64,000 nt of DNA from Fibrobacter sp. Its GTDB lineage: Bacteria; Fibrobacterota; Fibrobacteria; Fibrobacterales; Fibrobacteraceae. The stretch is from contig JAFPWY010000003.1 in NCBI GenBank assembly GCA_017412605.1, positions 1 through 64,000 of the forward strand, given 5' to 3'. Positions 1 to 64,000 of the stretch are shown in pieces; position 1 is the stretch's first letter, and each line of letters opens with the position of its first letter. A model generated the notes under the pieces. The model was not told where the DNA came from. It worked only from the letters and a program-made list of their open reading frames with translations, and did no database searches. The position numbers and the translations under genes are program-made.

Positions 1-2172
1 CGGAGCGTTCTTCACGGCGGATTCGTCAACGACCTTCACGCGGATGGCTGCATGCGGGCAGACCATGGCGCACTTGCCGCACTGCACGCAAGCGTCCGGA
101 TTCCAGGACGGGATGTTGAGGGCGAGGTCGCGCTTTTCGTACTTGGTGGTAGCAGTCGGGAACACGCCGTCGCAAGGCATCTTGGAGACGGGGAGGAGCT
201 CGCCGTTGCCCTTGATGATTTCTGCGGTGACTTCGTTCACGAACTTCGGAGCGTCGCCGTGGATCGGAGCGCGGAATTCCTTCGTGCTGGTGACAGTAGC
301 AGGAACCTTGACTTCGAACAGGTTAGCAAGAGAGGCGTCGATAGCGTCCCAGTTCTTCTGGACCACTTCCTGACCCTTCTTGGCGTAAGTCTTTTCGGCG
401 TACTTCTTGATGTACTTGATGGCGGTTTCGGCATCGAGCACGTTACCGAGCTTAGAGAAGAAGCAGGTCTGCATCACGGTGTTGATGCGGCGGCCCATGC
501 CGGTCTTAGCGGCAACGGCGTAAGCGTCGATCACGTACACCTTGAGGTGCTTCTTGATGATTTCTTCCTGCACCGGACGCGGGAAGGTATCCCACACGGT
601 GTCGGCGGAGTGCGGAGTATTCACGAGGAAGGTAGCGCCATCCTTCGCGTACTTCAGCATGTTCACGGATTCCAGGTGCGGAGTGTGGTGGCATGCCACG
701 AAGTCGGCTTCGTTTTCGCCAATCAGGTACGGGGCGTCGATGATGCTCTTACCGAAGCGGAGGTGAGAGGTGGTCATGGAGCCGGACTTCTTGGAGTCGT
801 AAACGAAGTAGCCCTGTGCGTAGTTGTCGGTTTCGTTACCGATAATCTTGATGGAGTTCTTGTTGGCACCCACGGTACCGTCGGAACCCAGACCGAAGAA
901 CATGGCCTGGAAGAAGTCGCTTTCCAGCTTGAAGTTCGGGTCGATGGTGAGGCTCGTGTGGCAAACGTCGTCGTTGATACCGACGGTGAAGCGTGCCTTC
1001 GGGTCGGCCTTGGCAAGTTCGTCGTAGATGGCTTTGACCATGGCCGGGGTGAATTCCTTGGAAGAGAGACCGTAGCGGCCGCCGATCATCTTCGGCATGG
1101 CCATCTTGCCTGCCATCACGGCTTCGCTGATAGCGGTCAGGGCGTCCTGGAAGAGCGGTTCGCCAGCGGAACCCGGTTCCTTGCAGCGGTCGAGGACGGC
1201 AATCTTCTTGACGGTCTTCGGGAGGGCTGCAACGACGGCTTCCATCGGGAACGGGCGGTACAGGCGGATGTTCACGAGACCGACCTTTTCGCCCTTGGAG
1301 TTCAGGTACTTGACGGAGTCACCGATGGTGCAGGTCGAAGAACCCATGGAAATGATTACGCGTTCGGCGTCGGGTGCACCGACGTAATCCACGATGTGGT
1401 ACTGACGGCCAGTGTAGCTTGCGACCTTGTCCATGTACTTCTGGACAATTTCCGGAACCTTGGCGTAGAACGGGTTCACCGTTTCGCGGCCCTGGAAGTA
1501 AACGTCCGGGTTCTGGGCGGTACCGCGCATGGTCGGGCGGTCCGGAGTGAGGCAGCGCTGCCGGCATGCCTTCACGTACTTTTCGTCGATGACGTTACGG
1601 ATAACGCCGTCTTCGAGAGCTTCGATCTTCATCACTTCGTGGGAGGTACGGAAACCGTCGAAGAAGTGCATGAACGGAACGCGGCTTTCGAGAGTGGAAG
1701 CGTGGGCCACGAGAGCGAGGTCCTGGCATTCCTGCACGCAGCTGGAGGCGAGCATGGCAAAGCCGGTCTGGCGGCAGGCCATCACGTCGGAATGGTCACC
1801 GAAAATAGAAAGGCCCTGCATGGCAAGGGCACGGGCAGTCACATGGAAGACCGTGGGGGTCAGTTCGCCCGCAATCTTGTACATGTTCGGGATCATCAAG
1901 AGAAGACCCTGGGAAGCGGTGAAGGTCGTGGTGAGGGCACCGGCCTGGAGCGCTCCGTGAACGGTACCGGCAGCGCCACCTTCGGACTGCATTTCAAACA
2001 CGCGGGGTACCTGACCCCAAATATTCTTCTTGCCTGCAGCACTCCAGTTGTCGGCGTGCTCAGCCATAGGACTAGACGGTGTAATCGGGTAAATTGCCGC
2101 AACTTCGCTAACAGCAAACGCTACGCTAGCGGTGGCCTCGTTACCATCACACGCAATCATCTTTTTTGCCAT
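1..2172 (-). CDS. nifJ: Pyruvate:ferredoxin (flavodoxin) oxidoreductase, C-terminus beyond window
   Basis: Single-chain pyruvate:ferredoxin oxidoreductase, which decarboxylates pyruvate to acetyl-CoA and reduces ferredoxin in the cytoplasm of anaerobes. The first 724 residues are visible; family members have about 1170-1190, so the 3' third (second iron-sulfur motif and TPP domain) lies outside. The start MAKKMIACDGNE is preceded by GGAG at good spacing. The N-terminal domain carries YPITPSSPMAE, followed by the transketolase-like domain II and a domain with GLGSDGTVGANKNS. Near residue 690 the first ferredoxin motif CVQCGKCAMVCPHAA begins. A TATATT box lies near 2250 on this strand, about 75 nt before the start. 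The long open frame on the opposite strand is an antisense shadow. Identification is by family motifs and is firm. Confidence 0.96.
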   Translation of the reverse strand, partial: MAKKMIACDGNEATASVAFAVSEVAAIYPITPSSPMAEHADNWSAAGKKNIWGQVPRVFEMQSEGGAAGTVHGALQAGALTTTFTASQGLLLMIPNMYKIAGELTPTVFHVTARALAMQGLSIFGDHSDVMACRQTGFAMLASSCVQECQDLALVAHASTLESRVPFMHFFDGFRTSHEVMKIEALEDGVIRNVIDEKYVKACRQRCLTPDRPTMRGTAQNPDVYFQGRETVNPFYAKVPEIVQKYMDKVASYTGRQYHIVDYVGAPDAERVIISMGSSTCTIGDSVKYLNSKGEKVGLVNIRLYRPFPMEAVVAALPKTVKKIAVLDRCKEPGSAGEPLFQDALTAISEAVMAGKMAMPKMIGGRYGLSSKEFTPAMVKAIYDELAKADPKARFTVGINDDVCHTSLTIDPNFKLESDFFQAMFFGLGSDGTVGANKNSIKIIGNETDNYAQGYFVYDSKKSGSMTTSHLRFGKSIIDAPYLIGENEADFVACHHTPHLESVNMLKYAKDGATFLVNTPHSADTVWDTFPRPVQEEIIKKHLKVYVIDAYAVAAKTGMGRRINTVMQTCFFSKLGNVLDAETAIKYIKKYAEKTYAKKGQEVVQKNWDAIDASLANLFEVKVPATVTSTKEFRAPIHGDAPKFVNEVTAEIIKGNGELLPVSKMPCDGVFPTATTKYEKRDLALNIPSWNPDACVQCGKCAMVCPHAAIRVKVVDESAVKNAP

Positions 2173-2261
2173 GTGTGTCTCCAATTTTGAGTTTGAATTT
2201 TGAATATTAAAATCCGAAACTAAAATTACATAGAAATCGGGGAAAAAATATAGCGCAAAAG

Positions 2262-2293
2262 AAAAAAAAGGCTCCAAATGGGCGCCTTTTTTT
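2262..2293 (-). terminator. Rho-independent terminator after the C39-like peptidase gene
   Basis: A hairpin with AAGGC and GCCTT arms, an inner GG/CC pairing, an AT loop and a T-run lies 30 nt past the stop of the minus-strand peptidase gene. It separates that gene from the downstream oxidoreductase. Confidence 0.7.
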
Positions 2294-2323
2294 CAAATCA
2301 TTTCAAGTGGGTCCGCTACGGGG

Positions 2324-3019
2324 CTATTTCTTCTCGACGACGAGGATGTTACCGTCGTAGGTCATGACCCCGAGCAGGATGCTGTGGATGAGCCGGAACT
2401 TGTCCACCTTGTAGTAGGGGCCGTTCGCCATGGGGTTCGTGCAGTCCGGGTCGGCCACGAGGAACTGCCTTTTTTCATCGAGCCCGTAAAGCACCACGAA
2501 ATGCCCCATCGGGTCGCCGTGGATGTCGTCGAAGACGGACTGGTCCTTGTCGTTGGTGTACTCGCGGGGGCTGCGGTAGAGGTAGGTGGCGGAAAGTCCG
2601 CACAAAACGGGGATGTCGCGTTTGAAGTAGTGCTCGAACATGCTTGCGCGGAGGTCGGCCGTGGCGACTGTGCCGCCCAAATCCAGGAAGCGGATGTACG
2701 CCTCGATGGCCTTGCGGAGCTTGGGGGCGTGCTTTGCCTTGTGGAGCTTTTCGAGCTTCTCGCGGAGCTCGGGCATCTTGAGCTTGCTCCAGGTGGGGTC
2801 GAATATTTTTAGGTTGTACGAATAAATGGTCGCCTTGAATCCGCGCTTGAGCGCGTCGATGCCGAGGAACACGCCGAGCGTGCCGCCTTCTTCGAGGAAT
2901 TCTATTTCGGAGATGAGTTTCTTGAGGGGAATATTGTAGCCGAGATGCGCATAGACTGCGTGTAGGCTGGTCGGTCCGCACGTAACATCGTCTGGCTGAG
3001 GGAGAATCTTGATTTCCAT
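2324..3019 (-). CDS. Peptidase C39-like cysteine peptidase, 231 aa
   Basis: A papain-fold peptidase of the C39-like group. The motif QPDDVTCGPTSLHAVYAHLG puts the oxyanion Gln at residue 8 and the nucleophilic Cys at 14; GHFVVLYG gives His173 and the following FLVADPD gives Asp190. These match the catalytic residues of the family. There is no signal peptide and no ABC transporter part, so it is a free-standing, probably cytoplasmic peptidase rather than a bacteriocin exporter. I chose the ATG at 3019 because GAAGG precedes it at 7 nt and the peptidase motif starts right after; a longer frame opens 36 nt upstream without a good site. The substrate is not visible from context. The gene is divergent from radA. 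Confidence 0.75.
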   Translation of the reverse strand: MEIKILPQPDDVTCGPTSLHAVYAHLGYNIPLKKLISEIEFLEEGGTLGVFLGIDALKRGFKATIYSYNLKIFDPTWSKLKMPELREKLEKLHKAKHAPKLRKAIEAYIRFLDLGGTVATADLRASMFEHYFKRDIPVLCGLSATYLYRSPREYTNDKDQSVFDDIHGDPMGHFVVLYGLDEKRQFLVADPDCTNPMANGPYYKVDKFRLIHSILLGVMTYDGNILVVEKK

Positions 3020-3218
3020 CGAAATGCCTTCATTGAACGTGGCGGTTTGGTACACAAATCGTCGAGTGCTGCGAAATATAGCAAAAAATGGGGATTTTTA
3101 TCTCGTTGAGTACCGAAATAATTGTATTGTTGCTAATGTTTTTTTTGCGTGTTGCGGGTGGGGTGTCGGGTGATAAATTTTTCTGCCGGGGTGACATATT
3201 GTGTCATCTGGATTTTGT

Positions 3219-3224
3219 TATATT
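3219..3224 (+). promoter_or_regulatory. -10 box (TATATT) 7 nt before the radA ATG
   Basis: TATATT lies 7 nt upstream of the radA start and no ribosome-binding site lies between them. With transcription starting 6-8 nt after the box, the mRNA would begin at or near the ATG. No clear -35 hexamer was seen. Confidence 0.55.
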
Positions 3225-3231
3225 AGTGCAC

Positions 3232-4629
3232 ATGGTAGCAGTAAATAAATCCAAGGCGAAAAAAGAGATTGAGTTCCTTTGCACGAACTGCGGCAACACC
3301 ACGCCCAAGTGGGTGGGGCGCTGCCCGTTCTGCGGGGAGTGGAATTCCCTCAAGGAACATGCGGTAATCCCGGTTGCCGATAGCGCAGGGCGCGGGGGAC
3401 GTGGCCTGGGCGGCCCGGTCCACAAGGTTGTCGCGCTCAAGGATGTCTCCACCGAGGACACGCGCCGGCTGAGTACGGCGAATACGGAATTCGACCGCGT
3501 GCTGGGCGGGGGGCTCGCGCCGGGTTCTTTGGTGCTGATCGGTGGCGACCCGGGTATAGGCAAGTCCACGCTCGTGCTCACGACACTTGCGACGATGACC
3601 GCCGCCGGGGTGAAGACCCTGTACGTGAGCGGCGAGGAGAGCGCGAACCAGGTGAAACTCCGCAGTGAACGGCTGAACGTTTCCGGGAGCGACATGCTCC
3701 TGCTCTGCGAGACGGGGCTCGAGAAGATTATCGAGATGGCGAAGGAAATCCAGCCGCAGGTGCTCGTCATCGATTCCATCCAGACGGTGTACAAGGGCGA
3801 CTTGCCGGGAACGCCGGGGTCGGCTTCGCAGTTGCGCGAGTGTACGCTGGACCTGATGGTGTTCGCGAAGAACACGGGCTGCATCACCATCCTCATCGGC
3901 CACGTGACCAAGGACGGGCAAATTGCCGGCCCTCGCATTCTGGAACACATGGTCGATACCGTGGTGTACTTCGAAGGCGACCGCAACAACCAGTACCGCC
4001 TGTTGCGCACCATAAAGAACCGCTTCGGTGCTACCGACGAGATTGGCGTATTCGAGATGACGAGCCACGGGCTGACCGCCGTGCCGAATCCGAGCCGTGT
4101 ATTCCTGCAGGAGGGCGTCCCTCCGACGCCGGGAAGCGTGGTCTGCTGTACGCTCGAGGGTTCGCGCGCGCTGCTCTTCGAGACGCAGGCGCTTGTGAAC
4201 CAGACGAACTTTGCCGTGCCGCAGCGTGTCGCCGCGGGCATCGACCCGAAGCGCCTAACCATCATCCTCGCCTTGCTCGAAAAGTTCGGCGGCGTGAGTG
4301 TCGGCATGTGCGATGTGTTTGCAAGCATTGCCGGTGGCATCCGCGTAACCGATACGTCGTCCGACCTGGCCCTCGCGCTCGCTATCGCGAGCAACCATCT
4401 GGGAATCCCGCTGGGCCGCCAGACCATCGCGATAGGGGAGCTCGGTCTGTCGGGCGAGGTCCGGAACGTGAGCTTGCTTGACCAGCGGCTCAAGGAGGCT
4501 CGGCGTCTAGGGATGACCGTCGCGGTGATTCCCTCGGCTGGCAAGTTGCCGGAGTCTGTCGGAAACATGCGGGTCGTGCGCGTCGGTGGTCTCGGCGAGG
4601 CCGTGGCGTGGCTCATGGACCAGAAGTGA
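3232..4629 (+). CDS. radA: DNA repair protein RadA
   Basis: RadA (Sms), 465 aa, a RecA-related helicase that drives branch migration in recombinational repair. In order: an N-terminal C4 zinc finger (Cys17, 20, 31, 34, in CTNCG...CPFCG), Walker A GGDPGIGKST, the family signature KNRFG in KNRFGATDEIGVFEM, and a C-terminal Lon-protease-like domain without proteolytic function. Length fits the family. The frame is open further upstream, but the zinc finger and the usual protein length point to the ATG at 3232, which sits just after a TATATT box. The gene stands alone and is followed by a strong terminator. Confidence 0.96.
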   Translation: MVAVNKSKAKKEIEFLCTNCGNTTPKWVGRCPFCGEWNSLKEHAVIPVADSAGRGGRGLGGPVHKVVALKDVSTEDTRRLSTANTEFDRVLGGGLAPGSLVLIGGDPGIGKSTLVLTTLATMTAAGVKTLYVSGEESANQVKLRSERLNVSGSDMLLLCETGLEKIIEMAKEIQPQVLVIDSIQTVYKGDLPGTPGSASQLRECTLDLMVFAKNTGCITILIGHVTKDGQIAGPRILEHMVDTVVYFEGDRNNQYRLLRTIKNRFGATDEIGVFEMTSHGLTAVPNPSRVFLQEGVPPTPGSVVCCTLEGSRALLFETQALVNQTNFAVPQRVAAGIDPKRLTIILALLEKFGGVSVGMCDVFASIAGGIRVTDTSSDLALALAIASNHLGIPLGRQTIAIGELGLSGEVRNVSLLDQRLKEARRLGMTVAVIPSAGKLPESVGNMRVVRVGGLGEAVAWLMDQK

Positions 4630-4670
4630 CATCGACGGGCCGCGGAGGTCCGTTCACGCTGAACAAAAAT

Positions 4671-4698
4671 AAAGGGCGCCCCGCAGGGCGTCCTTTTT
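4671..4698. terminator. Bidirectional terminator between radA and the pentapeptide-repeat gene
   Basis: An 11-bp stem (AAAGGGCGCCC pairing with GGGCGTCCTTT, one G-U pair) with a CGCA loop is followed by T5 on the + strand and preceded by an A-rich run. It sits between two convergent genes and can serve both. Confidence 0.85.
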
Positions 4699-4719
4699 AA
4701 ATCCGTTATGTAGGGAAGA

Positions 4720-6153
4720 CTATTCTTCGTCGTCGGAGTGCTTTTTCTTCTTCTTTTTCTTCGGAGCATCATCGTCGTCGGAGGCTTCTTCACGCGGCTT
4801 TCTCTTGCCAGTGCCTTCGACCTTGATGTCGGCGGCCTTTTCGCCACGCTTGGTGAAGCCGAACTGACGCGGATCGAGACCGCCCGGGAACTTCGTCCTG
4901 TTGTCGTAGATGACCTTCTTGGCGGTGAATTTTTCGATCTTGGCGTTGCTCAGGTCTGCACCGGAGAAGTCTACGTCGTCCATCTTGGTGTCGGCGTCGA
5001 TCTTCACGCCTTCCATGTTGGCGTTGAGGAAGCTAACCTTGACCAGCTTTGCACCGGCGAAGCTTGCACCGGAGAGCGTGGCGAGGTTGAAGTCCGTACG
5101 TTCGATGGTAGAGTTGGAGAAGTTGGCCTTCGTGAGGTCGGCCTTGTCGAAGATGTTCTTGCGGATATAGGCACCATCAAAAACGACCTTCATCATTTCG
5201 GCTTCCTTGAACACGACCTTGTTCACGTCGGAGTCAAAGAAGGAGGCCTTGTTGAGCTTGGTGCGTTCGAAGGAGCTCTTGGAAACGCTGCCCTTGTCGA
5301 AGATGACGCCGGTCAGGTCCTGGCTGTTGAAGTTCATATTCTTCAGGGAGGACTGGGCGAACTTGGCCTTCTGGAGCTGCGTCTTGGAAAGGTCAACATC
5401 GTTGAAGGACGTCAGGGAGAGGTCGGCTTCCTGGAGGTTGACGTTGTTGAAGTCGGCGCCACCGAAGTTGGCCTGGGAAAGACCGGCCTTGGCGAAGTTC
5501 ACGTTCTGCAGGTCAGCGCTGCCGAAGTTGGCGGCGATCAGGTTACAGGCGGTGAAGTCCGTCTTGACGAGCTTTGCCTTCTTGAGGTTCGTGTTTGCCA
5601 TGAGAGAGCGCGAGAAGTTTGCGTTCGTCATGTTGGCCTTGCTGAAGTCGGCGTTGGTGAGGTCCACGTCCATGACAGAGGCCTGCGTGAAGTCTGCCTT
5701 GCTGAAGTCTGCACCGTCGGAAACCTTCATGGCGTCGAGGCGGGCGTTCTTGAAGTTCGCCTGCGGGAATTCGCTGTCCAGCAAGGTTGCACGGTAGAGG
5801 TTTGCGCCTTCGAAGTTTGCGCCCTTGAAGTTAGAAGAGCGGATGTCGGCACCGCTAATCGTCGCCTTCGTCAGGTTGGCGTTCTTGAAGTTCGCGTTGC
5901 TAATCACCGCGTTCTGGAAGGACACTTCGGGGAGGTTTGCGTCCGCGAACTTTATGTTCTCGCCAGCTGCGCGCTGGAAGTCCGTCACGTGCTTGACGGC
6001 CTTGGACTTGGAGAAGTTGAATTCGTCAATGCGTTTGTCACGGAAAGAAATGTTCAAGTCTTTGCCGGACCAGTCCGTTTGCTGTGCGAATGCCGAGAAC
6101 GTCATTGCGCAGACGAGACCGAGTCCCAACTTGGATAGTTTCATCATATTCAT
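4720..6153 (-). CDS. Exported pentapeptide-repeat protein with charged C-terminal tail, 477 aa
   Basis: A secreted or periplasmic protein made almost wholly of pentapeptide repeats of the A(N/D)(L/F)xx type. These run from about residue 45 to 425, which predicts one long right-handed quadrilateral beta-helix. The N-terminus MNMMKLSKLGLGLVCAMTFSAFAQQ is a clear signal peptide with an AFA-QQ cleavage site. The ATG at 6153 is supported by AAAGGG 8 nt upstream, and a TATATT box lies further up. The C-terminus leaves the repeat and becomes low-complexity: acidic (EEASDDDDA), then a run of seven lysines, then HSDDEE. The role is unknown. Pentapeptide proteins can be adhesive, structural or DNA-mimicking, but an exported one cannot act on gyrase inside the cell. 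Confidence 0.85.
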   Translation of the reverse strand: MNMMKLSKLGLGLVCAMTFSAFAQQTDWSGKDLNISFRDKRIDEFNFSKSKAVKHVTDFQRAAGENIKFADANLPEVSFQNAVISNANFKNANLTKATISGADIRSSNFKGANFEGANLYRATLLDSEFPQANFKNARLDAMKVSDGADFSKADFTQASVMDVDLTNADFSKANMTNANFSRSLMANTNLKKAKLVKTDFTACNLIAANFGSADLQNVNFAKAGLSQANFGGADFNNVNLQEADLSLTSFNDVDLSKTQLQKAKFAQSSLKNMNFNSQDLTGVIFDKGSVSKSSFERTKLNKASFFDSDVNKVVFKEAEMMKVVFDGAYIRKNIFDKADLTKANFSNSTIERTDFNLATLSGASFAGAKLVKVSFLNANMEGVKIDADTKMDDVDFSGADLSNAKIEKFTAKKVIYDNRTKFPGGLDPRQFGFTKRGEKAADIKVEGTGKRKPREEASDDDDAPKKKKKKKHSDDEE

Positions 6154-6310
6154 ATAAATTTCCCTTTGATTATGAACAAATATAACGGATAGCCCTAAAA
6201 TAACTAAAATTTCGTGAAAAAAAACCAAATAAAAAAAAAACATCTAAAAAAATGTTTTGTTTCCTTTACCTAGGGCCATTCTTTTGCAAAAATTGCTAGT
6301 TTTGGCAAAA

Positions 6311-7507
6311 ATGTCAGAATTTAAGGCTTTGGAATACGATGTCGTGGTCTGCGGGGCTGGTCCCGCAGGTTTGATGGCTGCTTGTACCTATGGAAGGCTG
6401 ACGGGCGGTGCCGGACGGGTTCTGCTTCTAGACAAGAAGGAACCCTGGAAAGAGCCTATTTTCTGTGCGGAAGCCGTCTCGACGGGGCGCCTGAACGCCC
6501 TCTGGCCGATATCCAAGGAATGGGTCCGCGGTGGTATTTCCGGTATTTATTTTACATCGCCCAAGGGCTACAGGGCCGAGTTTTACAGCAAGGACTGCGG
6601 TTCCCTGTTGGATCGGTCTCGATTCCACCATGCCCTGGCGGATGGTTGCGTTGCAGCCAATGTCGAATGCCATTTCGATTCTGCGGTGACCAAGCTCTCC
6701 CGCGAAGGCGACTCCTGGAAGGTTCAGGTGTCGTGCGGCGGCGAAACCCTGACGGTTACGGCTAAGGCTGTCGTGGACGCTACGGGCCCGGGATGCAGGC
6801 TGACCAGGAATATTGACTGCCTCAAGGGCATCGAGTCCGGTGATACGGATTTGGAACCGGCCATTTTTGCGGTGGCCGAGGGCATTGAACACAGTCGCGA
6901 GCATATCGAGCTCTTCTTCGGGAGCGAGTTCCCGAACGGTTATGGCTGGATTTTCCCGCGCGACGGCGTGGAAGTCAACATTGGCTTTGTTTTGGGAAAG
7001 GACCACAAGACGGCGGTCCCGCTAAGGGAAAAATTGCTTGACTATATAAATAAGCATTATCCGAACGCGAAAATCAAGGCTGTTTACGGAGGCATGATTG
7101 CTTGCGGGCAGTCCCGTCGCCCGCTCGCGATGCACGGCCTGTTCAAGGCCGGGGACGCTGCTAGCTGCGTGAACCCGATAAGCCGTTCCGGAATTGTCGA
7201 ATCCCTCCGTTGCGGAAAAATTGTTGCCGAGTCGGTTGTGGAATGGTTGGCTTGCAGCTCTGATGCTGAACGCGCTCGCGTGGAATCCTCTGTGCTCGAC
7301 CGCTGGATGAAGGCGCAGGGTCGTGCCCACCTGCAGATTGCAAACGCGAAGCGCACTTTCGGGAAGATTACGGATGCCCAGTTCGACCGAGCCGCCGAAA
7401 AACTCTCCCGTATCCCTCAGGGTAAAGCCTCCCTCTGGCGTATATTCTTCACTGTCTTGAGCGCATGCCCCTCGCTGATTTGGAAAATGCGCTCCTTCTT
7501 GCGGTAA
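6311..7507 (+). CDS. Geranylgeranyl reductase family FAD-dependent oxidoreductase, 398 aa
   Basis: A flavoprotein of the geranylgeranyl-reductase / digeranylgeranylglycerophospholipid-reductase group. The Rossmann motif DVVVCGAGPAGLMAA lies close to the N-terminus, and GLFKAGDAASCVNPISRSGI is the conserved FAD-binding second motif. It probably reduces a prenyl or polyenoic lipid, but the exact substrate cannot be read from the sequence. The ATG at 6311 (MSEFKALEYD) is preferred; an upstream TTG in frame would add 18 unlike residues. No Shine-Dalgarno is seen at the start. SufE follows 1-4 nt downstream, so the two are probably co-transcribed. Confidence 0.8.
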   Translation: MSEFKALEYDVVVCGAGPAGLMAACTYGRLTGGAGRVLLLDKKEPWKEPIFCAEAVSTGRLNALWPISKEWVRGGISGIYFTSPKGYRAEFYSKDCGSLLDRSRFHHALADGCVAANVECHFDSAVTKLSREGDSWKVQVSCGGETLTVTAKAVVDATGPGCRLTRNIDCLKGIESGDTDLEPAIFAVAEGIEHSREHIELFFGSEFPNGYGWIFPRDGVEVNIGFVLGKDHKTAVPLREKLLDYINKHYPNAKIKAVYGGMIACGQSRRPLAMHGLFKAGDAASCVNPISRSGIVESLRCGKIVAESVVEWLACSSDAERARVESSVLDRWMKAQGRAHLQIANAKRTFGKITDAQFDRAAEKLSRIPQGKASLWRIFFTVLSACPSLIWKMRSFLR

Positions 7508-7511
7508 TGTG

Positions 7512-7955
7512 ATGTCGGCTATAGAAGAAAGATTGGAATCGGTTCGCTCGAAGTTCGCCTCGTTCTCGGATCAGGACGACAAGTGGAAATTCCTCTTGGA
7601 CCTGGCCCGTGCGCACAAGGGGATGGACGCTTCCTTGAAGGCGGAGAAGTACATCATCCAGGGGTGTGCGTCTACGATGTACCTGGTTCCCAAGTTTGAA
7701 TCCGGGATTGTCCATTTCGAGATGGAAGTGGAAGGTGGAACGACCAATCCGCTGATTAGTCGCGGTCTCGGTGCGCTTGCCTTGCAGATCTACAACGATC
7801 TGCCTCCGAAGGATATCCTTTCGGTGGATGCGAAGTTCTTCCAGGATATTGGCCTGAATGTCGGACTTTCGCCAACGCGGTCCAACGGTTTTGCTAGTCT
7901 TATCAAGCAGATATATTTATATGCTCGCGTCTTTGACGCAATTTCCAAAAAATAG
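7512..7955 (+). CDS. sufE: Cysteine desulfurase sulfur acceptor SufE
   Basis: SufE accepts the persulfide sulfur from the SufS cysteine desulfurase and passes it on for iron-sulfur cluster assembly. 147 aa with the conserved acceptor Cys52 in IIQGCAS, equivalent to Cys51 of the E. coli protein, followed by the conserved LISRGLGALALQIY region. A GTG at 7509 directly before the ATG could also initiate. It follows the flavoprotein gene almost without a gap and precedes a membrane-anchored protein by 10 nt. No other suf genes are in the window. Confidence 0.92.
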   Translation: MSAIEERLESVRSKFASFSDQDDKWKFLLDLARAHKGMDASLKAEKYIIQGCASTMYLVPKFESGIVHFEMEVEGGTTNPLISRGLGALALQIYNDLPPKDILSVDAKFFQDIGLNVGLSPTRSNGFASLIKQIYLYARVFDAISKK

Positions 7956-7965
7956 GTAGGATAAC

Positions 7966-8541
7966 ATGTCTTTTAGTTTCTTGAGTGGAAAGAGCCCCTT
8001 TGACGAGGCTGAAGAAAAACTGGAAGCTGGCGAGAATCCGTCCGGCAAGCCGAAACTCCCTACTCCGACGATGGGCTGGCAGGATGTCGTTTTTCTCATC
8101 GTGCTCGTGGGTCTGGTTGTTGGCGGCTACTACTATTACCAGCATGCCAAGAAGAGCAGCGCAGAAGCTTTCGCCCAGTGCGATGTGCTCTACGTAGCGG
8201 CCGAGACGGAAGCGTCGAAGCTGGTTGAGGCGGAGTCCTGCTACAATGCTACGTGGGATCTTGGCTTCGTGAGCGATTCCATGGAAATTCTCCGCCAGGA
8301 CCGCCTGGGAGCCATCGAGGACAAGCGCAACCACCTCAAGGATTTGTTCGCCGACGTCATGGACGCCATCGCCGACCGCGATTCCGCCAAGGCTTTCGAG
8401 CTGGTCAACGGCTACAATGGCCCGATGCTCTTGCCGAAGAGCGACCGCGAAACTTGGGAGTCCATTGCCAAGGCGGGTGCGCTGAAGGCTGCCGTCGAGG
8501 CTGCTGCTGCACCAGCCGGAGATTCCGCTGCGGCGAAGTAG
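7966..8541 (+). CDS. Single-pass membrane protein of unknown function, 191 aa
   Basis: Not recognised. The N-terminal 36 residues are hydrophilic, then a single hydrophobic helix (VVFLIVLVGLVVGGYYYY, about residues 41-58) is followed by a mainly helical, acidic exported or cytoplasmic domain with two cysteines (in FAQCDVL and EAESCYNAT) and an Ala-rich C-terminus. TAGGTAGG is well placed before the ATG. It lies 10 nt after sufE and probably belongs to the same transcript. Confidence 0.75.
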   Translation: MSFSFLSGKSPFDEAEEKLEAGENPSGKPKLPTPTMGWQDVVFLIVLVGLVVGGYYYYQHAKKSSAEAFAQCDVLYVAAETEASKLVEAESCYNATWDLGFVSDSMEILRQDRLGAIEDKRNHLKDLFADVMDAIADRDSAKAFELVNGYNGPMLLPKSDRETWESIAKAGALKAAVEAAAAPAGDSAAAK

Positions 8542-8587
8542 TTCTGCGGTATAATTAATAGGGAAGTTGGCTAGACATTATATTGTC

Positions 8588-8998
8588 TTAGCGGAGCTTC
8601 TCGACTGTAATTTCCCTCTCGGTTTCCGAGAGGATTTTTATTTGGATGACGTGGGTAATGCCTGCGTCGTTTCCTTCTAGGCGTTCCGGCCATTCGATGA
8701 GGCTGATGCCTCTTTCTAGGTAATCGGGGTCAAGCCCGACTTCGTAGAGGTCGGCGTCCCCCTCGAGGCGGTACAGGTCGAAGTGGAAGATGGGCGGATC
8801 GTTCGGGTATTCGTGGAGGATGGTGTAGGTGGGGGAGCATACCGTGCCTGTGTAGCCCAGCCCCTTGCAGATTCCGCGGCTGATGACGGTCTTGCCCGCG
8901 CCGAGGTTGCCGTAGAGAGCCACGCGGTCTCCCGGCTGCAGCGACTTCCCGAATTCGGCTGCCCAGTTGAACGTTTCTTCTTCGCTGTAAAACACCAT
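8588..8998 (-). CDS. tsaE: tRNA threonylcarbamoyladenosine biosynthesis ATPase TsaE
   Basis: TsaE, 136 aa, the ATPase that works with TsaB and TsaD to make t6A at position 37 of ANN-decoding tRNAs. It has Walker A GNLGAGKT (residues 30-37), the family motif SPTYTILHEY, and HFDLYRLEG. Length is usual. It lies downstream of nspC on the same strand, with only a 7-bp repeat array between them. Confidence 0.93.
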   Translation of the reverse strand: MVFYSEEETFNWAAEFGKSLQPGDRVALYGNLGAGKTVISRGICKGLGYTGTVCSPTYTILHEYPNDPPIFHFDLYRLEGDADLYEVGLDPDYLERGISLIEWPERLEGNDAGITHVIQIKILSETEREITVEKLR

Positions 8999-9003
8999 AG
9001 ATT

Positions 9004-9052
9004 CTAGCCTCTAGCCTCTAGCCTCTAACCTCTAGCCTCTAGCCCCTAACCT
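9004..9052 (-). repeat. G-rich heptamer array (consensus TAGAGGC), 7 units
   Basis: Read on the minus strand, the units are TAGGGGC, TAGAGGC, TAGAGGT, TAGAGGC (three times) and TAGAATC. The array starts at the TAG stop codon of nspC and ends 3-5 nt before the tsaE ATG, so it fills the intergenic gap. Every unit holds TAG, and the 7-nt step moves the stop through all three frames. Confidence 0.9.
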
Positions 9053-10178
9053 ACAGCTTGTCCTTGAACTGCTCGTACGTGAACTTGTGCAGCAAGTGGA
9101 ATTTCCCGTCCATGTCGAACATGCCGATATCCGGATGGCGAACCCCGTTGAAGAACGTGGTCTTGACCATGGTGTAGTGGATCATGTCCTCGAAGATGAT
9201 GCGGTCCCCGACATGCAGCGGCTGGTCGAACGAGTAGTCACCGAGCTGGTCGCCAGCCAGGCAGGTATTTCCAGTTATTTTGTATGTAAACTTCTTTTCG
9301 CCGGGCAGTGCTCCGCCTGTAATGTTGGGCCTGTAGGGCATTTCCAAGCAGTCCGGCATGTGTGCGCTGATGGAAACGTTCAGGATGGCGATGTCCATCT
9401 TGTTGTGCACGATGTCGGCGACCGTCGCCACTAGTTCGCCCGTTTGCCAGCCGACCGCCTCTCCCGGTTCCATGACGACCTCGAGGTGTGGATAGCGCTT
9501 TTTGAAATCGTTGAGCAGCTTGACAAGCTCTTCGCGGTGGTAGTCTTTGCGGGTAATGTGATGGCCCCCGCCGAAGTTTACCCACTTCATTTGGGGCAGG
9601 TAGCGTCCGAATTTCTTCTCGAATGCTGCAAGGACTCCTTCCAGCGCATCGACATCCTGCTCGCAGAGGGCGTGGAAGTGCAGCCCCTCGATTCCGTCCA
9701 GCAGTTCGGGCTTGAACTCGGCCTCGGTCACGCCCAGTCTGGAATGCAGGCCGCAGGGGTTGTAGATGTCCGTTTCCACGGTGGAGAATTCGGGGTTGAC
9801 TCGGATGCCTGCGCTTATTTTACTTGCAATGGTCTTTTCCTTGAATCTCTGCCACTGCGAGAAGCTGTTGTACGTGATGTGGTCTGCGTACTTGAGAATC
9901 TCGTCGATTTCGCTGTCTTCGTATGCCGTCGCGAATACGTGGACTTCCTTGCCCATCTCTTCTTTGGCGAGCCTCGCTTCGTTAAGGCTGCTAGCCGTTG
10001 CTCCGGGGAGGTATTCCGCAATGATGGGGAAGGATCTCCAGAAACTGTAGCCTTTGAGGGCGCAGATAATCTTGACGCCGGTTCTTTCTTGAATGTTATT
10101 CAATATCTCCATGTTCCGGCGAAGGCGCTTTTCGTCCAGAACGAAACAGGGACTGGTGGCTTGTGTGTAATCGGGCAT
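9051..10178 (-). CDS. nspC: Carboxynorspermidine decarboxylase
   Basis: A PLP-dependent alanine-racemase-fold decarboxylase that converts carboxy(nor)spermidine to (nor)spermidine, the last step of the alternative polyamine route. 375 aa. The PLP lysine is Lys42 in CALKGYS; FNFGGGHH-type (WVNFGGGHHITRKDY) and EPGEAVGWQTG motifs are typical of NspC. The partner carboxynorspermidine dehydrogenase is not in the window. The ATG is preceded by TATATT at 6 nt and by no Shine-Dalgarno. Confidence 0.94.
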   Translation of the reverse strand: MPDYTQATSPCFVLDEKRLRRNMEILNNIQERTGVKIICALKGYSFWRSFPIIAEYLPGATASSLNEARLAKEEMGKEVHVFATAYEDSEIDEILKYADHITYNSFSQWQRFKEKTIASKISAGIRVNPEFSTVETDIYNPCGLHSRLGVTEAEFKPELLDGIEGLHFHALCEQDVDALEGVLAAFEKKFGRYLPQMKWVNFGGGHHITRKDYHREELVKLLNDFKKRYPHLEVVMEPGEAVGWQTGELVATVADIVHNKMDIAILNVSISAHMPDCLEMPYRPNITGGALPGEKKFTYKITGNTCLAGDQLGDYSFDQPLHVGDRIIFEDMIHYTMVKTTFFNGVRHPDIGMFDMDGKFHLLHKFTYEQFKDKL

Positions 10179-10184
10179 GTGCCA

Positions 10185-10190
10185 AATATA
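10185..10190 (-). promoter_or_regulatory. -10 box (TATATT) 6 nt before the nspC ATG
   Basis: TATATT and then TGGCAC lead directly into ATG on the minus strand. The spacing predicts a leaderless or nearly leaderless mRNA. Confidence 0.6.
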
Positions 10191-10295
10191 GGAAAAGAAG
10201 CCAAGGGTGCTTTTTTTGCCCTTTTTTGGGGTTGTTTTGCATGAAAAAAAGTGTTTTTTTATGATATCTTCTTGTCTTTTAAAAAATCCTTTAAC

Positions 10296-10301
10296 TAAAT
10301 T
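10296..10301 (+). promoter_or_regulatory. Possible -10 box (TAAATT) 7 nt before the Ala-Pro-rich gene
   Basis: TAAATT (one change from TATATT) lies 7 nt before the ATG at 10309. A TTGTCT about 18 nt further upstream could be the -35. There is no ribosome-binding site. Confidence 0.4.
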
Positions 10302-10308
10302 TAAAGCA

Positions 10309-11475
10309 ATGATTTGGTCTTCTTATACACGTATTATCGCATCTATTTGTACGATAGCTTTAGCTGGGTTCGCATTCGCTGCGGATCCCGCTCCGGCACC
10401 TGCTCCTGCTAAGGCAGCTCCTGCCGCGGCTACCCCCGCTCCCGCTTCTGCACCTGCTCCGGCTCCTGCCGCTGCTCCTGCTCCCGCACCTGCTCCTGCC
10501 AAGGAAGCTCCGAAGGCTGCTCCCGCTCCGGCTCCTGCCAAGGAGGCCCCGAAGGCTGCTCCCGCTCCGGCTCCTGCCAAGGAGGCCCCGAAGGCTGCTC
10601 CTGCCCCTGCTCCCGCAAAGGCTGCTCCTGCCAAGGAAGCCCCGAAGGCTGCTCCTGCTCCGGCTCCCGCAAAGGCTGCTCCTGCCAAGGAAGCCCCGAA
10701 GGCTGCTCCTGCTCCGGCTCCCGCAAAGGCTGCTCCTGCCAAGGAAGCCCCGAAGGCTGCTCCGGCCAAGAAGGCTGAACAGAAGGTCGTACCTAGCGTG
10801 CCGGTCAACGTCGCTCCGAGAGGCGCTTCTTCCCTTGACGAGATGATCCAGAAGAAGCTCGACTCCCTCAGCAAGGTCAAGGTGAGCACTCCGGTTTCTG
10901 CAAGTTCCGACAGTCTTGCCAAGGTCAAGGCGGACAGCGTCCGCAAGATGATCCAGGAAGGCAAGTACGTCCAGAGGGCCAAGTACGACAAGTCGAACTT
11001 TGATTCCTGGAAGATTGACACTGTTTTCCAGAAGAGCATGAAGGAATCCATTTATGGTATCTGGCGCACCCCGATCGTTGCTCACGGCCACGCTTTCCGT
11101 GATGCCGAGTTGCGCTTCGACATGAACGATACTGTTTACGGAACGACCCGCACCTACTCTGATTCGGGCCGCTACCAGATGACGGGCGAATACACTTTCA
11201 AGGCCCGCTACCGTTTTGATAACGACACGTCCATGGTCACCCGCGAGGTCTTTGCTGACCGCCAGGTGGTTCGTTGGGACTACATCGCGTTCCGCAAACT
11301 CGAGGACACCTTGACCTACAACCTCAAGAAACTCGAGTTCCGCGACATGAACGACAACTGGTTGAATGCCCTGCAGGGCTTCGACAATGTTCCGCCGGAA
11401 GTCTACATCAAGGACGAGAAACTCACCGCCGAGATGAAGAAGACTGCGGAACTCTGGGCGAAGAGAAAAAAATAA
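10309..11475 (+). CDS. Exported Ala-Pro-Lys-rich repeat protein, 388 aa
   Basis: Function unknown. The signal peptide MIWSSYTRIIASICTIALAGFAFAAD is followed by about 135 residues of Ala/Pro/Lys repeats. The first block has units APAPAPAKEAPKA; the second has three nearly identical 18-residue units APAPAPAKAAPAKEAPKA, repeated at the DNA level. After a Ser/Lys linker, a folded C-terminal domain (about residues 230-388) contains YGIWRTPIVAHGHAFRDAE and YQMTGEYTFKARYRFDNDTS, which looks like a small beta-rich (lipocalin-like) fold; this is inference. Such Ala-Pro linkers often span the periplasm or peptidoglycan. The permease gene starts 6 nt after the stop, so it probably leads the transporter operon. 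I start at 10309 because the signal peptide begins there. Confidence 0.8.
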   Translation: MIWSSYTRIIASICTIALAGFAFAADPAPAPAPAKAAPAAATPAPASAPAPAPAAAPAPAPAPAKEAPKAAPAPAPAKEAPKAAPAPAPAKEAPKAAPAPAPAKAAPAKEAPKAAPAPAPAKAAPAKEAPKAAPAPAPAKAAPAKEAPKAAPAKKAEQKVVPSVPVNVAPRGASSLDEMIQKKLDSLSKVKVSTPVSASSDSLAKVKADSVRKMIQEGKYVQRAKYDKSNFDSWKIDTVFQKSMKESIYGIWRTPIVAHGHAFRDAELRFDMNDTVYGTTRTYSDSGRYQMTGEYTFKARYRFDNDTSMVTREVFADRQVVRWDYIAFRKLEDTLTYNLKKLEFRDMNDNWLNALQGFDNVPPEVYIKDEKLTAEMKKTAELWAKRKK

Positions 11476-11481
11476 GGGCCG

Positions 11482-12477
11482 ATGAAAAACCGCATTTGGT
11501 TTTGCTTTGGTTTCCTTTTTCTAGTCGCCGTCTCTCTGAGCTTTTGCACATTGGCTACGGGACCTGTATGGGTCTCGTGGCCTGATTTTTTTTCGGCCCT
11601 TTTCGCCGGACCATCGGCTGAGGTCGGGGCTGATTCCATAGCATCGCAAATTGTTTGGCGGCTCCGCGTGCCCAGGATGTGTGCGGCGGTGTTGGCGGGT
11701 TCTGCGCTTTCCGTGTCGGGCCTCGCCCTGCAGACCGTCTTTTGCAACCCGCTTGCCGGGCCGTTCGTGCTGGGTATCAGCAGCGGCGCGAGCTTGGGGG
11801 TGGCGCTCTCGTTGCTGGCCGGATTCAGTTTTGGCAATTTTGGCGTGCTCGGCGCGGCTGCGCTGGGTGCATCCGTTGTGACGATTATTGTCATGTGGGT
11901 TTCCGGGCGATTCCGCAATGTGGGCGTGCTCCTGATTGTGGGTCTTCTGCTTGGCTACTTGATCGATGCTATCGTGAGCGTGCTGATTGCGGGGAGCGAG
12001 GCCGAAGCGCTTCGCGTGTACGTGACCTGGAGCATGGGCAGTTTTGGTCGAGTGCTTTTGGACGGGGTGTGGGTCTTTGCGCTCGCCGTGGCCGCGGGGC
12101 TTGTGCTCGTGGTGGTGAGCATGCGTTACTTGAATGCAGCGAGGCTGGGCGATGATTTTGCCCGCGGTCTCGGTGTGCGCGTGGAAGTTTCCAAGAAGTG
12201 TGTGCTGCTCGGTGCGAGTATCCTTGCGGCGGCGAGTACGGCGTTCTGTGGCCCGGTGGCGTTTGTGGGAATCGCCGTTCCTCACTTGGCTTTTATGTTG
12301 TTCAAAACAACCGACCACCGCGTCCTTGTGCCGGGGGCCGCATTGTGTGGCACGGTGCTTTGCCTCTTGGCGGGGCTGTTCCCGGTGAGTATCCCTCTGA
12401 ATGCGGTACTCAGCATTGTCGGCGTGCCGGTCGTGTTTTATGTGCTTGTCCGCGGCTCTAGGACGGGGTGGTGGTGA
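11482..12477 (+). CDS. FecCD/BtuC-family ABC transporter permease
   Basis: Inner-membrane permease of an iron-siderophore, heme or cobalamin importer, 331 aa with about nine or ten membrane helices. Family motifs include LRVPRMCAAVLAGSALSVSGLALQTVFCNPLAGPFVLGISSGASLG, and GPVAFVGIAVPHLA near the C-terminus, the contact region for the ATPase. AAGGG precedes the ATG. The stop overlaps the start of the ATPase gene (TGATG). No periplasmic binding protein is present in this operon, so the ligand cannot be assigned. Confidence 0.9.
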   Translation: MKNRIWFCFGFLFLVAVSLSFCTLATGPVWVSWPDFFSALFAGPSAEVGADSIASQIVWRLRVPRMCAAVLAGSALSVSGLALQTVFCNPLAGPFVLGISSGASLGVALSLLAGFSFGNFGVLGAAALGASVVTIIVMWVSGRFRNVGVLLIVGLLLGYLIDAIVSVLIAGSEAEALRVYVTWSMGSFGRVLLDGVWVFALAVAAGLVLVVVSMRYLNAARLGDDFARGLGVRVEVSKKCVLLGASILAAASTAFCGPVAFVGIAVPHLAFMLFKTTDHRVLVPGAALCGTVLCLLAGLFPVSIPLNAVLSIVGVPVVFYVLVRGSRTGWW

Positions 12478-13232
12478 TGGCTTCCGATTCTTTGCTCCAG
12501 TGCGTGGATCTTTGTGTAGGTTATGGTGCCGTCCGCTCTAAACGGGGCGCCGATCGTCCGCAGTCCCTTTTCGAACCGTTCTCGTTTGATCTGCATGCCG
12601 GCGAAGTCGTCGCCCTGATGGGCGTGAACGGCTGCGGGAAAAGTACGCTCCTCAAGACGTTTGCCGGCCTTGTTCCCCAGGTTTCGGGGGACGTGTTCTT
12701 GGATGGGACGCCTTTGCAAGCCTGGAACGCCCGCGAGCGGGCCCGTCGTGTCGGGCTTGTCCGCATGTCGGGCTCGGCTCCGGACCGCATGACGGTTCGG
12801 GAATTTGTTGGGCTTGGCCGGTCGCCGTATTCCGGTTTTCTGGATGGTCGGACGGCAGAAGATGAAAAGATCGTGGACGACGCGATGCAGGTTACGGATG
12901 TATCCTGCTTTGCGGAGCGCCCTTTTACGGAGCTGAGCGATGGCGAGCGGAGCCGTGTGTTCTTGGCCGAGGCGGTTGCCCAACAGGTGAACGTACTCCT
13001 GCTCGACGAGCCGAACGCGTTTCTCGATATTCCGAGGAGCCATGCGCTGTTCCGTCTGCTGAAAAAATTTGTCGGGATGCGCAAAATGGGAATCATTGTT
13101 TCGACCCATTCCATCGAGTATGCCGAAAAGTATTGCGACCGCATCGCCGTCATTGATGGTGGAAACTTCCGTGTGGCTCCTGCTTCTGAAGCTCGCAACC
13201 TCGGACTTTTGGACTGGGCGAGGGCGGAATGA
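12477..13232 (+). CDS. FecE/BtuD-family ABC transporter ATP-binding protein
   Basis: Cytoplasmic ATPase partner of the permease encoded just upstream, 251 aa. It has Walker A GVNGCGKST, signature LSDGERSRVFLAEAV (Asp replaces the usual Gly at position 3), Walker B VNVLLLDEPNAFLD and switch His in STHS. I take the ATG overlapping the permease stop; a GTG 9 nt earlier is in frame. The next gene overlaps by ATGA, so translation is probably coupled through all three. Confidence 0.92.
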   Translation: MASDSLLQCVDLCVGYGAVRSKRGADRPQSLFEPFSFDLHAGEVVALMGVNGCGKSTLLKTFAGLVPQVSGDVFLDGTPLQAWNARERARRVGLVRMSGSAPDRMTVREFVGLGRSPYSGFLDGRTAEDEKIVDDAMQVTDVSCFAERPFTELSDGERSRVFLAEAVAQQVNVLLLDEPNAFLDIPRSHALFRLLKKFVGMRKMGIIVSTHSIEYAEKYCDRIAVIDGGNFRVAPASEARNLGLLDWARAE

Positions 13233-14215
13233 AGGTCGGTTTTGTGATGATTCGCTTGGTTTTGCAGGTGCTGTGCGTGCTGTTGTCGGGATGGCTGCTG
13301 CTGTCTTGCGCCGGAAACGCCCCGCGCGAAACGGCAGAATCGGCAGCGCCGGCGCCCCAAAGTGCTTCTGCGCCCCAGCATTTTTTCTGGAAGGTGTCGG
13401 ATTCAAATTCTTCCGTGTGGCTCCTGGGGAGTATCCACTTTGCCGATTCTTCGTTCTATCCGCTCGATTCCGTTATTGAAACGGCCTTTGTGAATGCCGA
13501 GGAGCTGGCTGTCGAAATTGACGTGACCGATGATTCCGTGAATACCGAGATTGCCTCGGAGAGCATGCAGCACGGGATGATGCCTGCGGGAAAGCGCTTG
13601 CAGGACTTGTTGCCCACGGAAATGTGGAATTCCGTTGATAGCATCTGTAACGCCTGGGGAATCCCTTCCATAACATTGCAGGTGATGCGCCCGTGGCTTG
13701 CTGCGATGACGCTGAGTGCCTTTGCCATCCAGCGTGCGGGTATCGACCCGACGCTCGGTGTAGATGCTGTGCTGCTGGACCGTGCGGCGCATGACGGCAA
13801 GGCTATCGTGGGGCTCGAGACGGCGAGCGAGCAGATTGGCGCCCTGGCCGACACGACGGAATCCGATTCGGCGGGTATTTTCTATCTCAAGTCCACGTTG
13901 CGTGAGGTGTCGGAGCTGGATTCCATGGTGGCACGGATTGTGCGTGCCTGGAAAACGGGTGACGATGCATTGTTGCGCGAGACGATGGCGGACGAAAAAG
14001 ATTATGCCGAGGGAACTGCGGAAAAGGAACTCAGCGACAAACTGGACGAAAAGGTCTACAAGTCCCGCAACGTGAAGATGGCGGAGCGTATTGCTGAATT
14101 CCTCTCGGAAGACAGGAACGTGTTTGTCGTGGTGGGGGCTGCACACTTGGTGCTTGACGAGGACAACGTGGTGGACCTGCTGCGTCGCCGCGGACTCACG
14201 GTGCAGCGCTTCTGA
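13229..14215 (+). CDS. TraB/GumN (Tiki-like) lipoprotein
   Basis: A TraB/GumN-family protein, 328 aa, exported as a lipoprotein (hydrophobic stretch ending in LLLSCAG). Both GX2H motifs of the superfamily are present: GSIH in VWLLGSIHFADSSFYPLDS near the N-terminus and GAAH in VFVVVGAAHLVLDED near the C-terminus, so it is probably an intact metal-dependent member. The Tiki superfamily includes metalloproteases and the heme-binding ChaN. Translational coupling to a FecCD-type transporter suggests a link to the transported iron, heme or corrinoid compound (inference). It ends one base before the convergent sigma-54 activator gene. Confidence 0.85.
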   Translation: MKVGFVMIRLVLQVLCVLLSGWLLLSCAGNAPRETAESAAPAPQSASAPQHFFWKVSDSNSSVWLLGSIHFADSSFYPLDSVIETAFVNAEELAVEIDVTDDSVNTEIASESMQHGMMPAGKRLQDLLPTEMWNSVDSICNAWGIPSITLQVMRPWLAAMTLSAFAIQRAGIDPTLGVDAVLLDRAAHDGKAIVGLETASEQIGALADTTESDSAGIFYLKSTLREVSELDSMVARIVRAWKTGDDALLRETMADEKDYAEGTAEKELSDKLDEKVYKSRNVKMAERIAEFLSEDRNVFVVVGAAHLVLDEDNVVDLLRRRGLTVQRF

Positions 14216-15553
14216 TTAACGGATATCCTTGACATTCAGGCCGAGACGGGCCAGCCTGTTGTACAGTGCCGTGCGGACCATGCCGAGCTTGTCGGCGGCG
14301 AGGCTGATGGATCCGTTACATTCAAGAATTTTTGCCTTGAGAAATTCCTTTTCCTCGTCCATCTGCTTTTCGCGAAATTCGTTGTACGTGTCTGCAGAAA
14401 TGGTGTTTCCGCCATTGGATTTTCCGGACATATTTGCCGCTAGCCCCATGCCCGTATCGATCTGCAAATCTTCGGCGTTCAATATGCCGGGGGCGGTGAA
14501 GCACAGGGTGCGCTGGATGACGTTTTCCAGTTCACGGATGTTGCCGGGCCAGTCGTGTGCCTGCAGCTTTTGCAGGGCTTCGGGCGAGAGAGTGTAGGGC
14601 TCGCCTTCCGGTGCATATTGGCGGATAAAGTAGTTGGCGAGATCCTCGATGTCTTCCTTGCGTTCGCGGAGGGGCGAAAGCTGCATCGGGATGACGTTCA
14701 GACGGTAGAAGAGGTCCTCGCGGAAGCGCTTTTCGCGGATTTCCTCGCGGAGGTCGCGGTTTGTGGCCGCGATGATGCGGACGTCGATATGCCGCGTCTT
14801 GTTCGCGCCGATGGGGCGTATTTCGTGGTTCTGGATGACTCGCAGCAGCTTGACCTGGGCGTGGAGCGGCATGTCGCCGATTTCGTCGAGGAATATGGCG
14901 CCGCCGTTCGCTTCTTCGAAAAGACCGATGCGTTCGTTTTGCGCTCCGGTGAAGGCCCCGCGGGTGTGCCCGAACAGTTCGCTTTCGAAAAGGGCTTCGG
15001 GGATGGCGCTGCAGTTCACAGTGACGAACTTGTCGTACACGCAGGCGATGGCGCGCGCAATGAGGTCCTTGCCGACGCCCGATTCGCCCTGGATGAGGAC
15101 GGAACCCGTGTGCAAAATTGCCTTTTCCACGGTCTTGCGGAGGTCCTGCATGGCCTCGCTTTTACCGACGAGGTGCGACATTCTCTCACGGAAGGTACGC
15201 TTCGCGGTGTAGATTTCCTTGAGGCGCGCAATCTTGCTCATCAGGTGGAGCCGCAACGCCTCGACGGAAAGGAGAATGTCGTAGAGGTTGTTCGGGATTT
15301 CCCTGAACTTGTCCGGGTTCTCGGCGTAGGCGAGAATCATCGTGTCCGGGTTACGGCGCCGCAGCTTGGAGAGCGCGTCCGCGCTTTCGCTTGCGAATGC
15401 GTCCAGGTCCCAGATGACGAGCGAGGCGCGGTTGTCGGTATTGGCGGCCTGCGCTATGGGGAAGATGTTCACCGGATAATCCACGGAAGAAAGGACGTCC
15501 TGGATGAACGAGGACGTCGCATTTTCTTTCGTGAAAAAGTCGATGGGTAACAT
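14216..15553 (-). CDS. Sigma-54-dependent transcriptional activator with atypical receiver domain, 445 aa
   Basis: An NtrC-type activator: an N-terminal receiver-like domain (about 1-115), an AAA+ sigma-54 interaction domain (about 130-355), and a C-terminal Fis-type helix-turn-helix (about 405-445). The AAA+ domain has Walker A GESGVGKD, the sigma-54 contact loop GAFTGA and Walker B GGAIFLDEIGD, so ATPase function and sigma-54 contact look intact. The receiver part lacks the usual acidic pair at the start. Only an Asp in LVIWDLDAF is near the expected phosphorylation position, and no conserved Lys is clear. Phosphorylation control is therefore doubtful. No histidine kinase is adjacent. proC lies upstream on the same strand by 24 nt. 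Confidence 0.92.
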   Translation of the reverse strand: MLPIDFFTKENATSSFIQDVLSSVDYPVNIFPIAQAANTDNRASLVIWDLDAFASESADALSKLRRRNPDTMILAYAENPDKFREIPNNLYDILLSVEALRLHLMSKIARLKEIYTAKRTFRERMSHLVGKSEAMQDLRKTVEKAILHTGSVLIQGESGVGKDLIARAIACVYDKFVTVNCSAIPEALFESELFGHTRGAFTGAQNERIGLFEEANGGAIFLDEIGDMPLHAQVKLLRVIQNHEIRPIGANKTRHIDVRIIAATNRDLREEIREKRFREDLFYRLNVIPMQLSPLRERKEDIEDLANYFIRQYAPEGEPYTLSPEALQKLQAHDWPGNIRELENVIQRTLCFTAPGILNAEDLQIDTGMGLAANMSGKSNGGNTISADTYNEFREKQMDEEKEFLKAKILECNGSISLAADKLGMVRTALYNRLARLGLNVKDIR

Positions 15554-15577
15554 CTTTCTCGTTTAACGGGGCGGGCT

Positions 15578-16384
15578 TTACTTGCCCAGTTCCTTGGAGC
15601 GTTCCGTCCCGGCGACAACAGCCTTGATGAGGGAGCTGCGGAAAGCTCCTTCTTCGAGGGCGTTCACGCCTGCAATCGTCGTCCCGGCGGGGGAGCAGAC
15701 CATGGCGCACAAGTCGCTCGGGCTCTTGCCGGATTGCTTGACGAGCTCGACGCTGCCTTCGATTGTGCCGAGGGCGAGCTTGAGCGCAACATCGCGGGTG
15801 AGGCCGGCCTTGACACCGCCGCGGGTGAGACCTTCGATGAACTCGAAAACGTACGCGGGGGCACTACCGGAAAGTCCGGTGACGGCGTCCATGAGGGATT
15901 CGGTGACGCGGCAGGTGACTCCGATGGTGCCGAAAATCTTCTCGGCGGTGGAAAGCGTCTTTTCGTTGACGCCGTCAGTGGCGAGAGCCACTGTGCCCTT
16001 GCCCACGGTGAGCGGGAGGTTGGGCATCACGCGCAGCACCTGGTTCTTGGCGCCGAGGACATCGGTGAGGCTCTTGCGGGCGACACCCGCCATTATGCTC
16101 ACGAAGGTCTTTGTCCCCTTGAGGGTCTTGACGGCGTTCTTCCATTCGGGAGCGACGCTCTTGAAAATCTGCGGCTTCACGCAGAGGAATGTCACATCGG
16201 CCTTCTTGACGCCTTCGGCGAAATCCTTCACGCGCACGCATCCGAGAGCTGTGACGGCTTCGGCGGCCTTGTCGCTAGGGTCGAAGAAGAGGATGTCCTT
16301 GGGATTGGAGCCGGCGTTCAGGAGGCCGCGGAGGATCGCTCCTCCCATGTTGCCGGTGCCTGCAAAGAAAATTTTTTCACTCAT
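15578..16384 (-). CDS. proC: Pyrroline-5-carboxylate reductase
   Basis: Last enzyme of proline synthesis, reducing pyrroline-5-carboxylate with NAD(P)H. 268 aa. The N-terminal nucleotide-binding motif is FAGTGNMGGAILRGLL. The C-terminal family region reads TGLSGSAPAYVFEFIEGL, then MVCSPAGTTIAGVNALEEGAFRSSLI. It follows rho by 9 nt on the same strand and is followed by the sigma-54 activator, so all three may share a transcript. Confidence 0.96.
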   Translation of the reverse strand: MSEKIFFAGTGNMGGAILRGLLNAGSNPKDILFFDPSDKAAEAVTALGCVRVKDFAEGVKKADVTFLCVKPQIFKSVAPEWKNAVKTLKGTKTFVSIMAGVARKSLTDVLGAKNQVLRVMPNLPLTVGKGTVALATDGVNEKTLSTAEKIFGTIGVTCRVTESLMDAVTGLSGSAPAYVFEFIEGLTRGGVKAGLTRDVALKLALGTIEGSVELVKQSGKSPSDLCAMVCSPAGTTIAGVNALEEGAFRSSLIKAVVAGTERSKELGK

Positions 16385-16393
16385 GGCTTTACC

Positions 16394-18271
16394 TTACTTG
16401 TTCATAGAGTTGAGGAACGTTTCGTTGTCCTCGTAGAGTTTCATCTTGCTGATCATGAAGTCCATGATTTCGGTGGAGGTCATGTCCTGCAGGTAGCGGC
16501 GGAGAATCCAGACGCGCTGAAGCTCGTCTTCGGTGAGCAGGAGCTCTTCCTTACGCGTACCCGACTTGAAAATGTCGATGGCGGGCCAGATGCGCTTTTC
16601 GGAAAGGCGGCGGTCCAGCACGAGTTCCATGTTGCCGGTACCCTTGAATTCTTCGAAAATCACTTCGTCCATGCGGCTACCGGTCTCGATAAGCGCCGTG
16701 CCCATGATGGTGAGCGAACCGCCGTTCTCGATTTTACGTGCCGCACCGAAGAAGCGCTTGGGACGCTGCATGGCGTTCGCGTCCACACCGCCGGAAAGAA
16801 TCTTGCCGGAGTGGGGGATGACAACGTTGTTCGCACGGGCGAAACGCGTGATGGAGTCGAGGAGGATGACCACGTCGTTGCCGTTTTCCACGAGACGCTT
16901 CGCCTTTTCGATGACGATGTCGGCGACGCGGGTGTGGTGCTCGGGCGGTTCGTCGAACGTGGAGGCGATGACTTCGCCCTTCACGTGGCGGCGCATGTCC
17001 GTCACTTCTTCGGGACGTTCGTCGATGAGGAGCACGATGAGCTTGACTTCGGGATGGTTCTGCGTGATGGCGTTTGCGATGTTCTGCAGGAGCACCGTCT
17101 TACCCGTACGCGGGGGAGCGAGGATGATGCCGCGCTGGCCCTTGCCAATGGGCGTGAACAAATTCATGACGCGCGTGCTGAACTCGTCCTTTTTCCATTC
17201 CAGGTTGAGCTTCTGGTTCGGGTGGATCGGGGTGAGGTATTCGAACGCGACGCGGCGCTTCGTCCTTTCGGGGACGTCGAAGTTCACGGTGTCGATGCGC
17301 ATCAGCGCGAAATACTTTTCCTGTTCTCTCGGCTGGCGGACCTGTCCAGTGATGGTGTCGCCCATCTTCAGGTCGAAGCGGCGGATCCAGTTCTGGCTTA
17401 TATAGATGTCGTCCGGACCGGCCTGGTAGTTGTGGTCGGGATTGCGGAGGAATCCGTAGCCTTCGGGCATGATTTCGAGGACGCCTTCGGCGTAGATCGG
17501 GGTGTCTTCGCCGTTTGTCGCGCTGAGGATGCGGTAGATCAGCGCCTGCTTGCGCATCTTCTTGAAGTCGGGGATGTTCAGTTCCATCGCCTGGCGCTGG
17601 AGTTCGAACATCGGGAGACCGCGCAGTTCCTTCCACTTGGCGCGGGAGGCGGCCACCTTCTCGGGGTCGGGGGGCGGCAGCTGCACGGAGTCGTCGAGGA
17701 TATCGTCTTGCGGCAAGAAGCGGTTGCGGCGGTTCTTGAACTTGTTGAACTTGTTGAATTTGTTGAACTTGTTGTTGCCGTTGTTCCCGTTATTGCCATT
17801 GTTGCCGTTGTTGAACTGCTGGCGTTGCTGGTTGCCGTCCTGGTTCTGCGGGTTGGCGTTCTGCTGGCCGTTCTCGCCGGCCTGTGCCTGTGCGCCTTCG
17901 GGAGCCGGGGCTGCACCTTCCTGGCCGGGGGCCTTCTGTTCGTTTGTCTCTATTCCGAGTTCGCGGGCCTGGCGGCGTTCTGCGGCCTCGATGCCGTCGA
18001 CGGGCTCGTTGCGCTGGATCTCGGGGCGCGGGGATTCAAAGGCGGGTTCGAAGGTGGGCTCTATCGCACGTTCTGCCTTCGGGCGAGGGGCGCGGGTCTC
18101 TTGTGCTGGTGCCGGTGCTTCGGGTTCGGCGGCTTTCTTATCTGCTTCTGCTGCCGCCTTGGGCTTGCGTCCGCGACGCTTGGGCTGCTGCGCTTCTTCG
18201 CCTTCGGGCTTAGGTGCAGTTTCTAGTTCCAATGCATTATCTTGATCTTGAATTTTCTTTGTTCTAGGCAC
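16394..18271 (-). CDS. rho: Transcription termination factor Rho with disordered N-terminal insertion
   Basis: RNA-dependent helicase that ends transcription, 625 aa against about 420 in E. coli. The C-terminal 420 residues are canonical: cold-shock-type RNA-binding domain ([30 protein letters not shown]), Walker [13 protein letters not shown], Walker [17 protein letters not shown], and the Q/R loop region. The first ~205 residues are low-complexity: Lys/Glu/Ala/Pro-rich, then Gln/Asn-rich, then NNG repeats and four NKF units. The start is GTG at 18271 with AAGGA upstream. Large disordered N-terminal regions are known in Rho of Bacteroidota and relatives. Confidence 0.97.
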
Positions 18272-18541
18272 TGTAGCGTCCTTCTGTAGATTGAATTAAA
18301 AAAACTTTTTTGTGAATTGAAGATTTGGAGAACAGCTTGGCTTGCAAGTCTGTATTTTCCGAAAATTTGATTGGAATAAATAAAACGTTCTACTCGAGAA
18401 CTGCCATAAGATACATAAAATTATCGGCTTTGTCATAGAAAAACTCAAAAAAAAGAAAAAAAATTTTTTTTGACGAATAAATACGAAGTATTTCCCATTT
18501 TTGGGCATTTCCCGCACTTTTGGAATAGTTATATTAGTGCC
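18272..18541. other. Divergent rho/folK intergenic region
   Basis: 270 bp, AT-rich, with long A and T runs on both sides. It holds the folK -10 box at its right end and must hold the rho promoter. I saw no clear regulatory RNA or repeat in it; a minus-strand frame of 73 codons has no protein-like features. Confidence 0.6.
18530..18535 (+). promoter_or_regulatory. -10 box (TATATT) 6 nt before the folK GTG
   Basis: TATATT then AGTGCC leads directly to GTG. The 12-nt string TTATATTAGTGC is identical to the one in front of radA. No Shine-Dalgarno is present, which predicts a leaderless start on GTG. Confidence 0.6.
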
Positions 18542-19051
18542 GTGGATTCATTAGAAAGAGTTTTTATCGCCCTGGGCAGCAATGTGCCTCCCCGATGGGT
18601 GAACCTTTTTTCCGGCAGGGACATGCTCCGTCGCATCTCTTCGGGCGGCTGGATGGAAAGTCCCGTGTACGAGACTCCGCCGGTGGGTCCGGCGGGTCAG
18701 GGTCCATATTTCAACCAGGTCGTGAGCTTCATGTATTCCGGGACGCCCAAGCGTCTGCTCAATTACTTGAAGGGCGCGGAGATTCTTCTTGGACGCAAGG
18801 ATCGCGGACATTGGAACTCGCGTGAAATCGACCTGGACTTGCTGTACTACGGAAAGATTGTCCAGGCGGGTCGCCCCTGCATCCCGCATCCGGAAATTGA
18901 AAGGAGGCAGTTTGTGCTCGTGCCTCTGAACGACATCGCCCCGGACTGGGTGGATTCGTTCAGCGGAGCAACCGTGAGCGCCATGCTGCAGTCTCTCCTG
19001 GCACGGGAAGAGAAAATCCCGTTCCGCACGATAACAGAGGTGGAACCCTAA
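18542..19051 (+). CDS. folK: 2-amino-4-hydroxy-6-hydroxymethyldihydropteridine pyrophosphokinase
   Basis: HPPK transfers pyrophosphate from ATP to the pterin in folate synthesis. 169 aa. Family motifs are FIALGSNV at the N-terminus, YFNQVVSF, and the signature RDRGHWNSREIDLDLLYYG-like stretch (DRGHWNSREIDLDLLYYG) followed by IPHPEIERRQFVLVPL. The frame is open 72 nt further upstream, but those residues do not fit the family. The GTG at 18542 places ALGSN at the usual distance from the start. It leads a run with the deoxynucleoside kinase and panC. Confidence 0.94.
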   Translation: MDSLERVFIALGSNVPPRWVNLFSGRDMLRRISSGGWMESPVYETPPVGPAGQGPYFNQVVSFMYSGTPKRLLNYLKGAEILLGRKDRGHWNSREIDLDLLYYGKIVQAGRPCIPHPEIERRQFVLVPLNDIAPDWVDSFSGATVSAMLQSLLAREEKIPFRTITEVEP

Positions 19052-19052
19052 T

Positions 19053-19706
19053 ATGCTAAGAGACAGCGGAATCCATTTTATCGCCATCGAGGGCGTCATC
19101 GGGGTGGGGAAGACGACTCTAGCCCAGATTATCGCCCAGCGCTGGAACGCCATGAGCATCGAGGAGAACTACGACAAGAATCCCTTCCTCGAAAAGTTCT
19201 ACGAGAATCCCGAGGCGTATGCCTTCCAGACGCAGTTGTTCTTTTTGTTGGACCGTCACAAGCAGCTGCAGAACTGCGGCTTGCAGAGCGACCTGTTCCA
19301 CGATTTGCTGGTCAGCGACTACACCTACGACAAGGACCAGATCTTTGCCTCGCAGAACCTGTCCGACAGCGAGTACGCCATGTACGAAACTATCGCGCGC
19401 TCCTTGGACAAGGACATTCCCAAGCCGGACCTCGTGGTCTACCTGCAGGCGAGCGTGCCTGTTTTGTTGGAACGCATCCGCAGCCGCGGTCGTGCGATGG
19501 AAAAGGCCATCGAAGGGAATTACCTCAAGGATTTGCAGGAACGCTACGACCATCATTTTTGGCACTACACCAGTGCACCCGTCTTAATCATCAACACGGA
19601 CAACATTGATTTCGTCCACAACGAGAACCATTTGAATTTGATCCTTGACGCAATCAGTGCGTGCCCGACCCAAACGACATATTTTGTACCACAAGGAAGT
19701 CTATAA
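19053..19706 (+). CDS. Deoxynucleoside kinase (deoxyadenosine/deoxyguanosine type), 217 aa
   Basis: Salvage kinase phosphorylating purine deoxynucleosides. It has the P-loop IEGVIGVGKTTLAQ, the substrate region ENYDKNPFLEKFYENPEAYAFQTQLFFLLDRHKQ typical of the dGK/dAK group, the DRS-like segment DYTYDKDQIFA, and the lid RIRSRGRAMEK. Specificity between dA and dG cannot be settled by eye. It starts 1 nt after folK and overlaps panC by TAATG. Confidence 0.88.
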   Translation: MLRDSGIHFIAIEGVIGVGKTTLAQIIAQRWNAMSIEENYDKNPFLEKFYENPEAYAFQTQLFFLLDRHKQLQNCGLQSDLFHDLLVSDYTYDKDQIFASQNLSDSEYAMYETIARSLDKDIPKPDLVVYLQASVPVLLERIRSRGRAMEKAIEGNYLKDLQERYDHHFWHYTSAPVLIINTDNIDFVHNENHLNLILDAISACPTQTTYFVPQGSL

Positions 19707-20554
19707 TGCTTTTAGTCAAGACGATTGACGAACTTCGCGAACAGTTGAAACCTCTCGCTAGACAAGGAAAAAAGATCGGGCTCGTGCCCACGATGGGTGC
19801 GCTCCACAACGGGCATGGTGCGCTCATCAAGGCATCTGCCGCGGAATGCGACGTGACCGTGGTGAGCGTTTTCTTGAACCCGATTCAGTTTGGCAAGAAC
19901 GAGGACCTTGGAAAGTATCCCGTGCGCCTCGAAGCCGACGTGAAACTTGCCGAGTCCATGGGGGCCGATTACGTGTTCGCTCCGTCTGTTGCCGAGATGT
20001 ATCCCGATGGCTCGCCGATGACGACCGTCCGCGACGAAAAACTCGAGGAAATGTACTGTGGTGCCTACCGCCCCGGACACTTCCGCGGTGTGCTTACCGT
20101 AGTTTCTAAGTTGTTCAACATTGTCGGTGCGGATGTCGCCTACTTTGGCGAGAAGGACTACCAGCAGGTGTTCATGATCGAGAAGATGGTGCGCGACCTG
20201 AATTTCGACATCAAGATTGTCCGCGTCCCCATCGTGCGCGAGGAATCGGGCCTTGCCCTTTCCAGCCGCAACGAATACCTCTCTTCCGACGAGAAGTACA
20301 AGGCGCTCGGCATCCACGAAGGACTCAAGAAGGCAAAGATTGCCTACAGTTCGGGCGAACGCGGCGTTGCCAAGCTCCGTGACCTCGTGCTGAAATCCAT
20401 CCTCGGCAACCGCGGCATCGTGCAGTATGTGGAAATTGTCGACCGCAGGACGCTCCAGCGCTGCAACGGGCTCCTTCCAGATGATATCCCGGTGACAATC
20501 CTTGTCGCTGCATTCTTCGGGAAGACTCGCCTGATCGACAATATCGAACTCTAG
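19706..20554 (+). CDS. panC: Pantothenate synthetase
   Basis: Joins pantoate and beta-alanine with ATP to make pantothenate. 282 aa. The N-terminal VPTMGALHNGHGALI holds the HxGH nucleotidyl-transferase motif, FLNPIQFGKNEDLGKYPR-like region follows, then RPGHFRGVLTVVSKLFNIV, and the KMSKS-like region is in LALSSRNEYLS. The ATG overlaps the stop of the kinase gene, with AAGGAAG before it. The combination of folK, a kinase and panC makes a small cofactor/nucleotide operon; panB and panD are not here. Confidence 0.96.
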   Translation: MLLVKTIDELREQLKPLARQGKKIGLVPTMGALHNGHGALIKASAAECDVTVVSVFLNPIQFGKNEDLGKYPVRLEADVKLAESMGADYVFAPSVAEMYPDGSPMTTVRDEKLEEMYCGAYRPGHFRGVLTVVSKLFNIVGADVAYFGEKDYQQVFMIEKMVRDLNFDIKIVRVPIVREESGLALSSRNEYLSSDEKYKALGIHEGLKKAKIAYSSGERGVAKLRDLVLKSILGNRGIVQYVEIVDRRTLQRCNGLLPDDIPVTILVAAFFGKTRLIDNIEL

Positions 20555-20577
20555 TTTTTAGATAAACGATTTAACTG

Positions 20578-20607
20578 AAAAAGCCCCGTTGCAAAACGGG
20601 ACTTTTT
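20578..20607. terminator. Bidirectional terminator between panC and argH
   Basis: Arms AAAAAGCCCCGTT and AACGGGACTTTTT (one mismatch) with a GCAA loop have A- and T-runs on both sides. It sits between two convergent genes. Confidence 0.85.
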
Positions 20608-20653
20608 CTTGAAATATGTTCAAGATGCGCTATCTTGGTTCTTGATCCGTTCG

Positions 20654-22078
20654 TTACTTTTTGAACTTCTTCAAGATTGCATCAGCCTTTACGAACTGCT
20701 GCTTCACGGACTTGGGACCCGTTCCGCCTTCGATGTTCCTGCGGCTCACGCTGTATTCGAACGTGAGCGTCTTCTTCATCTGCTTCACGTTCGGGACGCC
20801 GGCGCTTGCCCAGGCCTCGTCGCTGAGGTCAGTGAATTCGAGGCCTTGGCGGGCGGCTTCGCCGACCAGGCTACCGACCACGTGGTGGGCATCGCGGAAC
20901 GGCACGCCGGATTCGACCAGCAAGTCAGCGAGGTCGGTAGCCAGCAGCGCCGGCAGCATCTTCGCATGCATCTTGTCGAAATTGAAACGTGCGCTTTCCA
21001 GGGCTTCCTTCATCACGCGGAGAATCACCTTCACGTTATGGACGGAGTCGAAAATCGGTTCCTTGTCTTCTTGCAGGTCGCGGCTGTAGCTGAGCGGAGC
21101 ACCCTTCACCAGAGTGTAGAGGGCGCTGAAGTTACCGAGCATGCGGCCGGACTTTCCGCGGATGAGTTCCATGGAGTCGGGGTTCTTCTTCTGCGGCATC
21201 ATGGAGGAACCGCTGGAGAAGGCGTCGTGCAGGGTGAGGTAGCCGAATTCGCTGGTGCTCCAGTTCACAAAGTCTTCTGCATAGCGGCTCATCGTGTTTG
21301 CGATAATCGCGAGGTCGGCTTCGAATTCGAGCATCATGTCGCGGTGGCTCACGGCGTCGATGCTGTTCGGGCTAACGCCGTTAAATCCGAGTTCCTTCGC
21401 CACGAGGGCGCGGTGGTACGGGAATGCGGAACCGGCCATGGCGCCGCTACCGAGCGGAAGTTCGCTGTGCAGTTCCAGGAAATTATCGAGGCGCTTCACG
21501 TCGCGGCTCACGGCAAAGAACATGCTCATCAGGTAATGGCTGAAGTAGATGGGCTGTGCCTGCTGCAGGTGCGTGTAGCCCGGCATCATCTTGCCGAAGT
21601 ATTTTTTCGCGAGGTCGAGCACCGTTTCCATGAGAGAAATTTCGAGGGCGCGGATTTCGGCGGCGCGGTGGCGCATGTAGAGCTTGAAGTCCGTGCAGAC
21701 CTGGTCGTTACGGCTGCGGCCTGTGTGGATCTTCTTGCCAAGCGCACCGATGCGTTCGGTAAGCACGCGTTCCACGGCCATGTGGATGTCTTCGTCGGAT
21801 TCCTGCCACAGGTTCTTGCCGGCCTTGTAGTCCTTGAGGATGCTGGCCAAACCATCGCAAATCTTCTTGTAGTCGGCCTTGCTGAGCACGCCGGATTCCA
21901 CCAGGCCCTTGCCGTGGCCGATGCTGCCTTCGATGTCTTCTTCGATGAGTTCTGCGTCGAATTGCAGGCTGAAACTCAGGTCCACCATGCTCTGCGCCAT
22001 GCCGCTAGCAAAACGGCCGGTCCACATGTTGGTCTGGGTGCCTTTCTTTTCAGTTTTCTTTGCGCTAGTCTTTGCCAT
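20654..22078 (-). CDS. argH: Argininosuccinate lyase
   Basis: Final enzyme of arginine synthesis, splitting argininosuccinate into arginine and fumarate. 474 aa. Family features are the N-terminal MWTGRFASGMAQSM, HTGRSRNDQVCTDFKLYMR, the catalytic His region GYTHLQQAQPIYFSHYL and the fumarase/lyase signature GSSMMPQKKNPD. AAAGGA precedes the ATG, and a TATATT box lies about 30 nt upstream, giving a normal leader. A transcript from apt could also read into it. Confidence 0.97.
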   Translation of the reverse strand: MAKTSAKKTEKKGTQTNMWTGRFASGMAQSMVDLSFSLQFDAELIEEDIEGSIGHGKGLVESGVLSKADYKKICDGLASILKDYKAGKNLWQESDEDIHMAVERVLTERIGALGKKIHTGRSRNDQVCTDFKLYMRHRAAEIRALEISLMETVLDLAKKYFGKMMPGYTHLQQAQPIYFSHYLMSMFFAVSRDVKRLDNFLELHSELPLGSGAMAGSAFPYHRALVAKELGFNGVSPNSIDAVSHRDMMLEFEADLAIIANTMSRYAEDFVNWSTSEFGYLTLHDAFSSGSSMMPQKKNPDSMELIRGKSGRMLGNFSALYTLVKGAPLSYSRDLQEDKEPIFDSVHNVKVILRVMKEALESARFNFDKMHAKMLPALLATDLADLLVESGVPFRDAHHVVGSLVGEAARQGLEFTDLSDEAWASAGVPNVKQMKKTLTFEYSVSRRNIEGGTGPKSVKQQFVKADAILKKFKK

Positions 22079-22130
22079 TTTCAGATCCTTTTGTTTTATG
22101 CGAGCAAATATAGAAAGTTAAAGCGCTTTC

Positions 22131-22655
22131 TTAGTGTCCGGGGAATCTTGTTAGCGTCTCGATGTTGTAGCCTTTCAAGGCTTCGCGGCCGTGCAGGTCG
22201 AATAGCTCGATGACGAACAGCAGCAGTTCCACCTTGCCGCCCAGTTTTTCGATGAGGTGTGCCGCGGCTTTGGCCGTACCGCCTGTCGCGAGCAGGTCGT
22301 CGATGATGACCACCTTCTGGCCGGGCTTCACGGCGTCCTTGTGGACCTCTATGCTTGCCTGCCCGTATTCCAAATCGTAGGTAATGCCGACGGTTTCGCG
22401 GGGGAGTTTTCCCTTTTTGCGCACGGGCACGAATGGCTTGTGGAAATGTTCGGCGAGCGAGACCCCGAACAGGAACCCGCGCGCTTCCAGCCCGGCGACC
22501 AAATCAAATTCGATGTTTTCCAGCGCCTTGTAGAGGGCGTCGAGCGTGAGCTTGAGGCCATCGGCATCGTTCAGGATTCCCGTGATGTCGCGGAACAGGA
22601 TTCCCGGCTGCGGAAAATCCGGAACAGAAATGATGTAGTCTTCGATACGTTTCAT
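22131..22655 (-). CDS. apt: Adenine phosphoribosyltransferase
   Basis: Salvages adenine with PRPP to AMP. 174 aa. It has the N-terminal PDFPQPGILFRDIT, GLEARGFLFGVSLA, RKKGKLPRETV and the PRPP loop VVIIDDLLATGGTAKAA. GGGAG precedes the ATG. A 7-bp repeat array fills the gap to the upstream radical SAM gene on the same strand. Confidence 0.96.
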   Translation of the reverse strand: MKRIEDYIISVPDFPQPGILFRDITGILNDADGLKLTLDALYKALENIEFDLVAGLEARGFLFGVSLAEHFHKPFVPVRKKGKLPRETVGITYDLEYGQASIEVHKDAVKPGQKVVIIDDLLATGGTAKAAAHLIEKLGGKVELLLFVIELFDLHGREALKGYNIETLTRFPGH

Positions 22656-22659
22656 TTGC

Positions 22660-22708
22660 TCCCCTAATCTTTAGATTCTTCTCCCTAGCCCCTAGATCCT
22701 AATCCCTA
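22660..22708 (-). repeat. G-rich heptamer array (TAGGGNN family), 7 units
   Basis: Minus-strand units in exact 7-nt phase: TAGGGAT, TAGGATC, TAGGGGC, TAGGGAG, AAGAATC, TAAAGAT, TAGGGGA; then GCAA and the apt ATG. The radical SAM stop codon is the TAG of the second unit. TAGGGGC and (T/A)AGAATC are shared with the array at 9004-9052. Confidence 0.8.
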
Positions 22709-23583
22709 CTCAAAATTTCTTCCACCTTCGCGATAATCCTGTCCCTTTCCCCACACCAATTGGGGGCGAGGAGCATCTCGCTTGGGCTTTCGCCGCTGAA
22801 CCGCTCGATGGCGGTATTCGGCCCGATTATCTTGATCATCTCGGCGACGGCGGCGCAGTATTCTTCAAAATCCAGAAGCTTGATTTCGCCGGCGGCGAAG
22901 TCCTGTGCCATCACGGTGCCCGCGACAATGTGCAGTGGGTGGATTTTCACGGCGGCGAGGTGCAGGTCGTGCACCACCTGGGCGGTTTTCTTGAAATCGG
23001 CCAGCGTCTCGCCGGGGAGCCCCACGATGACGTGGGTGGTGACGGTGAGACCCGCCGCTTGGCAGCGCTTGACCGCATCTTCGAATTCGGCGAGGGTATG
23101 CCTGCGGTTGATGGCGGCAAGCGTCAGGTCGTTGGCGGTCTGCAAGCCGATTTCCACGATAATCGGCTTTATGCGGTTCATTTCCGCGAGGTATGCGATT
23201 TTCTCGTCTTCGAGGCAGTCCGGGCGCGTACCGATGGCAAGCCCGGCGATTTCTTCGTGCTTTATAATTGGGTCGATAATCCCTTTCAGGTGTTCGAGCG
23301 GCGCGTGCGTGTTCGTGTACGGCTGCAGGTAGGCGAGGATGCCCGCATTCGGGTATTTTTCGCGAAGTTTCGGCACGAATGTGTCCAGTTGTTCCTGGAT
23401 GGAAACCTTCGCCTGGTCGAACACCGGGCTGAAACTGCGGTTGTTGCAGTAGCTGCAGCCCGAGAATCCCTTGGTACCGTCGAGGTTGGGGCAGCTCATG
23501 CCGCCGTTCAGCGGGAGCTTGCGCACCTTGAGGTAGTTGGGGAAGAGCTTGAGGAGCAGGTCGCGGTAGGGAGTGTAGTGCAT
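22699..23583 (-). CDS. YhcC-like radical SAM protein, 294 aa
   Basis: Radical SAM enzyme of the YhcC family (TIGR01212 type). The N-terminal LPLNGGMSCPNLDGTKGFSGCSYCNNRSFSP holds the unusually spaced cluster cysteines of this family, followed by YLQPYTNTHAPLEHLKGI and LAIGTRPDCL. The reaction is not established for this family as far as I know. The last codons (Ser-Arg-Asp-stop) lie inside the heptamer array. A TATCTT box lies 7 nt before the ATG. Confidence 0.88.
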   Translation of the reverse strand: MHYTPYRDLLLKLFPNYLKVRKLPLNGGMSCPNLDGTKGFSGCSYCNNRSFSPVFDQAKVSIQEQLDTFVPKLREKYPNAGILAYLQPYTNTHAPLEHLKGIIDPIIKHEEIAGLAIGTRPDCLEDEKIAYLAEMNRIKPIIVEIGLQTANDLTLAAINRRHTLAEFEDAVKRCQAAGLTVTTHVIVGLPGETLADFKKTAQVVHDLHLAAVKIHPLHIVAGTVMAQDFAAGEIKLLDFEEYCAAVAEMIKIIGPNTAIERFSGESPSEMLLAPNWCGERDRIIAKVEEILSRD

Positions 23584-23590
23584 ATTGCGA

Positions 23591-23596
23591 AAGATA
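23591..23596 (-). promoter_or_regulatory. Possible -10 box (TATCTT) 7 nt before the YhcC-like start
   Basis: TATCTT is one change from TATATT and sits 7 nt before the ATG; no Shine-Dalgarno intervenes. It fits the leaderless pattern seen at other genes here. Confidence 0.4.
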
Positions 23597-23710
23597 GTTA
23601 TAGACGATAGGCGATAAACGCCTGCCAGTCACCGAAATTAGGCTTTTTTTGGGGGTGGAACGTGTATTTTTTCATGTTTCTTGTTATTTTAATAAGGACT
23701 AGGAGAAATT

Positions 23711-24811
23711 ATGAAGGGATTTGCTTGTACAAAGGCATTTTTGGGCATGCCATTTCTTTGCCTCGCCTTTGCGTTTTCCGCTTGCGGGGATGACGACAGC
23801 AGCGTTGCCCCGCGCGATGAGGATTCATCTTCATCCATTTGCGAAGACTGCGATGATTCCAGCAGCAGTAAGAAGATTGCCACGAGCTCTTCGAGCTCTC
23901 GCAATGACAATCTGGAAGAATCCAGCAGCAGTTCTGCGAAATCATCTTCGAGCGCCAAAAAGAAGTCATCCTCTTCCCAAAAAGTTTCGTCTTCCAGTAA
24001 GGGAAAAACTTCGTCTTCATCTTCGAGTTCTGACAACGATAAGTCCTGCAGCAGCAAAGGTACGGAGCCTGCCGAAGAATCCAGCAGCAGCGAATATGTG
24101 CCGTTCGACCATTCGCAAACGTTGGCCGGTGCCTACAAGGTAGGCGAAGATGCCTATAAGACGTTTACGGATCCGCGAAATGGCCGTAGCTACTATTACA
24201 TTACAATCACGTCGGATTACAGCGGGAAATCTGTCACTGTCATGGCCGAAAACCTGAACATTGGCAAAATGGTTCCAGGAGCCGATGATCAGAACAATGA
24301 CAACGAAATAGAACGTTACTGTTACAAAAACGATACCACTAAGTGTGACGAGTTTGGAGGCCTTTACCAGTGGGCAGAGATGATGCAGCTGCCGAGCCGC
24401 TGCAACACGGAAAGCTGTGTCGACTTGATTCAGGAAGATCATCGGGGAATTTGCCCGGTAGGCTGGCGATTGTTCACGTACGATGATTATGAAATTGTCC
24501 GAGGTTATAAGGACGAAAACGGTGACGGAATCAAAGGCCTGCGCTCGACATACGGTTTTAGCGGGACGAATGCGAGTGGATTCTCCCTTACGGGGGGTGG
24601 TTTGAGAAGGGCGGCGGGCGTGTTTGATGATGTAAAAACTGCAATCCATTGGGCGTATCCACAGGAGCATGATTATGATATGGCTACGGTGGTGCATTCT
24701 GCGTATGTGACAGCTTCTGCCGGAGGTGAAACTGATAAAGATAAGGGAAGTCGGAAAGCCTTTGGCTATTCCGTCCGCTGTGTAATGCTGGAGAAAAAGC
24801 CGGAGGAATAG
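23711..24811 (+). CDS. Lipoprotein with Ser-rich linker and Fibrobacter major paralogous (FISUMP) domain, 366 aa
   Basis: A surface or periplasmic lipoprotein with signal peptide ending in FAFSAC (lipobox Cys25). Residues about 28-130 are a linker of serine runs broken by Lys, Asp and Glu. The C-terminal domain (about 145-365) has the features of the F. succinogenes major paralogous domain: SVTVMAENLNIG, RYCYKNDTTKCDEFGGLYQWAEMMQLP, RGICPVGWRLFTYDDYEIV and a final FGYSVRCVM. The domain is multiplied in this lineage; its ligand is unknown. AGGAG precedes the ATG. Confidence 0.88.
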   Translation: MKGFACTKAFLGMPFLCLAFAFSACGDDDSSVAPRDEDSSSSICEDCDDSSSSKKIATSSSSSRNDNLEESSSSSAKSSSSAKKKSSSSQKVSSSSKGKTSSSSSSSDNDKSCSSKGTEPAEESSSSEYVPFDHSQTLAGAYKVGEDAYKTFTDPRNGRSYYYITITSDYSGKSVTVMAENLNIGKMVPGADDQNNDNEIERYCYKNDTTKCDEFGGLYQWAEMMQLPSRCNTESCVDLIQEDHRGICPVGWRLFTYDDYEIVRGYKDENGDGIKGLRSTYGFSGTNASGFSLTGGGLRRAAGVFDDVKTAIHWAYPQEHDYDMATVVHSAYVTASAGGETDKDKGSRKAFGYSVRCVMLEKKPEE

Positions 24812-24956
24812 AATCCCCTTTTGCCATAGATACACTTAATACACTTTCGACGTTTTTGTAGAATCCAATTTGCCCCTATTCCCGAAAAAAAGGCATTTTA
24901 TAGGCAGATAGGTGCCTAGCCGTAATTATATTCTAGGCGAAACAGACGAGGTCTTT

Positions 24957-26618
24957 ATGAATTTTTCGAGCGTGAAGTTTGCGTGTGCTGCCGCGGCCCT
25001 GGTCGCTGCTCCGCTGTTGGCGCAGAACCTCTTGACCAATGGCGACTTGTCGTATGGTGATGGTGGCTGGTACCTTTGGAACAATCCCGCCGGCCCGGCC
25101 GAGGTGCAGACCAAGATAGGGGAGATGGGCCTCGGTGTCGACAATTCCGAAGGCGCGAAGGTGGTCGTGACGAAACTTCCCAAGGACTGGTGGGGCCTGC
25201 AGCTCCAGCCGCCCAAGTGGCTTGCTCCCGATACCGGCTACTATACGCTCACCTTCAAGGCGAAGGGCAACATGCCCATCAACGCCGTGGTGCAGGGCGG
25301 GCCTCCCGATTATCGCCAAAAAGAGAGCGGCAGTTTCCAGCTGACTGACAAGTGGAAAACGTTCTCGATGACGTTCCTTGCCGACCAGAAAGGCTATGGT
25401 TTGAACAACGTAACGTTCCATGTCGGGCTCCAGAAGGGCTGGATGCAGATTGACGACGTGGAAATCGAGAAGGCCGAGTCCATGGATTCCGAATGGTATT
25501 CCAAGGCGAATTCCCGTATCGAGTGGCTGCGCAAGCAGGACTTTACCGTGGAGGCCAAGCCGGGCGAGAAGGTCAGCGTGAAGCTTGTTCGCCATGCGTT
25601 CCCGTTCGGCACCGCGCTCAACATCCATACCGACAACCCGCGCGACAGTATCGAGAACTGGTACAAGGCCGAGGCCAAGAAGCTCTTCTGGTACGCCGTG
25701 AGCGAGAACCAGTTCAAGTGGCCCGAGTACGAGCCCAAGAAGGGCAAGCTCCGCAAGGACGAGATGTACCGCTACGTGAAGTTCACCCAGGCAAACGGCT
25801 GGAAGCTGCGCGGCCACGCCATCATGTGGGCGCACCAGGGCTACGACTACGACAAGCATTACTCCAACCCCAAATCGGCCAAGCAGTGCGGCGACCTCGC
25901 GAAGTACCTCAAGGCCCGCATCGAGCGCGACCTGACGGAATACAAGGGCAAGATTACGGAATACGACGTGTGGAACGAGCCGCTCCACGAGGCCTACGCC
26001 TTCAACACCTGCGGCTGGGGCATTCTCGACAGTGCGTTCATCTGGGCGCACCGCGTCGATCCTACGGCTAAGCTCTACATCAACGACTACAACGTCGTCG
26101 CGGCGGGGGAGACCGACCGCTACGTGGACCTGGTCAAGGGAATGCTTGACCGCAAGGTGCCCGTCCACGGCATCGGCGTGCAGTGCCATTTCGGGCTGCG
26201 TCCCGTGGTGCCGGGCCTCATCAAGGAGCGCCTGGACAAGCTTGCCGCTCTCGGGCTCCCCATCAAGGTGACGGAGTTCGACGTGGGCGACTGGCAGGTC
26301 GGCATGAACGAGTCCGAGGAGGTGCAGGCCGAGAAGTTCGAGACCTTCATCCGCACGGCGTTCAGCCATCCGGCCGTGCACGGCATTGTGCTGTGGGGCT
26401 TCTGGGATAACCGCCACTGGGTCAAGAACGGCGGTATCGTCGCTGCCGACGGCCGCGAGAAGCCCGCCGCGAAGCGTGTCTACGACTTGTGGCACAAGGA
26501 ATGGACGACGGACACTACCGCTACGGCTGGCCCGGACGGCATCGCGAAGTTCCACGGGTTCAAGGGCCGCTACAAGGTGACAGTCGGCGACAAGACCTTC
26601 GACAAGGATGTCTGGTAG
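24957..26618 (+). CDS. GH10 endo-1,4-beta-xylanase with N-terminal carbohydrate-binding module
   Basis: Secreted xylanase that cuts the xylan backbone, 553 aa. The signal peptide MNFSSVKFACAAAALVAAPLLAQ is followed by a CBM4/9-like beta-sandwich (about 24-170, starting LLTNGDLSYGDGGWYLWNNP). The GH10 barrel follows (about 185-520): ENQFKWPEYEPKKG, HAIMWAHQG, acid/base Glu341 in VWNEPLHE, nucleophile Glu440 in VTEFDVG, and VLWGFWDNRHW. A short beta-rich end (about 525-553) has no T9SS tail. GAGG precedes the ATG at 24957. An AATTATATTC box lies about 30 nt upstream. The gene is probably monocistronic. Confidence 0.95.
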   Translation: MNFSSVKFACAAAALVAAPLLAQNLLTNGDLSYGDGGWYLWNNPAGPAEVQTKIGEMGLGVDNSEGAKVVVTKLPKDWWGLQLQPPKWLAPDTGYYTLTFKAKGNMPINAVVQGGPPDYRQKESGSFQLTDKWKTFSMTFLADQKGYGLNNVTFHVGLQKGWMQIDDVEIEKAESMDSEWYSKANSRIEWLRKQDFTVEAKPGEKVSVKLVRHAFPFGTALNIHTDNPRDSIENWYKAEAKKLFWYAVSENQFKWPEYEPKKGKLRKDEMYRYVKFTQANGWKLRGHAIMWAHQGYDYDKHYSNPKSAKQCGDLAKYLKARIERDLTEYKGKITEYDVWNEPLHEAYAFNTCGWGILDSAFIWAHRVDPTAKLYINDYNVVAAGETDRYVDLVKGMLDRKVPVHGIGVQCHFGLRPVVPGLIKERLDKLAALGLPIKVTEFDVGDWQVGMNESEEVQAEKFETFIRTAFSHPAVHGIVLWGFWDNRHWVKNGGIVAADGREKPAAKRVYDLWHKEWTTDTTATAGPDGIAKFHGFKGRYKVTVGDKTFDKDVW

Positions 26619-26643
26619 GCCGTGATTTGCTAATTTCTATGGC

Positions 26644-26865
26644 ATGAAACGACTGCCCGGTATATTGTTCTTGCTTTGCACGCCGCTGTCCGTGTGGCTC
26701 TATCTCAAGGTGGCGGCTGCCTCTGGTTCCGAGATTTTGGCGCTGTTGGCCGCGGTGGGCCTGTACGTGCTCGCCGCCGTCTGCATTGCTTTTGTGTTTA
26801 ACCGCAGGGCAGACCTGAATGGGCAGTCCAACCAAAAACGTGACAAAAAACACACTGAAACGTGA
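26644..26865 (+). CDS. Small two-helix membrane protein, 73 aa
   Basis: Not recognised. Two hydrophobic segments (about residues 5-24 and 31-50) are followed by a basic, polar tail ending NQKRDKKHTET. There is no convincing ribosome-binding site. A weak -10-like TAATTT lies 7 nt before the ATG, as at the leaderless candidates here. It could be a real short gene or chance; the regular hydrophobic pattern and the next gene on the same strand favour real. Confidence 0.5.
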   Translation: MKRLPGILFLLCTPLSVWLYLKVAAASGSEILALLAAVGLYVLAAVCIAFVFNRRADLNGQSNQKRDKKHTET

Positions 26866-26914
26866 CGAAAGACACGTCTCTATGTTTTTTTGTTTAACAT
26901 AATCTTACGCAACT

Positions 26915-27241
26915 ATGTCTATCGAAGAACGCTCCTCATTAGTTTTTGTCTCCGGTGTCGGCCGTATCAAGGAAGAAAAGCCCAAGGCCGAGCGTCCCAG
27001 TGGTGACGGTGTCGTCCGTATCATGTTGAAGCGCCTTTCCGGGGGCAAGATGGCGAGTGTCGTTATGGGTGTGCCCCTGGACGAATCCGAGTTGAAGGAT
27101 CTTGCCCGTGCCCTGAAGCAAAAATGTGGAGTCGGCGGTTCCGTGAAGGATTTTAACATCGAAATTCAGGGCGATAAGCGTTCGGTTCTCAAGGCCGAAC
27201 TCGAAAAACGCGGCTTTACCGTCAAAATTTCGGGCGGTTAA
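26915..27241 (+). CDS. SUI1/YciH-family translation factor-like protein
   Basis: 108 aa with the SUI1 (eIF1-like) fold: VRIMLKRLSGGKMASVVMGVPLDESELKDLARALKQKCGVGGSVKDFNIEIQGDKR matches the core, including the basic loop and the KxCGxGG-type turn. Bacterial YciH proteins are thought to affect initiation fidelity on the 30S subunit. Unusually for comparison, this window also shows many starts lacking a Shine-Dalgarno. No strong ribosome-binding site precedes this gene either. Confidence 0.88.
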   Translation: MSIEERSSLVFVSGVGRIKEEKPKAERPSGDGVVRIMLKRLSGGKMASVVMGVPLDESELKDLARALKQKCGVGGSVKDFNIEIQGDKRSVLKAELEKRGFTVKISGG

Positions 27242-27378
27242 CCCCCAAAAAGTTGATGTAAATCATACTCTGCGCCTTTTTTCTTCAAAAGGTGTGTTTT
27301 AGATTACTTTTAAAAACCTTCCAACAAAAAGTTTACATAGATTACTATTATTGGTTCATTACTCAGTCAGGGGTATCT

Positions 27379-28956
27379 ATGTTTAAACACTCTCTTTGTA
27401 TGGCAATGTTGGGATTTCTCCTTGTTCCCACGTTGGCTTTCTCCGATTCTACTGCCGGTAAAGTCCGTTCTAAGTTAGGCGATGTCAATCGCCAGAAAGA
27501 AAATCAACAAACGTGGAAGCCATTGGCTGTTGGTGCGAGCATTTTTATGAACGACCGTGTTCGTACGGGTACGGAATCCGAGGTTGTTTTCGGCCTGCCG
27601 GATGGAAGCGCCGTGACGATTGCGGAAAACGCGGAAATGGTGATTGCCGATCTTTTTGAGAAGAATGGCGCTTTTAGGACCAAGTTGGATATCAAGAAGG
27701 GTCACGTCAATTTCGATGTGAAGAAGCTTTCGGAAAACTCTTCGTTTGAGTTCAAAACCGGTACGGCGACCGCAGCGATTCGCGGTACGAAGGGCTTTAT
27801 CGGTGGTGAAAAGGGCTTTGTGGGCAGCTTGAAGGAAGGTAAGCTCGAGATTACCTCGACCAAGAGCGGCAGGAAGTTTGCCATTGGGGCAGGCGAAACC
27901 GCCGTGGGGCGCGATTCCCTTGTCGTGCTGAAACTTTCGACTTCGGGTAGTCCGTCTCTCGCCAAGGCTCTGACGAAGGTCGCCGAAGATACGACGCTTA
28001 CGATTGATCAGATTGTCGAGGCTGCCAAGGTGGCTGATTCTTCGATTGCCGCCAAGGAAAACGCTCCGCTCGACGAGGAATCCATGAAGGTCTCCTCCGT
28101 TTCGTCTGAAGTTTGCTCGGGCGGTCTCAAAATTGAAGGTTCCTATCGTACGGCCGTTTCTACCGCGTCCCTTGTCGTGAAGATTGGTTCGTTTGTTTCC
28201 GAGAACCTTGCCACTTCTACCGATGGCAAGACGCATACGTTTAGCGTGAGTGTCCCCGTAACCGACGAAAATAAGCTCTGGACGCTCAATTCTGCAGATG
28301 TTGTCCTGACTGCGGGTGAGAAGGTTGTGTCCGAGACGGTTTCCTATACGGCGGACAAGAGCTGCGCCGAGGTGAATACGCTTCCCGCTCAGATTCGCTT
28401 CAGCAATTACGACTCCCTGCGTTGCATTGCGAATGTCACGGTTTCCGGCCTTGAAGACGATGCCGCTATTTTCTCCGTGAACGTTGATGGAACCCCGAAG
28501 ACTCATGAATCCCTGACCCGTAATGCTCTGAAGCGCGTCAAGCTTTCCGAAGGAGTGCATGAATATACGTTCTCTGCTGTCGATATGGCAAAGAACAAGA
28601 TCGAGCTGGTCAAGAAGCTGGGCTGTTTTCCGCCGAAAAAGTTTAACGTCCAGATCCTCGGCCAGAAGCGCGAGACTGTCACCAATCCTCCAGGAGTTCC
28701 GCAAGGAAATGACAAGATTGTGAAGACGGTCCAGTTTACCGTCCGCGTGCCGGGTGGCGATCCGAGCGTTCTCTACAAGGTTGTCGTCAAGCAGAATGGA
28801 CGAATTGTCTTGCAGGAAACTTTGACTCAGATCCAGGCTCTGGATTACCAGGTCCCTGTGGAGCTGGTGCGCAAAGGTATCAACAAAATAGAAGTAGAAG
28901 TCACTCATAAGAGTGGTTACATTGTAAAAGCTCAGAAGGTATACGAGGTCTTTTAA
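27379..28956 (+). CDS. Exported FecR-domain protein, 525 aa
   Basis: Signal peptide MFKHSLCMAMLGFLLVPTLAFSD, then a FecR-like beta domain (about 30-170): VRSKLGDV...WKPLAVGASIFMNDRVRTGTESEVVFGLPDGSAVTIAENAEMVI, then KKGHVNFDVKK...FKTGTATAAIRGTKGFIGG. The rest (about 250-525) looks like several Ig-like beta domains with paired cysteines. It has no anti-sigma helix, so it is a periplasmic FecR-domain protein, not a signalling regulator. AGGGG precedes the ATG at 27379. The outer-membrane protein gene starts directly after the stop (0-nt gap), so the two are surely co-translated and probably work together at the envelope. Confidence 0.85.
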   Translation: MFKHSLCMAMLGFLLVPTLAFSDSTAGKVRSKLGDVNRQKENQQTWKPLAVGASIFMNDRVRTGTESEVVFGLPDGSAVTIAENAEMVIADLFEKNGAFRTKLDIKKGHVNFDVKKLSENSSFEFKTGTATAAIRGTKGFIGGEKGFVGSLKEGKLEITSTKSGRKFAIGAGETAVGRDSLVVLKLSTSGSPSLAKALTKVAEDTTLTIDQIVEAAKVADSSIAAKENAPLDEESMKVSSVSSEVCSGGLKIEGSYRTAVSTASLVVKIGSFVSENLATSTDGKTHTFSVSVPVTDENKLWTLNSADVVLTAGEKVVSETVSYTADKSCAEVNTLPAQIRFSNYDSLRCIANVTVSGLEDDAAIFSVNVDGTPKTHESLTRNALKRVKLSEGVHEYTFSAVDMAKNKIELVKKLGCFPPKKFNVQILGQKRETVTNPPGVPQGNDKIVKTVQFTVRVPGGDPSVLYKVVVKQNGRIVLQETLTQIQALDYQVPVELVRKGINKIEVEVTHKSGYIVKAQKVYEVF

Positions 28957-31900
28957 ATGAAATTCCTATATCGAATTCTCCCGCTAGCTTTCCTCATCGC
29001 CCCTCTTTCATTTGCAGCAGGAGAATCCTCCCAGGCTTCGTCCGACGCTCAGACAGCTGCAGCGCCCGCCCCTGTGCCAGCCCCGGCCCCTGCGCCGGCA
29101 CCGGCTCCTACTCCCGCTCCGGCACCGGCTCCAGCCCCGCAAGCAGCCGAGCCTGCTCCCGCTCCGGCAGCACAGGCTCCCGCCCCGGCTCCTGCCCCGG
29201 CCCCTGCTCCGCAGCAAGTAGCGCAAAAGGCGAACGAAGAAGAAGCGGCTGAAGATATAGATGCCCTTTCCGGCGATACTTTGCCCGTTGTGAACGGAAC
29301 CCCGCTTTCGGGCTCGGTTTCTGGATTCCTCTCCAAGGCAAATTCCCCGTACCTCATTAGCGACTCCCTGATTGTTGGCGAAGGCCAGGCCCTCGTCATT
29401 CAGCCCGGGGTCATTATTGCTTTCAAGCCGGGTGCCATCCTTGATGTCCGTGGTGGTTCCCTTGCCGTCGCCGGCGAAGAGAAGTCTCCGGTTATCTTCC
29501 GTCCGTTCAACAAGATGGGTCACTGGGGCGGTATCCGCATTGCGGGCCCCATGCAGGCCGACTTCAAGAACGTCTTTATCCGTAACGCTGTCAACGCTGT
29601 TTCTGTGGAAAACGGAACGCTTACGATTCAGAACGCTTATATTGAAAAGCCGCTTGAAACGGGTGTTTATGCCCGTTCTGCAAAAGTTACGCTCCAGAAT
29701 TCCATCATGATGAACTCTCTGGGCGTGGGCTTCTGGGCTGCCGACAAGGCTACACTTCGCTTGGATAATGTTCGTGTCAACGGAAACAAGGTCGGTCTTG
29801 TTGCCGAGGCGAATACCGAAGTCCGTCTCAATTCCACTACGTTTGGTTCCAACGAGTCCGCCGTCTTGAACATGGGCGACAACAATGTTACCGAAACGCA
29901 TTCTTCCATAACGGGAAACAAGGTGGGTGTTGTTTCTACCGAATTCCCGGTGAAGTTCAGGAAGGCTATCAGCTATAACGACGAGGATGCTGCCTCCAAC
30001 GCAAGAAAGCTCCATTCCACTTTGCCCAAGGAACCGAAGAATCCCAATGCGGGCAGCTACAGCGGCAACAATCCTGTTCTCGATGACGTTGATCCCGACG
30101 CTCGCTGGAAAATGTCCGGTAACGTGGTCTCCGATGTGGGCTACCATCTTGTGCGTACCCGCCACAACCATACGGGTAAGGTTTTCTACAGCGGTGTGAA
30201 CGATACTATCAAGCGCGGCGACCGCTACGAGAATTACTTCCAGACGCCAGGCTTCTTTACGAACCTGAACGCCTACATGATGTTGGAATCCCCGTGGGGC
30301 AGTTCTTTGGAACTTACCCTCGACGTTTCCAGCGATACCTGGAACAGCTTTAATCCCCATACATTGCAGGCTATCTATACGGACCCGTTCCAGAAACTGT
30401 CTTTGGGTAATATTTTCCTCTCCGGCGGAAACACCTACCTTGAAGGCATCGATGTTCTCGGTGGCGCCTACGACTTGAAGATTTTGCATAACCGTAACGG
30501 CGATCCGCTCTTTGTCGTGAGCGCCTTTGCCGGTGAAACACGCAATCCGTTGAAAGAGGGCAAAAAGAACCCGGATATCTACAAGGACTACGTAGAGTTT
30601 GGCGAGGCCGAGTCCCAGGAAATGGTTGCTGGCGGTATGGTCCGTTGGAACATGCATCCGCAGTTCTCCGGACTTCTCGGTTTTATGGGTAGCAAGGACT
30701 ATATCGACGACCCGTTCCTCCGCGACGGCATGAACGAAAATACGGTGCTTGCCACCCCGCGTAGGAGCTCCCAGACGGCCTTCGCAGAAGGTAGCTGGAT
30801 TGCCTACCCGGGTAACATGGAATTCCACGGCAATATCGCCATGGGTGCGGCTGATACGTCGAACGCACGTTCGATGCGGGCCGTGAACCAGGTGTTCTCG
30901 GATGCGGGCGTGAGCGTGTCCAATTACAACTTGCTCAACCGTCTGATGAAGAATCCGGGTGAAGTTTCCCGCATGAGTGAAAAGGAACTTGTGGCCATCT
31001 TTGGCGACAACTCCATGATGACTACGTCCCAGATGAGGACCGAACTCAAGCGCTTGCTCGAAGAAGCTCGTCAGGTCCGCAATCAGTATGCCCGCAACGG
31101 TTACGAGAACGATCGCCTGTCTGAATGGAACGGAAAAAATGTCGCCTTCGGTGCAGATTTCCGCTGGACGTTCTACAAGACCGAATTGAGCGCTTACCTC
31201 CATGCTGTGGGCCCGGAATTCTACAGTGCCGGATCTCCGGACCAGACGCAGAACTTCCGCGAGTTCGGCGCCCTCTACAAGCAGGGATTCTCTGACTTCT
31301 GGAATATGACGATTACTTACGACGTGGATGTCGAGAATGCCGGTAACGGTAACCAGTACAACGCCTTCGGATTCAACGAAGGTACGACCTGGGGCTTGTT
31401 CAACGAGGCTCCGGAAAGCTGGGAGAAGGAACACGAGCTGGATCAGAATCGCGCCGTCAACACACAGGATGCTAGCATCAAGAACCTCATCAACATCGGC
31501 TCTCACCTTGATTTGACTCTCGGTTATGCACTGAACTACAGAAGCCACCACCGTCCTACGCGCCTCTATGCCGACTTTGACAAGGCTTCTGGCGTTTTCG
31601 AGGACGATTGGTTCAAGGCTAGAGGGGGTGCTACGCTGAAGGTGAACGATTCCCTGGAAATCGACTCCGCCCGTTGGGCTGAATATTATTCCCATGTGCA
31701 GGACGACTACCTTGCTGCCGACTTTACCGAAAAATTGCTGAGACAGTCTGTCCAGGTGAACTTCGATATCAAGGTGCCGTTCAATGTGCTTAGCCTTGGC
31801 TGGATCCTCACGTTCCGTACGGATCTCTCCGAATTTGCAAAAGACGATGCCATGGATGACTTTGACTTCAGTGACGAAACCTACGGGCTCCTCGGTTACT

Positions 31901-32316
31901 ACTTCCATGGTGGCGACTACTATGAAAATCGCTTCCCCGTCAGCCTTACGACCACGGTGGGCGATTTCACGAACGTCATTTCGTTCACGCCGCGCTACAA
32001 GGTGTTTAACCGTAACGACATGACCGATTTCGAATGGTACTTGTCCGACAACTTTACATGGGGCATTTCCAGGAACTTCCTCGAGCTGACTCTTTCGGGG
32101 GCTCTCCGTCACGAACTTCTGGAATACACCGACGAGGGTGAGGATGTCTCCGAAAAGGAAATCGATGTGGATGGTTCTGTGATGTTCCGTGTGTATTTCA
32201 CGAAGACGTTCTTTACGGACTGGACGTTCGGAGCCGTGTACGACTACCGTCCGGATAGCCGCTCTGACGAGTACAAGGACTTCTACGGAATACTTTCATT
32301 GAATTATGCTTTCTAG
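28957..32316 (+). CDS. Outer-membrane beta-barrel protein with Ala-Pro linker and beta-helix, 1119 aa
   Basis: Signal peptide MKFLYRILPLAFLIAPLSFAAGE, then an Ala-Pro-rich spacer (about 35-92). Next is a parallel beta-helix of right-handed type (about 105-330: repeated short strands such as LVIQPGVIIAFKPGAILDVRGGSLAVAG and GVYARSAKVTLQNSIMMNS). A long C-terminal part (about 380-1119) has alternating aromatic/hydrophobic strands and ends in LSLNYAF. A terminal Phe at such a strand is the usual outer-membrane barrel signal. The spacer may cross the periplasm. Function unknown; the context suggests a transport, display or anchoring role for the 1652-residue protein encoded 19 nt downstream. Confidence 0.82.
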   Translation: MKFLYRILPLAFLIAPLSFAAGESSQASSDAQTAAAPAPVPAPAPAPAPAPTPAPAPAPAPQAAEPAPAPAAQAPAPAPAPAPAPQQVAQKANEEEAAEDIDALSGDTLPVVNGTPLSGSVSGFLSKANSPYLISDSLIVGEGQALVIQPGVIIAFKPGAILDVRGGSLAVAGEEKSPVIFRPFNKMGHWGGIRIAGPMQADFKNVFIRNAVNAVSVENGTLTIQNAYIEKPLETGVYARSAKVTLQNSIMMNSLGVGFWAADKATLRLDNVRVNGNKVGLVAEANTEVRLNSTTFGSNESAVLNMGDNNVTETHSSITGNKVGVVSTEFPVKFRKAISYNDEDAASNARKLHSTLPKEPKNPNAGSYSGNNPVLDDVDPDARWKMSGNVVSDVGYHLVRTRHNHTGKVFYSGVNDTIKRGDRYENYFQTPGFFTNLNAYMMLESPWGSSLELTLDVSSDTWNSFNPHTLQAIYTDPFQKLSLGNIFLSGGNTYLEGIDVLGGAYDLKILHNRNGDPLFVVSAFAGETRNPLKEGKKNPDIYKDYVEFGEAESQEMVAGGMVRWNMHPQFSGLLGFMGSKDYIDDPFLRDGMNENTVLATPRRSSQTAFAEGSWIAYPGNMEFHGNIAMGAADTSNARSMRAVNQVFSDAGVSVSNYNLLNRLMKNPGEVSRMSEKELVAIFGDNSMMTTSQMRTELKRLLEEARQVRNQYARNGYENDRLSEWNGKNVAFGADFRWTFYKTELSAYLHAVGPEFYSAGSPDQTQNFREFGALYKQGFSDFWNMTITYDVDVENAGNGNQYNAFGFNEGTTWGLFNEAPESWEKEHELDQNRAVNTQDASIKNLINIGSHLDLTLGYALNYRSHHRPTRLYADFDKASGVFEDDWFKARGGATLKVNDSLEIDSARWAEYYSHVQDDYLAADFTEKLLRQSVQVNFDIKVPFNVLSLGWILTFRTDLSEFAKDDAMDDFDFSDETYGLLGYYFHGGDYYENRFPVSLTTTVGDFTNVISFTPRYKVFNRNDMTDFEWYLSDNFTWGISRNFLELTLSGALRHELLEYTDEGEDVSEKEIDVDGSVMFRVYFTKTFFTDWTFGAVYDYRPDSRSDEYKDFYGILSLNYAF

Positions 32317-32335
32317 GCAAGAGGGGAGGTGAAAG

Positions 32336-35300
32336 ATGAAATATTTTAATAAAGACAACAGTATGAAAAAGTTTAAGTGCGTTCTTGGAATGGCCACTCT
32401 GGTTTTGGCAGGCAATGCCTTTGCCGTTTTGCCTTCATTGCCGAAAGTTCCGAATGGGGTTCCCGTTATAAATATTGCTTCTAAATTGAGCTGGGACTCC
32501 CTTTCGATGAATATAGACGGAAAACCAGGTAATGATGTGGTTCTCAAGGTTACTCGGAATGTTAAAATCTCCAATACCGCTGCGATGCCGGCCTCTGGGA
32601 CCACTGCCGAGGTCGCTGTTGTCAATGCTAAAGGCAAGAACATCTATATCGTTGGCGATAATCATACCATATCGGGTTTCGTTTTGAATACCGATGCCCT
32701 ATTTGAGAATGTCAATAACCTCTATATCGAAAATTTGAACTTCAAAAATTGCTATATGCTCGCGGAGTCGGCTTCAGAGGGTGATAGAGGCAGAGTTGCA
32801 TTTATAGTGGATTCTACGAAGGCTGATTTCTACCTGAACAATGTTTCGTTTACAAACGTTGGTTTGAAGGGTGGAGCCCATGCCGATGGCGGGGCTCAGC
32901 CATTTTCGACTGCAGCGTTCTTTGTTGCTAGTGCAAAGAATGCTGTTATTTCGGATGTCTCCGTTTCCGATCTGGCCATTGATTCTGTATCGGCCGATAC
33001 GGCAGCGGGTCTGATTGGTGGGGTCAACAATTTCCGTGTGGAAAATAGCCACTTTAAAAATATCTCCGTTTTAAATATGGGGCCGGATGGTGGACCCAGA
33101 AATGGGGCTTCTTTTTGGACAGGTGGTATTGTTGGTGTAATTTCGGAATCGTCTGAATTTAAGATGCAGAAATCTTCGATTCAATTGAATTCCTTGGAAT
33201 TTATAACACGTAACTATCAAACTGCTGCCTATGTTGGTGGTATTGTCGCTAAATCCGGTAACACTCGAATGGAATGGAGTGCGAATTCTGTTTCTGGAAA
33301 GATCAACGTCATCAATAATGTGACGGGTTCGGGTGAGACTTCGCAGCCGGCGGATTTCTTGGTCGGTGGTGCCATTGGTTTTTGGGGGTCTTCAAAGACG
33401 GAAAGTAAAACTCTAAACATGGATGATTGCGTTTCCGATGTGGATATTTTCGTAGAATCCAAGCAGAAGACTGTTTCTACAAGTTTTGATGAAGTTGATG
33501 CCCCCCGTACTACTGCTGTCGGTGGATTTGTCGGTTCAATTTCATTACAGAAAAATATTGTTGTTGCGAATAGGACCTTCTTTTTTGGAGCCATTGATTA
33601 TAAAGCTTCAACCAATGCGCGTGTTGCTATAGGTGGTTTTGCCGGAACTTATAATGGCGGTACGATTTCTCTTAATGATGTTGCGGTGAAGGACTCGTCA
33701 ATCACGTATGTCGGTGCTTATGCGAATATAGGCGGTCTTTTGGGATATGTGTCCGACGCGGATGGTGTCAATGTGGACCGTTTCGTTATGGAGGAGACTA
33801 TTCAGGCTTCGCTTCCTTCGGTAATGGGTGCGGCAATTGGTGGAGCCGTCGGTGTTCTTTCTTCGGTGCCTCTAAAGATTGAAAAATCTACCATTAAAGG
33901 TGATGTCTTTGTTTATGACAATAAAAGCTATAAGCCGGATCTGACAGAAACCATGGATTTGTCTGTTGGTGGTGTTGTCGGATATGCGGGAACTCCGTCA
34001 ACTAAAGGAATGGTTAACGGAGTCTTTGAGTATCGTCCAATGGTCTCTGTAGATCTCAAGAGCGTTGATTACAAAGGCCGACTTTCAATTAATCGCGCAT
34101 ACAAGGGTGGCGATAAACATCAGTATGTTGGCGGCTTTATTGGCAAATCCCAGGATTCTGATGTCTCTATCGAAAAGTCCAGTGTCGTAGGTACAAATGA
34201 TACTTTGATGGTAACGGAGTTTACTGGGACAGATGAATATTCTCCGATAAAGGAGGGTGGTTTTATTGGTGGATCTGCTAGTAACCACGTCCTCTATCCG
34301 CCTACCGTGACGATTAAGGAATCTTTCGTGGTCGGTGCGATTGTTTCGACGGGTATGAAAAATTCCGGTACTTCCTATGTTTCGGGATTTGTTGGTCATT
34401 ATGATGATGCCGACAATGTTAATATTTCGGACTCGTATTATCGCGGCGCCCTTGTGGCAAAGGAAACCAGCCCGACTACAGTGGTGGCTTCTGGCGCAAT
34501 CGGTCTTTCGAACGTTCCGAATACTGCTAAAGTATCGGTGAAAAACAGCTATGTGTACGATTCGCAAGCGGCGGCTGATAGCCTTGTCCATGTCAAGGGA
34601 ATTGAGCCGAGCCTCTCGAGCGCATATTTGTTCAGCTCGCTGGACGCTTTGGAGGGCTCTACTGTGGAACCGTCTTCTCCTGCATTTGCATATCTCCTGA
34701 ACGAGGGAGAATCGACTCCTCACTGGGGTTATGATGCGAATGAAAACGAAGGCCTCCCGCAGTTGGGGTATATCAAGGGCGCTATCTTTAAGGCCACGAA
34801 GAAGGTGACTCTGATCGACTTTGAAGAAGACGGATCTTCTCCGGCCGATATCGAAATCTACACCGATTCCGATGGCAAATGGGAACTTACTGCTACGGGT
34901 AAGAGGTTCAGCGATAACCTTGAGGCAAGCACTTACGATTCCAAGAAGAAAAAGATTGTCTTCTGGAAACAGAAAGACGGCGATCTCGTGTGGAAAGGTA
35001 TTGAAAAGACTGCGGATGATCTTGTCAGCGGCATGGTGTTCGAAAAGACGTATGCTGATGTTCCCAAGGTGAAATTCGACTTTGAATTTTCGGATTTAAG
35101 CGCCTCGGAAGGAGTCCTGTTCTGGGATGAATCTGATTACAGCGTTGTCGATAATGATTCCCTGCCTTGGGTTATATTTGCCCTTTCGGATAATAATGGC
35201 AAGAAATCCATCTACAAGGGTCGTTTCTGGAAAGTGGCCGGAACATCGCAGCCGGTGTCCTCTTCTGTGGACGTGATCAACTATGTAGCCCAAGAATTGC

Positions 35301-37294
35301 TTTCCAAGGTGACTCTGGAATTTGACTTGGATAGCCTGAGAACACTTGTCAAGATGAATCCGGATGCTTTGAAAGATTACAAGTTCCAGACAAATCTGGG
35401 CGTTATAAATGTTTCTGGAAGTCTCAAGGTTCATTATACCACGATGGGACAGGGAGACACAGTTTCCTTCATGCCTCAATTTGTCCTTTTGCCGAAGACC
35501 GAGAAGCTGTCTGTTGTTGATCTCCTTAGTGGCCCGGATACTTCGACCATCGCTTTTGCCGTTACCGATTCCAAGGGCAACGTGCTCTACGAAGAAGTCC
35601 TGTTTAATGAGGAGTTTGATCTGTCGTCGGCTCTGTCGAATGATGATATGCTGACAATTATGGCGAAGGCTCGTACCAAGAAGTCTGATGATGAACCTTC
35701 TGGGGACAATAACGATCCGTCGGTGGATCCGACCAACGCGTCTGACCCGACCAATCCCGACAATCCGGACACTCTGGACATTCCGACTCCTCCCTCCAAC
35801 ATTTGTGCTGACCGAGTCCAGATTGTCGAATCTCGTGTTGCCAAGTCCGGCACTGCTGCGCTGTTTGCGTTCAAGCTTGATGCTCCGGATCCCTGCAAGT
35901 CTGAGATAAACCCCAAGGTTACCGTCTCCGGTCCTAACGGGAAGTTGATGGATTCCTATGTCGCCTTTAGCAATACCAATGAATTTGTGTTCTATCCGCT
36001 TGAACCGGGTGCGTACACGTTCATGGTCAAAGTGACTTCCGAGAAGACCAAGACCATCAAGCAGCATTTCTCTGCCGACATCGAAATTCGCGGTCGCGCA
36101 TGGAACATGGTGGCTTACGGTTCCTGGCCGAAGAATGTCTTGAAAAAGGCTAATCCGACGATTTATACATGGAACGAGTCGAACGCTATCGGCGACTACT
36201 GGCAGTATGAATCGTTCCCCAAGGGCGAAAAGGCCGACGAGATGACCGGCTATTGGGTCCGTTCCGAATCGAGCTTGAACTTCAGCTTGGATTTGCCGCT
36301 CAAGACGGCGGAATCCGATTCCTTGAGCTGGACGGTCGAGAAGAAGTTCAGCGGCTGGAATTTGCTTGCCAACCCGTATTCCTGGAACCTTTATGTGGGT
36401 TCTGTGGCTGAATTTAAGTCCTCGGAAAGCAACAAGGCTCCTGTCTGGCGTTGGAATTCCGATAAAGCCCGCTACGAAGTTGCCGACACCCTGTTCGCCA
36501 ACGAGGCGTTCTGGGTCAGAACTGATAAGAAGCGCACCTTGCGCGTCAGCACGAAGCCGGTATTCCCGGCTCCCAAGGCTGCACCTAAGAAGCAAAACTC
36601 TCTCTTCAGGAGCGCTACCAAGAATTCCTGGAGCATGGTGCTTGTTGCTTCGTCTGATAACGGTGTGTCCGACTCTTGGAATGTATTCGGTGTCGGTTCC
36701 AAGGATATCGCCATTGCAGAACCGCCTGCAGGAATGGAATCTGGCGTGACGGTCTCCTTCGTTGACGGCAAAGACCTGCTTGCCAAGCGCATCCTCGCTA
36801 GGGCTTCCTCCGGCGATGAATACTCCTGGAAGGTGAATGTGAAGTCTGCAAAGGGCGAAAAGGTGAACCTCTCGCTCGAAGGCCTGGACGATGTCCGTGC
36901 CATGGGCTACCGTGCCGTGCTCGTCATGGATGACAAGACCTACGAATGGGGTGAATCCTCCACGATTAGCGTGGATGCCTCTGGCTCCAAGACCGCCGAA
37001 CTGAAGGTCGTTCCGGCCAACGCTAAGGTTGCGGTTTCCAAGGGCATTGCCGACATGAAGTACAGCGTCTCCGCTGGCCAGTTTGCCGTGAACTTCAACG
37101 TTCCTGCCGAGATGGCGGGCAAGGTTGCCGAGGTGCGCCTGCTTGACATGAACGGCAACGTGATCTCGATGGCCCGCGGCAAGGCTCAGGCTGGGACGAA
37201 CGATATGCGTCTTGGTTCTGTCGCCCGCAACGGTGTGTACGTGCTGATGGTTCGCGTGGGCAGCGTAACCCGCAGCGCCCGTATCGCCCTCTAA
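32336..37294 (+). CDS. Very large surface protein with beta-helix repeats and T9SS-like tail, 1652 aa
   Basis: Secreted protein with signal peptide ending in AGNAFA. Residues about 60-800 are repeats with the pattern GGFVG/GGAIGxxx...V.ISDSYYRG, resembling GLUG-like or pectate-lyase-like beta-helix coils (e.g. VGGFVGSISLQKN, IGGFAGTYNGG, VGGVVGYAG). Then come Ig-like or bacterial-repeat domains, a Pro/Asn/Asp linker (about 1125-1155), and further beta domains. The last 80 residues (VAEVRLLDMNGNVISMARG...RNGVYVLMVRVGSVTRSARIAL) resemble a type A T9SS sorting domain. A strong GGGAGGTGA precedes the ATG; an internal ATG at 32363 is a weaker alternative. Probably an adhesin or surface-layer-like protein. 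Confidence 0.82.
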   Translation: MKYFNKDNSMKKFKCVLGMATLVLAGNAFAVLPSLPKVPNGVPVINIASKLSWDSLSMNIDGKPGNDVVLKVTRNVKISNTAAMPASGTTAEVAVVNAKGKNIYIVGDNHTISGFVLNTDALFENVNNLYIENLNFKNCYMLAESASEGDRGRVAFIVDSTKADFYLNNVSFTNVGLKGGAHADGGAQPFSTAAFFVASAKNAVISDVSVSDLAIDSVSADTAAGLIGGVNNFRVENSHFKNISVLNMGPDGGPRNGASFWTGGIVGVISESSEFKMQKSSIQLNSLEFITRNYQTAAYVGGIVAKSGNTRMEWSANSVSGKINVINNVTGSGETSQPADFLVGGAIGFWGSSKTESKTLNMDDCVSDVDIFVESKQKTVSTSFDEVDAPRTTAVGGFVGSISLQKNIVVANRTFFFGAIDYKASTNARVAIGGFAGTYNGGTISLNDVAVKDSSITYVGAYANIGGLLGYVSDADGVNVDRFVMEETIQASLPSVMGAAIGGAVGVLSSVPLKIEKSTIKGDVFVYDNKSYKPDLTETMDLSVGGVVGYAGTPSTKGMVNGVFEYRPMVSVDLKSVDYKGRLSINRAYKGGDKHQYVGGFIGKSQDSDVSIEKSSVVGTNDTLMVTEFTGTDEYSPIKEGGFIGGSASNHVLYPPTVTIKESFVVGAIVSTGMKNSGTSYVSGFVGHYDDADNVNISDSYYRGALVAKETSPTTVVASGAIGLSNVPNTAKVSVKNSYVYDSQAAADSLVHVKGIEPSLSSAYLFSSLDALEGSTVEPSSPAFAYLLNEGESTPHWGYDANENEGLPQLGYIKGAIFKATKKVTLIDFEEDGSSPADIEIYTDSDGKWELTATGKRFSDNLEASTYDSKKKKIVFWKQKDGDLVWKGIEKTADDLVSGMVFEKTYADVPKVKFDFEFSDLSASEGVLFWDESDYSVVDNDSLPWVIFALSDNNGKKSIYKGRFWKVAGTSQPVSSSVDVINYVAQELLSKVTLEFDLDSLRTLVKMNPDALKDYKFQTNLGVINVSGSLKVHYTTMGQGDTVSFMPQFVLLPKTEKLSVVDLLSGPDTSTIAFAVTDSKGNVLYEEVLFNEEFDLSSALSNDDMLTIMAKARTKKSDDEPSGDNNDPSVDPTNASDPTNPDNPDTLDIPTPPSNICADRVQIVESRVAKSGTAALFAFKLDAPDPCKSEINPKVTVSGPNGKLMDSYVAFSNTNEFVFYPLEPGAYTFMVKVTSEKTKTIKQHFSADIEIRGRAWNMVAYGSWPKNVLKKANPTIYTWNESNAIGDYWQYESFPKGEKADEMTGYWVRSESSLNFSLDLPLKTAESDSLSWTVEKKFSGWNLLANPYSWNLYVGSVAEFKSSESNKAPVWRWNSDKARYEVADTLFANEAFWVRTDKKRTLRVSTKPVFPAPKAAPKKQNSLFRSATKNSWSMVLVASSDNGVSDSWNVFGVGSKDIAIAEPPAGMESGVTVSFVDGKDLLAKRILARASSGDEYSWKVNVKSAKGEKVNLSLEGLDDVRAMGYRAVLVMDDKTYEWGESSTISVDASGSKTAELKVVPANAKVAVSKGIADMKYSVSAGQFAVNFNVPAEMAGKVAEVRLLDMNGNVISMARGKAQAGTNDMRLGSVARNGVYVLMVRVGSVTRSARIAL

Positions 37295-37300
37295 TCGCTA

Positions 37301-38128
37301 ATGCTTATTGGATGTCATCTCTCTTCATCGCAAGGATTTCTTGCGATGGGGGAGTGCGCCCTTTCTATAGGGGCGAACGTATTCCAGTTCTTCACTCGTA
37401 ATCCGCGCGGCGGTGCCGCAAAACCGTTTGACCAGGGCGACGCTTCCGCTCTGGTCGGTTTGTTGCGCGAGAACGGGTTCGGTCCCATACTCGCGCACGC
37501 TCCCTACACGCTCAACCCCTGCGCCGCGGACGAAGGCCTCAGGCAGTACGCCCGCGACGTGATGAAGGACGACCTGTGGCGCATGGATCATTTCCCGGGT
37601 GCGATGTACAATTTCCATCCGGGGAGCCATGTGAAGCAGGGAACCGAGCGTGGGATAGAACTGATCGTCGAACATCTGAACGCTATCCTTCGCCCCGATT
37701 TGAAAACCGTGGTGCTTCTAGAGACGATGGCTGGGAAGGGTAGCGAGGTCGGGCGAACCTTCGAGGAACTGCGTACGATTATCGACCGCGTGGAACTGAC
37801 GGATAAGGTCGGGGTCTGCCTCGACACCTGCCACGTGCATGATGCTGGTTACGACATCGTGAACCACCTCGACTGGGTGCTGGAGCAGTTTGACAAGATT
37901 ATCGGGTTAAAGCGGTTGCGCGCTATCCACTTGAATGATAGCAAGAATCCTCTTGCAAGCCACAAGGATAGGCACGAGGTCATCGGTGGTGGATTTATCG
38001 GGTTGGATGCGCTCGTGCGTGTGGTGAACCACCCAGCGCTGAAGGATTTGCCGTTCTACTTGGAAACTCCGAACGAACTCCCCGGCTACGCCGCCGAAAT
38101 TGCGCTTATGCGCAAGCATACAGCATAA
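37301..38128 (+). CDS. nfo: Endonuclease IV (AP endonuclease)
   Basis: Cuts 5' of abasic sites in base excision repair. 275 aa with the AP endonuclease 2 metal-binding motifs: [19 protein letters not shown]-type ([10 protein letters not shown]), [50 protein letters not shown] and FYLETPNE. Length is typical. It starts 6 nt after the large surface protein gene, so it may be transcribed with the surface cluster, although its function is unrelated. Confidence 0.96.
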
Positions 38129-38147
38129 CATTATCAGCGTCGGCCAG

Positions 38148-38200
38148 GGAAGGGGAGGTATCCCTCCCGCATATATAAAAAAAACGTTTTTTCTTCTTTT
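38148..38200 (+). terminator. Terminator region after nfo
   Basis: GGGAGG and CCTCCC arms with a 4-nt loop, then an AT-rich run with AAAAAACGTTTTTT and a long T-tract. This would end transcripts from the surface cluster and nfo before the tRNA promoter. Confidence 0.65.
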
Positions 38201-38225
38201 TTTAGATTTTTTTCCAAAATTCCCC

Positions 38226-38253
38226 TTGACAACGTACGTTCTTTATCTATATT
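38226..38253 (+). promoter_or_regulatory. Sigma-70-type promoter of tRNA-Asn
   Basis: TTGACA at 38226-38231, a 16-nt spacer and TATATT at 38248-38253, about 20 nt before the mature tRNA. This is the clearest promoter in the window and calibrates TATATT as the local -10 consensus. Confidence 0.8.
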
Positions 38254-38273
38254 TGGGGTCGTCTAACAGACGA

Positions 38274-38346
38274 TGCTTCATAGCTCAGTTGGTAGAGCCC
38301 GCGACTGTTAATCGCGTTGTCCTTGGTTCGAGTCCAAGTGAAGCAG
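38274..38346 (+). tRNA. tRNA-Asn (anticodon GTT)
   Basis: All four cloverleaf arms pair: acceptor TGCTTCA with TGAAGCA, D-stem GCTC/GAGC, anticodon stem CGCGA/TCGCG around the loop CTGTTAA (anticodon GTT), and T-stem CTTGG/CCAAG around TTCGAGT. Discriminator is G; CCA is not encoded. A promoter and a terminator frame it, so it is a single-gene unit. Confidence 0.97.
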
Positions 38347-38349
38347 CTT

Positions 38350-38378
38350 AGAACCCCGTTCGAAAGAGCGGGGTTCTT
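38350..38378 (+). terminator. Terminator after tRNA-Asn
   Basis: Perfect long stem GAACCCCG(TTC)...(GAG)CGGGGTTC with a GAAA loop, followed by TTTGTTTATT, starting 4 nt after the tRNA. Confidence 0.9.
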
Positions 38379-38450
38379 TGTTTATTCTGCGGCGACAAAT
38401 AAAGTGAAGGCTAAAATTGTTGCTATTTTGTATAAAAAAGGGGTAGAAAA

Positions 38451-39851
38451 ATGAATAAGAATATTTGTTTGGGGTTCGCCGGCCTTTTGCTTCTTGCAGC
38501 TTTTGGCTGTGATTCGTCGTCAGATGATGCTCAAAGTGCAATTGTGGTTGATTCGGGAACGGATTCGCAGGATGATGCGTCTAATCAGGTTTCGAATAAT
38601 GCAATCGACACGATTGACGCAAGTGAAGATATAAAGGAATTGGAAGTTGTTATACGAGACTTCCAGGCGGGCTATCCGGATTTCGACAATTTCCAGTCGG
38701 AAGCCTATGAAAGCCAGACTGTCACCAATGATTTTGATACCTGGGTATATCCCGGCTACGCAGACAATGAGGATTGGACGTCTCGCCGCGTGATTCCTTC
38801 GGGCTATGCGACTTACGGCTGCGGTAATGCGACGACTCCCGAATATGGAACGATACTGACTAACGTGTGGTATGGTGAATTTGGCTTATGTGGAGGAACG
38901 AATCAATCCACGACTATGCGCGGCCTTGTCACCGACCTCTGTACTGATGCGATTGAAGGCTGGAATCCCGATACCCAAAAGGATTGTGATAAGTTCTGTT
39001 CGTTCCATATTTGGTCGAAGCAGGTTTATGTTACTCAGGGGATGGTCAAGCAGAATCTGGCCTTCCCGAAGGATGAAAACGGTAAGCCGAACTTGCGTGA
39101 ACCGCTCATAGTGAAGGCCCGCGATGCTTGCGACAACAAGTACTTTGAACAATGGTTTTCCGATAACGATTTTAACAAACGTTCCGACGGGACAATCGCT
39201 CTAGATTCGTTGGATGAAACTTCGTCAGGAATTAAGCGGGATTGGAACAATGGCGGCTTCTACCCGCTGGATTCTGTTTCGGAGCGAATGGAATGGGTGC
39301 AGGTGAATGAGAAATTTGAAAACCAGTTCGGTCCCCAATCCATGAATATTTATTGTCCTCCCTACCAATATCAGTATGCTGCAACGCAGACGGATAACAA
39401 GGGCGAGAGCACGGCCAGTTTGTGTATGACATGGCTACACGAGGGTGGACCGAGAGTCCCTGAAGCCGCATTGAATGCTGCAATGAAGACTTCCAACGGA
39501 TTGAGGCACTTCCGTAACTCCGGCTTTACCATGATGGCCTATGCCCCGTTCATGTACAAGAAGGATGCCAATAAGGTGTTCGAGTTTGCCTCTCTTGGTG
39601 ATTTGTGGGTCTTTGTCGATGGCGTGCTTGCTTTGGATCTGGGGGGCACGCACTTGGTGGCGAACGGGAATCTTGACTTGAAAAAACTTGCTGAGGCTGG
39701 TTTCGGATGCCATGCCGGGGAGCCTCTGGAGGCTTTTTGCGAGGGTCGTGTGGATGAAGATGGGGCCTGGAAAGACGGAACCTGGCATCATATCCACATT
39801 TTCTATGCAGATAGAAGTTCCGATGGGTCGACCCTCTACTTGAAATTCTAG
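38451..39851 (+). CDS. Fibro-slime domain lipoprotein, 466 aa
   Basis: Lipoprotein with lipobox Cys20 (AAFGC) and a Ser/Asp-rich spacer, then a fibro-slime domain from about residue 63 (LEVVIRDFQAGYPDFDNFQ) to the end (ASLGDLWVFVDGVLALDLGGTH...GTWHHIHIFYADRSSDGSTLYLKF). The last part is PA14-like. The family is expanded in Fibrobacter, where fibro-slime proteins are associated with cellulose adhesion; in this protein the role is inferred. GGGG lies 8 nt before the ATG. The gene has its own terminator. Confidence 0.93.
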   Translation: MNKNICLGFAGLLLLAAFGCDSSSDDAQSAIVVDSGTDSQDDASNQVSNNAIDTIDASEDIKELEVVIRDFQAGYPDFDNFQSEAYESQTVTNDFDTWVYPGYADNEDWTSRRVIPSGYATYGCGNATTPEYGTILTNVWYGEFGLCGGTNQSTTMRGLVTDLCTDAIEGWNPDTQKDCDKFCSFHIWSKQVYVTQGMVKQNLAFPKDENGKPNLREPLIVKARDACDNKYFEQWFSDNDFNKRSDGTIALDSLDETSSGIKRDWNNGGFYPLDSVSERMEWVQVNEKFENQFGPQSMNIYCPPYQYQYAATQTDNKGESTASLCMTWLHEGGPRVPEAALNAAMKTSNGLRHFRNSGFTMMAYAPFMYKKDANKVFEFASLGDLWVFVDGVLALDLGGTHLVANGNLDLKKLAEAGFGCHAGEPLEAFCEGRVDEDGAWKDGTWHHIHIFYADRSSDGSTLYLKF

Positions 39852-39868
39852 AAAAAGTCATACAACCG

Positions 39869-39898
39869 AGACCTGCCTTCATGGTGGGTCTTTTTTTT
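39869..39898 (+). terminator. Terminator after the fibro-slime gene
   Basis: AGACC(T)GCC and GG(T)GGGTCT arms around TTCAT, followed by T8. Confidence 0.8.
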
Positions 39899-39913
39899 AT
39901 TACATTTTCAAAT

Positions 39914-40432
39914 ATGGACAAGCTAATAAATTTATATGGGGCTCTTTTTGTCTTGATGGTGGCGCTCTCCTTGAATGGGTGCTCGGCCTATTTTGACGAG
40001 GATGGCTTGTCTATATCGCCGGAAGAACTTTCAGAAGATGATGTTCGGGGATGTTACTTTAATGTAGGAAGCCATACTCATTCAGATTTAAAAGATGGGA
40101 TGAAACTTTATTATGTCGAATGTATAAGGGAATGTTTTGAAGATAGTGTGATTTTTTACTTCAATACGACAATTTATACAGATAGCGGTTATTCAAAAGT
40201 TGATTGGTTGCATCCTCCGGAATCAAAAGAGAATGTGGAAAATTTGCGTATTCTTCATCCCGCAAAACAAGGCTCTTTTCTACATAACATGCAAATAGGA
40301 AGTTATCAACGTAATTACTCCTTTGTCAAGAAGAACGGTCATAAGTCTATTTCGTATGAGAATGGCGCATTGTTGCTTTCCGATGATATTAATCAAGTGG
40401 GGGACAGTGTATGTATAGAATACTGGCGTTAG
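39914..40432 (+). CDS. Small lipoprotein of unknown function, 172 aa
   Basis: Not recognised. Signal peptide MDKLINLYGALFVLMVALSLNGC with a lipobox, then an acidic segment and a beta-rich domain with four further cysteines (in GCYFNV, VECIREC, SVCIEY). Base composition is more AT-rich than in the flanking genes. I start at 39914; an in-frame codon 33 nt upstream lies in the preceding terminator. It overlaps the next gene by 22 nt, so the two form a pair. Confidence 0.65.
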   Translation: MDKLINLYGALFVLMVALSLNGCSAYFDEDGLSISPEELSEDDVRGCYFNVGSHTHSDLKDGMKLYYVECIRECFEDSVIFYFNTTIYTDSGYSKVDWLHPPESKENVENLRILHPAKQGSFLHNMQIGSYQRNYSFVKKNGHKSISYENGALLLSDDINQVGDSVCIEYWR

Positions 40433-40977
40433 TCCTTCTCCTTGTTGCTTATTCGAATGCATTTTTTGTCGCCGGCGGGATTGGCGATAGCCGTATGCTA
40501 GTCAAAAATCAGATCTACAAGCCGGCAGGAATCATTGGGCTTTCTCTAGAAACGGGTGCTTTTGATGAGCCGCAAAGCATTTCGGATTTCGCGATGTCGC
40601 TTGAAATGAGACGCTTTGGATATTCCCATCACGATGGAGAACAAAGCGTAGCGTTCTGGTCTTTTGGCGTAAAGCCCCTGTTATGGACGCTGAGAATATG
40701 GAAAATTTATTTACGAAGCTATTTCTCGATTATGTATGTCTTTGCGAGCGATGATCTAGAGGACATTGAAGCTGTAGGCAATAAATCTGTTCATGGACCT
40801 CCTTTCGTAGGTTTTGCGATGGGTACTGGACTTGGTTATAAATTGGATGAAAAATGGCAAGTGGGCCTTTTTTATGACATAAGGTATACCGGTTTGCGGG
40901 AAAAAGAAACATTTCAGTCTGCTTCGGCTTATACCTTTGGTGGTTTAGGCATTTCGGTACAATACCATATTTTTTAA
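40411..40977 (+). CDS. Small predicted outer-membrane beta-barrel protein, 188 aa
   Basis: Signal peptide MYRILALVLLLVAYSNA, then about eight amphipathic strands with glycines and aromatics (e.g. GFAMGTGLGYKLDEKWQVGLFYDIRYTGL) and a C-terminal strand GGLGISVQYHIF ending in Phe. This fits a small barrel of the OmpA/OmpX size class. GGGGGA precedes the ATG, inside the upstream lipoprotein gene. AT-rich like its partner. Function unknown. Confidence 0.7.
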   Translation: MYRILALVLLLVAYSNAFFVAGGIGDSRMLVKNQIYKPAGIIGLSLETGAFDEPQSISDFAMSLEMRRFGYSHHDGEQSVAFWSFGVKPLLWTLRIWKIYLRSYFSIMYVFASDDLEDIEAVGNKSVHGPPFVGFAMGTGLGYKLDEKWQVGLFYDIRYTGLREKETFQSASAYTFGGLGISVQYHIF

Positions 40978-40991
40978 AAGAGTAAATTTTT

Positions 40992-40997
40992 TATATT
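40992..40997 (+). promoter_or_regulatory. -10 box (TATATT) 6 nt before the gene at 41004
   Basis: TATATT, then TAGCGT, then ATG. No Shine-Dalgarno; predicts a leaderless mRNA for the MBOAT cluster. Confidence 0.6.
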
Positions 40998-41003
40998 TAG
41001 CGT

Positions 41004-41405
41004 ATGCTCAAGAAACTTTTTATCGCTATTCTCGCGGCTGCGGCTTTCACGCTGGCGGCTGATCCTATCACTGTCGAAGCCCGCCTGACCGAAATCCCGG
41101 GCAAGATGCCGAGCAACGACTTGTACAGCTACGTGTACGTGTTCAAGTACAAGGTGCAGAAGGTGGTCTCCGGCAAGCTCGACGCCAAGGAAATCCTCGT
41201 GGGCGTGTACAACCCGCTCATTGCCCGCGGCAAGGTCAAGGACAAGATGGCCGACAAGAGCAAGGGCAACGTGGGCGAGTTCAAGGCGAAGGCCAAGCAT
41301 ACGCTCAAGATTGTGCCGCTCGAAGGTAATTGGGACGGAGCTGTCGAAGACGAATACTTTGACGATGAATCTACGCGTTATCTGGCTATTGAAGTGAACG
41401 AGTAA
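41004..41405 (+). CDS. Small exported protein next to MBOAT, 133 aa
   Basis: Not recognised. Signal peptide MLKKLFIAILAAAAFTLAADP, then a beta-rich domain (SYVYVFKYKVQKVVSGKLDAKEILVGVYNPLIA) and a conserved-looking Lys-rich middle. No cysteines. It ends 3 nt before the MBOAT gene and is probably its periplasmic partner or an accessory factor (inference from position). Confidence 0.75.
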   Translation: MLKKLFIAILAAAAFTLAADPITVEARLTEIPGKMPSNDLYSYVYVFKYKVQKVVSGKLDAKEILVGVYNPLIARGKVKDKMADKSKGNVGEFKAKAKHTLKIVPLEGNWDGAVEDEYFDDESTRYLAIEVNE

Positions 41406-41408
41406 GCC

Positions 41409-42827
41409 GTGGTTTTCTCTTCCCAGATTTTCCTGTTCTACTTTTTGCCGACGTTCCTGGTTGGCTACTTTGTGTTGTTCCGTGCCGGGGTCAAGCATTC
41501 CGGCCTGAACTTCTTCATCACGATTTTCAGCTACATCTTTTACGGCTGGCTCGAACCATGGCTCGTATTCCTGATGTTCGGTTCCACGCTCGTGGTGTAC
41601 GTGAGCGGGCGGTTTATCTCCGCGCCTGGTGCGAGTAAACGGCAGCGTAACCTGGCGCTCCTTGCGGCGATTGTCGTGAACCTCGGTGCGCTCGGGTTCT
41701 TCAAGTACTACATGTTCGGCATGGGCGTCATCAACGACGTGGTCACAAAGCTCGGCTGCGAGCCGTTCTCGGTGATGACGGTGCTTTTGCCGGTGGGCAT
41801 CTCGTTCTACACGTTCCAGTCCATGAGCTACGCCATCGACGTGTGGCGCGGCACGGCCCCTCCGGTCAAGGACTTCGTGACGTTCGCCTGCTACGTGGCA
41901 CTGTTCCCGCAGCTTGTCGCGGGCCCGATCGTGCGCTACAATACGGTGGCCGAGGAACTTGCGACTCGTACGCACACGCTCGAGAACTTCGTGCGTGGCA
42001 TCATGTTCTTCAGTTTCGGTTTTGCGGAGAAGATTTTCCTTGCGAACCAGGTGGGCATCATTGCCGACCGCGTGTTTGCCGCCGATGCTCCGGGTGTACT
42101 CAATACGTGGTGGGGTGCCATCGCGTACATGTTCCAGATTTACTTCGACTTCTCGGCGTACAGCAACATGGCTATTGGCCTTGGCCTGATGCTCGGGTTC
42201 CATTTCCCGCGCAACTTCAACGGCCCTTACCGTGCGGTGAGCATCACGGACTTCTGGAAGAAGTGGCACATCTCGCTCACGAGCTGGTTCCGCGATTACC
42301 TCTACATTGCCCTGGGCGGAAACCGTGTGGGCAAAAAGCGCCTTTACTTTAACCTCTTCATGGTCATGTTCCTGAGCGGCGTGTGGCATGGCGCAAACTG
42401 GACGTTCGTTTGCTGGGGCCTCTACCATGCCTTCTTCATGATTGTGGAACGTGCGAACAACAAGAACGCTTTCTACTGGAAGGCTCCGAAGGTCGTGCAG
42501 ATTCTGATTACGCAGGTTATCGTGCTGTTCGGCTGGGTGCTGTTCCGTGCCGATAGTATTGGCGAGGCGTGGCGCATGTGGAAATCGATGCTCGGGCTTA
42601 TGCCGGTGAGTACTGCCGATGCCATCCTTTCGGCGGAGATTTTCACGCCGACATGCGTGGTGTTCATGGTGGTGGCCGCATGGCTTTCGTTCTGGAGGTT
42701 CCGTAGCTTTGACTGGTGTAACGACGTGAAGTTCTGGAAGGCGGTTGTCGCGCTCGGACTTTTTGTGCTGGCAACGCTTGCTCTGTTTACGCAAAGCTAC
42801 AACCCGTTCCTTTATTTCCAGTTCTAG
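41409..42827 (+). CDS. MBOAT-family O-acyltransferase (AlgI/DltB-like)
   Basis: Integral membrane protein, 472 aa, about ten helices, of the group that moves acyl (often acetyl) groups across the membrane onto extracytoplasmic polysaccharide or teichoic acid. Motifs: FYGWLEPWLVFLMFGSTLVVY near the N-terminus, FPQLVAGPIVRY, FWKKWHISLTSWFRDYLYIALGGNR, and the conserved His327 and His340 in LSGVWHGANWTFVCWGLYHA. The start is GTG at 41409, without a clear ribosome-binding site, so it may depend on coupling to the upstream gene. An AlgX/AlgJ or SGNH-type transferase, the usual partner, is not in the window. Confidence 0.93.
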   Translation: MVFSSQIFLFYFLPTFLVGYFVLFRAGVKHSGLNFFITIFSYIFYGWLEPWLVFLMFGSTLVVYVSGRFISAPGASKRQRNLALLAAIVVNLGALGFFKYYMFGMGVINDVVTKLGCEPFSVMTVLLPVGISFYTFQSMSYAIDVWRGTAPPVKDFVTFACYVALFPQLVAGPIVRYNTVAEELATRTHTLENFVRGIMFFSFGFAEKIFLANQVGIIADRVFAADAPGVLNTWWGAIAYMFQIYFDFSAYSNMAIGLGLMLGFHFPRNFNGPYRAVSITDFWKKWHISLTSWFRDYLYIALGGNRVGKKRLYFNLFMVMFLSGVWHGANWTFVCWGLYHAFFMIVERANNKNAFYWKAPKVVQILITQVIVLFGWVLFRADSIGEAWRMWKSMLGLMPVSTADAILSAEIFTPTCVVFMVVAAWLSFWRFRSFDWCNDVKFWKAVVALGLFVLATLALFTQSYNPFLYFQF

Positions 42828-42846
42828 TTTTATTTTTTACTAACTT

Positions 42847-44100
42847 ATGGGCATGCAGATGCGGAATGTATTCAGACGTGCCTTGTGCATGGTCCCGTTG
42901 GCTTTCGGCCTCTCTTTTGCCGATGCCATTCCCGTTGGCGCCCTTTCGGCTTCTGGAGCCCAGGCCCGTGACCAGCAGCTTCGCGAGATTCGCGATGTCA
43001 TGCGCGGTGGCCGTGGAGGTTTCCTCGATCTGGGCTTCAACTACACACCCCTTCCGACCCAGCTTCCGCTGGAGAGCCCCTATGGCGAACATGACGGCTT
43101 TGCCTTCAAGCAGCACGTTGCCGGCTTCGGTAGCGGCGAGGTAGCCCGGAACACGCAGCTGGGCGCTTTGCTCTGGTTCGAACGTTCGGGCTGGGACGGC
43201 GAAGACTTCTTTGTCCTTCCGCAGTATAACGATTTTTCCCATGTGGCGTCGCTGACGACCTGGGGCCTTACGCTGACACAGGCCCGCTACGACGTGACGT
43301 TTGCCGGCGGTATGCAGCACTACAACGTGGAGCATGTCGGTGATGTCTACCCGGAAGAGAACGATTCCCTGCTCTACTCCTGGGCGCACTTGCGCTGGAG
43401 CCACTTCAGCTTGCAGGGCAATTTCCACCGCTCTGACGTTCGTTTCCTGCGCTTGTCGCTCGACCTGGAATCGCGACTTGTCTACGGCGGACGTTCCCGC
43501 GGCATCCTGACGTATTTGCCGAATGTCGATTTCACGGTCTATAACAAGTCCGCGGACCGTTTCAGCGCCGACACCTACCGCATGAACTGGGAACAGAACC
43601 TCTACGGGCAGGTTCTCTATGCCGAGGTCTCGTACGACTTCCCCGATGATGGCTTCCACTCGGCCGCACTCAAGTACTATCCGGATGCATCGCGCATGGT
43701 GGCTTTCGAGGCGACGTGCATTCGCCGCAACAAGGAAATTGACGGTACGGACGACCTCCTGTGGGGCGGTGGTGTCGAATTCCCGTTTGTCCGCTTTGCT
43801 TATAATTCCTCCTACGATTACGAGAATTTCTTCCATGCCAAGGGGACGTTCATTGTGGAATTCCAGTTTAACCTGGCCGCCATCGATGGTTTCCTGTTCG
43901 CACGCGGAGGAACGCGTTCGGCTCCGCTCGAGACAATCACCGTGGAGAAGAAGAATAAGGACAAGATGCCCGAAGGTGACAAGTTGATACACCTGAATCA
44001 GTCGGATGCGTCGACATCGGTCGGAAACAAGCCGAAAACTCTTGAAGCGACCGGAATCCGTTACGAAAAGTCCGGCGACGGAAACGGAGGCAAGCAATGA
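42847..44100 (+). CDS. Exported protein, possibly outer-membrane beta-barrel, 417 aa
   Basis: Not recognised. The signal peptide (MGMQMRNVFRRALCMVPLAFGLSFADA) is followed by a long series of alternating strands with many Tyr, Trp and Phe residues (about 65-365), as in outer-membrane barrels. A hydrophilic Lys/Asp-rich tail of about 50 residues follows, which is unusual for a barrel end. It follows the MBOAT gene by 19 nt and overlaps the lipoprotein gene by ATGA. A second ATG 6 nt in is an alternative start. Confidence 0.75.
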   Translation: MGMQMRNVFRRALCMVPLAFGLSFADAIPVGALSASGAQARDQQLREIRDVMRGGRGGFLDLGFNYTPLPTQLPLESPYGEHDGFAFKQHVAGFGSGEVARNTQLGALLWFERSGWDGEDFFVLPQYNDFSHVASLTTWGLTLTQARYDVTFAGGMQHYNVEHVGDVYPEENDSLLYSWAHLRWSHFSLQGNFHRSDVRFLRLSLDLESRLVYGGRSRGILTYLPNVDFTVYNKSADRFSADTYRMNWEQNLYGQVLYAEVSYDFPDDGFHSAALKYYPDASRMVAFEATCIRRNKEIDGTDDLLWGGGVEFPFVRFAYNSSYDYENFFHAKGTFIVEFQFNLAAIDGFLFARGGTRSAPLETITVEKKNKDKMPEGDKLIHLNQSDASTSVGNKPKTLEATGIRYEKSGDGNGGKQ

Positions 44101-44507
44101 TTTCTCGCATAGTGAAGAAGTGGACGCGCTCCTTGCTCGCCTGTTGTGCTCTCCTGGCTTTGCCGCTCGTGCTTACGGGTTGCCTGAGCCACTGGTTCCT
44201 GGAATCCGAGACGAGACTCCAGCTGGAAAATGCGACCGAGGATTACTCCATCCTCTCGCTCGATGTTGTCTCGCTTGATGGCACCGCCTATTCCTCGTGG
44301 ATTAGCGAGACCGTCCTGCCCGGCGAACGCAGCCGCGTCGAGGAGGGCGACTGGATTGGCGAGTTCAAGATCCGCGTGAAGTACACCGAGAGCAAGGATG
44401 CAAGTGGCGACACGCTCATGGATTACCGTGTGCTCGATTTCGAGGGCGGCAGCATGTATTTGCAGGTCACCGCGAAGAAGGGCAAACTGGAATATAACTT
44501 CCGCTAG
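44097..44507 (+). CDS. Small lipoprotein, 136 aa
   Basis: Signal peptide with lipobox LPLVLTGC (Cys28), then a beta-rich domain (LQLENATEDYSILSLDVVSLDGTAYSSWISETVLPGERSRVEEGDW). Its start overlaps the stop of the preceding gene, so it is translated with it. It is the last gene of the MBOAT cluster and is followed by a terminator. Function unknown; a role with the preceding envelope protein is inferred from the coupling. Confidence 0.75.
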   Translation: MISRIVKKWTRSLLACCALLALPLVLTGCLSHWFLESETRLQLENATEDYSILSLDVVSLDGTAYSSWISETVLPGERSRVEEGDWIGEFKIRVKYTESKDASGDTLMDYRVLDFEGGSMYLQVTAKKGKLEYNFR

Positions 44508-44536
44508 TTTGGTCCTGCTAGTTTGTTCGATATTTG

Positions 44537-44560
44537 CCGGCGCTATGCGCGCCGGTTTTT
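44537..44560 (+). terminator. Terminator after the MBOAT cluster
   Basis: CCGGCGC and GCGCCGG arms around a 5-nt loop, followed by T5. Confidence 0.85.
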
Positions 44561-44569
44561 CTGTATCCG

Positions 44570-45247
44570 TTATTCAATGCTCCAGTCGATAGGCTGGAGC
44601 CCCTTGCTTTGCAGATAGGTGTTCGCCTTGCTGAAGTGCTTGCAGCCGAAGAATCCGCGGTAGGCCGAAAGCGGGCTTGGGTGCGGAGCCGTGAGAATCA
44701 GGTGACCGCGGTTCGGGGCGATTAGCGCCTGCTTCTTGATGGCGAAGCTGCCCCAGAGCAGGAACACGAGGTTTTCGCGGACTTGGGAGAGCCTCTGGAT
44801 GATGGTGTCGGTGAACTGCTGCCAGCCGATGCCTGCATGGCTTGCGGCCATGTGGGCGCGCACGGTGAGCGATGCGTTCAGCAGGAGAACCCCGCGTTGG
44901 GCCCAGCATTCCAGGTTGCCGTGAGGCGGGGGAGTGATGCCGAGGTCATCGTGGAGTTCCTGGAAAATGTTGATAAGCGATGGTGGCGGCTCGATGCCGA
45001 CGGGAACGGAAAAGCAGAGTCCGTGCGCCTGGCCTGGGTTGTGGTAGGGGTCCTGGCCGATGATGACGGCTTTTACCTTGTCGACGGGGCAGAAGTCGAG
45101 TGCCGCGAAAATCTTGGAGCCCGGCGGATAGACGATGTGGTGCTCCGCTTTCTCCTTCAGGAGAACTTCCTTGATTTTTTTGAAGTAGGGCTGCTCGAAT
45201 TGGTCGGCGAGCAGGTTAAGCCAGGATTGTTCAAGTTTTACAGACAT
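44570..45247 (-). CDS. ung: Uracil-DNA glycosylase (family 1)
   Basis: Removes uracil from DNA. 225 aa. The active-site motif VIIGQDPYHNPGQAHGLCFSVP holds the catalytic Asp66, and the C-terminal LTAPHPSPLSAYRGFFGCKHF holds the catalytic His. Both fit family 1. A TATATT box lies about 40 nt before the ATG. Confidence 0.96.
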   Translation of the reverse strand: MSVKLEQSWLNLLADQFEQPYFKKIKEVLLKEKAEHHIVYPPGSKIFAALDFCPVDKVKAVIIGQDPYHNPGQAHGLCFSVPVGIEPPPSLINIFQELHDDLGITPPPHGNLECWAQRGVLLLNASLTVRAHMAASHAGIGWQQFTDTIIQRLSQVRENLVFLLWGSFAIKKQALIAPNRGHLILTAPHPSPLSAYRGFFGCKHFSKANTYLQSKGLQPIDWSIE

Positions 45248-45322
45248 GGGAAATGGATGTATGCGGTAGACAGTAATTGATGGTTAAAATATAAATATTG
45301 GAGGGATGGTTGCTTGGCTTGA

Positions 45323-45372
45323 CTCATATACCTCAAAGCACCGTAGGTGCGACCTCATTCCTCATACCTCAT
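45323..45372 (-). repeat. G-rich heptamer array (TGAGGNN) with central palindrome
   Basis: Minus strand: TGAGGTA, TGAGGAA, TGAGGTC, then the palindrome GCACC-TAC-GGTGC, then TTTGAGGTA and TATGAG. The first units encode the last residues (MRYEE) and the TGA stop of the upstream methyltransferase. The span, about 49 bp, matches the two TAG-type arrays. Confidence 0.65.
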
Positions 45373-46641
45373 TGCCAAAATGGCGACTTTTTCTCCGTAG
45401 GCTCGCGTGTAGAAGAGGATGGCGCGTTCCTTGCCCTTGGGCTTGAGTCGCGCGATTTCGGCATCGGGGTCGAGCTTGACACCGCGGAGCTTTAGCGTGA
45501 GCTTTCCTATGCTGTGGGCGGAGAGCATGGAGCGTACCGCACTCGTGGAAAGTTCCGAGTGGTCGATGACTTCGAAACAGGTGAATCCGGGCGAGGGAAG
45601 CGGCGAGTCGCTCGATACGTAGGCGATCCCTTCGGAGATGAGGTGGGCTGCGGAGTCGTGAGTCCGTGCCGCAATGCCGAAAAGGCGGCTGCGCACGAGG
45701 ACCGCGGCGGGTTCCGAGATGTACTTGGAAAGTTCGCCGAGGGGGAGGTCCGACTGGCTGCTTGCAGTGCGGTAGACCCTGTCGCGTCCTTCGCGTTGGA
45801 AATTTTCTTCGAACAGGCGTTGCTCGGCTTCGGCGCGGACTTCGCGGGCCTCGTCCCGCTCGGCGCTCCATTGCGCGGCCAATTTGCCCGCCTTGTCGAC
45901 GATGACGGCGCGTACGGTTCCCGGCGCTTTCGCCATTTCGCCGAACAGGACCAGGCATTCGCGGCAGTCGGAGTGTCCGCCGATATAGACGATTTCGGTA
46001 TCCTTGGGAATTTCGCCCGTGGGGTACCCGGGCGGAAGCTTCGCCATCCCGCCCCGGTACCGTTTCGCAATTTCGAGGACTTCGGCAAAAGTGGGGGTGA
46101 AGTTCGTGAGGTCGCGCTGGTTGTCGCCTTCGGTTGCGCGTCGGGCCGGGTCTATTGTGAAGTAGTCGGCGCGTTCGTTGCTCGGGATGTCGCGCACGTC
46201 GGCCTGGAACGTTCGCCCTTCGCCGCGCAGTGCTCGGTTGTTGTAGGCGTACATGTCGAGCCGGTCTGTGTCCATGTCGATCCCGGTGACGTGCAGGTGG
46301 CTAGGCAGGAAAAAGCTGTCGCCGCCCATGCCGCAGCATAGGTCGTGCACGGTCGAGCCCGCGTCCGGCCCGCTTGGCCACAGTTCCGCCTTGTAGCGGC
46401 CGATATCTTGTGCTGTGCTTTGCTCCAGGGCAAGTTTGTCGCACAGGAGGAACGCTTTGCCTGTCCCGAACTTTTCGCGGAATTTGGGCACGAGCGCCAT
46501 GTAGTCCATAATGGCGGCGCGCTCGTCGAAACTGTACTTTTTGGCGAGTGCGCTTGATACCTGCAACTCGTCCATTTTTTTGGCGAGTGCGCCTTGGATG
46601 AACTCCTGCACGGCCGTCGATGTCAGCAATTCCTTTAGCAT
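45355..46641 (-). CDS. Class I SAM-dependent methyltransferase with THUMP-like domain, 428 aa
   Basis: Rossmann methyltransferase with motif I HDLCCGMGGDSFFLP, motif IV FTIDPARRA and a C-terminal THUMP-like domain (about 330-428). The family is widespread in bacteria and is suspected to act on RNA, but its target is not established. The N-terminal 90 residues are helical. The reading frame ends inside the heptamer array. It precedes ung on the same strand. Confidence 0.85.
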   Translation of the reverse strand: MLKELLTSTAVQEFIQGALAKKMDELQVSSALAKKYSFDERAAIMDYMALVPKFREKFGTGKAFLLCDKLALEQSTAQDIGRYKAELWPSGPDAGSTVHDLCCGMGGDSFFLPSHLHVTGIDMDTDRLDMYAYNNRALRGEGRTFQADVRDIPSNERADYFTIDPARRATEGDNQRDLTNFTPTFAEVLEIAKRYRGGMAKLPPGYPTGEIPKDTEIVYIGGHSDCRECLVLFGEMAKAPGTVRAVIVDKAGKLAAQWSAERDEAREVRAEAEQRLFEENFQREGRDRVYRTASSQSDLPLGELSKYISEPAAVLVRSRLFGIAARTHDSAAHLISEGIAYVSSDSPLPSPGFTCFEVIDHSELSTSAVRSMLSAHSIGKLTLKLRGVKLDPDAEIARLKPKGKERAILFYTRAYGEKVAILAMRYEE

Positions 46642-46909
46642 GATGCAAAAGCAATTTAGCTTTTTAACCTACCGCGGCGCTAGCGAGGTACGTGCAAAAA
46701 AACAGGTATGAAGCAGGATGAATGAGCGGATGTCGTCGCTATCGTTGGATAGGTTGAATGCTGTGTAAACATTCCGTAACATGAACGTATTTCTCTTTTT
46801 ACTTTATGTAAGCAATTCTTTTTTTTGACACCGAACATTTAATATATTTCGTTGCAGACTTTGGGCCGGCATGTCCGGTCTGACCTATGTTCATCAATAA
46901 AGGAAAAAT
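46642..46909. other. Intergenic region before the DsbA-like lipoprotein gene
   Basis: 268 bp between divergent genes. It contains TTGACA near 46828, an AT-rich block with TATATT near 46850 (spacing to the TTGACA is too short for a standard pair) and a CCGG-based hairpin (GGCCGG...CCGGTC) in the presumed 5' leader of the downstream gene. No gene seen. Confidence 0.5.
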
Positions 46910-47644
46910 ATGAAACACTTCTCTATCGTCGCCATGGCATTTCTCGTAGTCGGCTTGGTCGGTTGCAATCAGGCTTCTGCCGGTGGTTCGTTCAACCAGC
47001 AGGCTCGCCTGGACAGCCTTGAAAAGGATTTCAAGGTCGTCAAGGAAGAATTTGAAATCATCAAGTACGCTCTCGACAAGCGCGGCATCTCCCTGGAACA
47101 GGCCCGTGCCGAGATGGAAGCCGACAACAAGGTCTGGGACATTCCCGACGAAGACAGCCCGATTTTCGGCAATACCAAGGATCCGAAGCTCACCATCGTC
47201 GAGTTCACCGAATTCCAGTGCCCGTACTGCTCTCGTATCGCTCCCACGATGAAGGAACTCAACAACAAGTACCCGGACAAGATCAAGTTCGTCTACAAGC
47301 ACTTCCCGCTCAGCTTCCATGCTAACGCTCAGGCCGCTGCCGCTGCCTCCATCGCCGCTCACAAGCAGGGCAAGTTCTGGGAATTCCGCTATGCGCTCGC
47401 TCCGCACAGCCGCGAACTCAGCGATTCCATGTACATCGCCGTGGCTAAGGAAGTTGGCCTCGATATCGAAAAGTTCAAGAAGGACATGGTGCTCGACTCT
47501 GCTATGATGGCCCGCATCGACAAGGACTTCCAACTGGGTGTCAAGGTCGGCGTTCAGGGTACCCCGAACTTCTACATCAACGGCAAGCGTCAGGACCGCT
47601 TCTCTCCGGAACTGGTCGAAAAGCTCCTGAAGGAAGCCAAGTAG
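46910..47644 (+). CDS. DsbA-family thiol oxidoreductase lipoprotein, 244 aa
   Basis: Envelope thioredoxin-fold protein anchored as a lipoprotein (LVGLVGC, Cys19). A short coiled coil (about 30-60) precedes the DsbA-like domain. The active site is CPYC (Cys104-Cys107) in VEFTEFQCPYCSRI, an alpha-helical insertion follows, and the cis-proline loop is GVQGTPNFYINGK. It probably oxidises or isomerises disulfides in exported proteins, which are Cys-containing in several surface proteins here. AAAGGA precedes the ATG. Monocistronic, with its own terminator. Confidence 0.92.
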   Translation: MKHFSIVAMAFLVVGLVGCNQASAGGSFNQQARLDSLEKDFKVVKEEFEIIKYALDKRGISLEQARAEMEADNKVWDIPDEDSPIFGNTKDPKLTIVEFTEFQCPYCSRIAPTMKELNNKYPDKIKFVYKHFPLSFHANAQAAAAASIAAHKQGKFWEFRYALAPHSRELSDSMYIAVAKEVGLDIEKFKKDMVLDSAMMARIDKDFQLGVKVGVQGTPNFYINGKRQDRFSPELVEKLLKEAK

Positions 47645-47655
47645 CGTTTACAACT

Positions 47656-47692
47656 GTAACCGGTGGATTGTCCATCGGTTACGTCTTTTTTT
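47656..47692 (+). terminator. Terminator after the DsbA-like gene
   Basis: GTAACCGGTGG and CCATCGGTTAC arms (one G-U), then GTC and T7. Confidence 0.85.
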
Positions 47693-47748
47693 GTTGAAAA
47701 GAATATATTCTGGATAGATTTTAAAACACAAACCAAAGGATGCTAATC

Positions 47749-50700
47749 ATGATGAAGCAAACTATGAAGGTCGCCGCTATTGCCGCAATGGGCATGGCCG
47801 TGGCCGTAATGGCGCAGCCGAAGCAGCCGAAGACGGTCGTCTACAAGTTCTTTGACGAACAGTATCGTCAGGGCGGGTTCGACTATTCTTACGGTGGCAC
47901 GAGCAAGGGCGTCACGATTACCAAGGACGGCGGATACAAGTCCAAGGCCGCCCTGAACATCAAGCTGGACCCGAAGGAATATTCCGGTGCCTCCATCTGC
48001 TTGTATAACGAATTCTTCGACCTGAACAAGTTCATGCTCGATTCCAAGGTCGAGTTCATGATCAAGGGCAAGAACGGCGGCGAAAACGTCAAGATTGGCC
48101 TCCTCGACGAAGAAGTCAGCGACGGCAAGAAGACGCAGGTCGTGCTGCCCATGAACAAGTACATCCAGGGTGGTGCCGTGACGAAGGACTGGAAGAAGGT
48201 TTCCATTCCTCTCGTGGACTTCCCGGACCGTGGCCTTTACTGGGACAACACCCGCAAGTCCGAATTCCCGGCCCGTATCGACTGGGACAAGATTGCGGAA
48301 ATCCGTTTCTCCATCGACAAGAGCGGTGCTTCTGAATTTGAAATCTGGGTGGACAACATTGAAATCGTGAAGGGCAACAAGAAGGCCCCGCCGAAGAAGA
48401 AGGTTGTTTACTGGGATGAAAACAACGACGTCATCGACGGCCCGAAGAACCCCGAAAAGCTCGACGGCAAGGCCAAGACGCTCGCTACGTTCTACGACAA
48501 CCAGCTCAAGGGCTTCAGCTACAGCTACGGTGGCCTCACCGCCCAGCGCGAAGCTCAGTCCAAGACCCAGGGCAACAAGAACGTGCTCGCCATGTACATC
48601 GACAACAACGACTGGTCCGGTGTGACCTACTCGCTGGGCGAAGGCAAGTTCATCGACCTTTCCAAGGTCCGCAACAAGGGCGGTCTCTACTTCTGGATCA
48701 AGGGTAAGCTCGGCGGCGAAAAGCTGTACGTGGGTATCCTCGACAACCAGGGCAACGACGTGAAGAGCCAGACCAAGGTCGGTCTCAACGACTGGATCAA
48801 GGTCAGCAAGGATTGGCAGCTCGTCAAGATTCCTCTGAAGCGTTTCATGGACAAGGGCAAGGCTTGGGATGCTAACAAGCAGGCCGAAGTCGCCAAGGAC
48901 ATGAAGTGGAACAAGATCCAGGAAATCCGCTTCTCCGTGGGCAAGGGCGAAAACGCAGGCGAACCGGGCAAGCCGGCTCCTGTGACCGTCTTCGTCGACC
49001 AGATTACCTTCACCGAGAACATCGACTGGGTTGACCCGGACCTCAAGTGGGACAACTTCAAGTCTACGGCTAAGGATCTCGTGATTTCTGACTTCGAAGG
49101 CAAGTACGGCAGCGAGACCTGGGAACCGGCATTCGGCCCGAAGTCCCAGCTCAAGTTCAAGATCGAAAACTGCCCCGAATTCAAGAGCAACTGCTTGAAC
49201 ATCGAACACTACCTCCTCGCCGACTGGGTCGACGTCGTGCTCGACATGAACAAGCGCGGCCGTCCGGCTGCTGACCGCGACTGGACCAAGCACTGGGGCA
49301 TCATGTTCGACGTGTACTCCGAAAAGGCTTGGCAGTCCATCACCGTGCAGGTGCAGGACGCTGGCGACGAAATCTTCGTGTCTAACGTCGGTGCTCCGAA
49401 GGGCAAGACCACTCTGCTCGTGCCGTTCCGCACGTTCAGCAAGTTCCCGTATTACCAGCCGCCCCAGGCCAAGGAAAACGGCATCTTCGACCTGAAGGGT
49501 GTCGTCGCTCTTGACTTCAAGCCGAGTGGCGAAGGTACTGCTGGTGGCTTCAAAATCGACAACATCAGGCTCACCAACCAGCGCGAAGTCAAGGCCAAGG
49601 AACGCCCGGCCGTCATCAAGGTGGCCATCAAGGGCTCTAGCGACGTGCTCAACCCGGAAATCTCCGGCGGCCTGTTCGGCATCAACGCCGCCCTCTGGGA
49701 TGGCGACATGCTCGACAACAAGAACTTCAAGGTTCAGACTCGCGACTTCGTGAAGCGCATCAACCACGGTATCGTCCGTTATCCGGGTGGTCTCCGTGCT
49801 GATGACGACCACTGGAAGGAAATCCTCGACAACCACGACTGGATGGTCGACACCGACGAATTCCTCGAATGGTTGAAGAAGACCGGCTCCAACGCCATGT
49901 TCACCGTGAACTTCGGTTCCGGCACCGAACAGGAAGCTGCCGCTTGGGTGAAGCACACCAACATCGACAAGAAGGCCGGCATCCTCTACTGGGAAATCGG
50001 TAACGAAGTCTATGGTAACTGGCACCCGTACTACGAAAAGTATGGTAAGGACGGCGGTACCATCTATGGTAAGCGCGCCCGCAAGTTCATCGAAGCCATG
50101 AAGAAAGTCGACCCGACCATCAAGGTGGCTGTGCTCGGCGTTCTCGAAGGCGACTGGAACGAGAAGGTGCTCAAGGAAACCGGTGACATCGCTGACGGTC
50201 TTATCGTCCACCACTACCCGCAGCACTTCGGCGAAGAAAACGACTTCGCGCTCCTCTCTGCTCCGCAGACTCTCACCGCTATCTACGAACGCTTGCACAA
50301 GGTCGTGGACAAGTGGACTGCCCACTACAAGAAGGACAAGAAGATCGAACTCTGGCTCACCGAATGGAACTCTGTTGACTTCAACCCGGGCCCGCAGACT
50401 CTCTCTGTCGAGAACGGCTTGTTCGTCGCCGACTACCTCGGTATGCTCGCCACCGAAAACGTGGATAACGCCCAGTACTGGGATATCCACAACGACATCA
50501 CTCCGGAAGGCGGTGACTACGGTTACCTGACCCGTTCCGGTGAAAACTGCATGAACTGCCCGCGTCCGAGCTACTGGGCCTTCCAGATGGCTTCCGACGC
50601 TCTCCGCGGCAAGCTCATGAAGACGACGATTACCGGTGACGAAGATGCTCTCCTCACGGCCTACTACACCGTGAAGGGCAAGAAGAAGCAGCTGTTGCTC

Positions 50701-50907
50701 GTGAACAAGAGCCCCTACAGCGACTTCGACATCAAGCTCGACATCGAAGGCTTCAAGGGTAAGGCCAAGGTCCAGACTCTGGACAAGACCTCCGAAAAGC
50801 TGAAGGAAGGCTGGGCCAACGACCCGTCCAAGAAGTCGAAGACTGTCGATGTCTCCAAGGGCATCAAGGTCGGCAAGCGCACGCTGACCCTCATCACGAT
50901 CGACTAA
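47749..50907 (+). CDS. cel51A: GH51 endoglucanase with tandem carbohydrate-binding modules (endoglucanase F-like)
   Basis: Secreted multi-domain glycoside hydrolase, 1052 aa, matching the layout I know for Fibrobacter endoglucanase F (Cel51A/celF). Signal peptide MMKQTMKVAAIAAMGMAVAVMAQ; three CBM11/CBM30-like beta-sandwich modules (about 28-215, 235-430, 440-605), each ending in a VDNIEI/VDQITF/IDNIRL strand; the GH51 barrel (about 615-975) with acid/base Glu753 in YWEIGNEVYG and nucleophile Glu872 in WLTEWNS; and a C-terminal beta domain. No T9SS tail. AAGGA sits 8 nt before the ATG at 47749; the ATG at 47740 overlaps that site and is less likely. Codon choice is strongly biased (AAG, CTC, GAA, GGC/GGT), suggesting high expression. 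Substrate (glucan versus arabinan) is inferred from the homologue. Confidence 0.92.
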   Translation: MMKQTMKVAAIAAMGMAVAVMAQPKQPKTVVYKFFDEQYRQGGFDYSYGGTSKGVTITKDGGYKSKAALNIKLDPKEYSGASICLYNEFFDLNKFMLDSKVEFMIKGKNGGENVKIGLLDEEVSDGKKTQVVLPMNKYIQGGAVTKDWKKVSIPLVDFPDRGLYWDNTRKSEFPARIDWDKIAEIRFSIDKSGASEFEIWVDNIEIVKGNKKAPPKKKVVYWDENNDVIDGPKNPEKLDGKAKTLATFYDNQLKGFSYSYGGLTAQREAQSKTQGNKNVLAMYIDNNDWSGVTYSLGEGKFIDLSKVRNKGGLYFWIKGKLGGEKLYVGILDNQGNDVKSQTKVGLNDWIKVSKDWQLVKIPLKRFMDKGKAWDANKQAEVAKDMKWNKIQEIRFSVGKGENAGEPGKPAPVTVFVDQITFTENIDWVDPDLKWDNFKSTAKDLVISDFEGKYGSETWEPAFGPKSQLKFKIENCPEFKSNCLNIEHYLLADWVDVVLDMNKRGRPAADRDWTKHWGIMFDVYSEKAWQSITVQVQDAGDEIFVSNVGAPKGKTTLLVPFRTFSKFPYYQPPQAKENGIFDLKGVVALDFKPSGEGTAGGFKIDNIRLTNQREVKAKERPAVIKVAIKGSSDVLNPEISGGLFGINAALWDGDMLDNKNFKVQTRDFVKRINHGIVRYPGGLRADDDHWKEILDNHDWMVDTDEFLEWLKKTGSNAMFTVNFGSGTEQEAAAWVKHTNIDKKAGILYWEIGNEVYGNWHPYYEKYGKDGGTIYGKRARKFIEAMKKVDPTIKVAVLGVLEGDWNEKVLKETGDIADGLIVHHYPQHFGEENDFALLSAPQTLTAIYERLHKVVDKWTAHYKKDKKIELWLTEWNSVDFNPGPQTLSVENGLFVADYLGMLATENVDNAQYWDIHNDITPEGGDYGYLTRSGENCMNCPRPSYWAFQMASDALRGKLMKTTITGDEDALLTAYYTVKGKKKQLLLVNKSPYSDFDIKLDIEGFKGKAKVQTLDKTSEKLKEGWANDPSKKSKTVDVSKGIKVGKRTLTLITID

Positions 50908-50931
50908 TCGCTGAATCGCGAAAAAGGAATT

Positions 50932-50962
50932 GCCTCGCCGGAAAATCCCGGCGGGGCTTTTT
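50932..50962 (+). terminator. Terminator after the GH51 gene
   Basis: GCCTCGCCGG and CCGGCGGGGC arms (one G-U) around AAAATC, followed by T5. Confidence 0.88.
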
Positions 50963-51027
50963 GTATACTTTAAACCAGTCCTAAAAATGGTAGCTTACTC
51001 ATTTATGCGTTTAGGAGACAATAGCAA

Positions 51028-51765
51028 ATGAGAATTCTATTTATACTTGTTCTTATTCTTGCAGTAAATTCTTTTTCTATTGAGGAAATTGTACATGCGT
51101 TGAGCGTTCATTTTCCTGACGACATTTGGAATAAAGAATTACAAGCAGACCAGGCAGATGTTTGTAAAACATATTTACGTTCAAACGAGCGTAACGAGTT
51201 GTTTGCTTGTTCTAAAGAAACATGCCAAAGCATTTTAGATTCAAACATATTTATTCGCTATTATAATGAAATCAATGTTTTTGAATATTACGAAATTACA
51301 GGAGCAAAAAGAAGTATTGCGGAAGTATTGAAGGATGAACTGCAACATTATAACGAATGCATGTTCCTTACCTTAAACAAGGCCGAGATGGATACTTTGT
51401 TTTATCTCATTGATAGCCAACTTTCTCCGAAACTTGATTCCGCGGGATTGCTAAGCTTTGGCTACGAAGCTTGTTTTAAAGGAAACCGTAAATGCGTCAG
51501 CGAAGTTGTCGGCTCTCCTGTAAATGGCTCCGATTTGGTCGATAGTATTTTAAATGCTCGAAATGCAATTTTATTCGTTCCTGCAACTAAAGCGGAACGT
51601 GTCTTCTCGATTAATAATGATGGGGTCCTTGTTGTCCCTGATCAATTAAAGGGGAAGAAATATGCTATACTCAATTTGCAGGGAATTCTTATACAAGAAG
51701 GGGTTTTAGAGGGATCCATAACCATTCCCGTAGGGTGTAATATTTTTCATATTAGAGAAAGATGA
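51028..51765 (+). CDS. Secreted protein with T9SS-like tail, 3' end displaced by a mobile element
   Basis: Signal peptide MRILFILVLILAVNSFS and a mainly helical, Cys-containing domain (about 20-185; cysteines in VCKTY, FACSKETC, NECMF, EACFKGNRKC). The end (about 190-245: FSINNDGVLVVPDQLKGKKYAILNLQGILIQEGVLEGSITIPVGCNIFHI) resembles a T9SS type A sorting domain but stops early. The last codons are supplied by the left end of the element at 51761. If the element is removed, the frame continues as IREMKKNFLLKN and stops at 55508-55510, which gives the Lys-rich last strand such tails have. AT-rich relative to its left neighbours. Function of the main domain unknown. Confidence 0.72.
   Translation: MRILFILVLILAVNSFSIEEIVHALSVHFPDDIWNKELQADQADVCKTYLRSNERNELFACSKETCQSILDSNIFIRYYNEINVFEYYEITGAKRSIAEVLKDELQHYNECMFLTLNKAEMDTLFYLIDSQLSPKLDSAGLLSFGYEACFKGNRKCVSEVVGSPVNGSDLVDSILNARNAILFVPATKAERVFSINNDGVLVVPDQLKGKKYAILNLQGILIQEGVLEGSITIPVGCNIFHIRER
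51752..51760 (+). repeat. Left copy of 9-bp target duplication (TTAGAGAAA)
   Basis: TTAGAGAAA directly abuts the left end of the element and is repeated exactly at 55473-55481, directly after its right end. Confidence 0.8.
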
Positions 51766-51861
51766 TGTTATACATGACAGTTTATGCGGTTAGGCAGGGG
51801 TCTTGTGTAAACAATTTTGCCATTGAAACTGCGGAAATAAACATTGAAGTAAAACATCATC
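51761..51861 (+). repeat. Left 101-bp end repeat with 13-bp terminal inverted repeats
   Basis: Begins GATGATGTTATAC and ends with the inverse of GATGATGTTTTAC (12 of 13 match). It differs from the right copy by one base (51779 A versus 55390 T). With the preceding GAAA the match is 104 of 105. On the minus strand it holds a 30-codon open frame starting MMFYFNVYFRSF. Confidence 0.9.
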
Positions 51862-52182
51862 AAATCTATTACCCCCATCCCTATTAAATCCACAATTGCT
51901 GCTCAAAGTATACAACTCCGTCAGATTAATTCGTATTTTCCCGAAATTCGCAAAAAAAAAGGTCGCAAACACTGTTAAGTCAAACAGCTGCAACGGGCCG
52001 AATATTGATTTCACCGAAAGAACATCAATGCTACTTGAAAAAAATTTCGGAGGAGACTTACCAAGCGGGAAAGTTTTGCTAGGATAGTCCGAACGCATTG
52101 ATTGGTCATTTTTTGTAAAAACTAAAGCATTTTATTTCTAAAAAAACTATAATAGGAATAGAATAAACGCAGGAGTTTTGAA
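51862..52182. other. Non-coding AT-rich segment between left repeat and the restriction gene
   Basis: 321 bp without a supportable gene. Short frames on both strands (63 and about 100 codons, the latter running into the repeat) have no family features and no ribosome-binding site. It ends with the promoter/leader of the restriction-modification gene, in which CTATAATAGG near 52149 is a plausible -10 box. Confidence 0.55.
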
Positions 52183-55100
52183 ATGGCTGATGTCAAAAGT
52201 AAATCAATGAGTCTGGACGAACGAAAGGCGCTTGTGGCTCGTCTGGTCAAGCAATTTAGAGAAAACGAAAAATTTTACACCAGCAAAGACTTTGTTGAAG
52301 CTGAAGTTCGCAGCAAGTTTATTGACCCGTTTCTTGAAGCTCTTGCATGGGACGTGAAAAACGAAAAAGGAGCGCGTCACGATCGTCAAGAAGTTATTAC
52401 TGAAGATCGCGTTATAATATCGGGTCAAGTAAAGCATCCTGATTATACGCTTTGCTATGGTGGTGAACGTAAAATTTATGTTGAGGCGAAACAACCGAGC
52501 GTTGATTTAAAGAAAGACCCAGAGCCCGCACTTCAGGTTCGTCGCTATGCGTACACAAGCAAAATGCCTATCGCAATTCTGACTGATTTTCAAGAGTTGG
52601 CTATTTATGACACACGAATAAAGCCGAAGGCCAATGATACCGCAGCAACGGCAAGAATAGAATATTTGACATATCAGCAGTATGTGGAACATTTTGAAGA
52701 ACTTTTTGACCGGATTTCCTGGAATGCTGTTGACCTTGGAAAATTTGACACTTATTGGGAAACAAGCCGCGAAAAGAAGGGAACAGCTACAGTCGACAAA
52801 GACATCTTACAAATGATTGAAAAATGGCGAATCCTTCTAGCAGAAGACATCGCTTTACACAACGAAAATATTGATGCATTTAATTTGACAAGTGTCGTCC
52901 AGAAAATAATAGACCGTATATTATTCTTACGAATTTGCGAAGACAAGGAAATTGAAGATAGAAATACGCTCAAGAAAATTGCAGATACAAAATCTGATAT
53001 ATATAAGGCTTTGAAAAGCCTCTTTGCGACAGCGAATGCTAAGTTTAACGCAGGTCTTTTCGCTATTGATGAATATATTGATTCTCTTGAAATTCAAGAC
53101 AAAACGCTTGCAACGATTATAAATGAACTTTATTTCCCTAAATGTCAGTACGAATTTTCTGTTCTACCCGTTGAAATATTAGGATCCATTTACGAACGTT
53201 TTTTAGGAAAAGTAATACGCTTTATTAGAAAAACAAAAAATGGACATAGTATAGAGATTGTTGAAAAACCGGAAGTAAAGAAAGCGGGAGGAGTTTTTTA
53301 TACTCCGCCATACATTGTCCGTTATATAGTTAAGCAAACCATTGGTAAAAAGATTGAAGGAAAATCGCCAGAACAAGTCGCCAAGATGTGTTTTGTAGAC
53401 CCCGCCTGTGGAAGCGGAAGTTTCCTTGTTGGTGCTTATCAGTATCTTTTGGATTGGCATCTAAGCTACTATTTGGATGATGTTGATAAATATGAGAAAA
53501 AAGGCATAATCTATAAGGATGCGTATACTCAGGATTACAAACTCAGCATAGAAACAAAACGTAAGATTCTTTTGAATAATATTTATGGCGTCGATATAGA
53601 CGCACAAGCAGTCGAAGTCACGAAATTATCGCTCTTTTTAAAACTTTTGGAAAATGAAGGCCGATCACTGAGTTCAACGGGACAGGTTCAACTTTTCCGA
53701 ACATCTGACATCAACGCTAAAATTTTGCCAAGCTTGATGAATAATATAAAATGTGGAAACTCGCTCATTGGTTCAGATTTTTATGAAGAAAAGGATCTGT
53801 CGCTATTCAGTGTCGATGATCAACGTAAAGTTAATACGTTTGATTGGGAAGAGGAATTTTCGCAAGTGTTTAAAAACGGAGGTTTTGACTGCGTTATAGG
53901 AAACCCACCGTATTTACGTGTTCAAGATTTACGCGAAAATTATGAGGAAGAGTCTAAATTCTATGAACAAAAATATAAGAGTGCTACAGGTAGGTTTGAT
54001 TTCTATGTTTTGTTTATGGAACGGGGCTTTTCTTTACTAAATAAAAACGGAATACTCTCGTATATTCTTCCGCATAAGTTTATCAATTCCGATTTTGGGA
54101 TCGGAATCCGCGATTTTATTTACGATAATAAAGCCCTACATTATCTAGTGCATTTTGGTGCAGAACAGGTTTTTGAAAAGGCAAAAGTTTACACTTGCAT
54201 TGTCGGACTTTCCCATGGAAATAAAGCCTTTGATTATGCTCAGCTAAAGCCAAAAGAAATTGAAGTTGATGTACAATTCGGAAACATCAATTACAAAACG
54301 CTTTCTGATGTCAAAAAATGGAGCTTTCAGGATAAAAGCAAAGCGACGATAATTGATAAAATGAGAAAACAACCTATTGTTTTAAAGAATATCATAAAAA
54401 AATGCAGTCAAGGAACTGTAAGTATGGGGGATGACTTGCAAGTAATGCAAGGACATTTTGAAGGAAAGTTTTTTATAGGTTTTTCCGACAGGCTAAAAAA
54501 AGAAATTAAGTTAGAAAAGAATATTATGAAGCCCCTATTAGTTGGAGAAAATGTAAAACGATATGCCGTCTTAAAAAATACGTTCTATGAAATATATCCT
54601 CATCATCTCGTTAAAGGAAAAACCGTTCCTTATGAAGAAAATGAGATGAAAACTCTTTTCCCACTGACTTATGAGTATCTTTTACCATTTAAAAAAGAAT
54701 TAAAAGAAAAAAAAGTCAAATACAAGACGAATACGAAATATTGGTATACTTTGCATCGTTCTAGGGATATGAATATGTTTGAGCAGCCGAAAATTATTAC
54801 TGCCGAAATATCGTTAGGCTGTAATATGACTTATGATACAGGAAATCTTTATCATAACACAAAATGTTATACCATTTTGTTTGATGAAAAGCACCAGAAG
54901 AATGTAATGGCGTATCTTGCTATTTTGAATTCAAATGTACTTTGGTTTTTCCTTTCCCAGACGGGTTATGTTTTGGGTGGGGGATTTTTCTGCTTTAAAA
55001 CAAAATATCTTGAACCCTTCCCACTTCCAGAATTAGATGAATCAAGTTCACCAAAGCTTTCGTCTCTTGCAGAACAACAACTTGCCGTTCACAAACAACT

Positions 55101-55236
55101 ATCTTCTGCAAAATCCGACTCTGATAAAAAACTTTTAGAACAGCGCATTCAAATTTTGGATACGCAAATCAATTCAGAGGTTTACAAACTATATGGATTA
55201 ACAGATGAAGAAATAAAAATTATCGAACAAAAATAG
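52183..55236 (+). CDS. Type IIG (Eco57I-like) restriction-modification enzyme, 1017 aa
   Basis: Single-chain restriction endonuclease and adenine methyltransferase. N-terminal PD-(D/E)XK nuclease: DYTLCYGG then KIYVEAKQPS (Asp...Glu-x-Lys) at about residues 87-105. A helical linker follows. Methyltransferase: GVFYTPPYIVRYIVKQTIG, motif I FVDPACGSGSFLVGAYQYLL, NIYGVDIDAQAVEVTKLSL, and motif IV CVIGNPPYLRVQ. The C-terminal 350 residues form a TaqI-like target-recognition domain, ending in a coiled-coil segment. All key motifs look intact. AGGAG lies 8 nt before the ATG. Strongly AT-rich compared with core genes, and located inside the composite element, so acquired horizontally. No separate specificity or restriction subunit is needed. 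Confidence 0.93.
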   Translation: MADVKSKSMSLDERKALVARLVKQFRENEKFYTSKDFVEAEVRSKFIDPFLEALAWDVKNEKGARHDRQEVITEDRVIISGQVKHPDYTLCYGGERKIYVEAKQPSVDLKKDPEPALQVRRYAYTSKMPIAILTDFQELAIYDTRIKPKANDTAATARIEYLTYQQYVEHFEELFDRISWNAVDLGKFDTYWETSREKKGTATVDKDILQMIEKWRILLAEDIALHNENIDAFNLTSVVQKIIDRILFLRICEDKEIEDRNTLKKIADTKSDIYKALKSLFATANAKFNAGLFAIDEYIDSLEIQDKTLATIINELYFPKCQYEFSVLPVEILGSIYERFLGKVIRFIRKTKNGHSIEIVEKPEVKKAGGVFYTPPYIVRYIVKQTIGKKIEGKSPEQVAKMCFVDPACGSGSFLVGAYQYLLDWHLSYYLDDVDKYEKKGIIYKDAYTQDYKLSIETKRKILLNNIYGVDIDAQAVEVTKLSLFLKLLENEGRSLSSTGQVQLFRTSDINAKILPSLMNNIKCGNSLIGSDFYEEKDLSLFSVDDQRKVNTFDWEEEFSQVFKNGGFDCVIGNPPYLRVQDLRENYEEESKFYEQKYKSATGRFDFYVLFMERGFSLLNKNGILSYILPHKFINSDFGIGIRDFIYDNKALHYLVHFGAEQVFEKAKVYTCIVGLSHGNKAFDYAQLKPKEIEVDVQFGNINYKTLSDVKKWSFQDKSKATIIDKMRKQPIVLKNIIKKCSQGTVSMGDDLQVMQGHFEGKFFIGFSDRLKKEIKLEKNIMKPLLVGENVKRYAVLKNTFYEIYPHHLVKGKTVPYEENEMKTLFPLTYEYLLPFKKELKEKKVKYKTNTKYWYTLHRSRDMNMFEQPKIITAEISLGCNMTYDTGNLYHNTKCYTILFDEKHQKNVMAYLAILNSNVLWFFLSQTGYVLGGGFFCFKTKYLEPFPLPELDESSSPKLSSLAEQQLAVHKQLSSAKSDSDKKLLEQRIQILDTQINSEVYKLYGLTDEEIKIIEQK

Positions 55237-55371
55237 TTGGCTAGTTCTAGAAGTGGTCTTTATTGCAAAAAAAATGTTGGTTCGAAAAAAAAACGTGCCA
55301 ACATTTTAAAGTATCACTGTATATTGTATGGACTTACTACAAATGCTTGCGGTTGAAGTTTTGTACTGAAA
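55237..55371. other. Non-coding segment after the restriction gene with an inverted repeat
   Basis: AT-rich, no gene. AAAATGTTGG (55271-55280) pairs perfectly with CCAACATTTT (55298-55307) around a 17-nt loop; it may end the restriction-modification transcript. Confidence 0.55.
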
Positions 55372-55472
55372 GATGATGTTATACATGACTGTTTATGCGG
55401 TTAGGCAGGGGTCTTGTGTAAACAATTTTGCCATTGAAACTGCGGAAATAAACATTGAAGTAAAACATCATC
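55372..55472 (+). repeat. Right 101-bp end repeat with 13-bp terminal inverted repeats
   Basis: Direct copy of 51761-51861 with one difference. Its right edge CATCATC is followed at once by the second TTAGAGAAA. Confidence 0.9.
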
Positions 55473-55481
55473 TTAGAGAAA
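55473..55481 (+). repeat. Right copy of 9-bp target duplication (TTAGAGAAA)
   Basis: Exact copy of 51752-51760. A 9-bp duplication is a usual size for several DDE transposase families. Confidence 0.8.
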
Positions 55482-55510
55482 TGAAAAAGAATTTTTTATT
55501 AAAGAACTAG
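55482..55510 (+). pseudogene. Detached 3' end of the secreted-protein gene at 51028
   Basis: Joined in frame to 51028-51760 (sharing TTAGAGAAA), this gives the codons for MKKNFLLKN and a TAG stop at 55508-55510. It has no start site of its own in this context beyond the reconstituted ATG at 55481. Confidence 0.65.
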
Positions 55511-55526
55511 TTTGCCCAAAGAAATC

Positions 55527-55550
55527 GCCCCGGCAATTGCCGAGGCTTTT
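55527..55550. terminator. Terminator shared by the restored secreted-protein gene and glgB
   Basis: GCCCCGGC-AATT-GCCGAGGC (one G-U) followed by TTTTCTT on + and GATTTCTTT on the minus strand. It lies 17 nt after the original stop at 55510 and 22 nt after glgB. Confidence 0.75.
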
Positions 55551-55571
55551 CTTGTATTCAAATTGTTGCTG

Positions 55572-57788
55572 TTACCTTTCCAGCCTGAAGAACACGGCTG
55601 CGAGCGGCGGGAGCTTGATGTTCAGGCTGCAATCGCGGTTCTGCCACGGGACGTCCTGCGTCCAGACTTCACCGAAGTTGCCGACGTTACTGCCGCCGAA
55701 CATGTCGGAATCCGTGTTGAAGATTTCCTTCCACTTGCCGCGCGTGGGCGCGCCCAGGCGGTAGTTGTAGCGGACCACTGGCGTGAAGTTGAACACGCAC
55801 AAGATTTGGTTCCCGTGGTCGTCTTTACGGACAAACGAAACAATGGAGTTGTCGGCGTCGTCGCACCAGATCCATTCGAAACCGGTGTAGTAGTGGTCGA
55901 TTTCCCAGAACGGTGCGTTTTCCTTGTACAGGTGGTTCAGCACCTTCATCATCTGCAAGAGCTTTCCGTGGCTGTCCCAGCTGACCAGGTGCCAGTCGAG
56001 CGACTGCTTCTCGTTCCATTCGCGGAACTGCCCGAATTCGTTGCCCATGAAGTTGAGCTTCTTGCCCGGGTGCGCGTACTGGAATGCGTAGGTGAGGCGG
56101 AGGTTCGCGAACTTCTGCCAGTTGTCGCCGGGCATCTTGCCCAGCATGGAACCCTTGCCGTGCACCACTTCGTCGTGGCTGAACACCTGGATGAAGTTCT
56201 CGCTGTAGGCGTAAACCATGCTGAAGGTGAGCTGGTTGTGGTGGTACTTGCGGTGGATAGGTTCGTGCTCGATGTAGCTCAGGAAGTCGTTCATCCAGCC
56301 CATGTTCCACTTGTAGTGGAAGCCGAGACCGCCCTGCTCCGGCGGGCGCGTGATGGAGGGGAAACTTGTGGATTCCTCGGCGATGAGGATGGCGTGCGGC
56401 GTGAGGCGGCCCATGATGCTGTTCAGGTGCTTCAGGAACTCGATGGTGTCGTAGTTGATGTTGCCGCCGTCCTTGTTCGGGACCCACTGGCCGGGGCCCT
56501 TGCCGTAGTCGAGGTAGAGCATGGAGGCGACCGCGTCTACGCGGAGGCCGTCGCAGTGGAATTCCTTGAGCCAGTACATCGCGTTCGCGATGAGGAAGTT
56601 CTTGACTTCGTTTCGACCGAGATTAAAGATGTAGGTGCCCCAGTGCGGGTGTTCGCCCTGGCGCGGGTCGGCGTGCTCGTAGCAGGCGGTGCCGTCAAAG
56701 CGGCCGAGCGCGTGCGCGTCCTTGGGGAAGTGTGCGGGGACCCAGTCGAGAATCACGCCGATTTCGGCCTGGTGGCACAGGTCCACGAAGTGCCTGAACT
56801 GGTCGGGGGTGCCGTAGCGGCTGGTGGGGGAATAGTATCCCGTCACCTGGTAGCCCCAGGATTCGTCGAGCGGGTGCTCGGCGAGCGGCAGGAATTCCAC
56901 GTGGGTGTAGCCCATTTCCTTGAGGTAGGGGATGAGGCGTTCGGAAAGCTCGTCCCAGTCGAGGAAGCGGTCGGGGTTGGCCGGGTCGCGGCGCCAGGAA
57001 CCGGCGTGGACTTCGTAGATGTTCATGGGCGAGCCGAAAACCTTGGTGGCCCAGTGAGTCTTCATGTAAAGGTCGTCGCCCCATTCGTAGCCGTCGAGGT
57101 GCGTGGTGATGGAGGCGGTTGCCGGGCGCACTTCGCTGAGTTTCGCGAGCGGGTCCACTTTCACGTGGAGGTTTCCGTCGGCGCCGTGGATTTCGAAACG
57201 GTAGAGTTCGCCTTCGCCGAGGTTCGGGATGAAGATTTCCCAGATGCCGGAACTGCCGAGCATGCGCATCTGGTGGCGGCGCCCGTCCCAGCTATTGAAG
57301 TTGCCGACGACGGAAACGGCCTTGGCGTTGGGGGCCCAGACTGCGAACTGCACGCCCTTGAAACCCTGGTGTTCCACGAGGTTCGCGCCGAGCTTGCGGT
57401 AGAGCTCGTAGTGCGTGCCGGTGGCGATGAGGTGTCTGTCGAATTCGGAGAGGACCGGCTGGAATGCGTACGGGTCAGTGAGTTTGTACTCGTTGCCGTC
57501 GTCCTGCTTGATGACAAGGTTGTAGAAGAAGGGCTTGAATTCGATGTCGAGGATGGCCTCGAAGAACCCGGTGTCGCCGAGCTTGACGAAATCGAACTCG
57601 ACTTCGCCGTCGATGGATTCACCGCGGACGAATCTCGCTTGCGGCTGGTACGTGCGTATGGCGGTCTTGATGCCACGATCCGTTTCGAGCGGGTGAATAC
57701 CCAGCACGTCGAACGGGTCCTTGCAGTAAAAGTCCCAGATGGGGAGCATCTGCTCCCTAGTCAAGCTTGTAAAATCGGTCCATTCCAT
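55572..57788 (-). CDS. glgB: 1,4-alpha-glucan branching enzyme
   Basis: Makes the alpha-1,6 branches of glycogen, a major storage polymer of Fibrobacter. 738 aa. N-terminal domain GIHPLE...R, the CBM48 region (GVQFAVWAPNAKAVSVVGNFNSWDGRRHQM), then a GH13 barrel with nucleophile Asp418 in GLRVDAVASMLYLDYG, acid Glu471 in LIAEESTSFP, and the late HDEVVHGKGSMLGKMPGD. Length is typical. The frame is open another 267 nt upstream across the cytochrome gene on the other strand, but the family start and an AAAGAG support MEWTDF at 57788. TATATT boxes lie in the AT-rich gap to the divergent cytochrome cluster. Confidence 0.96.
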   Translation of the reverse strand: MEWTDFTSLTREQMLPIWDFYCKDPFDVLGIHPLETDRGIKTAIRTYQPQARFVRGESIDGEVEFDFVKLGDTGFFEAILDIEFKPFFYNLVIKQDDGNEYKLTDPYAFQPVLSEFDRHLIATGTHYELYRKLGANLVEHQGFKGVQFAVWAPNAKAVSVVGNFNSWDGRRHQMRMLGSSGIWEIFIPNLGEGELYRFEIHGADGNLHVKVDPLAKLSEVRPATASITTHLDGYEWGDDLYMKTHWATKVFGSPMNIYEVHAGSWRRDPANPDRFLDWDELSERLIPYLKEMGYTHVEFLPLAEHPLDESWGYQVTGYYSPTSRYGTPDQFRHFVDLCHQAEIGVILDWVPAHFPKDAHALGRFDGTACYEHADPRQGEHPHWGTYIFNLGRNEVKNFLIANAMYWLKEFHCDGLRVDAVASMLYLDYGKGPGQWVPNKDGGNINYDTIEFLKHLNSIMGRLTPHAILIAEESTSFPSITRPPEQGGLGFHYKWNMGWMNDFLSYIEHEPIHRKYHHNQLTFSMVYAYSENFIQVFSHDEVVHGKGSMLGKMPGDNWQKFANLRLTYAFQYAHPGKKLNFMGNEFGQFREWNEKQSLDWHLVSWDSHGKLLQMMKVLNHLYKENAPFWEIDHYYTGFEWIWCDDADNSIVSFVRKDDHGNQILCVFNFTPVVRYNYRLGAPTRGKWKEIFNTDSDMFGGSNVGNFGEVWTQDVPWQNRDCSLNIKLPPLAAVFFRLER

Positions 57789-57867
57789 ACGTGTCTCTTT
57801 CTTGTGTGTTTCTTTGTAAAAAATATAAATATATTTACATAGTATCCGAGTTTTCAAGGGAATTTCT

Positions 57868-58239
57868 TTGACAAAGGTATCGAGGACATACTGGCTGGTA
57901 CTCCTGCTCGCCTGCGGGATTTTTGCCGTGGACGTGTTCGTGCTGCCCGACGTGACGCCGGAACTCAAGTCCAGCGCCTCCGAGTTCTTCAACAACGAGT
58001 GTAAGGGGTGCCACCGGTGGGCGCGCAAGTTCGCGGCCCCGCCCATGCGCGACAACGTGCAGCACTATGCCAGCGACCCTGCCGCGATGGTTGAATACCT
58101 TAAACACCCGACTCCGCAGCATCCGGACGAATGGCCCGCGATGGAAATTACTCCGCTGACGGAGGAGCAGGCGAAGATGATGACCGCCTGGCTTCTGTAC
58201 ATCCTCAAGAACCCGGACGATCCGGGGAGGCCGAAATAG
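57868..58239 (+). CDS. Membrane-anchored monoheme cytochrome c, 123 aa
   Basis: First gene of the electron-transfer cluster. An uncleaved or signal-type N-terminal helix (YWLVLLLACGIFAVDVFVL) is followed by a small cytochrome c domain with one heme site, CKGCH, and a distal Met candidate (PAMEITPLTEEQ). The start is TTG at 57868, backed by AAGGGAA at good spacing. The next gene begins 10 nt downstream. Confidence 0.82.
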   Translation: MTKVSRTYWLVLLLACGIFAVDVFVLPDVTPELKSSASEFFNNECKGCHRWARKFAAPPMRDNVQHYASDPAAMVEYLKHPTPQHPDEWPAMEITPLTEEQAKMMTAWLLYILKNPDDPGRPK

Positions 58240-58249
58240 GGATGGCGCC

Positions 58250-58774
58250 ATGAAGTGGTCTCTCGTTGCCCTCGTTGCGCTGCTGTGCGCCTTTTTCCTC
58301 GCGGATTTGCTGATGAACCGCGTCGCGGAACCGACGCGTCGCGGTGACGGTGCAGCCGTACCCTTTGTGCACGCGATGCACGGGGATTCCATCGGGCTCC
58401 CGTGCAGCGCCTGCCATACGGGCGCCTTTGCCGCCGCCAGGGCGTACCTGCCCTCGAAGGCGGATTGCATGGACTGCCACCGTTTGCCGCTTACCGAGGG
58501 CGCCGGTATCGAGGCGCTCGATTCGGCTTTGTCGAAGGCCCCGGGACATCCCTGGTCGCGGAAGTCCTCGTTGCCCGAACACGTGGTGTTCCACCACGGA
58601 GTCCACCATAGCGCCGGTGTGGCCTGCGCGGATTGCCACGGCACCGGCTACGCGAAGGACGTGTACGGGGGAGAAAGGTTTGACATGCGGACTTGCCTGG
58701 ACTGTCACCGCGGAAAGACGTTCCGGGATAAGAATTTCAAGGCCGCGGTATATTGCGCGGCGTGTCATCGGTAG
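58250..58774 (+). CDS. Pentaheme cytochrome c (ActA/cytochrome c3-like), 174 aa
   Basis: Periplasmic multiheme cytochrome anchored by an N-terminal helix (SLVALVALLCAFFLADLL). Five CXXCH sites are visible: CSACH, CMDCH, CADCH, CLDCH and CAACH, the last at the very C-terminus. Extra histidines (HGVHHSAG) can be axial ligands. A pentaheme cytochrome beside an ActB-type iron-sulfur protein and an NrfD-like protein matches subunit A of Alternative Complex III and related quinol:electron-acceptor complexes. Confidence 0.88.
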   Translation: MKWSLVALVALLCAFFLADLLMNRVAEPTRRGDGAAVPFVHAMHGDSIGLPCSACHTGAFAAARAYLPSKADCMDCHRLPLTEGAGIEALDSALSKAPGHPWSRKSSLPEHVVFHHGVHHSAGVACADCHGTGYAKDVYGGERFDMRTCLDCHRGKTFRDKNFKAAVYCAACHR

Positions 58775-58785
58775 GGTTTATGGGT

Positions 58786-59655
58786 ATGGATCGGCGTGAA
58801 TTTATCAAGTGGTGTTCCTTGCTGGCCGTGGGCTCGATGCTCGGCGGCTGCCGCAAGCTGCCCTTCGTGGGCGACGCCGCGAAGAAGGACCTGCCTTCGT
58901 TCAAGATGTTCGAGGCCGAGGTCCGGCGCGCTATGTCGATGCCTTCGCACAGGATGGAGCTGGTGCGCGTCTCGATGCCTGGCCGGCTCAATCGGCCCGG
59001 CGCTTCCGACGAGAACCGATTTGGCATGGCCATCGATCTTGATGCGTGCGATGGTTGCGGCAAGTGTATTTTGGCTTGCATCCAGGAAAACAATATCCCC
59101 CTGGTGACCGAAGACGAGGCCGCGAAGGGGAGGTTCATGCACTGGATAGAGATGCGCGGCGGAGTGCCGTTCATGTGCGCCCATTGCGGGAATGCTCCTT
59201 GCGAAAGGGCTTGCCCGACGGGGGCGGCGAACCATACGCCCGACGGCCTGAGCGCCATGATGTACAAGCGCTGCACCGGGAGCCGTTATTGCGGCGCGAA
59301 CTGCCCGGAACATGCGCGCAAGTTCAATTTCAACGATGCGGTGCAGCAGGGGCTTTCGCTGAAGTTCAACGACAAGGTGCCCGTGCGTAGTAAGGGCGTC
59401 ATGGAAAAATGCTCGCTCTGCCTGCATAGGCTGCAAGACGACCGCCTGGCAGTCAAGACGGCTGGCGGTGTCTGGCGCGGCCGTGGCGTGAAGACCGCCT
59501 GCGCCGAGGCCTGTCCCAAGAAAGCCATTGTATTCGGTAACTGGCTCGACCCGGATTCCCCGCTCGTGAAGGTGGCGCGTCGCCGCGACTTGTACGCTCC
59601 GGCAGATCTCGCTGGCCTTGATCCCTCGATTGTCTACATGATGGGGGGTAAGTAG
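58786..59655 (+). CDS. Four-cluster iron-sulfur subunit (ActB C-terminal/NrfC-like), 289 aa
   Basis: Exported electron-transfer subunit. The N-terminus DRREFIKWCSLLAVGSMLGGC has a twin-arginine motif and a possible lipobox Cys22. Cysteine sets: 88/91/94/98, 131/134/139/143, 163/169/173 (CTGSRYCGANCP) and 209/212/239/243. The third set lacks one cysteine, as in ActB-type proteins (CxGxRYC...NCP), which predicts a [3Fe-4S] cluster. The closest family is the iron-sulfur half of ActB, here as a separate protein. The ATG at 58786 has AGGG at 9 nt; the ATG at 58780 is too near that site. No catalytic molybdopterin-type domain is fused. Confidence 0.87.
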   Translation: MDRREFIKWCSLLAVGSMLGGCRKLPFVGDAAKKDLPSFKMFEAEVRRAMSMPSHRMELVRVSMPGRLNRPGASDENRFGMAIDLDACDGCGKCILACIQENNIPLVTEDEAAKGRFMHWIEMRGGVPFMCAHCGNAPCERACPTGAANHTPDGLSAMMYKRCTGSRYCGANCPEHARKFNFNDAVQQGLSLKFNDKVPVRSKGVMEKCSLCLHRLQDDRLAVKTAGGVWRGRGVKTACAEACPKKAIVFGNWLDPDSPLVKVARRRDLYAPADLAGLDPSIVYMMGGK

Positions 59656-61418
59656 TGGTCCGCATCCTCTTCATCGTTTTTCTCTGCCTGCTTGTCCCGG
59701 GGCTTGCGTCCATGGGATATTCGTTGTGGCAGGGGCCCGCGGCATGGTCCGTGGACACGGGAGTGTTCTGGGGGCTGCCCATAAGCCTGTTCGTGTTCTG
59801 GATTGGCCTTGCCCACGCGGGGACGCTGATTTCGGCGATTTTCCTCGTTCTCGATGTCAAGATGGAACGCCGCACGTCTATCCTCGCCGAACTTGCGACG
59901 CTGTGCTCGCTTGCCGTGGCGGTCATCTTTCCGTTGATGCATCTCGGCGTCATCGAGAATTTCTACATGGTCGCCCCGTACATGGATTCCCGGGGAAGCA
60001 TGGCCAACGTGTGCTCCCCGCTGGTGTGGGATTTCTGCTGCATACTGGCCTATGGCTTTTTGTCCGTCGTCTATCTTGTCGTCCACATGCTCTCCGAAAA
60101 GTCGCCCGTGGCGGCCTCGATTCACCGTCCCCTGGCCTGGCTCCTTTTCCCCATGGTCCTCTGGGTGCATACTGTCGTGAGTCTCGATTTCGCGGCGACG
60201 TTTGTCCCGGCATGGCGCGGTGCGTTCTTCCCGGTTTACTTTATCGTGGGTGCGGTGTTCTCGGGGCTTGCGATGGTGAACATCATGCTCTGTGGCGAGG
60301 GCTACCGGATGCGCCAGCTCGAAAAGCTCATGCTGGTGGGCTCGTGGTTCCTGGGCGCGTTCCTGTTGTGGGACTGGGCGCTCAAGGGTGACTTGAATGT
60401 CGTCGTGCTTATTTTCGCCGTTTTGCTTCCGCAGTTCTGGTTTGTCTCCGCCATTCGCGAATCGACCTTGGGCCGTGTTCTGGTCGCGTCTTCCGTCCTT
60501 GTCGGCATGCTTCTCGAGCGTGTTTTCCTCGTTTTCCCGTCGGGCGGCTCGGGAATCGGCTGGGTCGACCTGGGCCTGGTCTGCTTCGGTTTCGGCCTGT
60601 TCGGGGTAATCTTCCTCGTTGCGCGCCTCAAGCTTTCCCGCCTGATCGAGGGCGAGGAAGTGCTGATGGGCGAGGTGGATGAGACGGCGTCGGCTGTCGC
60701 CCCTGCCGGTCGCAGGACCTATTTCCCTCCGTTCACGACTCCCGAGTTCAGGGCGCTCCGGTTTCCGCTTTTGTTGGGGATTCTCTCGTGCGTTTTGTTC
60801 CTTGTCTGGGTCGTCGGAAGCCTCGAAGAAAATGGCGTTGCGTTCACTGATGCCAACCTTGTTCCGCTGACATGCCCTATCGTCACGGCCGTGGCAGGCT
60901 TCGTGCTTTGCTTGCGCCCGCTGGTGATGTACATCGGCAAGGTCGGCGGTGCCTTGTTAGTCGTGTTGGCTGCTGCTTTCGGCATCGTTGCCGCCATGTT
61001 CTATTCGGAGCCGCTTTCCGCCCCGTCGGGTGCTGTGGTCAGCAGTACGGGAGACATGTTCGACGTCAATGCTTTGCCGGATTCTACTTCTGCGCTGGAT
61101 TCCGTGGCCGTAATTCGCACAAAGGCCGTGTTCGAGGCGCGTTGCGCCGGGTGCCACGGTGCCGACGGCCGCCTGAACGAGAAGTTTGTCCGTGAATACT
61201 ATCCGGTCCCGCAGAATTTGGATTTGGCCCGGATGGATGCTCTCGGGGAAGATTCGCTCGTGAACGTTGTCCTTAACGGCAGGACGAACATGAATCCCTA
61301 TTCGGGCCGGGTCAGCCCGCAGATGGCCCGTGGGCTGGTCCGCTACATGCGCCTGCTCGCCGAAAATGCCCGTGAAGACAGTGTCCGCGCGAAGGCCGGC
61401 GAAGGAGGTGGACCATGA
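59655..61418 (+). CDS. NrfD/PsrC-like quinol-interacting membrane protein fused to cytochrome c, 587 aa
   Basis: About ten to twelve membrane helices followed by a periplasmic cytochrome c domain. The first ~320 residues resemble NrfD/ActC (GLPISLFVFWIGLAHAGTLISAIFLVLDVKMERRTS, and LWVHTVVSLDFAATFVPAWR, the quinol-site region). A loop and three or four more helices follow (about 365-460), then a cytochrome c domain (about 495-570) with CAGCH and distal Met in NPYSGRVSPQM. The start is GTG overlapping the upstream stop. The fusion combines the roles of ActC and ActE in one chain. Confidence 0.85.
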   Translation: MVRILFIVFLCLLVPGLASMGYSLWQGPAAWSVDTGVFWGLPISLFVFWIGLAHAGTLISAIFLVLDVKMERRTSILAELATLCSLAVAVIFPLMHLGVIENFYMVAPYMDSRGSMANVCSPLVWDFCCILAYGFLSVVYLVVHMLSEKSPVAASIHRPLAWLLFPMVLWVHTVVSLDFAATFVPAWRGAFFPVYFIVGAVFSGLAMVNIMLCGEGYRMRQLEKLMLVGSWFLGAFLLWDWALKGDLNVVVLIFAVLLPQFWFVSAIRESTLGRVLVASSVLVGMLLERVFLVFPSGGSGIGWVDLGLVCFGFGLFGVIFLVARLKLSRLIEGEEVLMGEVDETASAVAPAGRRTYFPPFTTPEFRALRFPLLLGILSCVLFLVWVVGSLEENGVAFTDANLVPLTCPIVTAVAGFVLCLRPLVMYIGKVGGALLVVLAAAFGIVAAMFYSEPLSAPSGAVVSSTGDMFDVNALPDSTSALDSVAVIRTKAVFEARCAGCHGADGRLNEKFVREYYPVPQNLDLARMDALGEDSLVNVVLNGRTNMNPYSGRVSPQMARGLVRYMRLLAENAREDSVRAKAGEGGGP

Positions 61419-61861
61419 CCCCGCTGATGTCCTCGCTCGCTTGCGTGATGGCACTCGCCCAGGCGTTCTTCCTGTGGCGCGGCAAGATCAGCCTCCTCAA
61501 GGAAGGCTTGCTGCTGTTCGGCTTCTTCGTCATCTCGTGCGTGTTCACGTTGCTTGTGGGTTCACCGAACGACCCGCAGCTTGAACATTACCCGCTGCAG
61601 ATGCTCGCGCTTTGCCTGTGCTTCTCGACCACGTCTTTGCCGCGCTATCGAAGGCGCTACCTCGTGATGGCGCAGGCGCTCTGGTTCTGGGTTGTCTTGT
61701 TTGGCGGTATTTCGCTTGCCTATCGGGGTATAGAATTCCCTTGGGCTCGGGCGCTCGCCATATTGGCGCTGTGTTGCTGTAGTACGCTGCTATCCAGGAT
61801 TTCGAAGGAAATGGAATTCTGCCTGATGGTGTTCTGGATAGCCATCTGGATTTTGTTCTAG
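61415..61861 (+). CDS. Small membrane protein of the electron-transfer cluster, 148 aa
   Basis: Four or five hydrophobic helices with few charged residues; no heme or cluster motif. GGAGGTGG precedes the ATG, which overlaps the upstream stop (ATGA), so it is translated with the NrfD-like gene. It may be a structural membrane subunit like the small subunits of Alternative Complex III. Not recognised by sequence. Confidence 0.75.
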   Translation: MTPLMSSLACVMALAQAFFLWRGKISLLKEGLLLFGFFVISCVFTLLVGSPNDPQLEHYPLQMLALCLCFSTTSLPRYRRRYLVMAQALWFWVVLFGGISLAYRGIEFPWARALAILALCCCSTLLSRISKEMEFCLMVFWIAIWILF

Positions 61862-62455
61862 TTATGGATCCAGCAGTTCTCCGCGGATGACTTCGATGTC
61901 GCCGTTGACGAGGCTCACGATATTCGTCGGGTTGATTTCGATGTTGCCGCAGTCCACCATCATGTCGACGGAATGCTGAAATGTCTTCCAGAGTTCGTCC
62001 ACTTCGTAGATGTCTTCCTCGCTCAGTTTTGCTGCCGTGCTAAGTATCGGCTTGTCGAAGTGCTGGAACAGTTCCTTGAAGAAGGGGTGCGTGGGCATGC
62101 GGATGCCGATTTCGGGGCGCTTGACGTCGAGCCGCCTTGCGATGTGCGGGGCCGCCGGCAAGATGAACGTGTACGGGCCCGGGACGCGGGGCTTCATGAC
62201 GTTGAACGCGAAGTTGTCGATGCGGGCGTAGTCCGTCGCTGCACGGATGTCGGGGACGATGAGCGCCATGAAGAACTTCTTCATCGGCTTCTTGAGGGCG
62301 TAAAGTTTGTGGATGGCCTTCGGGGATTCCGCGCTGCACCCAATGGCGTAGCCAGACTCGGTCGGGTAGAGGACAAGGGCATCGTCTTCAAGCGCTGCTG
62401 CGGCAAGCTTGACGATGCGGGCTTGCGGGTTGTCTGGATGTACTTCAAATCGCAT
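61862..62455 (-). CDS. YrdC/Sua5-fold protein, YciO type, 197 aa
   Basis: Family of L-threonylcarbamoyladenylate synthases (TsaC/Sua5), first step of t6A. Features: ALVLYPTESGYAIGC, the KRP-like ALKKPMKKFFMALI, VPGPYTFILPA, and the late NPTNIVSLVNGDIEVIRGE. The subgroup looks like YciO, whose activity on t6A is weaker or different from TsaC, so I do not give tsaC. Together with tsaE, another t6A-related gene is present at 8588. A TACATT box lies 6 nt before the ATG. Confidence 0.82.
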   Translation of the reverse strand: MRFEVHPDNPQARIVKLAAAALEDDALVLYPTESGYAIGCSAESPKAIHKLYALKKPMKKFFMALIVPDIRAATDYARIDNFAFNVMKPRVPGPYTFILPAAPHIARRLDVKRPEIGIRMPTHPFFKELFQHFDKPILSTAAKLSEEDIYEVDELWKTFQHSVDMMVDCGNIEINPTNIVSLVNGDIEVIRGELLDP

Positions 62456-62461
62456 GCCGGA

Positions 62462-62467
62462 AATGTA
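62462..62467 (-). promoter_or_regulatory. -10 box (TACATT) 6 nt before the YciO-like start
   Basis: TACATT, TCCGGC, ATG on the minus strand, without Shine-Dalgarno. Same geometry as nspC and folK. Confidence 0.45.
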
Positions 62468-62500
62468 GCAAAAAGATGGTGAAAACCCTAGGGTTCGCCA

Positions 62501-62929
62501 CTAGCACCTCGGGATGACCTGTGAGCATTCAAATGCGTTCTTGATGTGGTTGAACTGCAATGGGCGATGGTAGGCTCGCATGCTCATGACGTCGAATCGG
62601 CAGGGCTGATCGAATCCCTTGGGCGCTAGGTCTTTCTGCGTGTACAAAAAGTGGCATGCCGTCTGCCAGATTTTGTACTGTTTCTTGCCGTTCACACGCG
62701 CTGCGGGATTTCCCTGTTGGTTGTTCCAGACGGATTTCACCTCCACGAAGACGATGGTGTTCCCGTCTCGCGCGACGATGTCGAGCTCTCCGCCGCGGTA
62801 GGCATAGTTGCGGGCGAGGATTTCGTAGCCCTCGCGCTTTAGGTGTTCCGCTGCGAGTCTCTCGATGTAGTTGCCCTTGGGCTTGTTCTGCTGCTTGGCG
62901 TTGTGCGCGCCTGTATCTGTACCATTCAT
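62501..62929 (-). CDS. YraN/UPF0102 family nuclease-fold protein, 142 aa
   Basis: Restriction-endonuclease-like fold of the UPF0102 family. Motifs: GNYIERLAAEHLKREGYEILARNY, RGGELDIVARDGNTIVFVEVKSV (Glu, Asp, Glu-x-Lys of the PD-(D/E)XK core), and KKQYKIWQTACHFL. The role is probably in DNA or RNA metabolism but not settled. GGAGG precedes the ATG. Confidence 0.9.
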   Translation of the reverse strand: MNGTDTGAHNAKQQNKPKGNYIERLAAEHLKREGYEILARNYAYRGGELDIVARDGNTIVFVEVKSVWNNQQGNPAARVNGKKQYKIWQTACHFLYTQKDLAPKGFDQPCRFDVMSMRAYHRPLQFNHIKNAFECSQVIPRC

Positions 62930-62940
62930 GTTGCCTCCTT

Positions 62941-62974
62941 AAAAAGAAAGGAACGTGCTGGCATCGCACGTTCC
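62941..62974 (-). terminator. Terminator after the Ser/Thr kinase gene
   Basis: Perfect 9-bp stem GGAACGTGC/GCACGTTCC with a 7-nt loop, followed on the minus strand by TTTCTTTTT. It lies 40 nt past the kinase stop and ends 12 nt before the YraN-like gene. Confidence 0.88.
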
Positions 62975-63013
62975 ACAATAAGATTGTCGTGGGCGCCTTG
63001 CGCCCGGTTTAGT

Positions 63014-64000
63014 CTACAGTTCCATTCCGAACAGGCGGATTTCCGAGATGGCGAAGTCGTCGCTTTCCGCTTCGTAAACGTCGTCTAGGTAAATCCTGAT
63101 TTCGCTCGTCTCGAGCGCCTGGATGTTCGGGTACTGCACGCCCTTGATGTTTTCCAGCTTGACCTTCTGCTTGAACCCGTTCTTGGTTTCGATGGTGAGC
63201 GTCTTCGGCTTCTTGAAGATGCGGAATCGGTCGCCATAGGAATCGTCGATGGACTTCTGGTAGCCGGTCGCGATGCCGATATGGGTGACGAACACGGGAC
63301 TATCGAAGAACAGCGTGAGAATCGGGTTCTGGGGCTTCTGCGGCATGGTGTAGAGCCATGCAGTGCGCAGGTCGCCGTCTTCCAGGTTCGAAAGCGGGTA
63401 GCCCTTGGTCTCGTCGCCTTCCATGCTGGTCTGCTCGAAGTTGCCGAGGGCGTCGGACCATTCAAGCTGCTGCATCATGTTGCTCGGCTTGTGCGTGAAC
63501 ATGAGCAGCACAAGGAGGATGATGATGAGCGGGAACAGCGAAAGCGCAATGGCGGTGAGCTTGAGGCGAATCTTGTTCGCCTGCGAGGGGAAACGCGTGG
63601 CCGCGTCGGCGAAGGAACGCTTGCCGATGCGCAGGAGCGACTGCTTTTTCGGGAATGCGGACGAAGTGCCGTCTTTCTGCGGGAACACCTGGTCGCAGGC
63701 ATCCAGGAATTCCTGCATGTCGTGGAAGCGTTCGTTGAGTTTTTTCTTGAGGCACTTGAGAATGAGTTCGGCGAGTCCCGGCGGCATGTCGGGCCGGAAT
63801 TGCCTCGGGTCGGGGGGCAATTCCTGCACGTGCTTGAGCGCAATTTCGATGGGGCGGTTCCCGTTGAAGGGCAACTTGCCGCATGTCATTTCGTACAAGA
63901 TAACGCCCATGCTATAGATGTCGGACTGGATGGTGACTTCGTCGCCGTGGCACTGCTCCGGGCTCATGTACTCTGGCGTACCCATCGTCATGCCCGTCTT
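63014..64000 (-). CDS. Membrane Ser/Thr protein kinase (PknB-like), N-terminus beyond window
   Basis: The last 328 residues of a Hanks-type kinase. The visible part starts in the activation segment (KTGMTMGTPEYMSPEQ, the subdomain VIII region), then SDIYSMGVILYEMTCGKLPFNG and the C-lobe end with CLKKKLNERFHDMQEFLDAC. After a basic linker, one membrane helix (LTAIALSLFPLIIILLVLLMF) leads to an exported C-terminal domain of about 160 residues. It has a discoidin-like pattern (PLSNLEDGDLRTAWLY, ILTLFFDSPVFVTHIGIATGY, EIRIYLDDVYE, FAISEIRLFGMEL). That suggests a sugar- or wall-sensing ectodomain; this is inference. The ATP-binding lobe lies outside the window. Confidence 0.9.
   Translation of the reverse strand, partial: KTGMTMGTPEYMSPEQCHGDEVTIQSDIYSMGVILYEMTCGKLPFNGNRPIEIALKHVQELPPDPRQFRPDMPPGLAELILKCLKKKLNERFHDMQEFLDACDQVFPQKDGTSSAFPKKQSLLRIGKRSFADAATRFPSQANKIRLKLTAIALSLFPLIIILLVLLMFTHKPSNMMQQLEWSDALGNFEQTSMEGDETKGYPLSNLEDGDLRTAWLYTMPQKPQNPILTLFFDSPVFVTHIGIATGYQKSIDDSYGDRFRIFKKPKTLTIETKNGFKQKVKLENIKGVQYPNIQALETSEIRIYLDDVYEAESDDFAISEIRLFGMEL

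What the first reader, a model, noticed from the sequence alone, without database searches (positions are those of the whole stretch)
51752..55481. Composite-transposon-like unit that moves a lone restriction-modification gene
Two direct 101-bp repeats (100 of 101 identical), each with 13-bp terminal inverted repeats, enclose one Type IIG enzyme gene. The whole 3712-bp unit is bracketed by an exact 9-bp direct repeat, TTAGAGAAA. The inner flanks of each copy do not match the outer flanks, so a single composite insertion explains the data better than two separate insertions. There is no transposase inside, so short non-autonomous (MITE-like) ends appear to have carried a defence gene. I do not know of this arrangement being described for Fibrobacter.
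Basis: seen in the sequence. Interest (0 to 1): 0.88.

Follow-up and report, generated by a model that had tools for sequence, protein, structure and literature searches.

The report
MITE-bounded unit carrying a restriction gene
A bacterial restriction enzyme gene has been inserted into a Fibrobacter chromosome as a small mobile unit with a 101-base transposon-like sequence at each end; the same ends carry other single genes in related strains, and two of those units hold rearranged genes that point to capture through circles or tandem duplication.

Summary
Two directly repeated 101-bp elements (100/101 identical) enclose a lone Type IIG restriction-modification gene, and the 3712-bp unit lies between exact 9-bp repeats, TTAGAGAAA. 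A related genome (G020) has the collinear empty site; relative to it the insertion is the unit plus 9 bp, with two substitutions inside the target. The composite-insertion reading is supported. The 101-bp repeat is a Fibrobacter-family MITE: single copies with their own 9-bp duplications exist, and a scan of 1.47 Mb of held loci for matching ends plus a 9-bp duplication returned exactly five gene-carrying units (0.8-3.7 kb), each with a different payload, only one an obvious defence gene. No autonomous partner or IS1 transposase was found. MITE-bounded composites are a known kind (TIME-COMP, IMU); this one makes 9-bp duplications, so it is probably not Tn3-derived. The unexpected result lies outside the window. 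In two units the payload is also bordered inside by an identical 9-bp repeat, and MITE-free relatives carry the same DNA circularly permuted through that 9-bp site. Those units therefore arose through a DNA circle or a tandem duplication. The window unit lacks the inner repeat, and its payload has no relative to test.

The parts
51752..51760 (+). left copy of the 9-bp target duplication TTAGAGAAA
   Evidence: sequence; empty site in G020
51761..51861 (+). MITE copy 1 (101 bp, direct orientation)
51862..52182 (+). payload: non-coding region upstream of the R-M gene
   Evidence: no relative in 111 family genomes
52183..55236 (+). Type IIG restriction-modification gene, 1017 aa
   Evidence: Pfam, PADLOC
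55271..55307 (+). possible terminator stem AAAATGTTGG...CCAACATTTT downstream of the R-M gene
   Evidence: read from the sequence; not listed by the simple scan, which allows loops of 3-8 only
55372..55472 (+). MITE copy 2 (101 bp, direct orientation)
55473..55481 (+). right copy of the 9-bp target duplication TTAGAGAAA
51028..51765 (+). interrupted accessory gene: the unit replaces its last codons (HIRER-stop here; the empty site reads on to LKKNFLLKN-stop)

Best explanation
51761-55472 is a composite, non-autonomous transposable unit. Two copies of a 101-bp Fibrobacter MITE bound a complete Type IIG R-M gene. A transposase supplied from elsewhere recognised the outermost GATGATGTT ends and inserted the whole 3.7-kb unit in one event into the 3' end of an accessory gene, duplicating 9 bp of target. 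Shown here: anatomy, target duplication, empty site, family-wide recurrence with other payloads. Inferred: that a trans-acting transposase did it, that the move was one step, and that the enzyme is active. The transposase family is unknown.
For: Exact outer 9-bp repeat and collinear empty site in G020. A scan of 1.47 Mb of held loci for these ends plus a 9-bp duplication (up to 5 TIR mismatches and 1 TSD mismatch allowed) returned only five units, all with perfect ends: window TTAGAGAAA 3712 bp, G077 TATATTTAT 2379 bp, G020 TTTATATTA 1780 bp, G101 TTTGCTTTA 815 bp, and G046 with 8/9, 1421 bp. The empty site of the G020 unit is present with a single TTTATATTA in seven other genomes, the window's own genome among them. 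Single MITEs with their own 9-bp duplications exist. In the window the inner flanks differ, as expected when a composite is built from separate MITE insertions. Payload GC is 36% against 56-58% in the core genes on either side.
Against: No transposase or autonomous element with these ends was found, so the move itself is inferred. The last two bases of the target differ in the only empty site (ATC against AAA). The interrupted gene is itself AT-rich (36% GC), so low GC of the payload proves little about origin. Outer duplications cannot exclude a resident MITE that later acquired the payload by integration of a circle.
Confidence: 0.68

Rival explanations
1. A single MITE inserted first at TTAGAGAAA; later a circular molecule carrying the R-M gene and a MITE fused with it, by homologous recombination between the MITEs or by replicative cointegration. 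The outer duplication then dates from the single MITE.
For: Two sister units carry a footprint compatible with this route: identical 9-bp repeats inside (G020 TTAAATAAA, G101 TTTTCATAA) as well as outside, and payloads circularly permuted relative to MITE-free relatives. A 2026 paper proposes the same for MITESen1 (PMC13367494).
Against: The window unit has no inner 9-bp repeat, and no single-MITE allele of this site was found; the only relative with the locus is empty.
Confidence: 0.25
2. Two independent MITE insertions happened to flank an R-M gene that was already at this site.
For: The inner flanks differ from each other.
Against: Independent insertions would each show their own 9-bp pair; neither copy has one, while the outer flanks match exactly, and the related genome lacks the gene altogether at this site.
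Confidence: 0.02
3. The 101-bp repeat is a regulatory element or small RNA and not a mobile end.
For: It is conserved over its whole length (about 75-100%) and folds slightly better than shuffles (z -1.8 to -3.3 as DNA), which its inverted ends explain.
Against: Target duplications around singles and units, empty sites, variable neighbours, no Rfam match; no promoter pattern above chance in the region.
Confidence: 0.02

Closest known systems
TIME-COMP: composites bounded by Tn3-derived miniature elements (PMC4133298, PMC13367494)
   Same: Two MITEs, often in direct orientation, bound unrelated genes without a transposase; the whole unit is flanked by target duplications; sizes about 1-11 kb.
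   Different: 9-bp duplications here against 5-6 bp; different ends; chromosomes of rumen Fibrobacter rather than resistance plasmids of Enterobacteriaceae; payload a Type IIG R-M gene or lipoprotein genes.
Integron mobilization unit (IMU), as summarised in PMC13367494
   Same: MITE pair mobilising a passenger, transposase in trans demonstrated experimentally.
   Different: IMU ends are Tn3-derived and inverted, and carry blaGES-5.
IS-bounded composite or pseudo-compound transposons and IS26 translocatable units (PMC7986276, PMC11102541)
   Same: Direct repeats with payload between them; circles with one end copy can rejoin at another copy.
   Different: Here the ends are 101-bp elements without a transposase gene, and the duplication is 9 bp (8 bp for IS26, from general knowledge).

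Membership tests
MITE | short (<500 bp), terminal inverted repeats, no transposase gene, multi-copy, fixed-length target duplication | tested here: met
   101 bp; 12/13 TIR; up to 5 matches per genome; matches in 30 of 80 genus genomes; 9-bp duplications of single copies
MITE | autonomous relative with the same ends (expected, not strictly required) | tested here: inconclusive
   no opposed pair of ends with a transposase among 16 genomes searched by pattern or 1.47 Mb scanned; not exhaustive
Composite transposon (generic) | two end elements plus payload flanked as a whole by one target duplication | tested here: met
   TTAGAGAAA both sides; empty site in G020
Composite transposon (generic) | movement by a transposase | not testable with these tools
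   needs a transposition assay
TIME-COMP (Tn3-derived) | 5-bp (sometimes 6-bp) direct repeats | tested here: not met
   9 bp in all cases found; 5-6 bp per PMC13367494
IS1-derived element | IS1 transposase in the same genomes (considered because of the 9-bp duplication) | tested here: not met
   PF03400: 0 of 80 genus genomes; positive controls matched
Type IIG restriction-modification enzyme | fused nuclease, N6-adenine methylase and specificity domains in one chain | tested here: met
   HSDR_N 77-147, Eco57I 465-664, TaqI_C 783-948; PDLC03604 residues 13-1013
Type IIG restriction-modification enzyme | restriction and methylation activity | not testable with these tools
   needs expression and methylation-aware sequencing

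The most novel reading that the evidence does not exclude
In Fibrobacter a 101-bp MITE acts as a general gene-capture device: it fuses with small DNA circles (or transposes out of tandem duplications) of chromosomal genes from other species, leaving units of the form S9-MITE-U9-gene-U9-MITE-S9, which work like a cassette system without an integrase. The R-M unit in the window would be one cassette among many.
Probability: 0.35. Interest if true: 0.75.

Novelty: new variant of a known kind. Interest (0 to 1): 0.56.

Why it matters
It gives a clean natural case, with an empty site, of a minimal element without its own transposase carrying a restriction-modification gene into a chromosome, in a genus for which the paper searches here found no such report. 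The permuted payloads of two sister units are direct sequence evidence that single chromosomal genes pass through a circle or tandem duplication before MITE-linked relocation, a step that was only hypothesised for MITESen1 composites.

Tried and rejected
IS1 as the transposase source: 0 of 80 genomes. An autonomous element: pattern scan of 16 genomes and TIR+TSD scan of 1.47 Mb, none. MITE in viral contigs: two patterns, none; in plasmids: none. Donor of the R-M payload: no close protein relative in the genus (best 64% over 175 aa in G041); best plasmid match 33% over 94% of the protein, phage matches about 26% over parts of it; non-coding payload unmatched in 111 genomes, so circular permutation could not be tested for the window. 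Inner 9-bp repeat in the G046 unit: none; its right inner side (payload position 1059-1217) is a separate multi-copy repeat, so the original inner flank is probably lost. RNA-family reading: no Rfam match. Idea that the system is specific for defence genes: rejected, payloads are mixed.

Full report
OBSERVATION. Two direct 101-bp copies lie at 51761-51861 and 55372-55472 and differ at one base. Their ends are GATGATGTTATAC and the complement of GATGATGTTTTAC. The unit 51761-55472 (3712 bp) is bracketed by TTAGAGAAA at 51752-51760 and 55473-55481. Inner flanks differ from each other and from the outer ones. A random exact 9-bp match near such ends is expected about 8.5e-6 of the time. The only large ORF inside, 52183-55236, is a full-length Type IIG enzyme; its 77-147 stretch matches the Type I R N-terminal nuclease domain, and the sequence shows DPACGSG and NPPY methylase motifs.

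EMPTY SITE. A query made of the two flanks joined at one TTAGAGAAA hit one other genome of the genus end to end at 99%: G020 contig C70. That contig is collinear with window 46834-51758 and 55468-61701. At the join it reads CATATTAGAGATCTGAAAAAAAATTTT, so the insertion accounts for the unit plus exactly 9 bp, with two substitutions in the last two target bases. Since both window copies read AAA, the simplest order is substitution first, then duplication. The unit truncates the accessory gene 51028-51765 by its last few codons.

THE REPEAT IS A MITE FAMILY. The repeat, or a part of it, was matched in 30 of 80 genus genomes, the window's own included, and in one genome (G101) placed in another genus of the same family, one of whose copies is 100% identical to copies in genus 1. 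A pattern scan of the 85,000-species collection returned only records labelled Fibrobacter. It was not found in viral contigs or plasmids. Two single copies carry their own 9-bp duplications, AATATTCTA and TTCAGCCAT. Many other single copies show no duplication and no partner; they are probably old or rearranged. No Rfam family matches.

UNITS. A scan of 1.47 Mb of held loci for opposed ends 0.3-5 kb apart (up to five TIR mismatches) and a 9-bp duplication (up to one mismatch) gave exactly five hits, all with perfect ends: the window; G077 (2379 bp; left end reduced to 46 bp; payload a Fib_succ_major lipoprotein and an ORF6N protein); G020 (1780 bp; an unknown protein with a signal-like start and a Fib_succ_major protein); G101 (815 bp; one small lipoprotein-like ORF); G046 (1421 bp, 8/9; a maltose acetyltransferase-like protein). 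G039 has a further, decayed pair around a UDG-like and an HNH protein. Defence is thus one payload type among several. The held loci were mostly chosen because they carry the MITE, so this count is not an unbiased census.

RECIPROCAL EMPTY SITES. The G020 target is empty, with a single TTTATATTA, in seven other genomes, the window's genome G000 among them.

UNEXPECTED RESULT: PERMUTED PAYLOADS. In the G020 and G101 units the payload is flanked on the inside, too, by an exact 9-bp repeat: TTAAATAAA...TTAAATAAA and TTTTCATAA...TTTTCATAA. The payload DNA occurs without the MITE in other genomes, and there its two ends are joined through a single copy of that 9-mer. For G101, G010 holds a contiguous 605-bp block at 89.6% once the payload is opened at its position 41 and one 9-mer is dropped; G043 and G007 hold 556 bp, and G070, G054, G022 and G008 hold the stretch around the join. 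For G020, G072 holds a contiguous 1.6-kb block at 97%, and G070 and G018 about 1.07 kb across the join. The breakpoints lie elsewhere: a 1-base microhomology in G101 (CCACAA|TTTGCC) and an imperfect direct repeat of about 30 bp in G072. So a linear chromosomal segment was closed on itself and opened again at the MITE insertion point. Two routes fit. (a) A circle of the segment fused with a MITE, by replicative cointegration or by homologous recombination with a resident MITE. (b) A MITE inserted in the donor, the segment was tandemly duplicated, and the composite MITE-payload-MITE transposed. The data do not separate these.

WHAT THIS MEANS FOR THE WINDOW. The window unit has outer but no inner repeats, and its payload has no relative at DNA level in 111 family genomes except the 3' end of a related enzyme in G041 (75% over 288 bp) and a few short matches. 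One-step transposition of a composite is therefore preferred (0.68); entry of a circle at a resident MITE remains possible (0.25).

MECHANISM STATUS. Shown: anatomy, duplications, empty sites, permutation in two sister units. Inferred: a transposase in trans. Its family is unknown; IS1 was tested and is absent, and Tn3 is unlikely because known TIMEs make 5-6 bp duplications (PMC13367494).

KNOWN CONTEXT. MITE-bounded composites were described in Pseudomonas (PMC4133298) and in resistance plasmids (PMC13367494); the latter also reports a TIME244 cointegrate and proposes circle integration at MITESen1. A search for Fibrobacter with MITE found no such report in the open-access library. The case is filed as a new variant of a known kind.

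Noticed in passing
L066:7133-7178, L067:7534-7579, L068:2717-2762, L069:7507-7552, L070:2827-2872, L050:3280-3325: A right-end fragment of the MITE with the same flanks next to the same ORF in six genomes: an old, decayed copy at a shared position.
   Followed up: partly
L040:9535-9693 (payload position 1059-1217 of the G046 unit): A separate repeat of about 159 bp, in one or more copies in several Fibrobacter genomes (94-99% identical), sits beside the right MITE of the G046 unit.
   Followed up: no
L050:11532-11598: A repeat of about 67 bp from the G020 payload recurs in several genomes (G036 99%, G003 94%) and overlaps the direct repeat at the closure point.
   Followed up: partly
L045:7205-8260: A single MITE with duplication AATATTCTA lies beside a GIY-YIG protein matching PADLOC UzuA, with a second left-end-like sequence about 1 kb on.
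   Followed up: partly
G000:C11:162844-162944 (L004:4845-4945): A third, 78% identical MITE copy in the window's own genome, without a clear duplication, between large ORFs, one with an ATPase-like N-terminus.
   Followed up: no
window 51028-55481: The interrupted gene and the unit are both about 36% GC in a 54% GC window; the gene was matched by DNA end to end in only one other genome of the genus, G020.
   Followed up: partly
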